Shown in pieces: positions 1 through 64,000 of a stretch of DNA of 64,000 nt. Every line of letters begins with the position of its first letter. Within the stretch, counting starts at the first letter, position 1. The stretch covers positions 1-64,000 of the forward strand of contig JAICNG010000002.1 in the NCBI GenBank assembly GCA_025931335.1, read 5' to 3'. The DNA comes from Gemmatimonadaceae bacterium. GTDB lineage: Bacteria > Gemmatimonadota > Gemmatimonadetes > Gemmatimonadales > Gemmatimonadaceae. The translations under genes and the position numbers were made by a program. Below the pieces are notes generated by a model. It was given only the letters and a program-made list of their open reading frames with translations. It searched no databases and was not told where the DNA came from.

Positions 1-11
1 GGCCCTGCCCC

Positions 12-1163
12 TCAGAACCATCCCTGCGTGTACGCCGCCTCGCGCGCGGCCTGAGCCGCACTCCGCGCATAGGCGCGCGCCTGCGCGGCCACCTCGCGCG
101 CCGCGCTCGCGTTCACGCGAACCGCGCGCGCCGCCGCACGCGCCTGCTGGCCGAGCAGCTCGTGGTCGAAATCGAAGTCGAAATCGAAGTCGAAGTCGCC
201 ACGGATCATTGGACCCATCGGTGGCATCGGCGGCATGGGAGCCATGGGGGCCACGTGCACGCGCGGGAAGGCGATGTCGTCTCCATCGAAGTGGAACGAC
301 ATGCCACGCCGCGTGTTCCGGAAGTCCGACGCCTTCCCCAGCGTCACTCGCACCGTCTTGTAGCCGCCGTCGGACCACACCCGCAGCTCCACGTTGTCAC
401 CCGGCTTCGCCTTGGCGATCTCGCGACGGAACCGCTGTATGCGCGAGCCGGCGATCTGCGCGTCGCCCGCATCCTCGGACCGCACGCGCACGTCGACGCC
501 ATTGATCGCGGCGATGCGATCGCCCTCAAAGATCCCCGCCTTCTCGGCCGGGCCCGATTCCATCACGCTGCTGACGAAAATGCCGATCGTGTCGCGCTTG
601 CTGCCGCTCGTCCCAAGCCCGAGGCCGAGCACCGGCCGGTCGTCGAGATCGATCTGCGTGATGCGGCGACGGCTGGGCAGATCCGCCGCGGCGATCGTCT
701 TCACGCGCACGGTACGGAACTGCCCGTCATCGTAGACGCGAAGCTCGACGTTGTCACCGGGCTTCACCTTCCGCAGCTCGCGCGTGAGGCGGCGGCTGAG
801 GATTCCCGACATGTCGGGCTCACCGGCGTCGGCGCTCGAGAGCGTCAGCTTCACGCCGTTGATCGCCGCAATGCGGTTGCCCTCTTCCAGGCCTGCCTGC
901 TCGGCTGGCCCGCCGGACGTGATCGACGTAATCAGCAGGCCGAGCGTGTCGCGCTCGCCGCCGCTGGACGTCCCGACGCCGAGGACTGCGCGATCCTCAT
1001 CGTCACCACCGATGGTCCACGCGCGCACGGCACTGGGGGCCGGCGTGCGCTCCCGCTCACGTTCACGCTCGCGTTCGCGCTCCTGGCCAAACGCGTACCA
1101 GGGGAGCAGCATGACCGCCACGGCGGCGATCGTAAATTGACGAAGCAGCATAGATGACCTCAT
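12..1163 (-). CDS. Secreted protein with two PDZ domains
   Basis: Signal-like N-terminus; two PDZ-like blocks (VLGVGTSS...GPAEQAGLEEGNRIAAINGVKL and VLGLGLGTS...GPAEKAGIFEGDRIAAINGVDV); low-complexity (ER)n and (FD)n tracts. Confidence 0.85.
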   Translation of the reverse strand: MRSSMLLRQFTIAAVAVMLLPWYAFGQERERERERERERTPAPSAVRAWTIGGDDEDRAVLGVGTSSGGERDTLGLLITSITSGGPAEQAGLEEGNRIAAINGVKLTLSSADAGEPDMSGILSRRLTRELRKVKPGDNVELRVYDDGQFRTVRVKTIAAADLPSRRRITQIDLDDRPVLGLGLGTSGSKRDTIGIFVSSVMESGPAEKAGIFEGDRIAAINGVDVRVRSEDAGDAQIAGSRIQRFRREIAKAKPGDNVELRVWSDGGYKTVRVTLGKASDFRNTRRGMSFHFDGDDIAFPRVHVAPMAPMPPMPPMGPMIRGDFDFDFDFDFDHELLGQQARAAARAVRVNASAAREVAAQARAYARSAAQAAREAAYTQGWF

Positions 1164-1302
1164 GGGTTGACTGGTTCCGTGAGGTCAGACACGGAGGCTC
1201 CGGGAAAGGGTTGCTTGCCTCTTTTTCGGCGCGTTTCGGCCAGACGACCGGGGCAGACGCCCCCGGCATTCTCCGCCAGCCCGAACGTGCCCATATTGCG
1301 GC

Positions 1303-2433
1303 ATGGCCACGACGCACGGCGGCGGTCCCGACCTCCACGAGTTCCACCACCACTGGCAGGACGAGGCTGACGCCGCGTTCCTCTACCGCGTTCTCGCCGG
1401 GACCGAAGCCGACGCGAAGAAGCGCGACATCTACGCGCGCCTGGCTGAGGTCGAGGATCGCCACGTTCAGATCTGGGCGGAGCTGCTGTCGCGGAATGGC
1501 CGGCCGCCGTCGGCGCACCGTCCGAGTGCGCGGGCGCGACTCCTGGCGTTCCTCGGACGACGGTTCGGTCCGAACTTCCTCCTGCCGCTTCTTCTCGCCG
1601 AGGAGGGGCGCGAGGTCAAGGGATACCTGGCGCTGCATCGCTCGACGCCCAGCGGCGCCGTCGGCGGAAACGAAGCGCTCGTCCTCGCGCGAGAATCGGC
1701 CGAGCACGCCACTACGCTCGCCGCGATTTCGGGAAAGAGCGCCGAACCCTGGCACCGCGCCGAATCGGGCGGATTTTTGCGCAACGTCGTGTACGGCTTC
1801 AACGACGGCCTCACGGCGAACTTCGGCCTCGTCGCCGGCGTGCTCGGCGCCGCCTCGATCAACGCGCACGAGACGATCATCGTCGCCGGCGTGGCCGGCC
1901 TCATCGCCGACGCGCTCTCGATGGGATCGAGCGGGTACCTCGCCGCGAAGAGCGAGCAGGAGGTCTACGCCCACGAGATCGCGATGGAGCGGCAGGAGAT
2001 CGAGCTCATGCCGGAGGTCGAGCGTGATGAGCTCGCGCTGATCTACGAGGCGAAAGGAATGCACGCCGACGCCGCGCACGCGCTGGCGACGGAGGTCATG
2101 GCCGATCCGCAGCGCATGCTCGACGAGAAAGTGCAGGAGGAGCTCAAGATCGGGGAGCAGGGGGCGTCGCCGCTGCGGGAAGGATGGGTCACGGGACTCG
2201 CGACCGCGTTTGGCGCCGTCATTCCCGTCGGGCCCTTTCTGTTTCTCGAGGGAATGCCCGCCATCTGGGTGTCTTTCATTATCTCGATGGCCTCCCATTT
2301 CCTCGTGGGCGCGGCGCGATCGGTCTTCACCGGGCGTGGGGTGATTCGTTCCGGGATGGACATGTTCGTCGTCGGCCTCGGGGTCGCCGTGGTCGGATAT
2401 CTCGTCGGCGACTGGGTTGCAGGGATCTTGTGA
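1303..2433 (+). CDS. Ferritin-like/rubrerythrin domain fused to VIT1/CCC1-family transporter
   Basis: N-terminal ferritin-like segment (DEADAAFLYRVLAG...EVEDRHVQIW) followed by VIT1 segment (GFNDGLTANFGLVAGVLGA...DALSMGSSGYLAAKSE). Confidence 0.88.
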   Translation: MATTHGGGPDLHEFHHHWQDEADAAFLYRVLAGTEADAKKRDIYARLAEVEDRHVQIWAELLSRNGRPPSAHRPSARARLLAFLGRRFGPNFLLPLLLAEEGREVKGYLALHRSTPSGAVGGNEALVLARESAEHATTLAAISGKSAEPWHRAESGGFLRNVVYGFNDGLTANFGLVAGVLGAASINAHETIIVAGVAGLIADALSMGSSGYLAAKSEQEVYAHEIAMERQEIELMPEVERDELALIYEAKGMHADAAHALATEVMADPQRMLDEKVQEELKIGEQGASPLREGWVTGLATAFGAVIPVGPFLFLEGMPAIWVSFIISMASHFLVGAARSVFTGRGVIRSGMDMFVVGLGVAVVGYLVGDWVAGIL

Positions 2434-2513
2434 CCGCTGAGCGCGACGACGCGCCTATCGCCCCCTCACAAACCGGCTCGTATCTTCCCGACAGCGACCG
2501 ACGGCGGTACGCT

Positions 2514-5432
2514 GTGACCGGACTACTCGACATCCTGAAGGCTGGCTTCGCGGGGGAGTACGCGATCGAGCGCGAGCTCCCCGGCGGCGGCATGAGCCGC
2601 CTGTTCCTCGCACGCGATCACTCGCTGCGCCGGCAGGTCGTGATCAAGATCCTGCCGCCCGAGCTCACGCACGAGGTGAGCGCCGCGCGCTTCGTGCGCG
2701 AGAGCGAGATCACCGCACAGCTCCAGCATCCGCACATCCTGCCGATCCTCGCCGCGGGCAATCGCGGGGACTTCCTCTATTACATCATGCCGTACGTCCC
2801 CGGCGAGTCGCTGCGCTCCCGCCTGCGCCGCGAAGGCCGGCTCGGCGTTCAGGACGCGGTTCGAATGCTCTCGGAGATCGCCGATGCGCTCGCCTACGCG
2901 CACGGCGAGGGGGTCATCCATCGCGACATCAAGCCGGAGAACATCCTGCTCGAGGGAAAGCACGCCGTGATCGCGGACTTCGGGATCGCGCACGCGCTGC
3001 ATGGCGCCGAGACGGCGGAACGGCTCACCGTCTCGGGGATGGCAGTGGGGACAGTGGGGTACATGGCCCCGGAGCAGGCCGCGGGGGAGCGGGCCGTGGA
3101 TGGCCGGGCGGACATCTACGCACTCGGCATCGTGGGCTACGAGATGCTCGCGGGCCGTCCTCCGTTCGAGGCGACGAACGCGCAAGCGCTCCTCGTCGCC
3201 CACTTGACCGAGGAGGCCGCGCCGCTCTTCCGCGTGCGCCCGGAGGTCCCGCGCATCGTCAGCGATGCGCTCGCGCGCGCGATGGCGAAAGCCCCGCAAG
3301 ACCGGTGGCAGACCGCCGACCTGTTGCGCGATGCGCTCGACGAGGGGCGAACCCCCACGACGCAGACGCGGGGATTCCAGCTCCCGGTCCGGTCCCGGCG
3401 CTGGCAAGTGGCGACGTTGTGCCTAACGGCGCTCGCCGTCGCCGGGGCGGCCGCCGTCACGCACGGAATGCGCAACACCGCGCTCGATCCGAACGTGGTC
3501 GCCGTCGCCCCCTTCGACGTGATCGCGGCCGACGCCGAGACCCGCACGCTCTGGCGTGAAGGGATCGTCGATGTGCTCGCCCGCAAGCTCGACGGGGCCG
3601 GCCCACTGAGGTCGGTGTCCTCGGCCGTGGTGTTGAAGCGCTGGAAGGGACGCGCCGACGCGGCCTCGGCATCCGCGCTGGGACAGCGCACCGGAGCGGG
3701 GCTCGTCGTCTACGGCACGGTCCTCGGCGTCGGTCCCGATTCGGTCGAGCTGTCGGCGACGCTGTACGATGTCCGGCGCGGCGTCCGGATCGGGATCGAA
3801 GTCGAGCGCCGCGACGCGACGTCGCAGATGACCCGGCTCGCCGATTCCGTTTCGTTAGGGCTCCTGCGCGAGCTGGGGCGAACTCGTCCGATCGGGGCGG
3901 TGCGCAGCTCCTCCCTCGGCTCCACCTCCATGCCCGCGCTCAAGGCATTCCTCCGCGGAGAGCAGCTTTATCGGCGGACGGCATGGGACTCGGCGCTCGC
4001 GCAGTACGAGCTGGCCTTCTCGACCGACACGACCTTCGCGCTCGCGTTTCGACGGTTTGGGCTTACGCGCTACTGGCAGCGCGGTGGGCTGGATTCGCTC
4101 GTCACCGCCACTCGCCTGCGTGCAGGCGCGTTCAATCGGGGGCTGTCGCCACGCGACTCGCTCTTGCTGGTGTCGGACTCGCTCGCCGCCGCCATGAGCC
4201 TTCCCGATGCCGACGGCCGGTATTGGGGGCGCGCGCGACGGCTCTTCGCATCGCTCGACGTCGCGTCGCGCATCTACAAGGACGATCCCGAAGTGTGGGC
4301 GGCCCTTGGCGAAGCGCGCCACCACTACGGGTACGGCGCTCCGGTGCGAGTGACGGATGCCAGCGTTCTCGAAGCCTTCGACCGCGCGATCGCGCTCGAT
4401 TCGGCCTTCGCCCCCGCGTACATCCATGCGGTCGAGCATGCGCTCACCCATCACGGCGACAAGGCCGCGCGCCGTTACGCCCGCGCCTACCTCGCGCTCG
4501 ATCCGAGTGATGCGGAGGCCGAGGGCATTCGGCTCGTCGATCGGCTTCTCGCGCAAGGCGCGCCGGGTCCGGAGTGGGTTGGCCGACAGCTGACCCCCGA
4601 GCCGCGAGACGTGTTGGCGAATGCCTGGTTCGCCGTTCGGCGGTGGGCGGACACGTCGGAGCTCGCCATTCGGATCGCTCGCATGCTGCTGCAATCGGGC
4701 GAGACGGAGCGCGACGTCCGCACGTGGGAGTCGCGCCTGGCGAGCGCGCTCGCCTATCGAGGACACCTCGCGGAAGCGAGATCCGTCGCGCGCGCTCCCT
4801 CGCCACGGTTCGTCTCCGAGCTCGCACTGCTCGACGCCTTCCCCGACGACAGCGCGCGCACACTCTTCGGCGAATGGCTCGCACGTGGCACTGGGGCACC
4901 CGAGCTCGCGCTTCCGTGGTGGGGCCGGCGAGGGGACGTCGCCTCGATCACTCGCGCGGCGGACGTGGCGCAGGGGAGGCTCACGAGCGAAGACGCAGCC
5001 GTTCGCCGATCCGCGCATCACGTGCTCGGGGCGGCACGGGCGTACCTGGCGCTCGCGCGACACGACACCGCTCAGGCGCTGCGCGAATTCGCACGGCTGT
5101 CCGACACGTTGTGCCTCGGTTGCTATGGCGACCGCCTGGCGTACGCACAAGTGCTGATGGCGCGCGGAGAGCTGGGCACCGCGGCCCAGGTTCTGGGCGA
5201 GCGCCTCTACTCGCTCTTGAGCCCGCTCGAGGTCCTGTTCCTCGTGGAGCAGGGCGAGGTCGCCGAGCGTTTGGGCGATCGGCGAACCGCGGTCCAGGCA
5301 TACCGGCGCGTCGTGAGCACCTGGGCGCGTGCCGATCCGTCGCTCCAGGCGTTCGTCGCCAAGGCGTCGCGCGCGCTGGAGCGGATGGGGGCGGGATCCG
5401 AGCTCGTCATCGCGACATCGTCAGCTCGCTGA
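2514..5432 (+). CDS. Serine/threonine protein kinase with C-terminal TPR-like region
   Basis: Kinase motifs VIKIL, HRDIKPENILL, DFGIAHAL, APEQAAGE; GTG start at 2514 chosen within ORF 2184..5432. Confidence 0.9.
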   Translation: MTGLLDILKAGFAGEYAIERELPGGGMSRLFLARDHSLRRQVVIKILPPELTHEVSAARFVRESEITAQLQHPHILPILAAGNRGDFLYYIMPYVPGESLRSRLRREGRLGVQDAVRMLSEIADALAYAHGEGVIHRDIKPENILLEGKHAVIADFGIAHALHGAETAERLTVSGMAVGTVGYMAPEQAAGERAVDGRADIYALGIVGYEMLAGRPPFEATNAQALLVAHLTEEAAPLFRVRPEVPRIVSDALARAMAKAPQDRWQTADLLRDALDEGRTPTTQTRGFQLPVRSRRWQVATLCLTALAVAGAAAVTHGMRNTALDPNVVAVAPFDVIAADAETRTLWREGIVDVLARKLDGAGPLRSVSSAVVLKRWKGRADAASASALGQRTGAGLVVYGTVLGVGPDSVELSATLYDVRRGVRIGIEVERRDATSQMTRLADSVSLGLLRELGRTRPIGAVRSSSLGSTSMPALKAFLRGEQLYRRTAWDSALAQYELAFSTDTTFALAFRRFGLTRYWQRGGLDSLVTATRLRAGAFNRGLSPRDSLLLVSDSLAAAMSLPDADGRYWGRARRLFASLDVASRIYKDDPEVWAALGEARHHYGYGAPVRVTDASVLEAFDRAIALDSAFAPAYIHAVEHALTHHGDKAARRYARAYLALDPSDAEAEGIRLVDRLLAQGAPGPEWVGRQLTPEPRDVLANAWFAVRRWADTSELAIRIARMLLQSGETERDVRTWESRLASALAYRGHLAEARSVARAPSPRFVSELALLDAFPDDSARTLFGEWLARGTGAPELALPWWGRRGDVASITRAADVAQGRLTSEDAAVRRSAHHVLGAARAYLALARHDTAQALREFARLSDTLCLGCYGDRLAYAQVLMARGELGTAAQVLGERLYSLLSPLEVLFLVEQGEVAERLGDRRTAVQAYRRVVSTWARADPSLQAFVAKASRALERMGAGSELVIATSSAR

Positions 5433-5593
5433 GCCGCGACGCGCCACACGTGTGGCGCACTCGCCGCTCGCTGATCTCTCTTCACGACCGTGGAGGGCGC
5501 GCCGACGTGAGGAACAGGTGCACTCCGCGTGGTCTCCAACATGCTCCAACTACTTGATTCTCCACGCTCCGCTCTCTCCCCCACGAGGACCAC

Positions 5594-6172
5594 ATGCACC
5601 GCTTTCTCGCAGCCACGCTGATTGCGACGACGCTCTCGGCCTGCGACGCGCCGACGCCGACGGCACCGATGTCGCCCACCGAGGTTGCCCTGGCTCGCAC
5701 CGGAGATCCGCCGCCTCCACCGGAAGACGCCGACGTGCTTGGGTTTTTCGGCGCGACTGAGTCCTTTGGTGTGGCAGCCCTCGCCGAGGGCGAGCCGCCG
5801 ACGATCGATCCGGGACCCCTCGAGTTTTCGCTCGACGGCCGCTACTTCCTGAGCGGGGGTGGAATGAACGGGTGGCTCCGTCTGTCGAGCGCCAGCGGGA
5901 CGGTGATCACCTTCTCGGATCCACGCGTCACGTTCCGAGATGGAGGCACGGCCATCGGAAGCGGGATCATCAAAGTGGTGTTCGACCACGGGTACCTGAT
6001 CATCGATCTCGCCACGGACGTCGTGGGCGCCACGTTCTCGAACGTCTGCGCGGCCGGGGGGGATCCATGCGCCGTCATCGACATTGCCGGCGCTGACTTT
6101 TGGGGACTGGAAGGGGGATTTGCCGAAGTGGACGGGACGCTGGTGGTGGTCGCGGAGATCGAAGCCCCCTGA
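5594..6172 (+). CDS. Hypothetical lipoprotein
   Basis: Signal peptide with lipobox (TTLSAC). Confidence 0.7.
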   Translation: MHRFLAATLIATTLSACDAPTPTAPMSPTEVALARTGDPPPPPEDADVLGFFGATESFGVAALAEGEPPTIDPGPLEFSLDGRYFLSGGGMNGWLRLSSASGTVITFSDPRVTFRDGGTAIGSGIIKVVFDHGYLIIDLATDVVGATFSNVCAAGGDPCAVIDIAGADFWGLEGGFAEVDGTLVVVAEIEAP

Positions 6173-6296
6173 CTGAACGCGGTGGCGTGGCCGCCTTCGC
6201 CTTGATGATGATTCTCGACACCTGCCGCAGACTCGCGACAGACCCATCGAGGGAGAGGTCACGCCTAGCGCGTTGACTCGAAACGATTTAGCTAGA

Positions 6297-6493
6297 CTAA
6301 CCCTCGCGGCACCCGGTCTGCACCAGCTGCGGCACGCCCCGAGGCCCGTGCCGGCGTAGACGTAGCCTCCCCAGCGATTCCGGCACGGGCTCGGCGGCGC
6401 CAGACCCCCGAAGGGATCTAAGGGGATCGACGGGATCAAGGGCATCGACGGGATCAATAGAAACGGCCGCCTGAGTGCGCGGCCGTTTTTTTT
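6297..6493 (+). ncRNA. Candidate intergenic transcript ending in a strong hairpin/T-tract
   Basis: AT-rich TTGACT/TAGACT stretch upstream, 10-bp inverted repeat CCCGTGCCGG (6345-6354)/CCGGCACGGG (6380-6389), then AAACGGCCGC...GCGGCCGTTTTTTTT. Speculative. Confidence 0.25.
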
Positions 6494-6534
6494 CCCCCGG
6501 ATCCCTTCGACCTCTTCGATCGCCTTGGTTCCCC
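6408..6534. repeat. Inverted repeat with GATCGA-word arms around a terminator hairpin
   Basis: aagggatctaaggggatcgacgggatcaaggg...aaacggccgc ctgagtgc gcggccgttttttttcccccggatcccttcgacctcttcgatcgcc between convergent genes. Confidence 0.75.
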
Positions 6535-6541
6535 TGAGTCC

Positions 6542-9016
6542 TCACCCCACCACGATGTTGATCAGTCTCCCGGGGACGAACACGACCTTTTTCGGCTCGC
6601 CGGAGATGAACTTCCTGATCCCGTCGTCGGCGAGGGCGGCCTTGAGCGCGTCCTCCTTCGTGATGTTCGGCGACACGTGGAGGCGGCCGCGCACCTTGCC
6701 GTTTACCTGCACGACCAGCTCGATCGTCTCCTCCGCCGCCAGCGCCTCGTCGTAGGCAGGCCACCCGGACTCGAAGATCCCCCGGTCATGGCCCAGCCGC
6801 TCCCACAACTCCTCGGCGATGTGCGGCGCGAAGGGCGCCACCAGCTGCACGAGCGGCTCGACCTCCGTGCGGTGTGCGCGCCGTTCCCCGGCGCGCAGCA
6901 CGTTCATGTACTCCATCATCGCCGCGACGGCGGTGTTGTAGCCGAGCCGGGGGATGTCGCCACCGACCTTCTTGATCGTCTGGTGCAGCTTCCGCATCAC
7001 CGGCGGCTCCGCGGCGCCATCCTCACGGCGCTCGAGCACCGTCGTCCACAGACGGTCGAGGAAGCGGCGCACCCCCGAGATGCTCCGATCCCGGAAATCC
7101 CCACCCTCCTCGAACGGGCCGAGGAACATGAGGTAGGTTCGGAAGGCGTCGGCTCCCCACTCGCGAATGTACTCGTCAGGCACCACGACGTTGCCGCGAC
7201 TCTTCGACATCTTGGCGCCCTCGCGGACGATCATCCCGTGGGCGCGGAACTTCTTGAACGGCTCCTCGAAATCGACGTGCCCGAGCTCGTTCAGCACCAT
7301 GGTGATGAACCGTGAGTACAACAGGTGCAGCACCGCGTGCTCGTTGCCGCCGATGTAGGAGGTGACCGGCAGCCACCGCCGCGTGCGCGCAGCATCGAAG
7401 GGGCGATCGTCGAACTCGGTGCTCGGATATCGCAGGAAATACCAGGCGCTGTCGAGGAACGTGTCCGACACGTCGGTCTCGCGCCGGCCCATGCCTCCGC
7501 ACTCCGGGCACGGCACGCGATACCACTCCTCGTGACGCGCCAGCGGCGAGATCCCCGTGTCGTCCGGACGGAAGTCCTTCACAAAAGGGAGCGCCACCGG
7601 CAGGTCCTGCTCGGGGACCGCCTGCATTCCACAGTCATCGCAATAGATGATGGGAATCGGAGGGCCCCAGTACCGCTGCCGCGAGATGCACCAGTCATGC
7701 AGACGGTAGTGGACGACCGGCTTCGCCGTTCCCGCAGCCTCGAGCCACGCGACGATGCGTTGCTTCGCTTCCGGGACGGCGAGCCCGTCGAATTGCGCCG
7801 AGTGCACGAGCACGCCCCGCTCGTTGTCGGTGAAGGGCGCCTCGAGCGGCGCCTCCGCGCGCGTCTCGTCCTCGGCCACCACCCGCACGATCGGCAAACC
7901 GTACTTCGTCGCGAACTCGAAGTCGCGCTCGTCGTGCCCCGGCACGGCCATGATCGCGCCGGTGCCGTACTCCATGAGAACGTAATCGGCGATCCAGATC
8001 GGGATCGCATCGCCTGTAGCCGGGTTGCGCGCGAAGGCTCCAGTGAACACCCCGGTCTTCTCGCGCGCCTCGACACTTTTGCGCGTCGTTAGGTCCTGCC
8101 GTTTCGTGCGCTCGACGTAGGCCGCGACATCGGCGCGCCGCGCTCCCGTCGTGACCGAGTCCACCAACGGATGCTCGGGCGCGAGAACGAGGTAGGTCGC
8201 GCCGAAGATGGTGTCGGCCCTCGTGGTAAAGACCGGAATCGAGGCTTCCTCACTCCCCGCTCCTCGTTCCTCGCGCACCTTGAAGACGATCTCCGCCCCG
8301 TCCGACCGGCCGATCCAGTTCCGCTGGGCGTTCTTCGTCGAGTCCGACCAGTCGATCCAGTCCAGATTCTCGAGCAACCGCGACGCGTAATCGGTGATCC
8401 GGAAGAACCATTGCTCGAGAAACCGCTGCTCGACGGCCGTGCCGCAGCGCTCGCAGGCGCCGCTGATCACCTGCTCGTTGGCGAGGACGGTTTTGTCGAA
8501 CGGGCACCAGTTGACGGCCGCCTTCTGCTTGTAGGCGAGGCCGCGCTTCAGCAGCTGGAGGAAGATCCACTGCGTCCACTTGTAGTAGCGCGGGTCGGTC
8601 GTCGACAGCTCATGGTCCCAGTCGAGCATGAGCCCGGCACGACGCAGCTGGCGGCGGAAGTTCTCGATGTTCCGCGGAATGAGCTCCAGCGGATGGATGT
8701 CGACCTTGAGGGCGTAGTTCTCGGAGTGGATGCCGAACGCGTCGAAGCCGATGGGCTCGAAGACCGTGTGCCCTTGGAGACGCTGGAATCGTCCAAAGAT
8801 GTCGTTCCCCGTGAACGCGAAGAGGTTGCCGATGTGCAACCCCTCCGCCGAGGGGTACGGGAACATCATCAGGACGTAGTACGGCCGGTCTCCCCCATCG
8901 AGGTCGGCCCGGTTCGTCCCCTGAGCCTGCCAGCGGGCCTGCCACTTCTCCTCGATGGCGGCGGGGTCGTAGTTCGCCGATTCCTCGGCTAACGGTCTGG
9001 ACGTCGTGAGAGTCAT
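6542..9016 (-). CDS. leuS: Leucyl-tRNA synthetase
   Basis: FPYPSAEGLHIGN (HIGH-type), MSKSRGN (KMSKS), editing-domain VFTTRADTIFGATYLVLAPEHP; start MTLTTSRPL at 9016. Confidence 0.97.
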   Translation of the reverse strand: MTLTTSRPLAEESANYDPAAIEEKWQARWQAQGTNRADLDGGDRPYYVLMMFPYPSAEGLHIGNLFAFTGNDIFGRFQRLQGHTVFEPIGFDAFGIHSENYALKVDIHPLELIPRNIENFRRQLRRAGLMLDWDHELSTTDPRYYKWTQWIFLQLLKRGLAYKQKAAVNWCPFDKTVLANEQVISGACERCGTAVEQRFLEQWFFRITDYASRLLENLDWIDWSDSTKNAQRNWIGRSDGAEIVFKVREERGAGSEEASIPVFTTRADTIFGATYLVLAPEHPLVDSVTTGARRADVAAYVERTKRQDLTTRKSVEAREKTGVFTGAFARNPATGDAIPIWIADYVLMEYGTGAIMAVPGHDERDFEFATKYGLPIVRVVAEDETRAEAPLEAPFTDNERGVLVHSAQFDGLAVPEAKQRIVAWLEAAGTAKPVVHYRLHDWCISRQRYWGPPIPIIYCDDCGMQAVPEQDLPVALPFVKDFRPDDTGISPLARHEEWYRVPCPECGGMGRRETDVSDTFLDSAWYFLRYPSTEFDDRPFDAARTRRWLPVTSYIGGNEHAVLHLLYSRFITMVLNELGHVDFEEPFKKFRAHGMIVREGAKMSKSRGNVVVPDEYIREWGADAFRTYLMFLGPFEEGGDFRDRSISGVRRFLDRLWTTVLERREDGAAEPPVMRKLHQTIKKVGGDIPRLGYNTAVAAMMEYMNVLRAGERRAHRTEVEPLVQLVAPFAPHIAEELWERLGHDRGIFESGWPAYDEALAAEETIELVVQVNGKVRGRLHVSPNITKEDALKAALADDGIRKFISGEPKKVVFVPGRLINIVVG

Positions 9017-9074
9017 GTGAGGGCGGGCGGGGATGGCGTGGCCGTCGCCGCTCCGGGGTGCACTGCCGATGTCG

Positions 9075-9093
9075 AGCGCTTGCAAGCGCTTGC
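9075..9093. promoter_or_regulatory. Overlapping palindromes, candidate operator
   Basis: AGCGCTTGCAAGCGCT (9075-9090) is a perfect 16-bp palindrome overlapping GCAAGCGCTTGC (9082-9093), between divergent leuS and the chemotaxis receptor. Confidence 0.4.
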
Positions 9094-9097
9094 CTAA

Positions 9098-11350
9098 ATG
9101 CAATTTAGCAGCAGCGACCGCGCAGACAAGCGAGCAATGAGCCGCACCCATACCGTCACTCCCGATCCGGACGTGATCGACGTCCAGGCAAAGCGGACGT
9201 TCCACACGCGCCTCGTGCTCGGCGTGGGTGCGGTCTCGTTCGTGGTGCTCGGGATGGTCGCCTGGCCGGTCTCGCAGTGGCTGGGTCGCGACGAAACGGT
9301 GCGCGTCGACCGGCGCCTCATCGACGCCGCCACCCTCGCGGCCACACGCGTCGAGCGGTACGTCGGAGAGCACGAGCGACTCGTAACCGTCCTCGCGTCT
9401 TCCCCGTCGGTGGTGGACGCGGCGCGGGCGGCCAATGCGCGGTGGCGCAACGACGGATGGGCCGGTCAGCCACTGGCGGAGCTCGAGGTGAGGTTCTCCG
9501 AGCGCCGGAGTCTCGACGTGGACTTCCGGCTCCGTGCGTATTTGCGCCAGCTGCGCAGCACGAGCGACATCGCGGAGATCATCCTGACCAACGCCGATGG
9601 CGCCAACGCGGTCACCACCGGGCGCACGTCCGACTTCGTGCAGTCGGACGAGGACTGGTGGCGGCGCGCCATGCTCGACGGCACCGCCTCCGCCGAGGCC
9701 TCGTACGACTCATCGGCCCGGGTGGTCTCGATCTCGGTGACGAGCGTGGTTCGCGAGGGCGCCGACGGTCGAGCGTTAGGCGTGCTGAAGGTCGTGTTCA
9801 ACGTGCGCGGGATCGACCAGGAGCTGGCGCGGGTGGCCGCGGAGTCGGACATGCGGCTCGAGCTGCTCGACCAGGACGGCCTCGTCATCGCGGCGTCGAG
9901 CAGCGCGGCGCGCATGCGGCCGCTCGAGGGCATTCAGGGCCTTCCCACCTCGAGCTCCAATGGAGTGCTGACGCTGCGCTCGCTCGAAGAGCGAGAGCGG
10001 GCAGCCATCCGCTCGGCACATGGCGGGCAATGGCGAGTCGTCGCGCACCAATCCGAGACGCTGGCCTATGCGCGGCTGCATCGAATCCAGTTCGTGATCA
10101 TCGCCTTCGGCCTCCTGCTGTTCGTGTTCATCGTCGCGTCGATGCTCTTCCTGAACGCGTTCGTCGCCCGTCGGGTGAGCGAGCCGGCATCGGCGCTCGC
10201 GAACGCGGCCGAGCAGGTCGCGTCCGGGGACCTGAGCGTCACGGTCTACGCCTCGGCGGAGGCCGACGAGGTGGGCAGGCTCAGCCGCGCCGTCGACACG
10301 ATGGTGGACGAGCTGCGCCGCCTCGTGTCGGCCATTCGCGCCGCCGCGCAGGAGACCGCCGCCATGGCGGCGGAGATCACCGCAGGCTCCGAGCAGATGT
10401 CGGCCTCGGCGTCGGAGATGGCGCAGACGTCGAACGATCTCAGCCATCAGTCGACCACCATGGCGCAGACCACGCAGCAGATCGCCGCCGATGCGGCGCG
10501 GCTGGTCGAGATCTCGACCCGGCTGGCGGCCGGCGCGCGCGATGGAGTCGACCGGAACGTGCGTCTGCGGCAGCTGGCGTCCGAAAACCGGCAGCGACTC
10601 GATGAAGGCTCGCTCGCCCTGACGACGCTCGTCGCCGACGCGCAGGCGGGCGCCGCCGCATCCGATGCGCTCGTCCGCGCCAGCGAGGAGATTCGCGCCT
10701 TCGTGACGCTCGTACGGCGGCTCGCCAAGCAGTCGAAGCTGCTGGCGCTCAATGCGTCGATGGAGGCTGCGCGCGCTGGTGAGCACGGCGAAGGCTTCGC
10801 GGTGGTCGCGAGCGAGATTCGCAAGCTCGCCGCAACGTCGACCGACGCGTCGGAGCGCACGGAGGCGATCGTGGGCGAGGTCCTCGCGCGCGTCGACGAG
10901 TCCCGCGTCACGAGCCAGCGCACCATGCAGACGGCGACCGCCGTCCAGGCGGCGACGCAGCACGCGGTGACGTCCTTCCATCAGATCGAGAACGCGGTCG
11001 CCGAGGCGGAAGCGTGGGCGGGCATGATCGAGCAGTCGGCCGTCGAGTCCAACGCGCTGGTGGGGGAGATGACCACGCGACTCGACGCGATCGCGCGCGG
11101 CACCGACGCATTCGCGTCGGCGATGGAGCAGGTGGCGGCGTCGAGCGAGCAGCAGAGCGCGAGCACTCAGGAGATCGCGGCCGCGGCCTCGATGCTGGCA
11201 ACGGCGTCGGACCAGCTCTCCCGCCTGGTCGCGACGTTCCGCACCGATCGGACAGCCGTGTCGTTGGCCGATCTTCTGCCGGCGCCGGTCGTCCCCGAGG
11301 TCTCGGACGTTGCGCCGGCAGCCGAAGACTCGGATCCGGTGGCGGCCTAG
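9098..11350 (+). CDS. Methyl-accepting chemotaxis protein
   Basis: N-terminal TM and sensor region, HAMP-like segment, conserved signalling hairpin (LALNASMEAARAGEHGEGFAVVASEIRKLA). Start could be 9137. Confidence 0.93.
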   Translation: MQFSSSDRADKRAMSRTHTVTPDPDVIDVQAKRTFHTRLVLGVGAVSFVVLGMVAWPVSQWLGRDETVRVDRRLIDAATLAATRVERYVGEHERLVTVLASSPSVVDAARAANARWRNDGWAGQPLAELEVRFSERRSLDVDFRLRAYLRQLRSTSDIAEIILTNADGANAVTTGRTSDFVQSDEDWWRRAMLDGTASAEASYDSSARVVSISVTSVVREGADGRALGVLKVVFNVRGIDQELARVAAESDMRLELLDQDGLVIAASSSAARMRPLEGIQGLPTSSSNGVLTLRSLEERERAAIRSAHGGQWRVVAHQSETLAYARLHRIQFVIIAFGLLLFVFIVASMLFLNAFVARRVSEPASALANAAEQVASGDLSVTVYASAEADEVGRLSRAVDTMVDELRRLVSAIRAAAQETAAMAAEITAGSEQMSASASEMAQTSNDLSHQSTTMAQTTQQIAADAARLVEISTRLAAGARDGVDRNVRLRQLASENRQRLDEGSLALTTLVADAQAGAAASDALVRASEEIRAFVTLVRRLAKQSKLLALNASMEAARAGEHGEGFAVVASEIRKLAATSTDASERTEAIVGEVLARVDESRVTSQRTMQTATAVQAATQHAVTSFHQIENAVAEAEAWAGMIEQSAVESNALVGEMTTRLDAIARGTDAFASAMEQVAASSEQQSASTQEIAAAASMLATASDQLSRLVATFRTDRTAVSLADLLPAPVVPEVSDVAPAAEDSDPVAA

Positions 11351-11365
11351 GCGACCCCTGACGTC

Positions 11366-11677
11366 TTAGGTGTCATCGGCTTCGTAGTACACCCGGATGC
11401 ACGTCGTCACCACCCACTCGCGGAGGCGGCGCTCCTCGCCTGAGCCCGATCGGCTTCCTGGCGACTCATCCATGACCTGCTTCAGAGCCACGATCAGCTC
11501 CTCGGGGCGCAGGGATCGTTGCCGCGCCTCGGCGGCGACGACCTGAAGGGCCGCCCGAAGGGTCGCCTCGCCAGGTCCCGGCGATTGTCGACGTTCCTGA
11601 ATGGCCTGCCGCAGTTGCTCGAGCGTTGGCCCACTGAGCGAACGGGAATCGGGCGTCAAAGGACTCGGCGCATTCAT
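11366..11677 (-). CDS. Hypothetical small protein
   Basis: 103-aa ORF with coherent composition (LEQLRQAIQERRQ...EELIVALKQVMDE); no family recognised. Confidence 0.55.
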   Translation of the reverse strand: MNAPSPLTPDSRSLSGPTLEQLRQAIQERRQSPGPGEATLRAALQVVAAEARQRSLRPEELIVALKQVMDESPGSRSGSGEERRLREWVVTTCIRVYYEADDT

Positions 11678-11806
11678 TGCGGCAGGGGGCGCAGGCGGGC
11701 CACCGCGGTCGCCTCACGTCGGCGTGGAGGCGCGGCGGAGCATCATACATCCGTTTTCCTGACGAGTCAAACCGCCCGCGGTGCGTGCGTTGCACTGACT
11801 GGCGCG

Positions 11807-12472
11807 ATGGCGAACCCACGAGGAGCCCGGATTATCTCAAGTGCCACATCGAAGATCCTCGTACTCGCTCGCGAGCCGTTGGTCGCTGCGCTCGTGGGCA
11901 TGCTCCTCGAGCCGGAGCAGTACGAGCCGGCCTTCGCGCGCCCCGAAGAGGCGCCCGACGAGGCGCTTCGGCGCGTTCGGCCCTTTCTCGTCCTGCTCCT
12001 CGACGGAGCGTTCAAGGAGGCCAACTCGGACGTCTTCCATGCCCGCTTGAAGGGCGTTCCCGTGGTCCTCTTCGCTGCGCCCAGCTCCGTGGCCGAGGTC
12101 CGCGCGAACGCCAACGCGCGGGGGATTCCCTGGTTCGCCATGCCGGTCGATCGCCAAACCCTGGCGCGCGTTATTCGGGAGGCCGTTGCGTCCGGCGCCA
12201 CGAGGTCAGGGCACGACCGGCGGCAGCCGAGTGCCCGCCGCGCGTCCGATGGCACACTCATTTTCCGCGACCGCTACGGCAGCGAGTGGCAAGTCTACGA
12301 CCGCCGCGCCGGGGACCGCCGCAGCCATTCCGACATGGAGAACGGCTATCGCACCTTCGTGAACAACGAAGGCCACGAATGGGTGTACAAGCTCGCGCCA
12401 CACGAAGGAGCGGAGAATTCAGTCGCCGCGCTCGAGCGCCAGCTGGCATCGGCGGTGCGGCGCGACACCTAG
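11807..12472 (+). CDS. Response-regulator-receiver-like protein with additional C-terminal domain
   Basis: ILVLAREPLVAALVGMLLE...PFLVLLLDGAF...GVPVVLFAAPSSVAEVRANANARGIPWFAMPVDRQTLARVIREAV resembles a receiver fold. Confidence 0.6.
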   Translation: MANPRGARIISSATSKILVLAREPLVAALVGMLLEPEQYEPAFARPEEAPDEALRRVRPFLVLLLDGAFKEANSDVFHARLKGVPVVLFAAPSSVAEVRANANARGIPWFAMPVDRQTLARVIREAVASGATRSGHDRRQPSARRASDGTLIFRDRYGSEWQVYDRRAGDRRSHSDMENGYRTFVNNEGHEWVYKLAPHEGAENSVAALERQLASAVRRDT

Positions 12473-12487
12473 GTCACCCCGCACCGC

Positions 12488-13132
12488 TCAACAGCCCGCG
12501 CCTCCCGTCACCACCTGGTGTGTGGTCACCAGTCGCACGCCGCGCTCCCGCCACGAATCGAGCAGCCCTTCCGCCACGTCCGCGTGGATGGGCTTGGTGG
12601 CGTCCGTCACGGCGTGAATGCGCGGGATGCCGCGCTCGAGCAGTCCTTCGATCGCGTAGCGATTGCACACGTCGAGCGCCACCCCGTAGACGACGACGTC
12701 CGTTGGCGCGAGGGCGTCGATGACGACGTCGGCGTTCGGGTTCGTGAAGACGTCGAACCAGTGCTTCCGGATGAGGACGTCGCCGTCGCGGGTGCGAAGC
12801 AGGCGGGTCAACTGCTCCGACGGCGTCGGGGAAGGCTCCACGACGATGGGGGCGGACAGCGCCGTTTCCGGTATCTTGCTCGCGCCAGGAGTGCCGCGCA
12901 TACAGTGCTCCGGAAAGGTCTCGCGGAAGTCGGGGGTCGCCGACAGCTCGCGGTGTCCCGGCTCGTGGTCGTCGGCCGTCGCGACGATGCGAATGCCGCG
13001 CTCGTGCGCGTAATCCGTGAGCCGCTTCAGGTTCGGCTTGATGGACTCCGCGTCGGGCACGTAGAGCTTGCCCGACGCATCCATGAAATCGCGCTGGGTG
13101 TCGACGTCCCAGAAGATCGTCCGTGAAGCCAC
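12488..13132 (-). CDS. Isochorismatase/nicotinamidase-family cysteine hydrolase
   Basis: FWDVDTQRDFMD, DHEPGH, HCMRGTPGA, DVVVYGVALDVCNRYAI catalytic-Cys region; GTG start 13132. Confidence 0.85.
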   Translation of the reverse strand: MASRTIFWDVDTQRDFMDASGKLYVPDAESIKPNLKRLTDYAHERGIRIVATADDHEPGHRELSATPDFRETFPEHCMRGTPGASKIPETALSAPIVVEPSPTPSEQLTRLLRTRDGDVLIRKHWFDVFTNPNADVVIDALAPTDVVVYGVALDVCNRYAIEGLLERGIPRIHAVTDATKPIHADVAEGLLDSWRERGVRLVTTHQVVTGGAGC

Positions 13133-13136
13133 TTGC

Positions 13137-14189
13137 TTACCCTCGCGGTCGCTCTTCCCTCTTGAAGAGGAACGCCGAATCCTCGAGCCGTGCTCCCTTC
13201 GCGTCGGCGACGGCGAACCGTCCCCCGGAGTAGATGGCGGCCGCGCCGTAGGACCCGTCCTTCGCGATCGCGTAGAAGTTGAGGTCGAAGCGTGGGCGAC
13301 CACGGTCGCCGAGCAGGCGAGGCTCAGTCATCGCGACCACGCGCTCGAGGGTCGCGACACACGCCTGCTGGGGAGTGAGGCCGCGACGCATCCCTTCGAC
13401 GGTGAGAAAGGCGCCGCATACCTTGATGTTCGCTTCCCCGCGACCGGTGGAGCCCGCCGCTCCGACCGTGTTGTCGCAGTACTGCCCCGCTCCGATGATC
13501 GGCGAATCGCCCACGCGCCCGGGAATCTTCCACGAAAGCCCGCTCGTCGTCGTGACCGACGCGATGTCACCGGCCGCGGTCACCGCGTTCATGTTGATCG
13601 TGCCGGTCGAGAACTTGATCACGATGTCGTCGTCGTGATCGAGCCAGTTGTCGTTCGGGCTGATGCGCGCCTTCCAGCGCAGCCAGTCCTGGCGCGATTT
13701 CTCGGTGAGCAGGTTCTGCTCCTTGAATCCCATCTGCAGCGCGAATGCTTTCGCGCCGGGGCCGACGATGAGAATGTGATCGGTGTAATCCATCACGGCC
13801 TTGGCAACGAGCGACGGGGTCGCAATCCCTTCCAGCGACGCCACCGCGCCGGCGCGACGCGTGGGTCCGTGCATGCACGACGCGTCCAGCTGCACCACGC
13901 CGTCGGCATTCGGCAGCCCACCGAGCCCCACCGACTGGTCTTCAGGGTCGAGCTCCTGGATGTTGACGCCGGCGATCGCGGCGTCGAGCGGGTCGGCGCC
14001 CTTCACGAGCATCTCGTGCGCCCGAGCGACACCGCGGAGCCCGTTCGCCGAGGCGATGACCGCCGGCCGTGCGGCGCCCGGAGCTGGCGGAATCGGACGC
14101 GCGTCGAGGCTCGCGACACGTCCGAGCGACAATCCGGCGGCCGCGGCGGCCCCGGTTTCGAGAAAGCGTCGGCGCGACAGCGGACTCAT
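13137..14189 (-). CDS. Isoaspartyl peptidase/glycosylasparaginase, Tat-type signal
   Basis: SRRRFLETGAAAAAGLSLG leader; ELDPEDQSVGLGGLPNADGVVQLDASCMHG; Ntn-type TGTINMNAV and GRVGDSPIIGAGQYCDN. Confidence 0.9.
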   Translation of the reverse strand: MSPLSRRRFLETGAAAAAGLSLGRVASLDARPIPPAPGAARPAVIASANGLRGVARAHEMLVKGADPLDAAIAGVNIQELDPEDQSVGLGGLPNADGVVQLDASCMHGPTRRAGAVASLEGIATPSLVAKAVMDYTDHILIVGPGAKAFALQMGFKEQNLLTEKSRQDWLRWKARISPNDNWLDHDDDIVIKFSTGTINMNAVTAAGDIASVTTTSGLSWKIPGRVGDSPIIGAGQYCDNTVGAAGSTGRGEANIKVCGAFLTVEGMRRGLTPQQACVATLERVVAMTEPRLLGDRGRPRFDLNFYAIAKDGSYGAAAIYSGGRFAVADAKGARLEDSAFLFKREERPRG

Positions 14190-14317
14190 GTGGGACCTCG
14201 TGAGGGTGAGGTCAGGAATCTGTCCCCGCGCATGGGCAACGGCTACCCGGTTCCCCAATGAGCTTACATGCCAACGGCTAGCAGGCGGCCGGGCGCGGCC
14301 AGTAGCTTCCATGCATC

Positions 14318-16204
14318 ATGACGACCGCCCTGGCCGACCGCCTGCGAGCCTTTTCGTTCTTCACCGGCTTTCCGCAGGAAAACCTCTGGCATCTCTCGCG
14401 TCGCATGCGGGAGCGCACCCTCGAGGCGGACGAAACGATCTTCCGCGAGGGCGATCCGCGCCATCTGTTCGGCATCATCGTCACCGGAAGCGTCGGTATC
14501 GAGAAGCGCCGCGGGGACCGCGTGGAGCGGCTGGCGACGCTCGGCGCCGGGGAAGCGCTGGGCGAGGGCATCCTGCTCGACGATTCGCCGCATGGCACCA
14601 GCGCGCGGACGCTCGAGCGCACCGAGCTCGCGTACCTCGAGGCGGCCGACATCCAGGAGATCCTGAAGGACCGCGCCACGCTGTATGCCTCGCTGGTGGC
14701 ACGCGCGGCACGGGCGATCTCGGAGCGACTGCGCGCTGCGGACGCCACGCTCGTGGGCCGCGGTCGCTCCGTCGGCTTCGGCGGCGGGCGCATGCGCGAC
14801 GAGCACGACCTCCTCGGCGACCGGTCCATACCAGACGAGGCACTCTACGGCATCCAGACGCTGCGCGCCCTCGAGAATTTCCCGATCACCGGCGTGGCGC
14901 TCCGCGAATTCCCGACGCTGATCAATGCGCTCGCGATCGTGAAGGAAGCGGCCGCCCTCGCCAACCGCGATCTCGGCCTGCTGTCCGACGACCTCACCGA
15001 AGTCATCGTGCGGGCAGCGCAGGAGATACGCGCCGGACGCCATCACGAGCACTTCCTCGTCGACATGATTCAGGGTGGCGCCGGTACGTCGACGAACATG
15101 AACGCCAACGAGGTCATCGCGAACCGCGCCCTCGAGCTGATGGGCCGTCGCCGCGGGGATTACGACGTCGTCCATCCGAACACGCACGTCAACCTCTCGC
15201 AGTCGACCAATGACGTGTACCCGACGGCGGTGAAGCTCGCGCTGCACGCGAGCATCGCGAGCCTGCAACAGGCGCTCACCGACGTCGCCGCGGCCTTCAA
15301 GGCGAAAGGGCGCGAGTTCGCGGGGATGCTGAAGATGGGGCGCACGCAGCTGCAGGACGCGGTTCCGATGACGCTGGGACAGGAGTTCGCGGCCTTCGCG
15401 CACACGATCCTCGAGGACGTCGACCGGCTGGGAGAAGCGCAGGCGCTGATTCGCGAGATCAACATGGGCGCGACCGCGATCGGGACGCGGATCAACGCCC
15501 CGGAGCGCTACCCGGAGGCGGTGCGCGCGCACATCGAACGCATCAGCGGCATTCCGGTGATCACCGCGCCCGACCTCGTCGAAGCCACCGCCGACACCGG
15601 CGTCTTCGTGCAGCTCTCCGGCGTGTTGAAGCGCAGCGCCGTGAAGCTCTCGAAGATCTGCAACGACCTGCGGCTGCTCTCGTCCGGGCCGCGCGCGGGG
15701 CTGGCCGAGATCAACTTGCCGGCGATGCAGCCGGGGTCGTCGATCATGCCGGGGAAGGTGAATCCGGTCATTCCCGAGGTCGTGAACCAGGTGTGCTTCG
15801 ACGTCATCGGCGGCGACGTCACCGTCACGCTCGCGGCGGAGGCGGGACAGCTCCAGCTGAACGCCTTCGAGCCGATCATCGCCTTCCGGCTGCTCCGCGG
15901 GATGGAGTCGCTCCGCAACGCGTGCGTCGTGCTCCGCGAGCGGTGCGTCATCGGCATCACCGCGAATCCGGACCGCACCCGCTGGTTCGTCGAGAACTCG
16001 ATCGGCATCGTCACCGCGCTCGTGCCGACCATTGGGTACGAGACGGCGACGGAGGTGGCCCGCATCGCGCTCGACAGCGGACGGAGCGTGTACGACGTGG
16101 TGATGGAGCGAGGGCTGATGACGCGCGCGGAGCTGGACCGCGCACTCGACCCCGAGCGGATGGCCGGGGCGCTCGTCACGCCCTCGGGTAGCGCCACGAG
16201 ATGA
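14318..16204 (+). CDS. Aspartate ammonia-lyase/fumarase family protein with N-terminal cyclic-nucleotide-binding domain
   Basis: N-terminal cNMP-binding-like region (ETIFREGDPRHLFGIIVTGSVGI...LATLGAGEALGEGILLDDSPHGTSARTLERTEL); C-terminal GGAGTSTNMNANEVIANRALE and GSSIMPGKVNPVIPE lyase signatures. Confidence 0.93.
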   Translation: MTTALADRLRAFSFFTGFPQENLWHLSRRMRERTLEADETIFREGDPRHLFGIIVTGSVGIEKRRGDRVERLATLGAGEALGEGILLDDSPHGTSARTLERTELAYLEAADIQEILKDRATLYASLVARAARAISERLRAADATLVGRGRSVGFGGGRMRDEHDLLGDRSIPDEALYGIQTLRALENFPITGVALREFPTLINALAIVKEAAALANRDLGLLSDDLTEVIVRAAQEIRAGRHHEHFLVDMIQGGAGTSTNMNANEVIANRALELMGRRRGDYDVVHPNTHVNLSQSTNDVYPTAVKLALHASIASLQQALTDVAAAFKAKGREFAGMLKMGRTQLQDAVPMTLGQEFAAFAHTILEDVDRLGEAQALIREINMGATAIGTRINAPERYPEAVRAHIERISGIPVITAPDLVEATADTGVFVQLSGVLKRSAVKLSKICNDLRLLSSGPRAGLAEINLPAMQPGSSIMPGKVNPVIPEVVNQVCFDVIGGDVTVTLAAEAGQLQLNAFEPIIAFRLLRGMESLRNACVVLRERCVIGITANPDRTRWFVENSIGIVTALVPTIGYETATEVARIALDSGRSVYDVVMERGLMTRAELDRALDPERMAGALVTPSGSATR

Positions 16205-19200
16205 CCGACGGCGTGTCCGGGCTGCTCGAGGAGCTCCGCGAGGCGTTGGCGCCGGAGTACGAGGTCGAGCGCGTCCTCGGTACGGGCGGGATGGGCGCGG
16301 TGTTCCTGGGGCGCGATCGCCGCCTCGACCGGCTGGTCGCGGTGAAGGTCGTGTCGCCCGAGCTTGCGGCGAGCGAAGCCCTGCGCCAGCGCTTCCTGCG
16401 TGAGGCGCGGACGATTGCCCGGCTGCGGCATTCCAGCATCGTCGACGTGTACACGGCCGGCGAATCCAACGGGCTGCTGTATTTCATCATGCAGTATGTG
16501 CCCGGCGAGAGTCTGCGCGACGTGCTCGATCGCGAGAAGCGCATCCCGGCCGCGCGTGCCGCGGTGATCCTGTGCGATCTGGCCGGGGCGCTGGCCTACG
16601 CACACGCGCACGGCGTCGTGCACCGGGACATCAAGCCGGAGAACGTGCTCATCGACACGCGCACCGGCACGGCGCACCTCACCGATTTCGGCGTGGCGCG
16701 CGCGTTCGAGGCGGCCGACGACCGCATGACCGGCACCGGGCTCATCGTCGGGTCGCCGCGCTACATGAGTCCGGAGCAGGCGGCCGGGGAACGGGAGCTC
16801 GACGGGCGCAGCGACATCTACTCGCTCGGGCTCATCGGGTACGAGATGCTCACCGGGGCTCCGACGTTCTCCGGCGCGAGCCCGGTGTCGGTGATCGCGA
16901 AGCAGATCACCGAGATACCGCCGCCGGTCGCGACGCGCGCCGACGGCGTTCCTCCGGCGCTGGCAAACGTGATCGACCGGGCGCTCGCCAAGGATCCTAA
17001 CGAGCGCTGGCCCGACGCGAGCGCGATGACCGCGGCGCTCGGCGACGTCGTCCACGGTCGCGCCGGCGTACCGGCGGCGGCCGTGCCTCGCCCGCGCACG
17101 CGACGCCGCAATGCGATCATCGCCGGCGTTGCCGCGCTGGTGATCGCCGGCGGGATCTGGGCCGCTCGAACCATCGGCGAGGCCCCGTCGGGCTTCGATC
17201 GCCGCAAGTCGATCCTCGTCACGCCATTCGACGTGCAGGGCGACCCCGCCCTCGCGTGGCTGCGTGAGGGGAGCGTGAACATGCTCACGCTCAACCTCGC
17301 GTCATGGAGCGATCTGACCGTCGTCGACTATGACCGCAGCATCGATCTGCTTCGCGACCGGGACCTCGATGCGGCCTCCCGGATTGGGCTCGAGGATGCG
17401 CGAGAGATGGCGCGAGACGCCGGCGTCTGGACCGTCGTGCTGGGACAGGTGGGGCGTGTCGGCGACTCGCTGATGGTCGTCGCGCGCGCCTACGACGTCG
17501 AAAGCGGAAAGCGCGTTGGCGAGGCGGCCCGGCACACCGCTCCCCGCGATGCCGATCCGCGCATGATCTTCGATGCGGTCGCCCGCGATCTCCTCGACCT
17601 CGCCGGCGCACCGCCCATGCGGCCGGAGCTGGCACAATCGACGACCTCCTCGCTCGAGGCCTATCGTGCCTATCTCTTCGGATTGCAGGCGCTGAACCGC
17701 TGGCAGCTCGACCAAGCGGACAGCGCGTTCCGTCGCGCGACCGAGGCGGACAGCACTTTCGCGCTCGCCTACTACAAGCGGTCGCTCGCGCGTGGATGGA
17801 ACCGCACGGTCAGCGATACCAGTGACGTGCGGCTGGCGCGCGCCGCGGCACGCCACGCGACCCGACTTCCTCAGCGCGAGCGCTCGCTCATCGAGAGCTA
17901 CCTCCAGCTCAGTCAGGGACTCGCCGCGCAATCGCAGGCGAACTTCGAGGCGGGGTCGGCCCACCTGACGGCGGCCGAGCGCGGCTACGAGGCGATTCTC
18001 GCTCGTGACTCGACGGACGCTGAGGCGTGGTATGGACTCGCCGATGCCTATTTCCATCATGGCGGAGCGGGCACGCAGCTCGACCCCGAGCTCGGCCGCA
18101 AATGGACGCGCGCCCTTCGCGCATTCAACCGGACGCTCGCTCTGGACTCGACCTTCCACCTGGCGTACGCGCACAAGCTCTCGCTCTACCAGATCGGCGG
18201 AACTGCCGGGCAACCCATCATCGTGGTCGGCGACAGTGTCATTCTCCTCGCCAACGACTCGGTGGCACGTGCGGTAGGCGCTCAACGGGTGCAGACCGCG
18301 AGAGAGCAGGCGAGAGAAATGGCGGTGCTCCAGGCGAAACATTGGCGCTACCTCGATCCCGACGCCACGCAGGCGCACACGGCGGTCGTCGACGGATACT
18401 CCGCGGCCGGCCACTACGACTCGGCGGCCACTGCGCTGCGGCAAACGATGGAGCGGCCGGACATCCGCACGGCCGACATGGCCTACGTCCTGGCGTCGCT
18501 CGAGATGATGGCGGGTGCGCCGGACGCGCTGACGACACTCCGTACGGCGCTCGACACGTATGGCCTCGACTCGCTCCTCGCCGCGGGAGGAACGCGGCGT
18601 TTGCAGAGCCTGGCCGGGGCGGCCAACGTCGCGGCGTTCTACGGCGCGCTCCCCGAGTATGAGCGGCTGCTCGCTCTCGTCGCGCGTGTCGAGCCGAGGT
18701 TGCCGGGAACGAACATCCCAATGCGCTCGATCACCATGATGTGGCGCACGATGGCGCGGCTCTCGCTCGGGATGGACTCGCCTCAGCTGCGCCGCTCGCT
18801 CGATTCCTCGTTTGCGGCGATCGACCGGCTTTCGGCGACGGCTCCCGGCATCCAGTCGCAAGCGCGAGGACTCGCGGTTCTCGCGTTTCTCACCACGCGT
18901 GACACCGCGTACGTCGCGCCGTTGCGGCGGTGGGGCAACAGGCGCGTGCCGGCCGAGGTCGAGGCGCTGCTGGCGCTCGAGGCGGGTGACTCCCCGCGAG
19001 CGGCGAGAATCGCGGCGGGCTTCACCCCTCCCGACTCCGTTCGCCTCGTTACCGATGCCGGCGCCGGCCTTGGCCGGTTCGCTCAGGCCGAGATCTTTGC
19101 CCGGCTCGGCGATCTCAGGCGGGCGGTTGCCCTGTACGAGTCGATCGAGCGAAAGGATCTCGGGCTCACCTTCGGCACCGACCCGCGCTGGCCGTTGTAC

Positions 19201-19386
19201 GCGCGCAGCTTCCTGGCGCGCGGTCAGCTCTACGAGCAGTTAGGCGACCGCCAGCGCGCCACCGCCGCCTACGAGGAGTTCCTGAAGATCTGGACGGACG
19301 CATCGCCTGAGCTGCGCGACCAGCTGCGGCTGGCTCGAGAGGGCATCATTCGGCTCCGCGATGCACCGGCGACGAAGGTGCCCTGA
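16201..19386 (+). CDS. Serine/threonine protein kinase with C-terminal TPR-like region
   Basis: GTGGMGAVFLGRD, HRDIKPENVLI, DFGVARAF, MSPEQAAGE; ATGA overlap with preceding lyase stop. Confidence 0.92.
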   Translation: MTDGVSGLLEELREALAPEYEVERVLGTGGMGAVFLGRDRRLDRLVAVKVVSPELAASEALRQRFLREARTIARLRHSSIVDVYTAGESNGLLYFIMQYVPGESLRDVLDREKRIPAARAAVILCDLAGALAYAHAHGVVHRDIKPENVLIDTRTGTAHLTDFGVARAFEAADDRMTGTGLIVGSPRYMSPEQAAGERELDGRSDIYSLGLIGYEMLTGAPTFSGASPVSVIAKQITEIPPPVATRADGVPPALANVIDRALAKDPNERWPDASAMTAALGDVVHGRAGVPAAAVPRPRTRRRNAIIAGVAALVIAGGIWAARTIGEAPSGFDRRKSILVTPFDVQGDPALAWLREGSVNMLTLNLASWSDLTVVDYDRSIDLLRDRDLDAASRIGLEDAREMARDAGVWTVVLGQVGRVGDSLMVVARAYDVESGKRVGEAARHTAPRDADPRMIFDAVARDLLDLAGAPPMRPELAQSTTSSLEAYRAYLFGLQALNRWQLDQADSAFRRATEADSTFALAYYKRSLARGWNRTVSDTSDVRLARAAARHATRLPQRERSLIESYLQLSQGLAAQSQANFEAGSAHLTAAERGYEAILARDSTDAEAWYGLADAYFHHGGAGTQLDPELGRKWTRALRAFNRTLALDSTFHLAYAHKLSLYQIGGTAGQPIIVVGDSVILLANDSVARAVGAQRVQTAREQAREMAVLQAKHWRYLDPDATQAHTAVVDGYSAAGHYDSAATALRQTMERPDIRTADMAYVLASLEMMAGAPDALTTLRTALDTYGLDSLLAAGGTRRLQSLAGAANVAAFYGALPEYERLLALVARVEPRLPGTNIPMRSITMMWRTMARLSLGMDSPQLRRSLDSSFAAIDRLSATAPGIQSQARGLAVLAFLTTRDTAYVAPLRRWGNRRVPAEVEALLALEAGDSPRAARIAAGFTPPDSVRLVTDAGAGLGRFAQAEIFARLGDLRRAVALYESIERKDLGLTFGTDPRWPLYARSFLARGQLYEQLGDRQRATAAYEEFLKIWTDASPELRDQLRLAREGIIRLRDAPATKVP

Positions 19387-19389
19387 TCC

Positions 19390-19453
19390 GATTGCGGAGT
19401 GCGGATTGCGGATGCGAGCCGCCGCCGTTGGTGCGCAATCCGCAGCTGCAATC
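19390..19453. repeat. GATTGCGG-word inverted repeat, copy A
   Basis: gattgcggagtgcggattgcggatgcgag...gtgcgcaatccgcagctgcaatc. Confidence 0.7.
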
Positions 19454-19485
19454 TTCCCTCCCTCCCGTAATGCTCTCCCCGCCTC

Positions 19486-20550
19486 ATGCCTCCACGACGA
19501 CGTAAGCGGCTCGACCCCGCCGTGTTCAACCTGCCGGTCGAGAAGATGCGGCAGGGGTACTACTCGGATAAATACTTCGTTCGGGCACGCGAGATCTTGC
19601 GGGCCGATGGCCACTCGCCGAGGGTGACGATGCAGGTGTTCGGCAAGACGCAGGCGTTTCTCGGCGGGATGGACGAGGCGATCGCGATTCTCAAGCTGTG
19701 CGCCGACGACTGGAGCGCGCTCGACGTCCATGCGCTCTACGATGGCGATCGGATCGAGCCGTGGGAGACGGTGATGCTGATCGAAGGCCCGTACGATGCC
19801 TTCGCGCATCTCGAGACGCTCTACCTTGGCGTGCTGGCGCGGCGCACGCGTGTAGGAACGAACGTGCGAGCGGTGGTGGAGGCGGCCCGTCCGAAGCAGG
19901 TGATGTTCTTCCCTGCCCGTCACGATCACTGGCTGGTGCAGACGGGCGACGGCTACGCCGCGCACATCGCCGGGGCGATCGGCGTGTCGACCGACGCCCA
20001 GGCGAGCTGGTGGGGCTCGTCAGGCATCGGGACGGTGCCGCACGCCCTGATCGCCGCCTATCACGGCGACACCGTGCTCGCGACGCAGAAGTTCGCCGAG
20101 TACATGGATCCGGAGGTGCAGATCATCACGCTCGTCGACTATGACAACGACTGCGTGGCGACGAGCCTCGACGTGGCTCGGACGCTGGGCGATCGGCTGT
20201 GGGGAGTGCGGATCGATACCTCCGAGAATCTGGTCGACAAATCGATCGTTCCGGTGATGGGCTCGTTCCGCCCGACGGGCGTGAACCCGCATCTCGTCTG
20301 GAACGTCCGGAACGCGCTCGACACGGAGGGCTTCGGCCACGTGAAGATCGTGGTCTCCGGCGGGTTCACGGCCGAGAAGATCCGGTTCTTCGAGGAGCAG
20401 CTGGTGCCGGTGGACGCCTACGGCGTGGGCTCATCGCTGTTCGCCGGCCGTTTCGATTTCACGGCCGACATCGTCCTGTTAGAGGGAGGGCGCCAGGGCA
20501 AGGTCGGCCGGGAGTTTCGGCCGAACAAGCGGCTGGAGAAGGTGAAGTAG
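19486..20550 (+). CDS. Nicotinate phosphoribosyltransferase-family protein
   Basis: FNLPVEKMRQGYYSDKYF...IGTVPHALIAAYHGDTVLATQKFAE...GVRIDTSENLVDKS...VSGGFTAEKIRFFEE. Confidence 0.9.
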   Translation: MPPRRRKRLDPAVFNLPVEKMRQGYYSDKYFVRAREILRADGHSPRVTMQVFGKTQAFLGGMDEAIAILKLCADDWSALDVHALYDGDRIEPWETVMLIEGPYDAFAHLETLYLGVLARRTRVGTNVRAVVEAARPKQVMFFPARHDHWLVQTGDGYAAHIAGAIGVSTDAQASWWGSSGIGTVPHALIAAYHGDTVLATQKFAEYMDPEVQIITLVDYDNDCVATSLDVARTLGDRLWGVRIDTSENLVDKSIVPVMGSFRPTGVNPHLVWNVRNALDTEGFGHVKIVVSGGFTAEKIRFFEEQLVPVDAYGVGSSLFAGRFDFTADIVLLEGGRQGKVGREFRPNKRLEKVK

Positions 20551-20559
20551 AGAAGGAGC

Positions 20560-20662
20560 GATTGCGGAGTGCGGATTGCGAGTTGCGGTTGCGTACCTCC
20601 AACCGCATCGCGGCCCGACCGAAGGCCTCCTGCAATCCGGACTCCGCAATCCACAATCCGGA
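20560..20662. repeat. GATTGCGG-word inverted repeat, copy B
   Basis: gattgcggagtgcggattgcgagttgcgg...tgcaatccggactccgcaatccacaatccgg. Confidence 0.75.
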
Positions 20663-20670
20663 GACCCTCA

Positions 20671-21039
20671 GTGGCCCGAACGCAGCTCACCGGCGCCGGC
20701 ACCCAGCTGATCCACACGCTGGAGGAGGCCGCCACGTACCTGCAGCGGCTGCACGGCATCGTCGAGAAAATGGCGATGGCGCACAGGCTTCAGCAGCCCA
20801 CCGGCCCGTTCGCACAGCAGCTGCGCCGGGCGGCGACTCCGCTCGTGGGGATGCTGAAGGTTCAGTACTCCTTTCTGGCCGACCAGGTATCGGGGCTGAT
20901 CCTCATCGCCACGCGCGGCGGGAACGAGCAACGCAAGGTTTCCGCGCTCCGTGAAGGCGTGGCGCAGCTGCGCGCGCAGCTCGAGGTCGCGACCAACAAG
21001 GTCTACGAGCAACACGCAGTCGAGAGCAACGAGGACTGA
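20671..21039 (+). CDS. Hypothetical protein
   Basis: GTG start after repeat B; coherent helical protein (GTQLIHTLEEAATYLQRLHGIVEKMAMAHRL). Confidence 0.6.
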   Translation: MARTQLTGAGTQLIHTLEEAATYLQRLHGIVEKMAMAHRLQQPTGPFAQQLRRAATPLVGMLKVQYSFLADQVSGLILIATRGGNEQRKVSALREGVAQLRAQLEVATNKVYEQHAVESNED

Positions 21040-21070
21040 GGAGCGAGCGCACCCCGCTCGCTCCTCAGTC
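21034..21070. terminator. Bidirectional hairpin between convergent genes
   Basis: Perfect 16-bp inverted repeat GACTGAGGAGCGAGCG (21034-21049)/CGCTCGCTCCTCAGTC (21055-21070), 5-nt loop. Confidence 0.75.
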
Positions 21071-21075
21071 CTCAG

Positions 21076-22362
21076 TCAGAGTCCGAACAGCTCCCGCGCC
21101 ATTCGAGCGTAGGGTTCAGCCTGTCCCGTGCCCGCCTCGCGGCGAAGGCGTCGCGTGGGGTCGTGGAGCAGGTGGTTCATGAGCGACACCGACAGGTGCT
21201 CGACCTGCTCGCGCGCCGTATCGTCCAGCATCGGCAGGCGCTGTAGCGCGCGCGCGAGCTCGCGGCGGCGAATGGCGTCGGCGTGCTGACGCAGCTCGCG
21301 CAGCAGGGGCTCGAGCGCCATGCCCTCGCGCCACCGCTCGAAGCGCGCCGTCTCCTCGCTCACGATCTGCTCCACCCGGGGAATCTCGGCGCGGCGTTCG
21401 GCCAGTCCGCACTGCACGCGGTCTCGCAGGTCATCCACGTCGAACACCCGGACGCCAGGGAGCTCCCGCACGGCGGGATCGATGTCTCTGGGAACGGCGA
21501 TGTCGATGCAGACCAGCGGACGACCGGGTCGCTCGCCCATAGCGTCGCGCACCAGTGCCGGGCTGATGATCGTGTGCGGTGCGCCGGTCGACGTGATGAC
21601 GATGTCGGCCCACACGATCCCCTCACGCAGGAACTCGACGCTCATCCCTCGCCCGTTCGACGCCTGTGCGAGCTCGTGGGCGCGGTGGTATGTTCGATTC
21701 ACCACGGCGATCTGCCAGTCCCCTCGGGCGCGCAACGCGGCCGCAGCGCGCTCGCCCATCTTCCCCGCTCCGACGACGAGCACGTGTCGTCCCCCGCCCT
21801 CGATGGCGACGCGCTCGGCGAGCTCGACCGCGACGGAGCCGATGCTCGCCGCGTTCCGCGCGATCTCCGTTTCGGCGCGGGCGCGCCGGCCCGCACGGAT
21901 CGCCGTCCGGAAGAGCATCGACAACACGGGACCTGCCGCGCCAACGCGATGCGCAGACTGGTAAGCGCGATCGACCTGCCCAAGCACCTCGGATTCTCCG
22001 AGCACCACCGAGCGCAGGCCGGCGGCCACACTGCACAGATGCGTCACCGCGTCGACGGCCGTCAGGCACTGGACGTATGGCTGGAACTGCGCGCGATTGA
22101 CCGCGCGCGTCTCGGCGAGAAAGTCGGCCAGCGCCGAGCGGGACGCGACCACGTCATCGTCGGTGCCGCGGACGACCGCGTAGAGCTCCACCCGGTGGCA
22201 CGTCGAGAGGATCGCGAGCTCCGCGACAGGCCAGTGCGATTCCGCACGCTTGTGCATCGCGCGGGCCAACGCCGTCTCGAGCGCCGCCGTGTCGTACGCC
22301 AGCCGCTCACGAACCGTCAGTGGAGCGGCCGTGTGACTGAGGCTCAGACAGAGCAGCGTCAT
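21076..22362 (-). CDS. hemA: Glutamyl-tRNA reductase
   Basis: LCLSLSHTAAPLTVRERLAY, LSTCHRVELYAV, VLGESEVLGQVDRAY, VVGAGKMGERAA, STGAPHTIISP. Confidence 0.96.
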   Translation of the reverse strand: MTLLCLSLSHTAAPLTVRERLAYDTAALETALARAMHKRAESHWPVAELAILSTCHRVELYAVVRGTDDDVVASRSALADFLAETRAVNRAQFQPYVQCLTAVDAVTHLCSVAAGLRSVVLGESEVLGQVDRAYQSAHRVGAAGPVLSMLFRTAIRAGRRARAETEIARNAASIGSVAVELAERVAIEGGGRHVLVVGAGKMGERAAAALRARGDWQIAVVNRTYHRAHELAQASNGRGMSVEFLREGIVWADIVITSTGAPHTIISPALVRDAMGERPGRPLVCIDIAVPRDIDPAVRELPGVRVFDVDDLRDRVQCGLAERRAEIPRVEQIVSEETARFERWREGMALEPLLRELRQHADAIRRRELARALQRLPMLDDTAREQVEHLSVSLMNHLLHDPTRRLRREAGTGQAEPYARMARELFGL

Positions 22363-22982
22363 GGCCGGCTCATCGCAGCGCGCCGCTCCGCCCACCGGGC
22401 GGGGAGCGGGTACGTATAGCGCACGGTGAGACACCCCGGTCGCAATCCGGTACAGTAGTACCCCAGCACTTCCATGCTCGCGAATCGGCCGTCGCGCGTG
22501 CGCACGACGTAGGCGTGGCCCGCCGGCTCGAGCAGATGGGTCAGCATGCTGTACCGATACCAGCGCCGAATCGCCGCGTTGCTCGTGTCCTGCGCGGCAA
22601 CGTTGACCACGAAGCCGTCATCGGGCGCATGGCGCACGTCCTCGAATCGCCTCGGCCCGAGGTCGGCGATCGCATCCGAGGCGATCACCATGTAGCGTCG
22701 AACCGCGACGTCCCATCCGGCGGTGTCCGGCGGCGCGACGACGCCGCCACGATCGAAATCGACGTACTGCCACACCGTCGCGTCGGTCGCATCGACGGTG
22801 ATGGTGTCATCGTGACGCGACCTCGAATCCGGCGACGCGGTCGTGTGCGGAGTGGGATCGAAGGTTGGCACCGAGCGCTTCGTCACCGACGATAGCACGA
22901 GGTAGCCAGTGACGAAGATGAATAGCGCGAAGCCCCCGAGCAGCAGGAGCGGGGGGCGGGACGGTCTTTCCGCATCCGGCAT
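22359..22982 (-). CDS. Membrane-anchored HmuY-like protein
   Basis: N-terminal TM; VWQYVDFDRGGVV...GWDVAVRRYMVIASDA...AYVVRTRDGRFASMEVLGYYCTG...GCLTVRYTYP resembles HmuY-family haem-binding fold; ATGA overlap with hemA start. Confidence 0.65.
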   Translation of the reverse strand: MPDAERPSRPPLLLLGGFALFIFVTGYLVLSSVTKRSVPTFDPTPHTTASPDSRSRHDDTITVDATDATVWQYVDFDRGGVVAPPDTAGWDVAVRRYMVIASDAIADLGPRRFEDVRHAPDDGFVVNVAAQDTSNAAIRRWYRYSMLTHLLEPAGHAYVVRTRDGRFASMEVLGYYCTGLRPGCLTVRYTYPLPARWAERRAAMSRP

Positions 22983-23048
22983 GCGGCCGTATGATACCGG
23001 GCACCGCACGCATGTCAATCGGGGCTGCCCTTTCATGGAGGCGCGACC

Positions 23049-23438
23049 ATGGACGTGCCGATGGAGCGGGTGAATGCGGCGAAGAACGCGGCGCTCTGGA
23101 CGCTGAAGGTTGTGCTCGCGGCCGTGTTCTTTGTGGTCGGAATCCAGAAGCTTCTCGGCGGAACGGCCTGGGTTCAGCTCTTCGCGATGGCCGGCTATCC
23201 AGAGTGGTTCCGGACGGTGGTGGGCGCCATCGAAACGGCGGGTGGTGTCGCACTCCTGATCCCCGCGCTCGCCGCGTACGCGGCCATCGCGCTGGCCGTC
23301 GTTATGTTCGGCGCCACCTTCACACAGCTGGTGAGCGGCGCTGGGTGGGATGCGCTCGCGTCGTTGGCGCTGCTGGTGGCGCTGGTCGTCGTCGCTCGGT
23401 TGCGCTGGTCACACGCGCTGCACGAGACGCGGCAGTGA
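23049..23438 (+). CDS. DoxX-family membrane protein
   Basis: VVFFVVGIQKLLGGTAWVQLFAMAGYPEWFRTVVGAIETAGGVALLIP. Confidence 0.85.
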   Translation: MDVPMERVNAAKNAALWTLKVVLAAVFFVVGIQKLLGGTAWVQLFAMAGYPEWFRTVVGAIETAGGVALLIPALAAYAAIALAVVMFGATFTQLVSGAGWDALASLALLVALVVVARLRWSHALHETRQ

Positions 23439-23836
23439 CGGCCGTCCCGGTCGGATCGACGGCGCCTCTGGACCGGCGCGCGGCGAAGTTCCGGCAGGCG
23501 GCGTTCGTGTACCTGCATGTGGCCATTCTCTACGAGGCCGCGGCCCTGGCGATGATGCGTCGCGGCATGCTCCCGTCGCGGTTCGGCCCTCCGTGGATCT
23601 GGATGCTCGCCGGCGCCGTCGTGGCGGCGCTGGTATTCATCGGACTCGTCCGCTGGCAGAACGTGTGGTTCGCGCGCGCCGTGTGGGCGATCCACGGCTT
23701 GCGAGTTCCGGCGCTGGTGAGCGGCGCCTTTTTCGCCGACGAAGCGCCGCGCATGTCCTCGGCGTTTTATCTGACCGCGCTGGTGGTGGTGGTCATCAAT
23801 CTGTGGATGCTCGCGCGCGCGGGATGGGACCTGTGA
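23435..23836 (+). CDS. Hypothetical membrane protein
   Basis: GTGA overlap with DoxX stop; several TM segments. Confidence 0.75.
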   Translation: MTAVPVGSTAPLDRRAAKFRQAAFVYLHVAILYEAAALAMMRRGMLPSRFGPPWIWMLAGAVVAALVFIGLVRWQNVWFARAVWAIHGLRVPALVSGAFFADEAPRMSSAFYLTALVVVVINLWMLARAGWDL

Positions 23837-24669
23837 GCTTCCGGACGTATCGCGAGGTCACCGGGGATGACCGGTCCCAACTCGGGGAGCAGGTCGCCGC
23901 CCAACGGGAACGCGTGCACGATCGACTGCGCGACGTCACGCGAGTCGTCGCGATCATGAGCGGCAAGGGTGGCGTGGGAAAGAGCTTCGTGACCGCCGCG
24001 ATCGCGCGCGGGCTCGCGCGTCGCATGCCCCGTGGCGTCGGGGTGTTGGACGCGGACCTGTCGAGCCCCACCACGGGACGCCTGCTCGACGCGCGCGGGC
24101 CCTTGCGCATCGACGAGCACGGGGTGCATCCGGCGCGCGGGAGTGGAGGTGTGGTCGTCTGCTCGATGGATCTGCTGCTCGAGGACGGCGCGCCACTCGC
24201 CTGGCGGGAGCCGGCGAGCGAGCGCTTCGTCTGGCGAGGCACGCTCGAAGCCGGCGCGTTGCGCGAGTTCCTCGCCGACGTGGTGTGGGGTGAGCTCGAC
24301 GTCCTGCTCATCGATCTGCCGCCCGGAACCGACCGCCTCGACGACCTCACGGAGCTCGTGCCGACGCTCGCCGGGGTGATCGCGGTGACGATCCCGAGCG
24401 AGGAGTCGCGCCGCTCGGTGGAGCGTGCGATGCGCCGCGCCGCGCAGGCAGGCGTGCGACTGATCGGCGTCGTGGAGAATATGAGCGGGTACGCGTGCGC
24501 TCGGTGCGGCGCGATCGCCCCGCTCCACGAGGGGAGCGCGGGTTCCATGCTCGCCGAGACGTTCGGCGTTCCGCTTCTCTACCGGCTCCCATTCCTGCCC
24601 GGCGACAGCGCCGATCGACCCGCGGTCCTCGACGCGCTCACCGCCTCGTGTCTGGCGGCGCTGCCGTGA
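23833..24669 (+). CDS. Mrp/NBP35-type P-loop ATPase
   Basis: SGKGGVGKSFVTAAIARGL, DADLSSPTTGRLL, DVLLIDLPPGTDR, CxxC (YACARCG); GTGA overlap. Confidence 0.9.
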   Translation: MSFRTYREVTGDDRSQLGEQVAAQRERVHDRLRDVTRVVAIMSGKGGVGKSFVTAAIARGLARRMPRGVGVLDADLSSPTTGRLLDARGPLRIDEHGVHPARGSGGVVVCSMDLLLEDGAPLAWREPASERFVWRGTLEAGALREFLADVVWGELDVLLIDLPPGTDRLDDLTELVPTLAGVIAVTIPSEESRRSVERAMRRAAQAGVRLIGVVENMSGYACARCGAIAPLHEGSAGSMLAETFGVPLLYRLPFLPGDSADRPAVLDALTASCLAALP

Positions 24670-25112
24670 AGTTCCTCTGCATTGAATGCGATGCGCAGAT
24701 GCGTTTCGAGGAGCGCCAGCAGCCCGGCGACGGGACGTTCGCCGCGGCGTTCGCGTGCGATCGATGCGGCCGGCGGATTGCCATGCTGGCGAACCCCATG
24801 GAAACCCAGCTCGTCGAATCGTTGGGGGTGAAGATCGGCGGGCGTACGCTCGAGCCGGAGCCGATGGAGATCGTGCGGGGAGCGCTCGTGGCTCGCGAGG
24901 GCGCGTTCGTCGACGAGTCCGGCCTGAGCGACGGGCGTGTGCGTCCCCGCTTCAGCGATGAGAGCCAGGAGCGGCTGGCGCGCGTGCCGAGCTTCGTGCG
25001 TGGAATGGTGAAGCGGCTCTACACCGAGTACGCCGTCGAGCGCGGTATCGCCGAGATCACGCCGGACGTCATGGATCGCGCGCGAAGCGAGCTCGGCCTG
25101 GAGGGCATGTGA
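24666..25112 (+). CDS. Zinc-ribbon-like protein with C-terminal PCP_red domain
   Basis: CIECDAQM/CDRCGRR pair; VPSFVRGMVKRLYTEYAVERGIAEITPDVMDRARSELG matches the BchB C-terminal PCP_red type. Confidence 0.75.
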   Translation: MKFLCIECDAQMRFEERQQPGDGTFAAAFACDRCGRRIAMLANPMETQLVESLGVKIGGRTLEPEPMEIVRGALVAREGAFVDESGLSDGRVRPRFSDESQERLARVPSFVRGMVKRLYTEYAVERGIAEITPDVMDRARSELGLEGM

Positions 25113-25354
25113 GCGCGTCGCGCGACGGGCGTATCGCGCACGGGTTGCGCCTATGCATCGATCGGTCGCTCTGTGTCGGTTTTGGCGACTGTGTCGACAT
25201 CGCGCCCGAGGCATTCCAGCTCGACGACGACAGCATCGCGATTCTGATCGATCCCGACCGCGTGGATCGCGAGCGGCTGCTCAGGGCGTGCGACGCGTGC
25301 CCGGTCGATGCGATTACGGTGTGGGGGGAGGACGGGGCGCAGCTCGTTCCCTAA
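25109..25354 (+). CDS. Ferredoxin
   Basis: RSLCVGFGDCVDIAPEAFQLDDDS...LLRACDACPVDAITV; ATG overlaps the preceding stop. Confidence 0.85.
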   Translation: MSASRDGRIAHGLRLCIDRSLCVGFGDCVDIAPEAFQLDDDSIAILIDPDRVDRERLLRACDACPVDAITVWGEDGAQLVP

Positions 25355-25359
25355 CGACC

Positions 25360-25463
25360 AAGAACCCGGGATCAGGGGATCGCGGGGTCGAGGGATCGAG
25401 GGCGCACCACAGGTCACCGCGCCCTGATCCCCTGACCCCGCGATCCCCTGATCCCGGGTTCTT
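25360..25463. repeat. Long inverted repeat with perfect 30-bp outer arms
   Basis: AAGAACCCGGGATCAGGGGATCGCGGGGTC (25360-25389) is exactly complementary to 25434-25463; imperfect inner arms follow. Confidence 0.95.
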
Positions 25464-25977
25464 ACGCCCTCTGCCGCCTCGTCGCCGCATCGACCGCGCT
25501 CGCCGGTTGACCCGAGAGCGAGCTCGGGGAATTGACATGAGCACCCTCGTCGACGCTGACACCGAGTCGCGCGATCAGCTCTCCCCCTAACCACCCTGTC
25601 ACACCGATCAGGATGACGCCAACGACACCCAGGCCGATCGCCATTGGGGAGGGCGTCGAGGGCGCGAGCAGGCGCGAGAACCAGCTCATCCCGAAGAGCA
25701 GGAGGACGAACGAGTTTCCGAATCCGTGAAAGAGCCCGATCCGCTTCGCGCGCGTGCCCTTGGGAATGCCGAACCAATCGATCACACCGAAGAGCGCCGC
25801 TGCAAGCCCACCGATGAGCCCTGCCGAGATCATCCCGAACGAGACGTCGCCCCACCGCGGGTTGTCGGTGAAGATCTGAATCACGTCGAAGATGACCGCG
25901 GTCGTCAGCAAGCCCACCGGGAACACGATCAGCATGGGGTGAATGGCGTGACCGAACAGCGTGGCGCGGCTTCTCAT
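25462..25977 (-). CDS. DUF2231-type membrane protein
   Basis: FGHAIHPMLIVFPVGLLTTAVIFDVIQIF with further TM segments. Confidence 0.8.
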   Translation of the reverse strand: MRSRATLFGHAIHPMLIVFPVGLLTTAVIFDVIQIFTDNPRWGDVSFGMISAGLIGGLAAALFGVIDWFGIPKGTRAKRIGLFHGFGNSFVLLLFGMSWFSRLLAPSTPSPMAIGLGVVGVILIGVTGWLGGELIARLGVSVDEGAHVNSPSSLSGQPASAVDAATRRQRA

Positions 25978-26114
25978 GACGTCGCTCCTTGCAAGCGGTG
26001 GTAGGGCGCGCGACGCCGTCACGCGTCGCAATATCCGCTCCCGCCCAACCCGCTTGACAGGCTTGGCCACGTCCCGCATACTCGCCGCGGCAAATTGCCG
26101 GGCGTGCGGGCGCG

Positions 26115-28211
26115 GTGTTCCTTTCGGCGTCGAGGCCACGCACTGAAGCGGTCACGGTTCCCACCGATCCCCTTGCCGAAGGCGGACGCGTGTATAGGGA
26201 AATCTTTGTGCCCGTCGACAACTCTCAGCACTCCGACTGGGCCGTGGAGCGCGCGATCGAGCTCTGTCAGCAATCCGGCGGGCGGATCACCGGGAATCAC
26301 GTGTACGCGGCGCGACTCCACGACATCCGCTTCCGCCAGCTCGAGACCGGCCTCCCGGCGCAGTTCCAGACGCCCGAGGAGATCAAGCGCCAGCGCAAGG
26401 TTCACGACAAGCTCATCGAGAAGGGGCTCCAGCTCATAGCTGACAGCTTTCTCGACCAGCTCGGAAAGCGCTGCGAGGCGGCAAACGTGCCGCTCACCCG
26501 CCAACTCCTCGAAGGCATCAACTACGAGGAGATCGTCAATGAAGTGAATCGCGGGGAAGGCCGACTGCCCGGCCTCATCGGCTTCGACCCCAATCGCGCG
26601 GCGAGCTACGACGGCGGCGAGAGTGGGCGCGGCGACGTGCGGCTTGGCGCCGATGGTCGCATCGTCGCCGAGGAGGAGGACCCGGCCGCGAAGATCGTCG
26701 GCACCTCCGGCCGCCGATACGATCTCGTCGCGCTTGGTGCGCACGGGCTCGGGCGACAACAGCTGAGCCAGCTGGGCGGCGTCGTCGCGCGGAGCCTCCG
26801 CGGCATTGAGAAGGACATGCTGATCGTGCGCGATGACACGCCCTTGGCCGGGGGGCGATTCCTCGTCTGCATCGACGGCTCGTCGTACAGTTACCGCGCC
26901 ATGCGCATGGCGCTCGAGCTGGCGCAATCGTTCGGCGGGTCGTTGTACGTGTGCAGCGCCTTCGACGTCGAGTATCACCACGTCGTCTTCAACAACATCA
27001 AGGACGTTCTCTCCGTGCAGGCGTCGAAGGTGTTCAAGTTCGAAGAGCAGGAAGAGCTGCACAACAACATCATCGACAAGGGCCTGCTCAAGCTCTGTCA
27101 GGCGAATCTCAAGCGCGCGCAGGTGATGGCGCAGGAATTCCCCGACGTTCCGATCACGACGCAGATCCTCGTCGGCAAGCCGTTCCAGGTAGTCATGCAG
27201 TGGGCTGACGAAGTGCATCCGTCGCTCCTCGTGCTCGCGCGCCACGGCGCGCATCGCATCGAGGGCACCGAGGTGGGCTCGCAGGCGGACAACCTCCTGC
27301 GACTTGCGCCGTGCAACGTGCTGCTTATCGGCACCGTCGGGGTGCGCCCGGAAGACATCCCCTGGATCGAGGAAGACGGCGTTGCTTCGCTCCCATGGGC
27401 GCCGGAGGCCGAAGTACGCATCCTGCGCGTGCCGCCGTTCGCGCAGGGAATCGCCCGCAAGGCGGTGGAAGAGTTCGTGCTCGAGCACGGCGGCGACATT
27501 GTCACGAACCGGCTCCTCGATGAAGCGATCCGCAAGCTGCTCCCGACCCACATGCAGCTCATCATGGGCATCGGGAGCGCGGAGGAGATCGCGCTCGCCG
27601 AATTGAAGGCCGACGAGCAGATGAAGCGGACGAAGGTCGAAGGACACGACGAGGACCCAGAGCCCGCCGAAGCCCTCGTCGAGGTCAAGTGCCCGGTTAC
27701 AGGTCGGGTCGGCACGCGCGCGCGCGTCGCCACCGACCCGATCGTGTGGACGCACGAAGCGTGGACGCGGCTGCAGCTCGTGCCGTTGATCGCGCGCCCG
27801 CTGGCGCGCAACACGGTGGAGCGGTTCGCGCGCGGCCACGACATCTGGCGCGTCACGACGCGCGTCATGGATGAGAACAAGCAGGCGATGATCGAGGCCG
27901 ACGAGTTCGACGTCGACACGATGATGGTGATGTTCACGGAGCTGCGTGCGCGACAGATTCGCGCCGAGGCCGAGGGCGGCGACGCGCTATCCCCGGAGAT
28001 GCGTCGGTTCATCGAAGAGGCAAAGGCGTCCGGCGTCACCCGCTGCCCGATCCGGGACATCGAAGAGAACATGGCGAAGTGTCCCGTCGATTTCCAAACG
28101 GCGACACCCGCGCAAGCCAAGGCGGCTGTCGAGCAGTTGATGGCAGGCGCGGACGCCGTGTCCGACGTGTCTCCTTCCTCACTCCTCGTTCCTCGTTCGG
28201 ACATGGGGTAG
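26115..28211 (+). CDS. Universal stress protein (two USP-like domains) with two C-terminal PCP_red-like segments
   Basis: REIFVPVDNSQHSDWAVERAIEL; FLVCIDGSSYSYRAMRMALELAQSF; VPPFAQGIARKAVEEFVLEHGGDIVTNRLLDEAI and PLARNTVERFARGHDIWRVTTRVM. GTG at 26190 is an alternative start. Confidence 0.8.
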   Translation: MFLSASRPRTEAVTVPTDPLAEGGRVYREIFVPVDNSQHSDWAVERAIELCQQSGGRITGNHVYAARLHDIRFRQLETGLPAQFQTPEEIKRQRKVHDKLIEKGLQLIADSFLDQLGKRCEAANVPLTRQLLEGINYEEIVNEVNRGEGRLPGLIGFDPNRAASYDGGESGRGDVRLGADGRIVAEEEDPAAKIVGTSGRRYDLVALGAHGLGRQQLSQLGGVVARSLRGIEKDMLIVRDDTPLAGGRFLVCIDGSSYSYRAMRMALELAQSFGGSLYVCSAFDVEYHHVVFNNIKDVLSVQASKVFKFEEQEELHNNIIDKGLLKLCQANLKRAQVMAQEFPDVPITTQILVGKPFQVVMQWADEVHPSLLVLARHGAHRIEGTEVGSQADNLLRLAPCNVLLIGTVGVRPEDIPWIEEDGVASLPWAPEAEVRILRVPPFAQGIARKAVEEFVLEHGGDIVTNRLLDEAIRKLLPTHMQLIMGIGSAEEIALAELKADEQMKRTKVEGHDEDPEPAEALVEVKCPVTGRVGTRARVATDPIVWTHEAWTRLQLVPLIARPLARNTVERFARGHDIWRVTTRVMDENKQAMIEADEFDVDTMMVMFTELRARQIRAEAEGGDALSPEMRRFIEEAKASGVTRCPIRDIEENMAKCPVDFQTATPAQAKAAVEQLMAGADAVSDVSPSSLLVPRSDMG

Positions 28212-28234
28212 CGTCGCTCGCGCGTTCGCACGGA

Positions 28235-29533
28235 ATGCCCGCCGGCGATCCGGCACCGGGCGACCACATCCCGCATGTGGTCGCCTGGAACCTCACGCGT
28301 CGCTGCAACCTCGAGTGTGCGCATTGCTACATCTCGGCCGGTCCCACCGAAACGGCTGCCGAGGAGCTGACGACCGCGGAGTGTCTCCGCATTGCCGGCG
28401 AGATACTCGAGCTCAACCCGGCGCCGATGTTCATCCTCTCAGGCGGCGAGCCGCTCCTTCGCGACGACCTCCCGGTCATTGCGGAGTTCGCCTCACGACG
28501 CGGCGCGACCGTCGTCGTGGGCACGAACGGCACGATGCTGACCGACGAGCGCATCGCGACGCTCAAGAATGCCGGCGTCAGTGGCGTTGCGGTGAGCATC
28601 GACTCGCTGGATTCGCACCGCCACGACAACTTCCGCCACGGCCGGGGCTCCCTCGAGGCGACCACCGACGCCCTGGCGCGCCTCCGCGAGCACCGGCTCG
28701 ACTTCATCATCCAAACCACCGCCACGAAGGGCAATCGCTCCGAGGTGGGTCGCCTCGTCGAGTGGGCGGCCGAGCAGGGCGCGGTGTCCTTCAATCTCTA
28801 CTTCCTCGTCGCCACCGGCCGCGGCGCCCGGCTCAGCGATCTCGAGCCCGCCGTGTACGAGGAGCTCCTTGGCGAGCTCGTCGACTACCACCGTCAGTAT
28901 CTGGGACGCATGATGGTGCGAGCGAAGTGCGCGCCGCATTTCATGCGGCTGCTGCATCAGCAAGCGCCGGAGTCGCCGGTGCTCAGGTACGAGACCCGGT
29001 GCCCCTGCGGCACGCAATATTGCCGGATTACCCCCGACGGCTTGCTCACGCCATGCCCGTATATGCCGACGCCGGCCGGCGATCTGCGGCGCGAGTCGTT
29101 CGCCACCGTGTGGCGTGACGCGCCGCTGCTCGCCGCGCTTCGCGCGAGGCAGCTCGAGGGAAAGTGCGGGAGATGCGAGTACCGCGGGCTCTGCGGTGGC
29201 TGCCGCGCCCGGGCCCTGGCGCTCGAGGGCAGCTACCTCGCCGCGGATCCCTCGTGCGTGTACGAGCCCACGGGCGACGTACCACTCATCGAGCGGCTGC
29301 GCGATGTCACGTACGGCACGCCCGTCGCGCCCGCGCTGCGCTGGTCGCCCGAGGCACAAGCGCGCCTGGGACGCATCCCGTCATTCGTGCGCGGTGTCGT
29401 CGTCAGGCGGCTCGAGGACTACGCGCGGGAACGCGGGATCGCCGAGGTGACCATCGAAATGATGAGCGAGGTGCGACGCGCAATGCCGATCGATTTCTCC
29501 AAGCGCCAGCCATTCTTTGTCGACAATGACTGA
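28235..29533 (+). CDS. Radical SAM/SPASM protein with C-terminal PCP_red domain
   Basis: NLTRRCNLECAHCYISAG (CxxxCxxC), C-rich SPASM region CGRCEYRGLCGGCRARA; IPSFVRGVVVRRLEDYARERGIAEVTIEMMSEVRR. Confidence 0.9.
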   Translation: MPAGDPAPGDHIPHVVAWNLTRRCNLECAHCYISAGPTETAAEELTTAECLRIAGEILELNPAPMFILSGGEPLLRDDLPVIAEFASRRGATVVVGTNGTMLTDERIATLKNAGVSGVAVSIDSLDSHRHDNFRHGRGSLEATTDALARLREHRLDFIIQTTATKGNRSEVGRLVEWAAEQGAVSFNLYFLVATGRGARLSDLEPAVYEELLGELVDYHRQYLGRMMVRAKCAPHFMRLLHQQAPESPVLRYETRCPCGTQYCRITPDGLLTPCPYMPTPAGDLRRESFATVWRDAPLLAALRARQLEGKCGRCEYRGLCGGCRARALALEGSYLAADPSCVYEPTGDVPLIERLRDVTYGTPVAPALRWSPEAQARLGRIPSFVRGVVVRRLEDYARERGIAEVTIEMMSEVRRAMPIDFSKRQPFFVDND

Positions 29534-31256
29534 CGTCGTGGGACTCCTTCAGGCTGCCGCGCAGGCCGCGGCCGACACGGCCGGCGGATACGGTCACTTT
29601 CCTGGCATTGGCGCTCGCGGGGCCGTCTGGATCGCCGCCGAAGTCCATCTCATGTTCGCGGCGTTCGTGCTCGGCGTTCCGATGTTCGCTGTCATCTGCG
29701 AGCTGATCGGCATCGTCGGCAAGGATGAGAAGTACGACAAGCTCTCCAAGGAGTTCACCCGACTGCTCGTGTTCGCGTACAGCGCGACGGCGCTGTGGGG
29801 CGGGCTCCTGCTCTTTTTCCTGACGACGCTCTATCCGCGCTTCTGGACCCACATGGCCACGATCTTCAGCCGCTCGATGTGGGTCTACGCGGGCCTCTTT
29901 TTCATCGAGTCGTTCACGCTCTACCTGTATTACTACGGATGGGACCGCTGGAAGGTGGGCCGCGCGAAGTGGGGACACTGGGGACTTGGCCTGCTCCTCA
30001 ACGTGTGGGGCACGATCGTGATGTTCATCGCGAACTCGTGGCTCACCTACATGATGTCGCCCCCATCGGGCGTGACGGCCGAGACGCTCCCGGCCGAGGT
30101 CGGGCTGTGGAACGCGATCGCCAACGCGACGTGGATGCCGATCAACATCCACCGGCTCATCGGCAACGCCGTCTTTGGCGGCGCGATTTGCGGTGCGTAT
30201 GCGGCATTCCGCTTTCTCGCCGCCAAGACGCCGGAGGAGCGCGCGCATTACGACTGGATGGGATACGTCGGGAACTTCATCGCCATCTCGACGTTCATCG
30301 TCCTGCCGTTCGCCGGCTACTGGTTGGGCCGCGAGATCTACGAGTACAACCAGCAGATGGGCATCACAATGATGGGCGGCTTCATGAGCTGGCTGTGGAT
30401 CGTCCAGGCCGTGCTCATCGGGGTGCTCTTTCTCGCGGCGAACTATTATCTCTGGACGGGGATGGGACGCATCCCCGGGGCGGAGCGATTCGCCCCGTAC
30501 ACCAAGTGGATGCTGCTCGTGCTCGTCATCTGCTGGATCGTCTGGGCCACACCGCACACGATCATCGCGACCCGCGAAGAGCTTGCTGCGATGGGGGGCT
30601 CGCACCACCCCTTCCTGAACGTGCTCGGCGTCATGAGCGCCAAGAACACGGCGGTGAACCTCATGATCCTGACGACATTTCTCTCCTTCCTTATTTATCG
30701 CCGCGCGAACCGGCGCCCGACGGTCGCCTGGGCGAGAACGGCCACGATCATCCAGACCGCGATGTTTGCGATCGCCGCCGGGGTCGTGCTGTTCTACGGG
30801 GTGTATGGGTACTTTGTCGAGGCCATTGTCCGCATCGGCTTCAGCGTCTACCAGGTGCTCGCGGTGCTCGCGTGCATCATCGGCGTGTCGATCATCGACG
30901 TCTTCCTCGTCCGCGGCGCCGAATCGCGCGGCGAGATTCGCTGGGGGATGATGCCCGCCCGGTCGCAGTACGCGCTCTTCATCCTGGCGGTCACGTTCAC
31001 CTGGCTCATGGGGTTGATGGGCTTCGCGCGGAGCGGCATCCGTCAGCACTGGCACGTCTACGAGGTCATGCGCGACACCAGCGCGGACGCGGCCACGCCG
31101 GCGCTTGGCGAGGCGGCGAACATGATCAGCCTCTGCGTGCTGATCTTCCTCGGGCTCGTCGCGTTCATTTTCTGGTTAGGCGGGCTCGCCGAGCGCGCCG
31201 GGCACAAGGCCCCGGTCGCGCTCGCGGTCCCGCCGCAACCCGCTGCCGGAGACTAG
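29517..31256 (+). CDS. Cytochrome bd-type subunit I-like oxidoreductase
   Basis: CydA-like multi-TM protein (HFPGIGARGAVWIAAEVHLMFAAFVLGVPMFAV...ANSWLTYMMSP...NIHRLIGNAVFGG); no canonical GRQPW motif and no adjacent cydB. Confidence 0.8.
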   Translation: MSTMTDVVGLLQAAAQAAADTAGGYGHFPGIGARGAVWIAAEVHLMFAAFVLGVPMFAVICELIGIVGKDEKYDKLSKEFTRLLVFAYSATALWGGLLLFFLTTLYPRFWTHMATIFSRSMWVYAGLFFIESFTLYLYYYGWDRWKVGRAKWGHWGLGLLLNVWGTIVMFIANSWLTYMMSPPSGVTAETLPAEVGLWNAIANATWMPINIHRLIGNAVFGGAICGAYAAFRFLAAKTPEERAHYDWMGYVGNFIAISTFIVLPFAGYWLGREIYEYNQQMGITMMGGFMSWLWIVQAVLIGVLFLAANYYLWTGMGRIPGAERFAPYTKWMLLVLVICWIVWATPHTIIATREELAAMGGSHHPFLNVLGVMSAKNTAVNLMILTTFLSFLIYRRANRRPTVAWARTATIIQTAMFAIAAGVVLFYGVYGYFVEAIVRIGFSVYQVLAVLACIIGVSIIDVFLVRGAESRGEIRWGMMPARSQYALFILAVTFTWLMGLMGFARSGIRQHWHVYEVMRDTSADAATPALGEAANMISLCVLIFLGLVAFIFWLGGLAERAGHKAPVALAVPPQPAAGD

Positions 31257-31262
31257 ACACTC

Positions 31263-32054
31263 ATGTGGCGGACCAACCTCAAGGTGCTAGCGGTGGCCCT
31301 CATCGTCATCGGGTTCTACACGATGGTGGCGCACGTCATCCCGCAGCTGCAGTCCGAGGTTCCCGAGGCGCTCGCCCTCACGGGCGATGTCACGCCGGAG
31401 GCGCTGGCGGCCGCCGGGGAGCGAATCTACAGCGGCGCCGGCGGATGCGTGGCGTGTCACGGGCTCGGGACCCGCGCCCCGAATCTCGTCACCGACCAGG
31501 GTGGCGAGGGGACGATCGGCGCTCGTTGCGGCTCGCGTCGCCCGGGGATGGACTGCAAGAGCTACCTGTATGAATCGATGACGAATCCCGGAGCATTCGT
31601 CGTACCTGGATTCGAGAACATCATGCCGGACATGCGACGGCAGCTCGCCGATGATCAGATCTGGGCGACGATCGCGTACTTGCAATCGCTTGGCGGCGAG
31701 GTGACGGTCACGGCGTCGGACTACGGCACCTCAACCGAGGCACCCACCGGCGCTGCGCCGGCGGCCGCCGGCCCCGCGCTCACCGCCACGACCGAGCCGC
31801 TCGCGCTCCTCAGGGAAAAGGGGTGCGTGGGGTGTCATGCGATCGACGGGGCCGGGCCGCCGATCGGGCCGTCCTTCGATGGGATGGGACGTCGTCTCCC
31901 CGCCGACCAGATCCGACGGGCTATCCTCCTGCCTAACGCCGACACCGCCAAGGGGTACGAGCAGTTCGCGGGCACCATGCCGCAAACATTCGGGCAGATG
32001 CTCTCGGCCGCGCAGCTCGAGGCGATCGTCCAATTCCTGGCGGGGCGGAGATGA
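31263..32054 (+). CDS. Diheme c-type cytochrome
   Basis: CVACH and CVGCH with N-terminal TM. Confidence 0.88.
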   Translation: MWRTNLKVLAVALIVIGFYTMVAHVIPQLQSEVPEALALTGDVTPEALAAAGERIYSGAGGCVACHGLGTRAPNLVTDQGGEGTIGARCGSRRPGMDCKSYLYESMTNPGAFVVPGFENIMPDMRRQLADDQIWATIAYLQSLGGEVTVTASDYGTSTEAPTGAAPAAAGPALTATTEPLALLREKGCVGCHAIDGAGPPIGPSFDGMGRRLPADQIRRAILLPNADTAKGYEQFAGTMPQTFGQMLSAAQLEAIVQFLAGRR

Positions 32055-32857
32055 GCCGCGTCGGCGCGTGGGTCCGGCATCCGTTCTGGCAGGCCGTCCT
32101 GCTGCTGATTCTCGCCTACCTGCTCTTCAAGTTCGGGATCGCGCTCCTGCCCCCGCTCCTGGGAATGCACAGCGCGCCGGTGCCGACCAGTGTGGTCGTG
32201 CAGTACATGCTGATCGCGCTCGTCGGCGTCCTGATTCACGTCAGCAGCGATGAGACGCGGTGGCGCCGATTCAAGGAGCCGATCCACGACACCATGGTCG
32301 ACGCCGACAAGCGATGGGTCCGCCTCGCCGTCCTGATTCTCGTTCCGCTCCTCATCGGATGGGTGACCTACGACCAGACGCGGCCAAAGGTCGAGGCACC
32401 GATCACGCTGCGCTCCATCCACCCGGCGCCACCGAGTCAGATCACCTTCCGCGGCAAGACCATCCAGCTCACCGGCCTCGAGAACCCGCTGCGCCATCGC
32501 GGCTCGCTCACCGAGCACATCGAGACCGGCAAGCGGATCTACTACCAGAACTGCCTCGCGTGTCACGGAGATCGACTCGACGGGCAGGGCCACTTCGCGC
32601 ACGGCTTCAGCCCGACTCCGCTCTCGTTCGCCGACCAGGGAACGATCGCGCAGCTCACCGAGAGCTTCGTGTTCTGGCGCGTCGCGAAAGGCGGTCCCGG
32701 ACTGCCTCGCGAAGGTGCTCCCTGGAGCTCGGCGATGCCGGTGTGGGAGGACTACCTCACCGAAGATGAGATCTGGGCTGTGATCATCTATCTCTACGAG
32801 CAGTCGGGGTGGAAGCCGAGGACGTGGGAAGAGTCCACGGGAGGAGGCGAACATTGA
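32051..32857 (+). CDS. Membrane c-type cytochrome
   Basis: CLACH motif after N-terminal TM helices; ATGA overlap. Confidence 0.85.
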   Translation: MSRVGAWVRHPFWQAVLLLILAYLLFKFGIALLPPLLGMHSAPVPTSVVVQYMLIALVGVLIHVSSDETRWRRFKEPIHDTMVDADKRWVRLAVLILVPLLIGWVTYDQTRPKVEAPITLRSIHPAPPSQITFRGKTIQLTGLENPLRHRGSLTEHIETGKRIYYQNCLACHGDRLDGQGHFAHGFSPTPLSFADQGTIAQLTESFVFWRVAKGGPGLPREGAPWSSAMPVWEDYLTEDEIWAVIIYLYEQSGWKPRTWEESTGGGEH

Positions 32858-34473
32858 GGCGCTCTAGATTGCGGACTGCTGATTGCGGATTACGAGTAAC
32901 CACGGGTCCCCTGCGTAGCCGGCGGATCGCGATGCTCGTGTGCCTCCTGTTCGCCATCCGCAGTCCGCAATCCGCAATCCTGACCCAGGAGCCCCGCGGC
33001 AAAGCGGCCTACGACAAATGGTGCGCCGGCTGTCACGGCGACACGGGCGCCGGCGACGGCTACGCCCAGGCCTTCATGCTGCCTCGTCCGCGCGATTTCA
33101 CGAAAGGCGTCTACCAGATCCGCACGACCGCGAGCGGAGAGCTTCCGACTGACGCCGATCTGCGCCGCGTGATCGATGAGGGAATGCCCGGCACCGCGAT
33201 GCCGGGATGGCGGGAGCGTCTCACGGATGCGCAGCGTGAAGACGTGATCGCGTACATCAAGAGCTTCTCGCAGTTCTTCACCGGTCCCGCGCCGACCGCC
33301 ATCGAGGTCGGGACGGCGCCTCGAGCGTCCGATGAAGCGATCGCGGAGGGACGGCAGGTCTACGAGAAGCTCGAGTGCTTCAAATGTCACGGACAGGATG
33401 GACGTGGCGACGGAACATCGGCGCCCACCCTCACCGATGATTGGGATCAACCGATCTTCGCCGCCGACCTTCACGGGAGCTGGCGATTCAACGGTGGCAG
33501 CTCGGTCGAGGAGATCTATCGCCGCCTGCGGACAGGGCTCGACGGGACGCCAATGCCGTCGTTCAGCGATGTGATCGACTCCAAGATCATCACCGATGAG
33601 CAACTGTGGCGTGTGGCGCAGTATGTTCGCAGCCTGTCGCCGGAAGAGCCACCGCCCGTGCGCGAGGTCATTCGCGCCCACCTCACGGAGGAGGGCGTCC
33701 CGAGTGGGCCCGCCGATACGACGTGGGCGCGCGCGGAGGCGTACTACATTCCGGTCGTTGGGCAGATCATCGTGAAGCCGAGGTGGTTCTCGCCCGCCGT
33801 CGAGGGAGTGTGGGTTCAGGCGATGCACGATGGCAGCCGTCTCGCGCTGCGCCTGACGTGGACCGACCGCTCGCGCAGTCCCGACCCGGCATGGGATGAG
33901 TGGCTCGGTCGCGTGCGGCAGGCGATGACGGACGTAGACGGGCCGCTCCCGTCGTCCCAGGGACCGGACCTGTTGGGGGTGCAGTTTTCTCCGAGGTCGG
34001 GCGAGGCCGAGCCTCCGTTCTTCCTCGGCGGCAGCACGCGGCGGCCTGCGCACCTGTGGCGGTGGTCGAGCGCGCCCGATGCGGTAACATCAGGCACGGG
34101 CACCGGACTCGGTCAATTCACCGCCGATGCGGGCGCGTCGCAGCTCACGCATGCCGCGCAATTCGTGAACGGTGAGTGGCAGGTGCAGTTCACGCGGGCG
34201 CTCGTTTCCGCCGACACGGCGCGCGCGCCGTCATTCGTCGCTGGGCGCGCGCTCCCGATCGCGTTCTTCGTCGCCGACGGCTCGAATGGAGAGGATTCGG
34301 TTCGCGGAGCAGTCAGCGCGTGGTACGCGGTGTATCTCGACGTCGCCACGCCGACGCGCGTCTACGTCGCACCAGGACTCACGATGTTGCTTACCGCTGG
34401 ACTGGGCCTCATGTTAGTCCGGCAAGCCCAGCGGCGCGAACGAAACAGCGAACGTTCCAACTCGGAGGGTTAA
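32854..34473 (+). CDS. Diheme cytochrome c with ethylbenzene-dehydrogenase-like haem-binding C-terminal domain
   Basis: CAGCH and CFKCH; C-terminal VWVQAMHDGSRLALRLTWTDRSRSPDPAWDEW. TTG 32854 or ATG 32932 start. Confidence 0.8.
   Translation: MRRSRLRTADCGLRVTTGPLRSRRIAMLVCLLFAIRSPQSAILTQEPRGKAAYDKWCAGCHGDTGAGDGYAQAFMLPRPRDFTKGVYQIRTTASGELPTDADLRRVIDEGMPGTAMPGWRERLTDAQREDVIAYIKSFSQFFTGPAPTAIEVGTAPRASDEAIAEGRQVYEKLECFKCHGQDGRGDGTSAPTLTDDWDQPIFAADLHGSWRFNGGSSVEEIYRRLRTGLDGTPMPSFSDVIDSKIITDEQLWRVAQYVRSLSPEEPPPVREVIRAHLTEEGVPSGPADTTWARAEAYYIPVVGQIIVKPRWFSPAVEGVWVQAMHDGSRLALRLTWTDRSRSPDPAWDEWLGRVRQAMTDVDGPLPSSQGPDLLGVQFSPRSGEAEPPFFLGGSTRRPAHLWRWSSAPDAVTSGTGTGLGQFTADAGASQLTHAAQFVNGEWQVQFTRALVSADTARAPSFVAGRALPIAFFVADGSNGEDSVRGAVSAWYAVYLDVATPTRVYVAPGLTMLLTAGLGLMLVRQAQRRERNSERSNSEG
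32867..32980. repeat. GATTGCGG-word inverted repeat, copy C, overlapping a CDS start
   Basis: gattgcggactgctgattgcggattacgagt...catccgcagtccgcaatccgcaatcc. Confidence 0.8.
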
Positions 34474-34475
34474 AG

Positions 34476-35243
34476 ATGCGAGTCGCATTCGGTATCGTGC
34501 TCGCGCTCACGGCGTTTGGCTGTGGCGGGGACAATGGCGGCGCGTCGGATCAGCCTGCCGCCGGTCAGGAAGGGGGCGGCGCCATCGCGCCCGCGGGCGG
34601 TGGCACGATCACCGGCACGGTGTCGTTCACCGGTACTCCTCCCGCGAATCCCACGATCGACATGAGCGAAGAGCCCGCCTGCGCCCAGAAGCACGCCGGC
34701 GGCGCGAGGGATCCGCAGGTCGTCGTCAACGACGGCAAGCTCGCGAACGTGTTCGTCTTCGTCAAAAGCGGCCTGCCTGCGGGGCAGACCTATCCCGTTC
34801 CGTCGAGCGCTGCGATGCTCGATCAGGATGGGTGCCTCTACGAGCCGCGCAACTTCGGCGTCATGGTCGGGCAGCAGCTCGAGATCAAGAACAGCGATCC
34901 GGTGCTGCACAACATCAAGGCGGTGCCGACGAAGAACCGCGGCTTCAACATCAGTCAGCCCACCGAGGGAATGACGACGCGGCGCACCTTCAACACGGAA
35001 GAGATCGGCGTTCCGCTCGAGTGCAACGTGCACGGGTGGATGAAGGCCTCGGTGACCGTGCTCAATCATCCGTTCTTCGCCTCGACGGGCAACGATGGCA
35101 CGTTCACCATTCGGGGCCTGCCGGCGGGCACGTACGAGATCGAGGCCAGACACGAAAAGCTCGGAACGCGCACGCAATCGGTGACGGTACCGCAAGACGG
35201 GACGGCGACGGCCGATATCACCTTCGGCGCCGCGGCGTCCTGA
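34476..35243 (+). CDS. Lipoprotein with cupredoxin-like and carboxypeptidase-regulatory-like segments
   Basis: Lipobox (LTAFGC); VLHNIKAV...PLECNVHGWMKASV (C-x2-H-x2-M); GTFTIRGLPAGTYEIEARHEKLGT. Confidence 0.75.
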   Translation: MRVAFGIVLALTAFGCGGDNGGASDQPAAGQEGGGAIAPAGGGTITGTVSFTGTPPANPTIDMSEEPACAQKHAGGARDPQVVVNDGKLANVFVFVKSGLPAGQTYPVPSSAAMLDQDGCLYEPRNFGVMVGQQLEIKNSDPVLHNIKAVPTKNRGFNISQPTEGMTTRRTFNTEEIGVPLECNVHGWMKASVTVLNHPFFASTGNDGTFTIRGLPAGTYEIEARHEKLGTRTQSVTVPQDGTATADITFGAAAS

Positions 35244-35255
35244 GGAGGCCGCGCC

Positions 35256-35951
35256 ATGAGCTGGCTCCTTCCGCCGCACGCGTCCTCGTATGCGGCCGAC
35301 ATCGATTGGCTGTACTACTTGATCCTGATCATCACCGGCATCGCGTTCCTCGTGGTGCAGATCGGGCTGGTGTGGTTCATCATCAAGTACCGCGCGCGGC
35401 CTAACGGCAAAGCCCTCTACACCCACGGCTTTGCCAAGGCGGAGTGGATCTGGACCAGCGTGACGGCAGTGGTCGTCGTTGTCATTGGTCTGCTCAGCGC
35501 CGGCGTGTGGGACCGCATCAAGGGGCGTGACAGCATTCCTCCGGGCGCGATCCCGATCGGGATCCATGGCAAGCAGTTCGAGTGGCACATCAGCTACCCC
35601 GGCGCGGACGGGCAGCTCGGCACTGGCGACGACCTCTCGATCCGAAACCAGTTGCATCTCCCGCTGAACAAGCCGGTGGTGGCAACGCTGACGTCCGAAG
35701 ATGCGATCCACTCGTTCTTCATCCCTGCGTTCCGCATCAAGCAGGACGCAGTGCCCGGGATGACCATCCGCGTCTGGTTCCAGCCGACGGACACCGGGAC
35801 GTTCGAGCTCGCCTGCGCGGAGCTGTGCGGGCTCGGACATTATCGCATGCGCGCGGTCGTCACCGTGCATGCCGAGGCCGAGTATCAGCGCTGGCTCGAC
35901 GAGCGCGGCCGTGCAGCGGCTGCCTCGCCCACGGCGCTCCTCCAACGGTAG
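35256..35951 (+). CDS. coxB: Cytochrome c oxidase subunit II
   Basis: CuA motif ACAELCGLGHYRM. Confidence 0.92.
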   Translation: MSWLLPPHASSYAADIDWLYYLILIITGIAFLVVQIGLVWFIIKYRARPNGKALYTHGFAKAEWIWTSVTAVVVVVIGLLSAGVWDRIKGRDSIPPGAIPIGIHGKQFEWHISYPGADGQLGTGDDLSIRNQLHLPLNKPVVATLTSEDAIHSFFIPAFRIKQDAVPGMTIRVWFQPTDTGTFELACAELCGLGHYRMRAVVTVHAEAEYQRWLDERGRAAAASPTALLQR

Positions 35952-35961
35952 AGGGTACCTC

Positions 35962-37737
35962 ATGGCGTCGACGGCAGCTGTCGTCCACGAGCCCGCGCTG
36001 GAGCACGCGCACGCGGACGACCGTCCTTTCATTCGCAAGTACATCTTCTCCACCGATCACAAGATCATCGGGATCCAGTTTCTGCTGATGAGCTTGTTCT
36101 TCCTGCTCATCGGCGGGATGCTGGCGATGGTGATACGGTGGCAGCTCGGGTTCCCCGGCAGGGCAATGCCGGGCGGCGGTGTGCTCCCCGAGACGATGGC
36201 GCCCGGGGGCATCGTCCTTCCCGAGTTCTACAACTCGCTCGTCACCATGCACGGCACGTTCATGGTGTTCTTCGCGATCATGCCGCTCCTGGTGGGCGTG
36301 TTCGGGAACTACCTCATCCCGCTCAAGATCGGCGCGCCGGACATGGCGTTTCCGCGGATCAACATGGCGTCGTTCTGGATCGCCGTGCCCGCCGGGCTCA
36401 TCATGCTCGCCGGTTTCTTCGTGGAAGGCGGCCACGCGGCCGCCGGGTGGACGGGCTACGCGCCGCTCAGCGCCAACCCGGAGCTGACGGGAGTGAGTCT
36501 GGGGCAACAGCTCTGGTGCGTGAGTCTCATCATTCTGGGCCTCTCGTCGATCATGGGGTCGTTCAACTACATCACGACCATCATCAACATGCGCGCGCCG
36601 GGGATGATCTGGTTCCGGCTGCCGCTCAGCATCTGGGCGCTCTTCATCACGGCGATTCTGGTGCTGCTGGCCATGCCGATCCTGTCGGGCGCGCTGATCA
36701 TGCTGCTGTTCGACCAGACCCTCGGCACGCATTTCTTCCTGCCAGCTCAAGGCGGGCAGCCGTTGCTCTGGCAGCACCTGTTCTGGTTCTTTGGGCACCC
36801 GGAGGTCTACATCCTCATCCTGCCGGCGATGGGAATGGTGTCGGACATCATCGCCAATGGGTCACGGAAGCCAATCTTCGGCTACACGTCGATGGTGCTC
36901 GCCATCATCGCGATCGGTGCACTGGGATGGGGCGTCTGGGGTCATCACATGTTCATGAGCGGCATGAATCCGACGCTCGGCACCGGATTCATGATCTCGA
37001 CGCTGCTCATCTCGGTCCCGTCGGCGATCAAGACGTTCAACTGGATGGGCACCATGTGGGGTGGCAACATCCGGTTCCACGTGCCGATGCTGCACGCCGT
37101 CGCGTTCGTCTCGATGTTCGTCATCGGCGGGCTCAGCGGCGTGTTCATGGCCACGACGCCGGTCGACATCTACATCCACGACACGTACTTCATCGTGGCG
37201 CACCTGCACTACGTGCTCTTCGGCGGGAGTCTCTTCGCGATCTTCGCCGCGGTCACCTTCTGGTATCCCAAGATGTTCGGCCGCCTCATGAACCCGTTGT
37301 GGGGGAAGGTGCACTTCTGGCTCACGTTCATCTTCTTCAACGCCGTGTTCTTCCCGATGCACGGGCTAGGCGCGCAGGGTCACATGCGCCGCATCTACGA
37401 CCCGACGGAGTACGAGTTCCTGGCTCCTCTCCAGGGAGTGAACCGGATGATCACGATCAGCGCGTTCCTGCTCTTCACCGCGCAGATCATCTTCCTCGTA
37501 AACTTCATCGCAGGCTGGTTCAAGGGCGCGAAGGCGGGACCGAACCCGTGGCAGGACAACGGCCTCGAGTGGGCGACGCCGTCACCGCCGCCACACGGCA
37601 ATTTCCCGGTCACGCCGCACGTCTATCGCGGGCCGTACGAGTTCAGCTCGCCGCTCGCGGTCGACGACGATTATCTCCCGCAGTCTCGCAAGCTCGAAAC
37701 CGATCGCGAGCCGGCGGTCTTGCCGGCTGGCGACTGA
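35962..37737 (+). CDS. coxA: Cytochrome c oxidase subunit I
   Basis: WQHLFWFFGHPEVYILILPAMGMVS, DTYFIVAHLHYVLFGG. Confidence 0.96.
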   Translation: MASTAAVVHEPALEHAHADDRPFIRKYIFSTDHKIIGIQFLLMSLFFLLIGGMLAMVIRWQLGFPGRAMPGGGVLPETMAPGGIVLPEFYNSLVTMHGTFMVFFAIMPLLVGVFGNYLIPLKIGAPDMAFPRINMASFWIAVPAGLIMLAGFFVEGGHAAAGWTGYAPLSANPELTGVSLGQQLWCVSLIILGLSSIMGSFNYITTIINMRAPGMIWFRLPLSIWALFITAILVLLAMPILSGALIMLLFDQTLGTHFFLPAQGGQPLLWQHLFWFFGHPEVYILILPAMGMVSDIIANGSRKPIFGYTSMVLAIIAIGALGWGVWGHHMFMSGMNPTLGTGFMISTLLISVPSAIKTFNWMGTMWGGNIRFHVPMLHAVAFVSMFVIGGLSGVFMATTPVDIYIHDTYFIVAHLHYVLFGGSLFAIFAAVTFWYPKMFGRLMNPLWGKVHFWLTFIFFNAVFFPMHGLGAQGHMRRIYDPTEYEFLAPLQGVNRMITISAFLLFTAQIIFLVNFIAGWFKGAKAGPNPWQDNGLEWATPSPPPHGNFPVTPHVYRGPYEFSSPLAVDDDYLPQSRKLETDREPAVLPAGD

Positions 37738-37740
37738 TGA

Positions 37741-37849
37741 AACCAGGAGTCAGGAGTCAGGGATCGGGGATCAGGGGGTGTCGGGTTGTGGGCTAGGGAA
37801 CGGCCGCCGCATCTCCTGCTACCCCTTCCCTGACTCCTGACTCCTGGTT
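37741..37849. repeat. GTCAGGA-word inverted repeat
   Basis: Perfect 23-bp arms AACCAGGAGTCAGGAGTCAGGGA (37741-37763)/TCCCTGACTCCTGACTCCTGGTT (37827-37849). Confidence 0.9.
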
Positions 37850-37882
37850 CTGCGCAATCTGTTCACTACTAGAGGATTACAA

Positions 37883-38500
<618 letters not shown>

Positions 38501-38514
38501 GCCTCGGAGAGCGC

Positions 38515-38790
38515 ATGGAACAGGTCAAGCATTCGCATCCGAATTACATTGGGATCTGGGTGGCGCTGGCCGTCCTGACCGCTGTCGAGCTCGGCGTGGC
38601 GTTCCTGCCCTGGTCGAAGACGACGCTCATCCTCCTCCTTATCGGTCTCGCGCTCTGGAAGGCGCTCCTCGTTGCGCTCTACTTCATGCATCTGCGTTTC
38701 GAGCCAAACCGACTGCGGATCCTCGCCATCGCGCCGCTGCCGCTCGCGGTCATCCTCGTGACGGCGGTGATCACGGAGTATTTCTGGTAG
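38515..38790 (+). CDS. Cytochrome c oxidase subunit IV family protein
   Basis: YIGIWVALAVLTAVELGVAFLP...LVALYFMHLRFEPN. Confidence 0.85.
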   Translation: MEQVKHSHPNYIGIWVALAVLTAVELGVAFLPWSKTTLILLLIGLALWKALLVALYFMHLRFEPNRLRILAIAPLPLAVILVTAVITEYFW

Positions 38791-38822
38791 CGATCGCGTT
38801 ACCGCGGGCTGCGCCCGCCGAT

Positions 38823-39677
38823 TTGCTCGCCCTCGCCAAGCCGCGCATCGTCATGTTGGTCCTCGTGACGATGGCGGCTGGCTACGCCATGGCACCGGTG
38901 CTGGGCGTGGTGTCGCCGGCGGCGTGGGTGCTCGGGCTCTTCCACGCGTTGGTCGGAACGGCGCTGGTGGCCGGCGGCACCAACGCGTTGAACCAGGTGG
39001 TCGAGCGCGACGTCGATGCGCTCATGGCACGTACCGCACGGCGACCACTGCCATCGGCTCGGCTCGAGGTGCGCGAGGCGACGGTGTTCGCGTGGCTCAT
39101 CGGCGCCTTGGGCGTGGTCTATCTGGCCGTCCTGGTAAGTGTGGTCACCGCCGTCCTCGCCGCGCTCACGCTGGCGTCGTACGTCTTCGTCTACACGCCG
39201 CTCAAGCGTCGCACGCCGCTGTCGACGCTGATCGGTGCCGTACCCGGCGCGCTGCCCATCGTCGGAGGGTGGACGGCGGCCGGCGGCGCCCTGGACACTC
39301 GCGCTTCCATTCTCTTCGCGATCCTGTTTCTCTGGCAGCTGCCGCACTTCCTCGCATTGAGCTGGATTTATCGCGACGACTACGCGCGCGCGGGGCTGCA
39401 GATGCTGAGCGTCGGGGATGCGGACGGCCGAATGACGTTCCGACAGGCCGCATTGCACGCGGCGGCATTGGTACCCGTCAGTCTTGCTCCGGCCGTCGTC
39501 GGTATGGGGGGCCCAGTGTATTTCATCGGCGCGGCGGCCTTGTCAGGCGGCTACTTCTGGGCGAGCGTGGCGGCGGCGCGGCGCCCGTCGCGCGATGGCG
39601 CGCGCCGTCTCTTCACCGCTTCGCTGGTCTATCTCCCCAGCATTCTCGCGCTGATGATCGCCGACCGGATCGCATGA
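38823..39677 (+). CDS. ctaB: Protoheme IX farnesyltransferase
   Basis: GGTNALNQVVERDVDALMARTARRPLPS, YTPLKRRTPLSTLIGAVPGALP. Confidence 0.93.
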   Translation: MLALAKPRIVMLVLVTMAAGYAMAPVLGVVSPAAWVLGLFHALVGTALVAGGTNALNQVVERDVDALMARTARRPLPSARLEVREATVFAWLIGALGVVYLAVLVSVVTAVLAALTLASYVFVYTPLKRRTPLSTLIGAVPGALPIVGGWTAAGGALDTRASILFAILFLWQLPHFLALSWIYRDDYARAGLQMLSVGDADGRMTFRQAALHAAALVPVSLAPAVVGMGGPVYFIGAAALSGGYFWASVAAARRPSRDGARRLFTASLVYLPSILALMIADRIA

Positions 39678-39862
39678 TCTTCTTTCATCGTTTTCTCATC
39701 GTGACCGCGATTCTCTTCTCGATCGGCTTTGCCGGATGGGCATTCGCCCAATTCAGAAGCGCCGGCGGGGCCACGCCACTCGTGATGGCGATCCTGTTCG
39801 CGGTGATCGCCGTGGCGCTGATCTACTACTTGAAGAATCTGAAGCGTTTTCTGCGCCGATGA
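39674..39862 (+). CDS. Small membrane protein
   Basis: 62 aa, two TM; ATGA overlaps on both sides. Confidence 0.65.
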   Translation: MIFFHRFLIVTAILFSIGFAGWAFAQFRSAGGATPLVMAILFAVIAVALIYYLKNLKRFLRR

Positions 39863-39987
39863 ATCACGACGCTCTCGAGGTCGGAATGTTCTGGGCGGGC
39901 CTCTTGATGGCGCTCACGCCGATCGTGTTTGCCGGTGCGGTGCTCGGGGTGTGGTGGTATCAGCGCAGGCGCGCGAAGAGGGAGTAG
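39859..39987 (+). CDS. Very small membrane protein
   Basis: 42 aa, one TM (MNHDALEVGMFWAGLLMALTPIVFAGAVLGVWWYQRRRAKRE); ATGA overlap. Confidence 0.55.
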   Translation: MNHDALEVGMFWAGLLMALTPIVFAGAVLGVWWYQRRRAKRE

Positions 39988-39992
39988 CGGGC

Positions 39993-40793
39993 ATGAAGCA
40001 ACCGCCGCCGACCGCGGCCTCCATCCTAGTCACGAAGGAAGGCCCGCTGCTTTGGCTGACACTGAACCGGCCGGATCGACTCAACGCCGTGAGTCGGTCG
40101 CTGTACGAAGGGCTGAGCTCCGCAGTGCTCGCGGCGGAAAGTGATGCCGCAGTTCGCGCCGTGCTACTCACTGGTGCCGGCCACGCATTCTGCGCCGGCG
40201 CCGACCTGAAAGCGTACGCCGAAGAGCCGCCCTCCGACCACGAGAGACGCGCCTATGTTCGCGCCGCGCAACGGGCAAATCTCGTGCTGCAGCGCTGCTC
40301 CAGACCGGTCATCGCCGCTGTCAACGGTGCGGCGGTCGGCGCCGGTCTGGAGCTCGCCCTGTCGTGTGACTTCATCGTCGTTGCGCTCGACGCCAAACTG
40401 CGACTTCCGGAGATCGCGCTCGCAACGTTCTTCGGCGGCGGCATCACGTACACGCTTCCGCGTCGCGTGGGACTCGGCCGCGCGAAGGAATTGCTCCTCC
40501 TTGGGGACCTTTTCTCTGGGGCCGCCGCCGCCGAAATGGGGCTGGCGAACGCGGCAGTGCCGGCCGATCAGGTAGCCGGCGCCGCACGCGAGTTGGCGGC
40601 CCGCGCGGCCGACCAGGCGCCCATCTCCATGCGGCTGGCGAAGCGACTGTTGAGCCGCGCGCCGGAAATGTCGACGAACGCTGTGCTCCGCGCCGAGGCG
40701 CGGGCCCTCCTCACGTGCATGAGGACGAAGGATTGGGGCAAAGGAGTTGCGGCTCAGCGGAAGGGGCACGCGCCGCGCTATTCCGGTGAGTGA
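39993..40793 (+). CDS. Enoyl-CoA hydratase/isomerase family protein
   Basis: GAGHAFCAGADLKAYAE, VIAAVNGAAVGAGLELALSCDFIV. Confidence 0.92.
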   Translation: MKQPPPTAASILVTKEGPLLWLTLNRPDRLNAVSRSLYEGLSSAVLAAESDAAVRAVLLTGAGHAFCAGADLKAYAEEPPSDHERRAYVRAAQRANLVLQRCSRPVIAAVNGAAVGAGLELALSCDFIVVALDAKLRLPEIALATFFGGGITYTLPRRVGLGRAKELLLLGDLFSGAAAAEMGLANAAVPADQVAGAARELAARAADQAPISMRLAKRLLSRAPEMSTNAVLRAEARALLTCMRTKDWGKGVAAQRKGHAPRYSGE

Positions 40794-42990
40794 GTCGCCA
40801 GTGGCAGGTGCCCGTCGATCGGGGGCCAGCTCCCTTGCCGGGGCGCACCCGCTCGATTGCGTCCTCCGCCCGAAGTCAGTGGTCATCGTGGGTGCGTCGG
40901 CGGATCCGACGAAGCGCGGCAACCGCGCCGTGCGCGCGCTTCGCGACTCGGGCTTCCGCGGCCGCATCGTCCCCGTGCATCCCGGCGGCGGCGAACTCTT
41001 CGGGTTACCTGTCGCGCGCGGGGCAAGCGACCTCGCCGAACCGCCCGACCTGGTGCTCGTGTCTACACCGGCCGCCACTGTCCCTGCCGTGCTCGAGGAG
41101 TGGGGCTCGGCCGGCGCTCGAGCGGCGGTCGTGCTCGCTGCCGGGTTCGCGGAATCGGGCGATAGCGGGAGCGCGCTCGAGCGCGCGGTTCACGACGTCG
41201 CCGCGCGAACAGGGATGCGCGTCGTTGGTCCGAACACGTCAGGTATTCTGAACTTACCAATCGGACTGAACCTGATTGGGGTCGACGCGGTGGCACCTGG
41301 GTCACTGTCATTGCTGGTGCAGTCGGGAAACATCGCGCTCGCGCTCATCACGGAGGCCGCTCGCGCAGGGCTCGGCTTCAGTTGCGTGATCGGCCTCGGG
41401 AATGAAGCGGACGTGGCCTTTCATGAATGCCTCGACTTTCTCGCCGCCGATAAATACACGGGGGCGATCGTCATCCATGCAGAGGGCTTTCGCGATGGTG
41501 GCGCTTTTCTCGCCGCCGCACGGCGCGCCGCCGGCAAGCCCATCGTCATGATCAAAGGGGGCCGTACGACGCCAGGGTCTTCGGCCGCGCGATCGCATAC
41601 CGGTGCGATCTCCGGCTCGTATGCGGCGCTGCGCGCGGGACTCGCGCAAGCTGGAGTCATCGAGGCGCGCCGCACGGACGAGCTGCTGCCGGTCATCTCT
41701 ACACTCGTTGGGCAGCGCCCCGTGCTGGCGAGGGGCGGCATCGTCATCCTGTCGGATGGAGGCGGGCAGTCCACGATCGCGGTCGACAACCTTGCCGAGC
41801 GCAGTGTCCCTCTTGCGTCGCTTGGTCCGAGGACCCAACGCCGTTTGAGGGAGCTGCTCGGACCCGCGGCCGCGGTGACAAACCCGGTAGATCTGGCCGG
41901 TGCGGCCGACCGCGATCCTCTCGTCTTCGCACGCGCGCTCGAGCTCATCGCGTTCGATCAGGGGATCGCCGGCGTGCTCATCGTGGGACTGTTCGGTGGC
42001 TACGCCATCCGCTTCGCGCCGTCGCTCATCGACGCAGAGGTCGAGGCCGCGCGGCGGCTTCCGGAGATCGCGCGTCGGGCCGGCATCGCGCTCATCGTGC
42101 ACACCGTGTACGCGATGTCGGAATCGGAGCCGCTGCACGCCCTTCGGGAGGCGGGCATCCTCGCGCTGGGCTCGCTCGAAGTGGCATGCCGATGCGCTAG
42201 CGCCGTCGTGGAGCGGCAGGCAGTGGTCGAGCGCCTGCGATCGACTCCGAATGAGTGGCCGCCGGGATGCGGCTCGCTTCAAGGGACGGGGTCAGATCGC
42301 GGTGTGTTCGATGAAGCGCGACGCGAAGGGCGCAGCGCCCTGCTCGAGACCGAGGCGCGCGAGCTCGTTGCGTCGTTCGGCTTGTCGCTGGTTCCGGCGC
42401 GCCTCTGTCGTACCAGCGACGAGGCCGCTGCGGCGGCCTCGTCGATCGACCACGTGGCAGTGCGCGCCGTGTCGCCATCTGTGCCGCACAAGACGGAGGC
42501 GGGCGCCGTGACGTTGAACGTCGCGCACGCTGATGTTGCGCGCGCAACCGAGCGCGTCTTCGAGGCGGTGCGCACATGGTGCGCGCGCCGCGCCAGGAAC
42601 GCCGATATTCGTGGCGCTCTCATCTCGCCGATGCTCGCCCGACCGGTGGCCGAGTTGCTCGTCGGCATAGTTCGCGATCCGGACTTCGGACCGGTGATCA
42701 CCGTCGGCGCGGGGGGGACCACGGTGGAGCTGCAGCGTGATGTCGCTACACGCGTGCTTCCCATATCTCCTGCTGAGGTGCACGAGATGCTCCGCGAGCT
42801 GCGCATCGCGCCATTGTTCGCGGGGTACCGAGGCGCCCCCGGCGCAGACACGGGCGCGATCGAACATGCCGTGACGGCGCTGGCACGCTGCGCGCTCGCG
42901 TGCCCGGAGATCGCCGAGATCGAAGTGAACCCGCTGTTCGTCTACGAGGACCGCGCCGTCGCGATCGACGTGCGCGTCTTCCTCGCATAA
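40786..42990 (+). CDS. NDP-forming acyl-CoA synthetase
   Basis: CoA-binding VIVGASADPTKRGNRAVRAL; ligase region IKGGRTTPGSSAARSHTGAISGSY; ATP-grasp-like C-terminus ending AEIEVNPLFVYEDRAVAIDVRVFL. Confidence 0.9.
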   Translation: MSESPVAGARRSGASSLAGAHPLDCVLRPKSVVIVGASADPTKRGNRAVRALRDSGFRGRIVPVHPGGGELFGLPVARGASDLAEPPDLVLVSTPAATVPAVLEEWGSAGARAAVVLAAGFAESGDSGSALERAVHDVAARTGMRVVGPNTSGILNLPIGLNLIGVDAVAPGSLSLLVQSGNIALALITEAARAGLGFSCVIGLGNEADVAFHECLDFLAADKYTGAIVIHAEGFRDGGAFLAAARRAAGKPIVMIKGGRTTPGSSAARSHTGAISGSYAALRAGLAQAGVIEARRTDELLPVISTLVGQRPVLARGGIVILSDGGGQSTIAVDNLAERSVPLASLGPRTQRRLRELLGPAAAVTNPVDLAGAADRDPLVFARALELIAFDQGIAGVLIVGLFGGYAIRFAPSLIDAEVEAARRLPEIARRAGIALIVHTVYAMSESEPLHALREAGILALGSLEVACRCASAVVERQAVVERLRSTPNEWPPGCGSLQGTGSDRGVFDEARREGRSALLETEARELVASFGLSLVPARLCRTSDEAAAAASSIDHVAVRAVSPSVPHKTEAGAVTLNVAHADVARATERVFEAVRTWCARRARNADIRGALISPMLARPVAELLVGIVRDPDFGPVITVGAGGTTVELQRDVATRVLPISPAEVHEMLRELRIAPLFAGYRGAPGADTGAIEHAVTALARCALACPEIAEIEVNPLFVYEDRAVAIDVRVFLA

Positions 42991-43003
42991 GCGAGGTGCA
43001 CGC

Positions 43004-46000
43004 GTGATTGTCGCTCGGGCGTTAGCGCTGTTCTGGCCAGCGGCAGCCGTTTTCCTGGTCGCGCTGTCTGGCCGCGCCACCGCGCAGCCAGCGCGTTCGC
43101 GTGACGGGGTCGTCGTTTCGGGCTCGGCAATAGTGTCGGATGTCGGTGCGAGGGTGCTCGCCGAAGGCGGTAACGCGGTCGACGCTGCCGTTGCCATGGC
43201 CTTCGCGCTGGCCGTCGTCGAGCCGAGTATGTCGGGGATTGGCGGACGTACACAGCTTCTCCTGCGCACCACGGACGGCGAGGCGATCGCCATCGACGGA
43301 ACGACGGAGGTACCGGCGTCGTACCCGGGCGGGCCCGTGAACGATGAAGACGCGTACGGCGTGCGAACCATCGGAGTTCCGGGGACGGTTGCGGCTCTCG
43401 ACGCTGCTCTGCGAGCACACGGAACGTGGCCCCTGCGGCGGACTCTCGAGCCTGCGATACGGTTTGCGGAGGACGGGTTCACGCTCTCTCAGGGCGAGGC
43501 GCGGCGGATCGGGTCGGTGGCGGCGCAGCTCGGCGAGTTCGAAGGATCACGGCGTCACTTCCTTCGACCGGACGGCTCCCCCTATGCCCCCGGAGAGCGC
43601 TTTCGCCAGCCGGCACTTGCCGCGACGCTGCGTGCGATCGCCGACGAGGGTGCGAATTCGTTTTACCGAGGGCGTCTCGGGACCGCGATGGCAACGGAGT
43701 TACGAGCCGCCGGTGCCTTCGTCACCGCGGGCGACATCGCGGCGTACCGGGCGCAGCAATCGCCGATAGCGCGAGGACGGTACCGTGGCCACGAGCTCAT
43801 CGGGAGCCCCCTGCCCGCCTCCGGTGCGACAACCATCGAGGTGCTGCAGATTCTCGAGCATTTCGACCTGCGCTCGATCGTGGGGTCCGCTCGTTGGGCG
43901 GCCGTTGTGCATCACGCGCTGCTCGCGGGCTTCGAGGACCGTGAAGCCATTCGACAGTCAGCTGAGGAGAAGGCACGATGGCTGACGTCAGCCACGCTGG
44001 CCGACCAGCGCGCGAAGGCCATTCGCTCCCGGCTCGAGAGTCCCGGCGATGACACCGTGGGGGGCGAGCCGCACGAGCCTGACCACACCACGCACCTCTC
44101 GGTCGCGGATGCAACGGGGAATGTCGTGGCTCTCACGCAGTCGCTTGGCCCGACTATGGGCTCGAAGGTGGCGTCGCCCAGTCTCGGCTTTGTCTACGCG
44201 GCGACGATGGAATATCTGGGTGAGCCGGAGGCGGGCACTCGTCGCCATTGGTCCTCGCAAACGCCATTCATTGTTCTGCGCGATGGGCAGCCCGCGTACG
44301 TTCTCGGAGGTGCCGGCGCTCGACGAATCATTTCCTCGATCGTCGCTACGCTAAGCCGCGCCATCGATGGCCGGCTGTCGCTCGAGCGGGCGATCGCTGC
44401 TCCGCGGCTGCATCCGACCTCGGGACGGGTGGATCTGGAGCGTCGGCCCGGGACCGCGTGGAGCGACGCGCAGGCGGACTCGCTGAGAACGATGGGGTTG
44501 ACGATACGTCTGCGCGACGACGCGCCGTATTTTGGTCGTGTCAATGCCATAGCACTCGACCCCGCGACGCGCGAGTGGATCGGCGTTCCGGACCCACGTT
44601 GGGACGGAGCGGCGCGCGCGGCGAGCCGTACCGTCGGGGAGCGCACGGAGATACTGGACGTGCTGCTCCTCGGCGGACGTGTCCTCGACGGCGCTGGCAA
44701 TCCCTGGATGCGCCGCGATGTCGGCATCCACGGTGACAGGATCGTCTTCATCGGCGACGCCGCGATCGCCGGTGCCGTTTCGCGCGACACGGCGCGCGTG
44801 ACCGGCATGCTGCTCACCCCCGGCTTCTGGGACGTTCACAGTCACGCCGAACTCGAGACGGTCGCGGGCAGGCAGGCGCTCCCGCAACTCCATCAGGGCA
44901 TCACCACCGTCGTTCTCGGCCTCGACGGCGCGGGCGCGCCAGCTGTGGATTCGATTCTCGCTCACTACGAGCGCGACGGAATCGCGGTAAATGCGCTCCG
45001 ATTTGTCGGTCATGGTACCGTTCGGCGGATGGCGATGGGGACCGCGAACCGCGCGCCCACGGCAGCGGAAATGACGCGCATGAAGGCTTTGGTGGATCGC
45101 GGAATGCGCGAGGGCGCGTTCGGCCTGTCGACCGGGCTCTTCTACGTGCCGGGCGCCTACGCGACAACCGACGAAGTGGTCGAGCTGAACCGTGTCGCCG
45201 CGCGCTACGGCGGCATTTACGATACTCACGATCGCGACCTGGGCGCGTCATACGGGGGAATTGGCTATCTCGCATCGACCGCCGAGGGAATAGAGATCGG
45301 TGAGCGCGCCGGTACCCCCGTGATCTTTTCGCATTTCAGCCCCCAGGGTGCACACAACCGCCGGCGCGCGGCCGACGGGGCACGGCTGATCGAGGAGGCA
45401 CGGAAGCGGGGGGTGAACGTCGCGGCCGCACAGCATCCGTATACCGCGACGCAGAGCGGTCTTTCGGCCTACACGATTCCTCGGTGGGCGTCGGCCGGTG
45501 GCTGGGACACGATGACGAACCGCTTCGACGACGCGACCACACGCCAGCGGCTCGATGTCGAAACGATGCGAATGCTCGAGTTGCGCGGCGGTGCGGAGAA
45601 AATCAAGCTCGTCGATTCTCGGCCGGAGCTAAACGGCAGGACGCTCGCCGAGCTAGCGCGAGGTTGGAAGCTGACGGTTCCCGAGACCGTGAGGCGCATT
45701 CTGCGCGGCGGCGAAGCGGCCGTCATGAACCTCGACCTGTACGACTTGGACAACATCCGCTATCTCGCCGGGAAGGAATGGATGATGACGTGCACCGACG
45801 GCCGCACCCCGCATCCTGGCCAGACCGTCGTTCATCCACGCGTGTACGGCGCGTTTACGCGCAAGCTTCGGCTCTTCGTCTACGATGATGACGTGGTGAC
45901 GCTGCCATTCGCGATTCGAGGCATGACGGGGTTGGCATCCTCGTTCTTCAACGTGTCGAGTCGCGGCCAAATCCGCGAAGGGTGGTTCGCCGACATCGCC

Positions 46001-46171
46001 GTGTTCGACGAGGCGCGCATTCGCGACCGCGCGACGTACGAAGATCCGCACCGATATTCGGAGGGCACGGTGCATGTCCTGGTCAATGGCCAGTTCGCGA
46101 TCCGCGATGGCAAAGCGACCGGAGCGTTCGCCGGACGGCCGATCCGCCGACACGAGGGAGGAGCGCGCTGA
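43004..46171 (+). CDS. Gamma-glutamyltransferase fused to N-acyl-D-amino-acid deacylase
   Basis: N-terminal GGT (AEGGNAVDAAVAMAFALAVVEPSMSGIGG, DHTTHLSVADATGNVVALTQSLG); C-terminal amidohydrolase (LLTPGFWDVHSHAELE, GLSTGLFYVPGAYATTDEVVEL, ADIAVFDEARIRDRATYEDPHRYSEGTVHVLVNG). Confidence 0.9.
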   Translation: MIVARALALFWPAAAVFLVALSGRATAQPARSRDGVVVSGSAIVSDVGARVLAEGGNAVDAAVAMAFALAVVEPSMSGIGGRTQLLLRTTDGEAIAIDGTTEVPASYPGGPVNDEDAYGVRTIGVPGTVAALDAALRAHGTWPLRRTLEPAIRFAEDGFTLSQGEARRIGSVAAQLGEFEGSRRHFLRPDGSPYAPGERFRQPALAATLRAIADEGANSFYRGRLGTAMATELRAAGAFVTAGDIAAYRAQQSPIARGRYRGHELIGSPLPASGATTIEVLQILEHFDLRSIVGSARWAAVVHHALLAGFEDREAIRQSAEEKARWLTSATLADQRAKAIRSRLESPGDDTVGGEPHEPDHTTHLSVADATGNVVALTQSLGPTMGSKVASPSLGFVYAATMEYLGEPEAGTRRHWSSQTPFIVLRDGQPAYVLGGAGARRIISSIVATLSRAIDGRLSLERAIAAPRLHPTSGRVDLERRPGTAWSDAQADSLRTMGLTIRLRDDAPYFGRVNAIALDPATREWIGVPDPRWDGAARAASRTVGERTEILDVLLLGGRVLDGAGNPWMRRDVGIHGDRIVFIGDAAIAGAVSRDTARVTGMLLTPGFWDVHSHAELETVAGRQALPQLHQGITTVVLGLDGAGAPAVDSILAHYERDGIAVNALRFVGHGTVRRMAMGTANRAPTAAEMTRMKALVDRGMREGAFGLSTGLFYVPGAYATTDEVVELNRVAARYGGIYDTHDRDLGASYGGIGYLASTAEGIEIGERAGTPVIFSHFSPQGAHNRRRAADGARLIEEARKRGVNVAAAQHPYTATQSGLSAYTIPRWASAGGWDTMTNRFDDATTRQRLDVETMRMLELRGGAEKIKLVDSRPELNGRTLAELARGWKLTVPETVRRILRGGEAAVMNLDLYDLDNIRYLAGKEWMMTCTDGRTPHPGQTVVHPRVYGAFTRKLRLFVYDDDVVTLPFAIRGMTGLASSFFNVSSRGQIREGWFADIAVFDEARIRDRATYEDPHRYSEGTVHVLVNGQFAIRDGKATGAFAGRPIRRHEGGAR

Positions 46172-46341
46172 GCATGTCCAGGCGAGCGGGTGCGTCGTTA
46201 GGCCATTCGCACCGAGTCGCTCGGGCAATTTGGTCGCGGACGCGACTCCCCTCCCTGGTGGACCCTATCTTCACCTTGATTTGATCTCCGTGACGGCATA
46301 ACTTCCCCGCCTTGAGTCGGGGCCGCTTTGGCGCGCATTGC

Positions 46342-47550
46342 ATGGTGAAACTCCGAAGGAGCTGGATGATCCGCGCACTTCGCTGGCGCACACACACGGC
46401 GGCCGCGCTGCCCGCTGCGCTCGCTGCCTGCTCGTCCCACGTTCCGAATACGACGCTCTCGCCGCAAACCGAGTTCGGGCGCGACATCGACGCCCTGTTC
46501 GACATTTTGCTCTTCGCCGGCGTCGCGGTTCTGGTGCTCGTTACGTTGGCCCTGCTCTTCGTCATCGTGCGATACCGTCACCGCGCGGGAGCCCCCGAGC
46601 CGAAGGCCATCCACGGCAACGCCGTTCTCGAGATCGTGTGGACGCTCATTCCGGCCGTCATCCTCGCCATCATCGCCGTGCCTACGGTGCGCACGATTTT
46701 CCGGACGCAGGCGGAGGCGGGCCCAAACGCGCTGCAAGTCGAGGTCGTGGGCCATCAGTGGTGGTGGGAGTTTCGCTACCCGCAGTATGGGGTGGTCACG
46801 GCGAACGAGCTGTATCTGCCCGTCGGGCGCACGGTCAATTTCGCCCTGATGACGGCCGATGTCGTGCACTCGTTCTGGATCCCACAGCTCGGCGGCAAGC
46901 GCGATCTCGTCTCGAACGACACGAATCACGTCTGGTTCACGCCGGAGTCCGCGTTCGCGTGGAATGGATTCTGTGCCGAGTTCTGCGGGTCGTCGCACGC
47001 CAACATGAGATTTCGCGTGTTCACCGTGCCGCCCGAGCAGTTCGAGCGGTGGATTGCGCACCAGCAGTCGCCGCCCGTTCTTGGCGCGGCCGCTCCCCCC
47101 GCGGGTGCAATCGATACCCTCGCCCCTGCCCCGCCGGCGCCCCCGCAGGCAACCGCCCCGACGGTCGTCGCGGATAGCCTGCCCGAGCACGTGCGGGCGG
47201 CAACCCCGATTCCGGCAGGCCTGCGGATGTCGAACGTTCGGGGCGACGCCGCGCGTGGCGCACAGCTCTTCATGCGTGCCACGCCGATGCCGTGTGCCGC
47301 CTGCCACGCGATTCAGGGTGTTGCAGCCAGTATCGTCGGGCCGAATCTGACGCACGTCGGGAGCCGCACGTCGATCGGCGCGGGCCTCTTTCCTACCGAC
47401 GCGAGACATCTGGCGCTCTGGATCAAGGACTCGCCGGCGATGAAACCGGGCAGCAAGATGCCCGCGTTCGGCAAGAGCGCGCAGATTCCGGCCGGGCTCG
47501 ACGATCAACAGATTGCCGACCTCGCGGCCTATCTACTATCCCTGAAGTAA
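46342..47550 (+). CDS. coxB: Cytochrome c oxidase subunit II with C-terminal cytochrome c domain
   Basis: GFCAEFCGSSHANMRF CuA motif; CAACH. Confidence 0.92.
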   Translation: MVKLRRSWMIRALRWRTHTAAALPAALAACSSHVPNTTLSPQTEFGRDIDALFDILLFAGVAVLVLVTLALLFVIVRYRHRAGAPEPKAIHGNAVLEIVWTLIPAVILAIIAVPTVRTIFRTQAEAGPNALQVEVVGHQWWWEFRYPQYGVVTANELYLPVGRTVNFALMTADVVHSFWIPQLGGKRDLVSNDTNHVWFTPESAFAWNGFCAEFCGSSHANMRFRVFTVPPEQFERWIAHQQSPPVLGAAAPPAGAIDTLAPAPPAPPQATAPTVVADSLPEHVRAATPIPAGLRMSNVRGDAARGAQLFMRATPMPCAACHAIQGVAASIVGPNLTHVGSRTSIGAGLFPTDARHLALWIKDSPAMKPGSKMPAFGKSAQIPAGLDDQQIADLAAYLLSLK

Positions 47551-47563
47551 CCGGAGAAGCTGG

Positions 47564-49468
47564 ATGGCAACGACCGTCGCGCCCCCGCCGGCCGTCGCCG
47601 TACCTGCAAGCAGGTACGAGCGAGGGCTCTGGAGCTGGCTGGCTACGGTGGATCACAAGCGGATCGGGCAGCTCTACCTCTATACCGCCGTGACCTTCTT
47701 TCTCATCGGCGGCCTCGAGGCGCTGATCATCCGCGAGCAGCTGCGCGGACCGAACGGCACACTGGTCTCCGCGGAGACATACAACCAGCTGTTCACGATG
47801 CACGGCACCACCATGATTTTCCTGGTGATCATGCCGCTGAGTGCCGCCTTCTTCAACTATCTCATCCCGCTCCAGATCGGCGCGCGCGACGTCGCGTTCC
47901 CGCGATTGAACGCGTTCAGCTACTGGGTGTTCCTGCTTGGCGCGCTCTTTATGAACGCGAGCTGGCTGTTCGGGGCAGCGCCGGATGGCGGGTGGTTCGG
48001 GTATACCCCGCTGACGACCAAGGCGTATGCGCCCGGAATGAACATCGATTTCTGGGTGCTTGGCCTTCAGATCCTCGGCATCTCGTCGCTCGCGTCGGGG
48101 TTCAACTTCCTCACGACGATCATCAACCTGCGCGCGCCCGGCATGCATCTCATGCGCATGCCGATCTTCACGTGGATGTCGTTCGTTACGCAGTTCCTGA
48201 TCATCCTCGCGTTCCCGATCATCACGGTCGCGCTGACCTTCCTGCAGCTCGACCGCTTCTTCGGCACGAATTTCTACACCACCGCCGCCGGCGGCGACCC
48301 GCTCCTCTGGCAGCATCTGTTCTGGCTCTTCGGGCATCCAGAGGTCTACATCCTGATCCTTCCGGCCTTCGGTCTCGTCTCCGAGGTGTTGCCAACCTTC
48401 ACGCGGAAGCCGCTCTTCGGCTACCCGGTGATGGTGTATTCCGGCGTGCTGATCGGGTTCCTCGGCTTCGGCGTGTGGGCGCATCACATGTTCGCCGTCG
48501 GTATGGGACCGATCGCCGACTCGGCCTTCGGCGTCACGACGATGCTCATCGCGATCCCGACTGGCGTGAAGATCTTCAACTGGCTGGCGACGCTGCACGG
48601 GGGCTCCATCCGCTTCACGACGTCAGCGATGTTCGCCATCGGGTTCATCGCCCTGTTCACGATCGGCGGGGTCTCGGGAGTCATGCACTCTTCCCCTCCC
48701 GCCGACCTGCAGCAGACGGACACCTACTTCGTGGTGGCGCATTTCCACTACGTGATGTTCGGCGGCTCGATGATGGGGATCTTCGCTGGGGCCTACTACT
48801 ACTTTCCAAAGATCACCGGCCGATTGCTCAGCGAGCGGCTGGGCAAGGTGCACTTCTGGCTCACGTTCATCGGGATGAACCTCACCTTCTTCCCGATGCA
48901 CTTCGCCGGTCTCAACGGAATGCCGCGCCGGGTCTACACATACGCGGCCGGGCAAGGGTGGGACCTCGAGAACATGGTGTCGACGTGGGGCGCCCGCATG
49001 CTCGCCGTCGCCACGCTGGTCTTCGTGTACAACCTGATCCGGAGCCGGAGACAGGGTGAGCGATCCGGCAACGATCCCTGGGGCGCGCCCACGCTGGAGT
49101 GGTCACTCCACTCGCCGCCGCCGGAGTACAACTACGCCGTTATTCCCACGGTCCGCTCACGCTACCCACTGTGGGATCTCAAGGCGGCGCACCGCAGTGC
49201 CCACGAGCCTCACGAGCACGACGGTGACATGCCCACGCTCGCCCCGGAGACGCTGGCGCCCGATACGCCCCCGCCGACCGCTCGTCAGCTCGGAATCACC
49301 ATGCCCACACCGACGCTGAAGCCACTCATTGCCTCGATCGGGCTGACGGCAATCTTCGTCGGCCTCATCTGGAACAAGTCATTGCCGATCATGCTCGGCG
49401 GTACCGCGCTGTTCGTCGTCGCCCTGTACGCCTGGTTGTTGAGTCCCCTGGAGGAGCATGAGGAATGA
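47564..49468 (+). CDS. coxA: Cytochrome c oxidase subunit I
   Basis: WQHLFWLFGHPEVYILILPAFGLVSE, DTYFVVAHFHYVMFGG. Confidence 0.96.
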   Translation: MATTVAPPPAVAVPASRYERGLWSWLATVDHKRIGQLYLYTAVTFFLIGGLEALIIREQLRGPNGTLVSAETYNQLFTMHGTTMIFLVIMPLSAAFFNYLIPLQIGARDVAFPRLNAFSYWVFLLGALFMNASWLFGAAPDGGWFGYTPLTTKAYAPGMNIDFWVLGLQILGISSLASGFNFLTTIINLRAPGMHLMRMPIFTWMSFVTQFLIILAFPIITVALTFLQLDRFFGTNFYTTAAGGDPLLWQHLFWLFGHPEVYILILPAFGLVSEVLPTFTRKPLFGYPVMVYSGVLIGFLGFGVWAHHMFAVGMGPIADSAFGVTTMLIAIPTGVKIFNWLATLHGGSIRFTTSAMFAIGFIALFTIGGVSGVMHSSPPADLQQTDTYFVVAHFHYVMFGGSMMGIFAGAYYYFPKITGRLLSERLGKVHFWLTFIGMNLTFFPMHFAGLNGMPRRVYTYAAGQGWDLENMVSTWGARMLAVATLVFVYNLIRSRRQGERSGNDPWGAPTLEWSLHSPPPEYNYAVIPTVRSRYPLWDLKAAHRSAHEPHEHDGDMPTLAPETLAPDTPPPTARQLGITMPTPTLKPLIASIGLTAIFVGLIWNKSLPIMLGGTALFVVALYAWLLSPLEEHEE

Positions 49469-49555
49469 GGAGTGAGGAGTGAGGCAGTCGATTGGAGTGG
49501 GTTTCCATCCGATCGAATGCCTTACCCCTCCGTCCTCGGTCCTCACTTCGCATTA
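49455..49555. repeat. GAGGAGTGA-word imperfect inverted repeat
   Basis: gaggaatgaggagtgaggagtgaggca...tgccttacccctccgtcctcggtcctcacttcgc, starting in the coxA C-terminus. Confidence 0.6.
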
Positions 49556-49564
49556 TCACAGACG

Positions 49565-50194
49565 ATGACCCACGCCGCTCACGCCTCGCATCACTACACG
49601 TCGACCGGACTCGACAACCGGAAGATCGCCATCTGGGCGTTCATTGGTTCCGAGTGCCTGTTCTTCGGATCGCTCATCTCGACGTACCTCATTTACAAGA
49701 ATCGCAGTCTCGTCGGGCCCTTCCCGCACGAGGCGTGGACGAATCCGCAGACCGGCGAGACAGTCAAGGCGATCCTGGACATCCCAGTGACGTCGGCGTC
49801 GACGTTCGTCCTGCTGATGTCGTCGCTGTTCATGGTGCTCGCGCACGCCGCGGTCGTGCGCGGCGATCGCAAGTACTCGAAGATATGGCTCGTCAGCACG
49901 GCGCTGGCCGGAACGGTCTTTCTCGGTTTCCAGGCGTACGAGTTCACCTCGTTCGTGCACGAGGGGCTGACCCTCAAGACGAATCTGTTCGGATCGTCGT
50001 TCTTCATCTTGACCGGATTCCACGGCGCGCACGTCACCGCCGGCGTCATCTGGCTGCTGACCCTCTTTTTCATCGACCTGAAACGCGGGCTGCGCCCGAC
50101 CGACGCGATCAACGTCGATCTGTGCGCACTCTACTGGCACTTCGTCGACGTCGTCTGGATCGCGATCTTCACGCTCATCTATCTCATCCCGTAG
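49565..50194 (+). CDS. coxC: Cytochrome c oxidase subunit III
   Basis: KIAIWAFIGSECLFFGSLISTYL...GFHGAHVTAGV...YWHFVDVVWIAIFTLIYL. Confidence 0.92.
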   Translation: MTHAAHASHHYTSTGLDNRKIAIWAFIGSECLFFGSLISTYLIYKNRSLVGPFPHEAWTNPQTGETVKAILDIPVTSASTFVLLMSSLFMVLAHAAVVRGDRKYSKIWLVSTALAGTVFLGFQAYEFTSFVHEGLTLKTNLFGSSFFILTGFHGAHVTAGVIWLLTLFFIDLKRGLRPTDAINVDLCALYWHFVDVVWIAIFTLIYLIP

Positions 50195-50204
50195 CGAGGA
50201 CCGA

Positions 50205-50570
50205 ATGGCTGTCGAGCATTCTTCGGAGAGCGATCGCGTCGCGAGTGCGGAACCGCACCACACGCACGGTGACGCGGGCCACACGCACCCCGACTGGTCC
50301 ACGTACAAGTGGGTCGCCCTCATCCTCACGGTCATCACGGTCGTCGAGGTGTGGATCTTCTACACGCCCTTCGCCGAAACCCGGCTGTTCATACCTTCGC
50401 TGCTCACGATGTCGGCGGCGAAGTTCGCAATCGTCGTGATGTTCTACATGCACCTCAAATACGACGCGAAACTGTTCCGCGCGCTGTTCACGGGGCCGCT
50501 CCTCATCGGAGTGATCGTGATCATCTCGCTCCTGTTCCTCTTCGGACAGCTCAACTTCTTCCTGGAGTAG
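50205..50570 (+). CDS. Cytochrome c oxidase subunit IV family protein
   Basis: WVALILTVITVVEVWIFY...FAIVVMFYMHLKYDAKLFR. Confidence 0.85.
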   Translation: MAVEHSSESDRVASAEPHHTHGDAGHTHPDWSTYKWVALILTVITVVEVWIFYTPFAETRLFIPSLLTMSAAKFAIVVMFYMHLKYDAKLFRALFTGPLLIGVIVIISLLFLFGQLNFFLE

Positions 50571-50574
50571 TGAC

Positions 50575-51402
50575 GTGCTCTCGGTCGTCGCCCTGCTGCA
50601 CACGACCGATCGAATCGAGTGGATCCGCTGGACGGTTCACCCGAGCACCGTCATCGGGATAATCGCCCTGGGGGCGTGGTACGGCTGGCGGCTGCACGTG
50701 GCGGAGCGCGCGGGAGAGGCGCCGACGGCGACGCAGCGGCTGGCATTCGCGTCGGGGCTGGTCGTGCTCTTCGGGGCGCTGAACGGACCGATTCACGATC
50801 TCAGCGATTCGTACCTCTTCAGCGCGCACATGGTGCAGCATCTCCTGCTCACCATGATCGTCACGCCACTCCTGATCGTCGGAATGTCCTCGGGCATGCT
50901 CCGACCGGTCCTGGGACGCCCGGCCCTCGCGGCTCTCCTCGGACGGATCACAGGAGGAGCGGCCGGGTTCGCGATCTTCAATGTGACGCTCATCGCGTGG
51001 CACCTGCCCCCCCTGTACAACCTCGCGATGGCGGATCACCGCGTGCACATCGTGCAGCACCTGTGCTTCCTCGCGTCATCGGTGCTGATGTGGTGGCCGC
51101 TCGCGAGTCGCGTGCCGGAGTTGCCGGCGCTGTCACGGCCGCTCCAGATGCTCTATGTCTGCCTCCTCATGATTCCAATGTCGGTCATCGGGATGATCAT
51201 CACCTACGCCGACGAAGTGCTGTATCCCGCCTACGAGAGCGCGCCGCGAATCTGGGGTTTCTCGCCGCAGCAGGATCAGATCATCGGGGGACTGATCATG
51301 TGGATCCCCGGCTCGCTCCTCTACATCGCGCTGCTGACGGCGGTCTTCTTCAAGTGGGCGAAGGAAGCGGAGGAGGCGGAGGAGAGTGCTGGGGTAGCCT
51401 AG
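50575..51402 (+). CDS. ctaG: CtaG-type cytochrome c oxidase assembly factor
   Basis: LYLFSAHMVQHLLLTMIVTPLLIVG...AWHLPPLYNLAMADHRVHIVQHLCFLASSVLMWWP. Confidence 0.88.
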   Translation: MLSVVALLHTTDRIEWIRWTVHPSTVIGIIALGAWYGWRLHVAERAGEAPTATQRLAFASGLVVLFGALNGPIHDLSDSYLFSAHMVQHLLLTMIVTPLLIVGMSSGMLRPVLGRPALAALLGRITGGAAGFAIFNVTLIAWHLPPLYNLAMADHRVHIVQHLCFLASSVLMWWPLASRVPELPALSRPLQMLYVCLLMIPMSVIGMIITYADEVLYPAYESAPRIWGFSPQQDQIIGGLIMWIPGSLLYIALLTAVFFKWAKEAEEAEESAGVA

Positions 51403-51403
51403 A

Positions 51404-51541
51404 GGTCAGGAGTCAGGAGTCAGGGGTCAGGGGTGGAAAGGGGCCGCCGCGCTTCGCGCGTGCGGCCCTCATCAGATGAGCGCGGCAGCTTCGCTGCCGC
51501 GCCTTTCCTTCCCTGACCCCTGACCCCTGACCCCTGACCCC
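51404..51541. repeat. Composite structured repeat: GTCAGG-word arms with three-hairpin core (copy 1)
   Basis: Core 51435-51508: GGAAAGG/CCTTTCC outer stem; hairpins 51442-51467, 51468-51480 (CTCATC-A-GATGAG), 51481-51501 (CGCGGCAGC-TTC-GCTGCCGCG). Confidence 0.9.
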
Positions 51542-51548
51542 CTGCTAC

Positions 51549-52043
51549 TCACTCATCTCCCACCAGCGCATGCTCCAGCTCCCGCCGCAACTCGGGATGC
51601 GTGCGCCAGATGTAAGTGCCCATCGTCGCCGCGGCGATGAGGTTCCCGACCAGAACCTGGTACCACGCGAGCGACCCGAGCTGCGGCGACTGCGAGAGCA
51701 CCGCGACGAGACCATAAAAGCCAACCTCGAGTGCGACGAACAGGACGAGCGCGACAGCGAGCACAGTGTCATCCTTCTCCGCACGGTGAACGATGGACGA
51801 AACGAGCACACCGATACCGAGGAATACGCCATAGTGAAATATCGTGTACGCGATCACCTGTGCCACGGCGCCCTCGTCACCCCGCGGCCCAAACACGCTG
51901 AGCAAACCGATCCCGAGCACCGTCGGCGTATAGAACGGACGACCCTCGAACGCATCGACTATCAGAAACCAGATCGCAATGCTCGTGGCGCCGATGACTC
52001 CGGCGATGATCCCTTCGCGCATGGTCTTCCCAAGCTTGTCCAT
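51549..52043 (-). CDS. Membrane protein, paralogue of the next gene
   Basis: REGIIAGVIGATSIAIWFLIVD...; strong similarity to 52090..52584. Confidence 0.8.
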   Translation of the reverse strand: MDKLGKTMREGIIAGVIGATSIAIWFLIVDAFEGRPFYTPTVLGIGLLSVFGPRGDEGAVAQVIAYTIFHYGVFLGIGVLVSSIVHRAEKDDTVLAVALVLFVALEVGFYGLVAVLSQSPQLGSLAWYQVLVGNLIAAATMGTYIWRTHPELRRELEHALVGDE

Positions 52044-52089
52044 TCGCTTCCTCCCTCAGAGGGCGCCCCCGTGAGACCGCACTCAGACA

Positions 52090-52584
52090 TCACTCCCGCG
52101 AGCCCAGCGCGTCGGCGAATTCGCCCGGGAGCGCCCGGTGCCCGTTCCACATGTACGCACCCATCAGCAGGGCGGCAATGAGATTTCCTCCGGCGACGCG
52201 ATACCATGCGAGCGCTCCCGCGAGCCGCGTCTCGGCGAGAATCGCCGTGAAACCGTAGAACCCGAGCTCGAACACGACGAAGAGAATGAGAAACACGGCG
52301 AGGATCGAGGGCTCTTGCTCGGCCCGATGGGCGACGAAGGACAGGATGAGCCCCACGGCAAGGAACGCTGCGAAATGGAACATCGTGTAGCCGATGACCC
52401 ACGGCAGATGCACCTCGCGCAATCCCGATGAGAAGTCACCGGCGAGCACGGCCCCGAGCGCGGAAGGAGTGAAGAGAGGCTGACCCGCGACCGTATCGAT
52501 GATCAGAAACCAGGCAGCAACGCCCGTCGCGCCGATGGCGCCCGCAACCAGCCCCTCTCGGACCAGCCTGTGCTGGGAGTGCAC
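52090..52584 (-). CDS. Membrane protein, tandem paralogue
   Basis: REGLVAGAIGATGVAAWFLIID...HRAEQEPSILAVFLILFVVFELGFYG; GTG start 52584. Confidence 0.75.
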   Translation of the reverse strand: MHSQHRLVREGLVAGAIGATGVAAWFLIIDTVAGQPLFTPSALGAVLAGDFSSGLREVHLPWVIGYTMFHFAAFLAVGLILSFVAHRAEQEPSILAVFLILFVVFELGFYGFTAILAETRLAGALAWYRVAGGNLIAALLMGAYMWNGHRALPGEFADALGSRE

Positions 52585-52696
52585 CTGGTGTTCTCCCTCG
52601 CTGGGACCTTCCAATGTGGCGCGTCCGTCCTCCCGCGCAAGGGAGCGTGACGCTGCCCGCCTCGACAAGCGCCCGATGCGGTGCGAGAATGAGCCC

Positions 52697-53224
52697 ATGA
52701 CCCTCGGTCGGCGGGGCCACGTTCTGCGCGCGATCCCGATAGCGATCGCGACGTACTCCCTCACGGCCTGCGGCGAGCGTGATCAGTCCGCTCGGTTTCT
52801 CGGGGGCTGTGACGCGCCCACCGCGGCGCTCGTCCCCGCCGCGATGGACGCCTATCTCGAGTCGGTACGGCCCCCACCCCGGCGATTCTTGATCGCGTCC
52901 GGCACGGACTCCGCACTCCCAGGCGCCGCGGAGGGTCGACTCCAACGTCGCGGGCCGACGTACATCTTCCCGGCCGACCCGGCGCTGCGGAGCCGTGTCC
53001 TCAGTCGCCTCGACTCCCTCGCCGAGCCCTACGGCGATGTACCGACCCTGCTCGTGACGTATCGCGGGGTGCAGCGCGCCGGCGAGGACCGGGCGGTCGT
53101 CAGGCTCGGCGGTTACTTTATCGGCGGCTTCAACGATGGTACCGTCGCCCACCGGTCCGTGCAGTTCGTCTGCGACACCGCACGATGGAACGTCGTGCGC
53201 GCCGAGGAGGAGCGTCAGTCGTGA
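52697..53224 (+). CDS. Hypothetical secreted protein
   Basis: Lipobox-like SLTAC; GTGA overlap with next gene. Confidence 0.65.
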   Translation: MTLGRRGHVLRAIPIAIATYSLTACGERDQSARFLGGCDAPTAALVPAAMDAYLESVRPPPRRFLIASGTDSALPGAAEGRLQRRGPTYIFPADPALRSRVLSRLDSLAEPYGDVPTLLVTYRGVQRAGEDRAVVRLGGYFIGGFNDGTVAHRSVQFVCDTARWNVVRAEEERQS

Positions 53225-54435
53225 GCGCCGGGGCACCGTCGACGGTGGCCAGGAGCGCCCCCTCAGCGTACGATGCCTCGGTAACGGCCCCGTCGGTGCG
53301 GCGAGAGCGTCTCGTCGCGCTCGACGTGTTCCGTGGCCTCACGATCGCGGGGATGCTGCTCGTCAACAATCCTGGCACCTGGGGCGCCATCTATCCGCCG
53401 CTCCGCCACGCGGCGTGGCATGGATGGACGCCGACGGACCTGATCTTCCCCTTCTTCCTGTTCATCGTCGGGATCACCACCCACCTGTCGCTGGCGGCCC
53501 GGCGCGCGCGGGGCGATGACGACCGGGCACTCGTGCGGCAGGTCCTCCGGCGCGGGGGCGTGATCATCCTGCTGGGATTGCTCCTCTCGGGATTCCCGTT
53601 CATCCCGCAGTACGGGTTCGACCTCTCGACGATGCGCATTCCGGGAGTGCTCCAGCGCATCGGCGTGGCCTACATCGCCGCCGGGCTGCTGAGCCTGCGC
53701 ACGAGCGTAAGAACGCAGGTCGCGATCGTCGTCGCGCTGCTGGTCGGATATTGGGCCATCATGACGCTGATCCCGGTGCCGGGAACGGGCGCGGTGGGCG
53801 CCGCCGCGCTCGCGACGCCGGACGGGTCGCTCGCCGCGTGGCTCGATCGCACCCTGCTCGGCGATCATCTGTGGCGTGTCGCGAAGACGTGGGATCCTGA
53901 GGGAATTCTCTCGACGCTTCCGGCGATCGGCACCGCGATGATGGGCGTGTTCGCGGGCCGCTGGATCGCGTCGCCACGGCCGCTCATCGAGCGTATCGCG
54001 TCGATGTTCGCGATTGGATCCCTGGCGATGGTGGCGGGTTTGATGTGGAACTGGTGGTTCCCCATCAACAAGAATCTGTGGACCAGCTCCTACGTGGTGT
54101 TCACCGCGGGAATGGCGGCGGTGGCGATCGCCACGTGCCTGTGGCTGATCGATGTCCGGCGTGTCACCTGGTGGACGAAGCCGTTCGTCGTCTTCGGCGT
54201 GAACCCGATTCTCGCGTTCGTGGGCTCGGGCATGATGGCGCGCCTCATGGCGTCGATCATCAAGGTCGAGCGCAACGGTGAGACGGTCTCCTTGCAGCGC
54301 GCCATCTACGATTCGGGATTCGCGAGCTGGCTGGCACCGATGAACGCGTCATTGCTGTACGCGCTCTGCTTCGTCGCGTTCTGGTTCGCGATTCTGTGGG
54401 TTCTTTATAGGAAGGGAGTCTTCTTGAAGGTCTGA
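53221..54435 (+). CDS. Heparan-alpha-glucosaminide N-acetyltransferase-like membrane acyltransferase
   Basis: [55 protein letters not shown]. Confidence 0.88.
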
Positions 54436-54441
54436 TCGAGA

Positions 54442-54516
54442 GCGATTGCGGATTGCGGCTTGTGTTTTGGCATATCTTCGGGAAACACGCAGTCCGAAAT
54501 CCGCATTCCGCAATCG
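54442..54516. repeat. GATTGCGG-word inverted repeat, copy D
   Basis: gcgattgcggattgcgg...ccgcattccgcaatcg. Confidence 0.8.
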
Positions 54517-54660
54517 TCTCCTCAAAGTGACGCAAACCCACCTCACTCGTTACCCTCAAGGGGCGCCTCGCCGCCCCGCTCCCACGTCTCATGTCATTGA
54601 CTTGCAAAGCGTTGGCTCGAAAGGGCCGGCGTGGAATGCGAGTTGCCTTTTGGTAGCCCC

Positions 54661-56292
54661 ATGAGCCTGCTTCGATCCGCACGTCATCGCATCCTGGCGT
54701 CTCGCTGGGTGCTGCTCGTTATCGCGCTCGAGAGCACGGTCGCCGTCCTTCCGGCCCAGGAAGGCGACGGCGCGGCTGCTCCCGCCGCGCCGGCCACGCC
54801 GCCGGCGGTCCGCTCCGCGGATCCGCCGCAGCAGCGGGGGACTCAGCGCGCGCGTCGCCGCACGCGACGCGTGCGGCGTCCGGCGCTTCCGCCGCTTCGG
54901 CACACGACCCCGAAGGGCGAGGTCGCGCTCGCGTCCGACCTTGGAACGATGCTCGGCGCGCGCGTGCGCAGTGGCCGCTGGGGCGTGATGGTGGTCTCTC
55001 TCTCGCGCGGCGACACGCTCTACTCGGTGAACCCGGACCTGCTGCTGTCGCCCGCGTCGAACATGAAGCTCTACACGGCGGCGCTGGCGCTCGAGCAGTT
55101 CGGTCCCGACCATCAGTTCAGCACCGACGTGCTGCGCGACGGCGTCGTGACGCCCGACGGCACGCTCCAGGGGAACCTCGTCATGCGCGGTGATGGCGAC
55201 CCCGCGCTGTCGAGCCGTTTCCTTCAGGGTGGCCCGGCGGCGCCCGTCGAGCTGCTCGCACAGCTGGTCGCGTCGAAGGGAATCAAGCGCGTGTCCGGCG
55301 ATCTCGTCGCCGACGCAAGCGCCTTCGATCAGCGCCGCATTCCCGACGGGTGGCAGCGCCGATACCTGCACGCGGGATACGCTGCGCGTGTGTCGGCCCT
55401 TTCATTGAACGAGAACCTGCTCTGGATCGTCGTGCAGCCGGGCGCGAGCTCGAAGCAGCCGGCGCAGGTGGTGCTCGATCCGGCAACGGAGCTTCCGCTG
55501 GCGAACAAGGTCCGCACCGTCGCGGGGAGTCGCGCCGCGCGGGTGATCGTCCGGACGCTCGGTGACGGCACCGTCGAGGTTCGTGGATGGATCGGGACGC
55601 GGGCGGGGACGCGACGCTACCAGATCGTCGTCGAGGATCCGGCCATGTTCACCGCAGGTGCGTTCCGTCGCGCCCTGGAGGCGCAGGGGATCACCGTCGC
55701 GGGCCAGACGCGCCTCGGGGAGACGTCGGACACCGCGGCCGTCGTGGCATCCCTTCCCTCGCCCCCGCTCGCGCGCCTGCTCTCGGTGATGAACCGGGAA
55801 AGCGTGAACCATTACGCCGAGCTGATCTTCCGCAACGCGGCGCGCTCCTCGAATGGCGGCCCTGGAACCGTGGAAAGCGCCAATCAGCTCCTTCAGCGTT
55901 TCATGACCGAGAGGGTCGGCGCCGCGCCGGGCACCGTGTTCGCGGCCGATGGCAGCGGTCTCTCCGTGCTCGATCGGGTGACGCCGCGCTCGCTCATTCA
56001 GCTGCTGGACTACGCGCACCGCGCCCCCTGGTCCGACGTCTTTCACACGTCGCTCCCCGTGGCGGGTGAATCGGAGCTCCTCCGCCACCGCATGCGGCTG
56101 ACCCCTGCGCAGGGCAACCTTCACGCGAAGACCGGAACCACCAACACCGTCATCTCACTCGGCGGCTACGTGACCGCGGAGAGCGGTGAGGTGCTCGGTT
56201 TCGCCTTCATCTACAACGGCAGCGACCTCAACAAGGCGAAGGAGACGATCGACGCCATGGGAGCGACGCTGGCATCGTGGGTGAGGGATTGA
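54661..56292 (+). CDS. dacB: D-alanyl-D-alanine carboxypeptidase/endopeptidase (PBP4 family)
   Basis: SPASNMKLYTAALALEQFG (SxxK), SxN and KTGTTN motifs. Confidence 0.93.
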   Translation: MSLLRSARHRILASRWVLLVIALESTVAVLPAQEGDGAAAPAAPATPPAVRSADPPQQRGTQRARRRTRRVRRPALPPLRHTTPKGEVALASDLGTMLGARVRSGRWGVMVVSLSRGDTLYSVNPDLLLSPASNMKLYTAALALEQFGPDHQFSTDVLRDGVVTPDGTLQGNLVMRGDGDPALSSRFLQGGPAAPVELLAQLVASKGIKRVSGDLVADASAFDQRRIPDGWQRRYLHAGYAARVSALSLNENLLWIVVQPGASSKQPAQVVLDPATELPLANKVRTVAGSRAARVIVRTLGDGTVEVRGWIGTRAGTRRYQIVVEDPAMFTAGAFRRALEAQGITVAGQTRLGETSDTAAVVASLPSPPLARLLSVMNRESVNHYAELIFRNAARSSNGGPGTVESANQLLQRFMTERVGAAPGTVFAADGSGLSVLDRVTPRSLIQLLDYAHRAPWSDVFHTSLPVAGESELLRHRMRLTPAQGNLHAKTGTTNTVISLGGYVTAESGEVLGFAFIYNGSDLNKAKETIDAMGATLASWVRD

Positions 56293-56470
56293 GAACAAGA
56301 AGGGGTTCAAGGGGTCGAAGGGATCGAAGGGATCGAGGGGTGGAAAGGCGAACGGCCGCGCTGCGCGCGGCCGTTCGCTCATCTGATGAGCGCGTCTGCC
56401 GCGTAGCGGCGACGCGCCTTTCCATCCCTGTGACCCCCTCGATCCCTTCGATCCCTTGATCCGCGCTTTT
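56293..56470. repeat. Composite structured repeat: GATCGAAGG-word arms with three-hairpin core (copy 2)
   Basis: Core 56342-56423: GGAAAGG/CCTTTCC; hairpins 56349-56377, 56378-56390 (CTCATC-T-GATGAG), 56391-56416. Confidence 0.9.
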
Positions 56471-57614
56471 ACGCCACTTCTCGCACATGAACCCCGCGGC
56501 GATCGAGCTCCTCCACGTACCGGGCGGCTGGCACGCACTCGTCGGGCGTCCACACTCCGGCCGGCTTGATCTCCCCCCGCACCTGCATCTGACCGGTGAT
56601 CGAGAGGGAGAAGCCGGTCGTCCGCATCATCGCGCTGATTCCCCGGGCCTCGTCGTAGTAATCGAGCAGCTCCCATCCCACACGCTTCGACTTGCCATCC
56701 TTGGTCCCCTCCACGATTACGCGGAGGGCGACGAGGTCGCGACCCGTCGGTTTGGTGAGACGCGGGCCCACCACGTTCACGAACAGGTCGCGCGGCACGA
56801 CCTTCACGCCTTTCACGTCCACCGGGGTCAGGTCGAGAAGTCCGAGGTCGCGAATCGCCTCGACGATGTGCGCGTGGCCCGGGTATCGAAGCGTCTTGTA
56901 CTCCATTGTCGGGATCTTGCCTTCGTAACGAAACGCCATCGTCGACAAGCCGCCCGCGGTGTGGAACGCCTCGAGCTCACCCACGGGATGCGGAAAGGAC
57001 ACCTTCTCGCGCTCGGAGAGTGCTTTCACCTGCGTGCGCTTCCCGTCGCGCACGACCCAGGACAGCGTCGTGTAGTAGTCGAGCACCCCCTCGAGCGAAT
57101 ACACGATCTGATAGTTGAGCGGCGGCTCGGGGTGCTGGGGCAGGCCGCCGACGTAGATCCTGACTGATTTCACCTTGTCCAGCTTCTCGATCCCGTGCTG
57201 CGCGAGCACGTTCACCATCCCCGGAGCCAGGCCGCAGTCGGGAACGATCGTGCACCCGGTTTCACGGGCCTTCACCTCGAGACGCTTCTGCTGGAAAACG
57301 ATCTCCGTGTTGCCTCCGAGATCGCAGAAATGCGTCCCCGTTTCGGCGGCGAGGCGGGCCAGATCGAGATTGAAGTAGTAGGGAATCGCGCTCATCGCCG
57401 CATCGCTCTCGCGCATCAGCGCGCGGACCGCGTCGTGATCGCGCACGTCGACATGCGTCGGAATGAGGCGACTTCCCGAGTAGGGCGCGAGAAATTCCGG
57501 AAGATGGTCGATGCGGATGTCCGCAAGCCGGACCTCCGTGACCTCGGGATTTTGAAGCAGATCAAAAGCGCACGCAGAGCCCTGAAGCCCTGCGCCAAGG
57601 ACGAGCATGTGCAT
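56469..57614 (-). CDS. Saccharopine dehydrogenase-family protein
   Basis: HMLVLGAGLQGSACAFDLLQNPEVTEVRLADI...GNTEIVFQQKRLEVKARETGCTIVPDCGLAPGMVNVLA. Confidence 0.9.
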   Translation of the reverse strand: MHMLVLGAGLQGSACAFDLLQNPEVTEVRLADIRIDHLPEFLAPYSGSRLIPTHVDVRDHDAVRALMRESDAAMSAIPYYFNLDLARLAAETGTHFCDLGGNTEIVFQQKRLEVKARETGCTIVPDCGLAPGMVNVLAQHGIEKLDKVKSVRIYVGGLPQHPEPPLNYQIVYSLEGVLDYYTTLSWVVRDGKRTQVKALSEREKVSFPHPVGELEAFHTAGGLSTMAFRYEGKIPTMEYKTLRYPGHAHIVEAIRDLGLLDLTPVDVKGVKVVPRDLFVNVVGPRLTKPTGRDLVALRVIVEGTKDGKSKRVGWELLDYYDEARGISAMMRTTGFSLSITGQMQVRGEIKPAGVWTPDECVPAARYVEELDRRGVHVREVA

Positions 57615-57808
57615 GTGCTGAAGTCTCCTTAGCGACCGCGATCGGAACGAGAGTTCGAAAGCTAATCCGCCATGGCGCAGGACGTCAGCGCCACGGCGGC
57701 TCTCGCACACGTCGCTCCACCTTGCGTCCGCCGCCGTACGAGGCATAATGGCCGAGAGCAGCATCGCGACGAGGATGTCGCAACGGCGCGCCCTCGATTC
57801 GGAACACA

Positions 57809-59332
57809 ATGGCTGAGCACGAAGAGCGGTACCGTACGCTCGTCGAGCTGTCGCCGGACGCGATCGCCGTCCACCGCGACGGTCGCCTCGTGTTCAGCAA
57901 CACCGCCGGCCTTCGCATGCTCGGCGCCTCGTCACTCGACGACATCGTCGGCCACCCGCTGCTGCAGTTCGTCGCTGCGAGACATCATGACATCGTCCGC
58001 GCGCGCGTGCGCGATGCGATGGAGCAGCGCGTGGCGCAGCCGCCGATCGATCTCGAGCTCGTGCGCATCGACGGGGCGACCATCGATGTCCAGGTGACGA
58101 CGATTCCGGTAGCGTTCGAGGGCGCGCCCGCGCTCATTACGTTCGCGCACGATGTCACGGAGTACAATCGGACGCGGCGCGATCTCGAGCGCATCATCTC
58201 CCTTCAGCAGGCGACGCTGGAGTCCACCGCCGATGGGCTGCTCGTCGTCGACACCGAAGGGCGGATGGTGAGCTACAACCGCCGGTTCACCGACATGTGG
58301 CGCATCCCTCCGGCGATTCTCGAAGGAGGCGATGACCGCACCGCCATCGCGTACGTGCTCGATCAGCTCCGCGATCCCGCGCAGTTCCTGTCGAAGGTGC
58401 AGGAGCTGTACGCGCAGCGCGAAGCAAAGAGCTTCGACGTGCTCGAGTTCAAGGACGGCCGCACCTTCGAGCGCTACTCCCAGCCGCAGCGCATCGGAGG
58501 GCGGATCGTCGGCCGCGTCTGGAGCTTTCGCGACGTCACCGACCGGCAACGCCTCGCGCAGCGTATCGCGCGGCTGGAGAAGATGGAAGCGGTCGCCCGA
58601 TTCGCGAGCGGCGTCGCGCACGACTTCAACAACCTTCTGACCATCGTGCGCTCGTACGCCGATCTGCTCATGTACCAGCTCGGCCCCGACGAGTCGCGCG
58701 TGGCCGACCTCCAGCAGATCAAGCGCGCGACCGATCGCGCCGCATCGCTCGCCAGGCAGCTTCTGCTGTTCTCACGGCGATCGGCACAGGCGCCCCGCCG
58801 CCTCAAGGTCAGCGCGTTTCTGTCCGAGCTGCGGCCGATGCTCGAGCGCCTGGTGCGCCAGGGCATCACGCTGTCGCTCGAGCCTGGCCCACCGACGATC
58901 GATGTCATCGCCGACGCCGAGCAGCTCGAGCGCGTGATGATCAATCTCATCGTGAATGCCGTCGACGCGATCGCGGGAACGGGCGCGATCACGATTCACG
59001 TCGAACCGAGTCAGCTCGACGTGCACGCGGCGAAGGTCGCCGACGTGCAACCGGGAACGTTCGCCGCGATCATCATCAAGGACACCGGAGCCGGGATGAC
59101 GCCGGACACCCTCGCGCACGTATTCGAGCCCTTCTTCACGACCAAACCCCCCGGCCAGGGCACGGGACTCGGATTGGCGACCGTGTTCGGGATCGTTCGC
59201 CAGGCGGGAGGGCAGATCGACGTGGAGAGCGTGCCAAAGCGCGGGACGACGTTCCGCGTTCTGCTTCCCACGGCGGAACCGGTCACCACGGCGCCCTCAG
59301 CCCAGGCGAGCGAGCACGAACCTCGCGGTTAG
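57809..59332 (+). CDS. PAS-domain sensor histidine kinase
   Basis: Two PAS-like segments, VAHDFNNLLTIVRSYADLL H-box, DTGAGMTPDTLAHVFEPFFTTKPPGQGTGLGLATVFGI. Confidence 0.93.
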   Translation: MAEHEERYRTLVELSPDAIAVHRDGRLVFSNTAGLRMLGASSLDDIVGHPLLQFVAARHHDIVRARVRDAMEQRVAQPPIDLELVRIDGATIDVQVTTIPVAFEGAPALITFAHDVTEYNRTRRDLERIISLQQATLESTADGLLVVDTEGRMVSYNRRFTDMWRIPPAILEGGDDRTAIAYVLDQLRDPAQFLSKVQELYAQREAKSFDVLEFKDGRTFERYSQPQRIGGRIVGRVWSFRDVTDRQRLAQRIARLEKMEAVARFASGVAHDFNNLLTIVRSYADLLMYQLGPDESRVADLQQIKRATDRAASLARQLLLFSRRSAQAPRRLKVSAFLSELRPMLERLVRQGITLSLEPGPPTIDVIADAEQLERVMINLIVNAVDAIAGTGAITIHVEPSQLDVHAAKVADVQPGTFAAIIIKDTGAGMTPDTLAHVFEPFFTTKPPGQGTGLGLATVFGIVRQAGGQIDVESVPKRGTTFRVLLPTAEPVTTAPSAQASEHEPRG

Positions 59333-59339
59333 CGGCGGT

Positions 59340-59813
59340 ATGACCTCGACCTCATCAACCCACTCCGCGGACTGGCGCTCTCGTCTGCTCGACTCCGGCG
59401 AGCAGATCCGCGACCTCCTCGGTCGCATCAAGCGGATCGCGGTCCTGGGGATCAAGACCGAGGCGCAGTCATTCCAGCCGGCGTTCTACGTCCCCGAGTA
59501 CGTGCAGAGCGCTGGCTACGAGATCATCCCGGTGCCCGTGTATTATCCCGACGTCACCACCATCCTCGGTCAACCGGTGTATCGGCACGTGGCGGACATC
59601 CCCGGCGACGTCGATCTCGTGAACGTGTTCCGCCGCTCGCACGATGTTCCGCCGCACGTCGACGACATCCTCGCCAAGCGGCCGAAGGCGGTGTGGATGC
59701 AATCGGGAATCCGGCATGATGAAGTCGCGGAGCGCCTCGCGCGGGCCGGGATCGACGTGGTGCAGGACAGGTGCTTGATGGTGGAGGTCCGAAGCGCGAA
59801 GGCGCTGGAGTAG
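59340..59813 (+). CDS. CoA-binding domain protein
   Basis: YVPEYVQSAGYEIIPVPVYYPDVTTILGQPVYRHVADIPGDVDLVNVFR...VWMQSGIRHDEVAERLARAGIDVVQDRC. Confidence 0.88.
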   Translation: MTSTSSTHSADWRSRLLDSGEQIRDLLGRIKRIAVLGIKTEAQSFQPAFYVPEYVQSAGYEIIPVPVYYPDVTTILGQPVYRHVADIPGDVDLVNVFRRSHDVPPHVDDILAKRPKAVWMQSGIRHDEVAERLARAGIDVVQDRCLMVEVRSAKALE

Positions 59814-59837
59814 CGCTTTACCAGCGCCTCAGCCTCT

Positions 59838-60779
59838 TCACTGCGCCACCACCTGCCCCCGCCGCCAGTCGACCGTCCATGGACCCCCGGAAAGCAGGCG
59901 TCGCGCATCCGCCCCGGCCAGCGGGATCATTGACTCTTCCCAAACGAGCCAGAGTCCCGATCCGAAGAGCAGCGTCTGCACGCGCTCCCCTGGCATGTCG
60001 CGGTCGACGCGCCCGTTCTTGCGAAGGACGATCCGTCGCGCCGCGGCATCGATCGTCGGTGCCAGCGGCATGAGTACGTCCAGCCCGACGACCGCGTCCG
60101 TTGGCGACGCTTGCGGCGCGAAGCTCGTCAGCACCCGTCGCACCGTGAGGTCGCCGAGCGCGACCGAATGGGTGACGCCCGCCGCGTTGCGCACGTCGTT
60201 GTCGAACTTCGACGCGAACACTTTCGTGTCCTTGCTCCGCATCCACGCGGTGTCGAGGACGAGACCGTGCGCGAGCGGATCGAGCGTGGCCCGCACCGAT
60301 TCCTGGCCAATGCGCAGCACCACCGTGCCGAGAGCGCCGGTGTCGGCCGGCGACCAATGCACCGACACGGAATCCGGTCCATCCACTGTCGGTGCATTGT
60401 CGCGTAGCCACTCCGCGCGCGCCCGCTCCGCGTTGTGCAGTGGAGTGTTAGGCAGGCCGGCCAGCGAACGGAAGTCACCGAGCTGGGCGTACACCGGCGC
60501 GAGGTAGACGGCGACCTTCTTGGGATCGGCCCCGAAGTATCGGGCCTCTTCCATCAGGACCGCGCCGATGCGGAAGGCGCCGCGCGCGGCGAGGTATCGC
60601 CCCAGCGCGAGGCGGGCATCGGGATCGCGAGGCGCGCGCCGGACGGCGTAGTAATACAGCGTCTCGGCCGCGAACATGCGGCCCACCCGGAGGAGATTGT
60701 CCGCACGCGCGAGCACACCCTGCGCCTGGATGGGCGCGGCGGCGAGCAGCGGAATCGCTAGGAAGAGTCTACGGCGCAC
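59838..60779 (-). CDS. Secreted protein, possible retropepsin-like fold
   Basis: Signal peptide; repeat-like N-terminal half; GLVLDTAW...VVGLDVLMPLAPTIDAAARRIVLRK. Confidence 0.55.
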   Translation of the reverse strand: MRRRLFLAIPLLAAAPIQAQGVLARADNLLRVGRMFAAETLYYYAVRRAPRDPDARLALGRYLAARGAFRIGAVLMEEARYFGADPKKVAVYLAPVYAQLGDFRSLAGLPNTPLHNAERARAEWLRDNAPTVDGPDSVSVHWSPADTGALGTVVLRIGQESVRATLDPLAHGLVLDTAWMRSKDTKVFASKFDNDVRNAAGVTHSVALGDLTVRRVLTSFAPQASPTDAVVGLDVLMPLAPTIDAAARRIVLRKNGRVDRDMPGERVQTLLFGSGLWLVWEESMIPLAGADARRLLSGGPWTVDWRRGQVVAQ

Positions 60780-60798
60780 GATACCAAGACGCCTCCGC

Positions 60799-62115
60799 TC
60801 AGCGCGCCGTCACGTAGACGGCGAGGTAGTGCGTGGCCTCGTATTCCTTGGCCGCGGGGTTGGGCACGAGCGCGGCGATGAACCGGCCGCCGCGCGTCGC
60901 CGCGAGGACCACGCCCGGGCCGATGAGCCGCCCCCGGGCCCGGATCCAGCCTCCCCGGCTCTCGACGCCGCCATCCTCGATCGGCAGCGCCTTCCGCGTG
61001 GTGTCGAGCGGCACCGAGATGTCGATGGTCGGGCCCTCTACCCATGGGACGTCGGCGAGCTCGCCGCCACGAGGCACCTCGCCCCGCGGATTGCCGGTCC
61101 GGGGATCGAGCGCGAGCCACTCGGTGGCCTGCGCGAAGTCCTGCGCGGAGTTGGGGGCGCGCCCCGCGATGAGACGCGAGCCGTCGCGTGTCCATCGCAC
61201 CCGCCACCCCGCCCCGACCGGGAAGATGCGATCGGCCCCCGTCTCGACCTCCAGGACGCCCGGGCGCGCGAATCCGAACGCCACTCCCATCCCGCTCGCG
61301 TGAAAGCGGCCCGCGACGACGTCCTCGAGCGGCATGCCCACCCGGTTGGCGAACGCCTCCCACTGCGCCGTCGGCAGCGTGTCCTCGCGCGCGCCCCGGA
61401 GAAAATGCGCGCGACCGAATGCCACCTGACGCCAATCCGGCGACGGCGCGGCATCCCACACGCTGTCGCGGCGCACGTAGCGCAGCGGTCGCTCGGTGGC
61501 GACGAAGAAGCCGTTAGGCACGGGCTCGGCCTCGACCGCCGCCGGGTCGTCCATCACGATGATCGCGTTGCGATCCGGCGACAGCGCCCATCGCGCCACG
61601 GAGAACATCCCCTGCGTCTGCTGGTTGACGCGAATGAGCGCCGCCACCCGAGGCTCGACGGGTGCGGCACTGTCCCGGATGACGACGACCGATCTGGCGC
61701 CGCGCGCGGCGCGAATCGCGTGAGCCGCCGCCTGCGCCAGTGCCGGGTCGGTGCTCGGGAGCGCCAGCACCCGATACATCGTCCGCCCGTTGACCTCCGC
61801 TTGACGCACGTAGGCATCCCAGCCGGCGCGGTCCAGCGAGTCCCGCTTCGCGATGGCGGCAGCGGTATCCGGATACGAGGCCAGCTGCAGGGCGACGACG
61901 GCGCCCGTCACCGGCGCGGGAGCGGCGTCGATCGTATCGGCGGCCACGGAATCGGTGTCCGTGCGTGCCGCATCCCGGTCCCCGCACCCCCCGAGCACGA
62001 GGAGGATGGCGCCCAGGAGGCGGACCCGCGCGAACGAAGTTCCCCCCTCGACCCCTTCGACCCCTTCGATCCCTTCGATCCCTTCGATCCCTTCGACCCC
62101 TTTGCAGTTAGGCAT
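60799..62115 (-). CDS. Lipoprotein with SPOR-like domain and repeat-derived N-terminus
   Basis: LLGAILLVLGGC lipobox; VVALQLASYPDTAAAIAKRDSLDRAGWDAYVRQAEVNGRTMYRVLA (SPOR-like); ATG 62115 upstream of a 9-bp tandem repeat. Confidence 0.75.
   Translation of the reverse strand: MPNCKGVEGIEGIEGIEGVEGVEGGTSFARVRLLGAILLVLGGCGDRDAARTDTDSVAADTIDAAPAPVTGAVVALQLASYPDTAAAIAKRDSLDRAGWDAYVRQAEVNGRTMYRVLALPSTDPALAQAAAHAIRAARGARSVVVIRDSAAPVEPRVAALIRVNQQTQGMFSVARWALSPDRNAIIVMDDPAAVEAEPVPNGFFVATERPLRYVRRDSVWDAAPSPDWRQVAFGRAHFLRGAREDTLPTAQWEAFANRVGMPLEDVVAGRFHASGMGVAFGFARPGVLEVETGADRIFPVGAGWRVRWTRDGSRLIAGRAPNSAQDFAQATEWLALDPRTGNPRGEVPRGGELADVPWVEGPTIDISVPLDTTRKALPIEDGGVESRGGWIRARGRLIGPGVVLAATRGGRFIAALVPNPAAKEYEATHYLAVYVTAR
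62043..62101. repeat. Tandem 9-bp repeat (TTCGATCCC/TTCGACCCC)
   Basis: cctcgacccc ttcgacccc ttcgatccc ttcgatccc ttcgatccc ttcgacccc. Confidence 0.95.
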
Positions 62116-63283
62116 AGACCCCTTCCACCGCACTCTCCGCCTCCGGCATGCGCTCCCGCCGGCTCACCAGCGCCTCTTCCTGTGCGCGCTCCACCTCGAC
62201 CTCGACCTCGGCTTCCACCTCGGCGAGCGTCGCGCGCGAGACGCCATCGTCCGCGAGATGTTCCTCGTAGAGCGCGACGGGATCGCGACGCCCCCACTTG
62301 GCGAACAGCTCGGCGTCGAACGTCTCGCGCGCTTCAGCCTCGTCGTGCGTGGCGTGCCCGCCCATGCGAAACGTCTCCGCGACGAGGAGCGCCGGCCCGT
62401 CCCCGCGACGGCAGCGCTCGACGGCGAGCGCCGCGAGCGCGTACGCGTCGAGCACGTTGTTGCCATCGAACTCGCCTCCCCACATCCCATACGCGCGCGG
62501 CCAATCGGCGAAGCGCGAGGTCTCCGCAGGCAGATGGTGCTGCTCGAGCCGTGTGCCGAGCGCCACCTGATTGTTCTGGATGATGAAGATGGCGGGGGCC
62601 CGGCGCACGGCGGCGAAATTCAGCCCTTCGTGCGCGACACCGGCTTTCGTGCTGCCATCGCCGATCCACGTCATCGCGACCTGGCCGGTGCGCCGGACGG
62701 CGAACGACAGCGCGATGCCGGTGACGATCGGAACCATGTCGCCCACGTGGCTGATCGGCGCGACGATGCCATGCGCGATCGACCCGTAATGCCCATCACG
62801 CCCTCGGCTCGGCCCATCCCCTGTGCCCATGTAGGCGCGAAAGATGTCGGCGACGGGCATGCCCATCTCGGAGCAGGCGCCGGAGTTTCGGATCATCGGG
62901 GCGACGATGTCGGATTGCACATTGCGGATTGCTGATTGCGGGTGGGATTCATCTCCGGACGACGGTGTTACTCGCAATCCGCGATCCGCAGTCCGCAATC
63001 GCCGTAACGCGTGGACCGGCCCCACCGTCGCCGCTTCCTCGCCGGTGCCAAGCCATGCCTTCGAGATCACGCCCTGACGCACCCACCGCTTGAGCGCGAT
63101 GTCGGTGAGTCGCGTGCGCACGAGACCACGGTAGAGGTCGAGATGCTGCTCCTCGGTGAGGCGATCGACGATCGCGGCACGAGCCGGGTCGGCGCGCGGG
63201 CGCTCCCGAAAAGCGTCGACGTCGCGATCGTCGCGCTTCCACGCGACGTACTCGGGAGGATCGAAGGCGGCGTAGCGCTTCAT
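62108..63283 (-). CDS. Thiamine-pyrophosphate-dependent dehydrogenase E1 alpha subunit
   Basis: GTGEEAATVG, TWIGDGSTKAGVAHEGLNFAAVRRAPAIFIIQNNQVALGT TPP-binding region, FRMGGHATHDEAEAR. Confidence 0.92.
   Translation of the reverse strand: MKRYAAFDPPEYVAWKRDDRDVDAFRERPRADPARAAIVDRLTEEQHLDLYRGLVRTRLTDIALKRWVRQGVISKAWLGTGEEAATVGPVHALRRLRTADRGLRVTPSSGDESHPQSAIRNVQSDIVAPMIRNSGACSEMGMPVADIFRAYMGTGDGPSRGRDGHYGSIAHGIVAPISHVGDMVPIVTGIALSFAVRRTGQVAMTWIGDGSTKAGVAHEGLNFAAVRRAPAIFIIQNNQVALGTRLEQHHLPAETSRFADWPRAYGMWGGEFDGNNVLDAYALAALAVERCRRGDGPALLVAETFRMGGHATHDEAEARETFDAELFAKWGRRDPVALYEEHLADDGVSRATLAEVEAEVEVEVERAQEEALVSRRERMPEAESAVEGVYA
62911..63002. repeat. GATTGCGG-word inverted repeat, copy E, inside a CDS
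   Basis: gattgcacattgcggattgctgattgcg...cgcaatccgcgatccgcagtccgcaatcg; 23 of 28 arm positions complementary. Confidence 0.9.
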
Positions 63284-63996
63284 CAGCGGGCGAGGGGCTC
63301 CATCTTCCAGAACGCGATGCCGCCCGCCTGCTGCCCCACCGGCACATCGGCAACGCGGGTCAGCGCGCGCAGATCGTAGACATCGACCTTGCCGGGCGCG
63401 GCGCCGACGGCCTCGTTGCTCACGAACGCATAACGAGAGTCCGGGGAGACGGCGACGCCGTGCGTCACCGTCGTCGAGCTCTTCGTGTTGAGGACGCTCT
63501 GTCCGCTGGTGAGATCGAAGACCTGGACACCGCCGCCCTGCTTGAGCGTCGCGATGAGGAGCCGGCCATCCGGCGTGACGGCGAGGTTGTAGGGGCCACG
63601 TCCGGTCGCGAAGGTGCGGGTGATCTCCCACCGGCCGGCGTCGATCTCGACGATCTGGTCCGCCTTGTTGCAGGCGACGTACACCTTGCTCCCGTCGGCG
63701 GACGGCTGCGCCCACGTCGGTGAGCAGCTCGCCGCCGGCATACTGCGATGAGCCGAATGCTCACCGGCCGTGTAGTGCGTAATCGGTCCTTCCTTCCCCT
63801 TCGCCAGCCCGAATCGCCGCGACACCGTGAACGTCCTCGTGTCGAGCTCGACGACCTGGTCATCCATCATGCACGTCGAATACTGGTGGAGCCCGCTCGG
63901 ATCGACGCGGCTGCCGTGCGGCATCGTGCACGTCTCCGTGCGCGCGACCTCGGTGTGCGTCGGCGTGTAGACCACCGAGACCGACGACGGCACCAT
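63283..63996 (-). CDS. YncE-like beta-propeller protein (probably truncated by window edge)
   Basis: Repeated blade motifs (GSKVYVACNKADQIVEIDAGRWEITRTFATGRGPYNLAVTPDGRLLIATLKQGGGVQVFDL); overlaps the E1 alpha start. Confidence 0.8.
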   Translation of the reverse strand: MVPSSVSVVYTPTHTEVARTETCTMPHGSRVDPSGLHQYSTCMMDDQVVELDTRTFTVSRRFGLAKGKEGPITHYTAGEHSAHRSMPAASCSPTWAQPSADGSKVYVACNKADQIVEIDAGRWEITRTFATGRGPYNLAVTPDGRLLIATLKQGGGVQVFDLTSGQSVLNTKSSTTVTHGVAVSPDSRYAFVSNEAVGAAPGKVDVYDLRALTRVADVPVGQQAGGIAFWKMEPLAR

Positions 63997-64000
63997 CTCC

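Follow-up and report, generated by a model that had tools for sequence, protein, structure and literature searches.

Tandem repeats of a 7-bp word, dispersed over the chromosome, have been described in Xanthomonas (GGGAATC) and Nostoc (GGGGA(C/T)T). According to the available sections of that account, these heptameric repeats cluster on the coding strand, in the 50 bp next to stop codons, and many of them face each other in pairs that could fold into stem-loops (70 such pairs in X. campestris pv. campestris); 7–11% of the Xanthomonas repeats lie at least partly in ORFs, 83% of their sites are common to two species, the word does not change at a shared site, and the repeats are treated as G-quadruplex formers (PMC4692102). 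Rickettsia palindromic elements (RPE) are palindromes that lie in frame in conserved protein genes and also between genes, and an insert-bearing product was active, as far as the accessible parts of the two reports go (PMC10969869, PMC2229807). REP sequences are given, in the portion of the source at hand, as palindromes of 20–40 bp with a GTAG/CGTC tag (PMC3733652). Two further systems bear on the present case, namely the TAACTGA repeats of Beggiatoaceae and cyanobacteria, a genome-wide 7-bp word with a patchy distribution across taxa (PMC4679880), and the mitochondria of Nematomorpha, where inverted repeats lie inside functional coding genes and template switching was proposed to keep the arms alike (PMC6649704).

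The window analyzed here is a stretch of 64,000 nt from a Gemmatimonadaceae bacterium (contig JAICNG010000002.1 of assembly GCA_025931335.1, positions 1 to 64,000), and its assembly, G000, is a draft of 189 contigs that is 81% complete. On the minus strand, at 62111..63283, it carries an intact gene for the E1 alpha subunit of a 2-oxo acid dehydrogenase (E1_dh), whose reading frame runs uninterrupted from an ATG at 63283 down to a stop codon at 62111 and extends upstream as far as a GTG at 63715; the putative start was placed at the ATG from the homologues and their alignment. The product matched the Pfam family PF00676 (E1_dh; E=1.6e-45) and, both by sequence and by predicted fold, PDB entries 1um9/1umb. 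An earlier reading of this DNA, made from the sequence only, had reported an inverted repeat in frame within this conserved gene, with the frame staying open, and the sequence is as described there. Matching of the word places the element at 62913-63001, with one arm at 62913..62941 (GATTGCACATTGCGGATTGCTGATTGCGG) and the other at 62973..63001 (CGCAATCCGCGATCCGCAGTCCGCAATCG), each of about 29 bp and made of the tandem 7-mer GATTGCG and close variants; as inverted arms the repeat covers 62902-62932 and 62974-63004, with 77% complementarity over 31 nt. The RNA strand of E1 alpha folded more strongly here than 200 of 200 shuffled sequences (z -3.1).

The palindrome encodes a 31-residue linker, RRLRTADRGLRVTPSSGDESHPQSAIRNVQS (62912..63004, minus strand), containing the stretch VTPSSGDESHPQSAIR and lying between the motifs HAL and DIVAPMIRN in an alignment of 40 homologues. 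The same linker has 4–12 residues in 37 of the 39 aligned homologues, in agreement with the short loop expected for this family, and the exceptions are L009 (28 residues) and L012 (20 residues). Judged from the alignment, the palindrome in E1 alpha is a clear net gain. GC3 was 0.52 in the linker vs 0.85 outside it. The idea that the segment might form a surface loop found support in an AlphaFold2 model built with 40 homologues (mean pLDDT 88), in which the E1 fold is intact and the segment is a low-confidence loop (about 48–50 at residues 101-120); this fits a flexible surface loop, low pLDDT being in itself no proof of disorder. The E1 alpha copy would be a tolerated passenger in such a loop, with no part in catalysis.

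The homologue L009, the closest to E1 alpha (85% identical), belongs to the genome G001 (4164 bp of L090 are identical), the sole genus-mate compared, whose syntenic DNA is about 80% identical to that of the window. Its 28-residue segment starts at the same codon and is encoded by a palindrome of GAACTGC heptads. The expectation that close homologues would lack the segment was right for most of them and wrong for the nearest; under the refuting condition set in the sequence-only reading, a segment of equal length from unrelated DNA, this would count against a recent insertion. What the different-word segments in close homologues indicate instead is that the site was either occupied before the species split or struck again, and that the word changed. 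With the linker excluded, the two genes gave pN 0.058, pS 0.47 and a dN/dS of 0.08, indicating that both copies are under purifying selection.

A word of seven base pairs has a particular property within genes: three words make 21 bp, so that an array encodes one cyclic heptapeptide per strand in any frame, stop-free arms can be read anywhere, and only the total length and the loop must fit. The word GATTGCG translates to DCGLRIA and RNPQSAI on the two strands and GAACTGC to ELRTANC and AVRSSQF, both being stop-free, and one strand of GGGGTCA contains a TGA. By computation, roughly every second possible heptad is stop-free on both strands, and the words that we saw within genes are stop-free. 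This arithmetic gives a simple reason for the tolerance of heptads and predicts that stop-bearing words are kept out of genes.

The three intergenic copies already reported at 19390, 20560 and 54442 were confirmed, with one more at 32867. They begin 3 bp (19390..19455), 9 bp (20560..20659), 8 bp (54443..54516) and 9 bp (32867..32980) past a stop codon; the orthologous place in G001 has a GAACTGC palindrome for the first, the same word around an unrelated loop for the second and the same word around a different loop for the copy at 54443. When positions 62890-63020 were searched as DNA against the assembly from which the window comes, 56 matches had E <= 0.001 (best non-self match 6e-15), and the exact 14-mer GGATTGCGGATTGC occurs 44 times in that assembly, the reversed-pattern control giving 0. 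At least 40 paired copies of GATTGCG type were recognized in the assembly, a count drawn from the search matches and the stretches around them rather than from a whole-genome tally. Most copies start 0–10 bp past stop codons, and between convergent genes they often abut both stops, the spacer being barely more than the palindrome; about a sixth to a quarter of the paired copies are intragenic, a share that varies with the gene starts and ends called by a simple codon model. The hairpins of the intragenic copies are no different in stability from those of the intergenic ones. Arms of paired copies have the word in common; apart from terminator-like stems in a few, the loops show no relation to each other, and base frequencies immediately inside the arms gave weak signals only. 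A common loop sequence acting as a mobile core was rejected for this lack of relatedness. No Rfam family matched above its gathering score within the window.

Related classes of repeats lie in the same window. Just 3′ of the E1 alpha stop there is a 9-bp tandem repeat, CCCCTTCGA, in 6.7 copies (62043..62102), and the matching place in G001 holds different 9-mers, CCCCAGCGC. The elements at 56304..56462 and 51404..51541 enclose the same REP/BIME-like core, GGAAAGG ... CTCATC(A/T)GATGAG ... CCTTTCC, which forms two hairpins, between arms of the 9-mer GGATCGAAG and of GGGGTCA/GGAGTCA, respectively; at the former the core is common to both species and the G001 arms are of the 7-mer GGGGTCA, so that both word and unit length differ, and roughly 30 copies resembling the latter occur in G001. 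A core-bearing GGGGTCA palindrome present in G001 (L158 16146-16329) is absent at about 14225-14280 of the window, a candidate empty site. Other palindromes or arrays of 7- or 8-bp words were seen at 25360-25463, 37741-37849, 21031-21073, 49453-49487 and 28171-28198, mostly just past stops. Tandem-repeat palindromes of other words were also found near E1 alpha in further Gemmatimonadota MAGs (L017 4298-4403, L018 4297-4411, L019 4270-4398 and L055 1895-1981), and one near E1 alpha in a MAG labeled Blastocatellia (L030 869-1002); from these, the general kind looks widespread.

Besides E1 alpha, at least five conserved genes of the window's genome carry such palindromes in linkers. These host genes, named from their protein sequences, are methionine synthase (MetH; where its first domain joins the second), a NagB/PIG-L fusion, the gene of an ABC exporter (in the linker joining the membrane and ATPase domains), a DUF1800 protein (in a linker) and the transferase subunit of an acyl-CoA carboxylase (ACC; a single arm in a linker). 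TopA, identified starting from G001, is the seventh site of the comparison below; outside these seven, a D-alanine ligase, named in the same way, carries a copy at its C-terminus. Since the ABC, ACC and DUF1800 linkers are variable in relatives, it is safer to say there that the element occupies the site than that it was inserted.

All seven testable intragenic sites are occupied in frame in both the window's genome and G001, and the word differs at six. The G001 word is GAACTGC at the PIG-L, DUF1800 and ACC sites; the ABC exporter has GAGGAAC in G001 vs GATTGCG in the window's genome, and TopA has GAACTGC in G001 vs a short GAGGAAC-like array. The word GATTGCG stands at the MetH site in G001 too, where MetH (L193, C48, about 1760-1900) runs forward and inverted around the palindrome at a contig end, a foldback that is probably an assembly error. 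In a third species, G003, a GGGAATC palindrome lies in frame at the PIG-L site and a CCCCATC-type array in frame in E1 alpha (L012, L093), where it corresponds to the 20-residue segment of L012. The words are genome-specific, with GGATTGCGGATTGC found 44 times in the window's assembly vs 9 in G001, and CGAACTGCGAACTG 0 vs 315.

The same comparison was made at 3′ ends for the 22 elements whose stop codon could be traced to an ortholog, by visual counting on the sequences. G001 has an array, usually a palindrome, right past the orthologous stop at 21 of them, with another word at 17; its words are GATTGCG at 4, GAACTGC-like at 9, GAGGAAC at 6, others at 2 and none at 1. As a control, all gene ends in the syntenic blocks were considered: sizeable spacers were nearly all occupied in both genomes and tightly packed gene ends were empty in both. 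Site sharing at 3′ ends may then be saturation, and after this control we discounted it as strong evidence. The intragenic sites escape the problem because coding sequence is overwhelmingly without such elements.

Taken together, we consider it fairly probable that these are non-autonomous palindromes which spread within genomes, that surface loops tolerate them and that newer words overwrite them where they stand. Hairpin-forming palindromes fill the short spacers past stops and, in addition, linkers and loops of conserved proteins; the intragenic copies keep the frame, have no stop on either strand and lie in structurally permissive places, and for these reasons they would be retained, presumably by selection. 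New words would spread through the genome, replacing older ones at occupied sites, and each replacement would probably be one palindrome copied into another during the replication or repair of hairpin DNA. A stronger form, in which an active process replaces a tandem-repeat palindrome at a fixed site by a copy of another, changing the two arms together, with any word and with frames kept, and so rewrites the spacers and some protein loops of a genome, is a tentative proposal that we would sooner doubt than accept. Against the spread of palindromes and their overwriting it counts that the elements showed no target duplication, that neither a transposase nor any other copying enzyme could be linked to them, and that mosaic arms, as conversion in progress would leave, are rare, with one clear case (the left arm of L205). 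A Y1/RAYT transposase (PF01797) was rejected as the driver, the family having one match in G001 with no core element beside it and none in G003 or in G000 (81% complete). Should overwriting hold, palindromic repeats would be part of many conserved bacterial proteins outside Rickettsia and Wolbachia, in a high-GC phylum, and the swap of words at shared sites, mapped and present in two alternative states in two genomes, opens concerted evolution among dispersed bacterial repeats to direct test.

Each species might instead have been invaded separately, the same hypervariable linkers being struck twice because few tolerated targets exist. The DUF1800 and carboxylase linkers are indeed variable throughout the relatives, in sequence as well as in length, the 3′ spacers look saturated, and on the E1 alpha tree the long linkers count as two changes unless one was lost. 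Against separate invasions stands the coincidence of all seven intragenic sites, including TopA, which was chosen from the relative's side; many surface loops exist, so that very strong hotspots would be required, and visual inspection of the intragenic junctions showed no target motif in common. We regard two rounds of insertion as possible, though rather improbable.

Somewhat less credit is given to host-useful RNA hairpins at mRNA 3′ ends, serving termination or protection from 3′ exonucleases, with words that drift and intragenic copies that are strays or regulatory. This would suit the placement right after stops and between convergent genes, the strong hairpins, the intrinsic-terminator-like stems in several loops and the palindromy preserved though the word changes. 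Drift, however, fails to explain why dozens of loci agree on one exact word within a genome and on a different one within its relative: the genome-wide coherence of the word, with unlike words at shared sites (GATTGCG vs GAGGAAC), makes local drift insufficient. The in-frame copies within seven protein genes also stay unexplained, the arms would be redundant where loops already have terminator-like stems, and the intragenic hairpins are equally stable, yet a terminator there would truncate the message. A useful 3′-end hairpin is an unlikely account of the whole set. Of an intrinsic terminator, a hairpin with a U-run behind it at a transcript end, the elements have the strong hairpin, and no U-run is seen after most arms.

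Local slippage, with palindrome correction by template switching, could build every array where it lies, so that nothing would pass between loci. The arms are whole numbers of heptads that mirror each other, and variants one step apart occur (GGATTGC, GGACTGC, GAACTGC), but neither one genome-wide word nor swaps of unrelated words (GATTGCG vs GAGGAAC in the ABC exporter; GAGGAAC-like vs GAACTGC in TopA) would follow, and we consider slippage very improbable. That the E1 alpha copy reflects misassembly or a dying gene, an objection foreseen in the sequence-only reading and for which one could cite the fragmented assembly and the MetH foldback, is scarcely credible, since the gene is open and under purifying selection and since, in a second species assembled independently, a palindrome lies in frame at this very codon.

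Having set these alternatives beside the spread and overwriting of non-autonomous palindromes, we return to the known systems. The TAACTGA repeats differ in being direct, mostly upstream of start codons and almost never inverted (PMC4679880), and their word has a stop on one strand, unlike the words within genes here. The coding palindromes of Nematomorpha have no dispersed word, and their arms encode the protein's own conserved residues. To REP/BIME sequences the likeness is that of extragenic palindromes after genes, and in the window some arms enclose a loop with a REP/BIME-like core; the GATTGCG elements, however, have heptad arms in place of a tagged palindrome of 20–40 bp, and no Y1 transposase was found in two of the three genomes, one of them 81% complete. 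A MITE would have the conserved terminal inverted repeats of a parent transposon and a target duplication; the interior of the elements here is not conserved, no empty site came to light for a GATTGCG copy, and the single clean one-sided insertion was that of a REP/BIME-core element. The tRNA-Leu intron of Nostoc has heptanucleotide stems of two word classes and would be an earlier example of a word that switches at a single site. The Xanthomonas heptameric repeats come nearest in their type of sequence and in where they lie. The palindromes here share with them and with the Nostoc repeats a tandem 7-bp word at many dispersed sites, and the exact Xanthomonas word GGGAATC stands at the G003 PIG-L site; GATTGCG and GAACTGC are without the GGG run of a G-quadruplex former, and the available part of the heptamer account describes neither in-frame inserts in conserved proteins nor word replacement (PMC4692102). 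Nor is word replacement at shared sites described for RPE or Xanthomonas heptads in the open-access portions of the literature searched. The resemblance to RPE put forward from the sequence holds as an analogy of function, since the palindromes here lie in frame in conserved protein-coding genes; it had overlooked the tandem 7-bp unit, and the whole set of sites matters more than the one copy in E1 alpha. As described, RPE are set apart by a length of 105–150 bp, a conserved peptide and a fixed family consensus, as against heptad arms, unrelated loops and a word that varies with the species, and their host lineage is unrelated to Gemmatimonadota. The palindromes of this genome may fairly be called, by analogy and with no claim of membership, a functional analogue of RPE.
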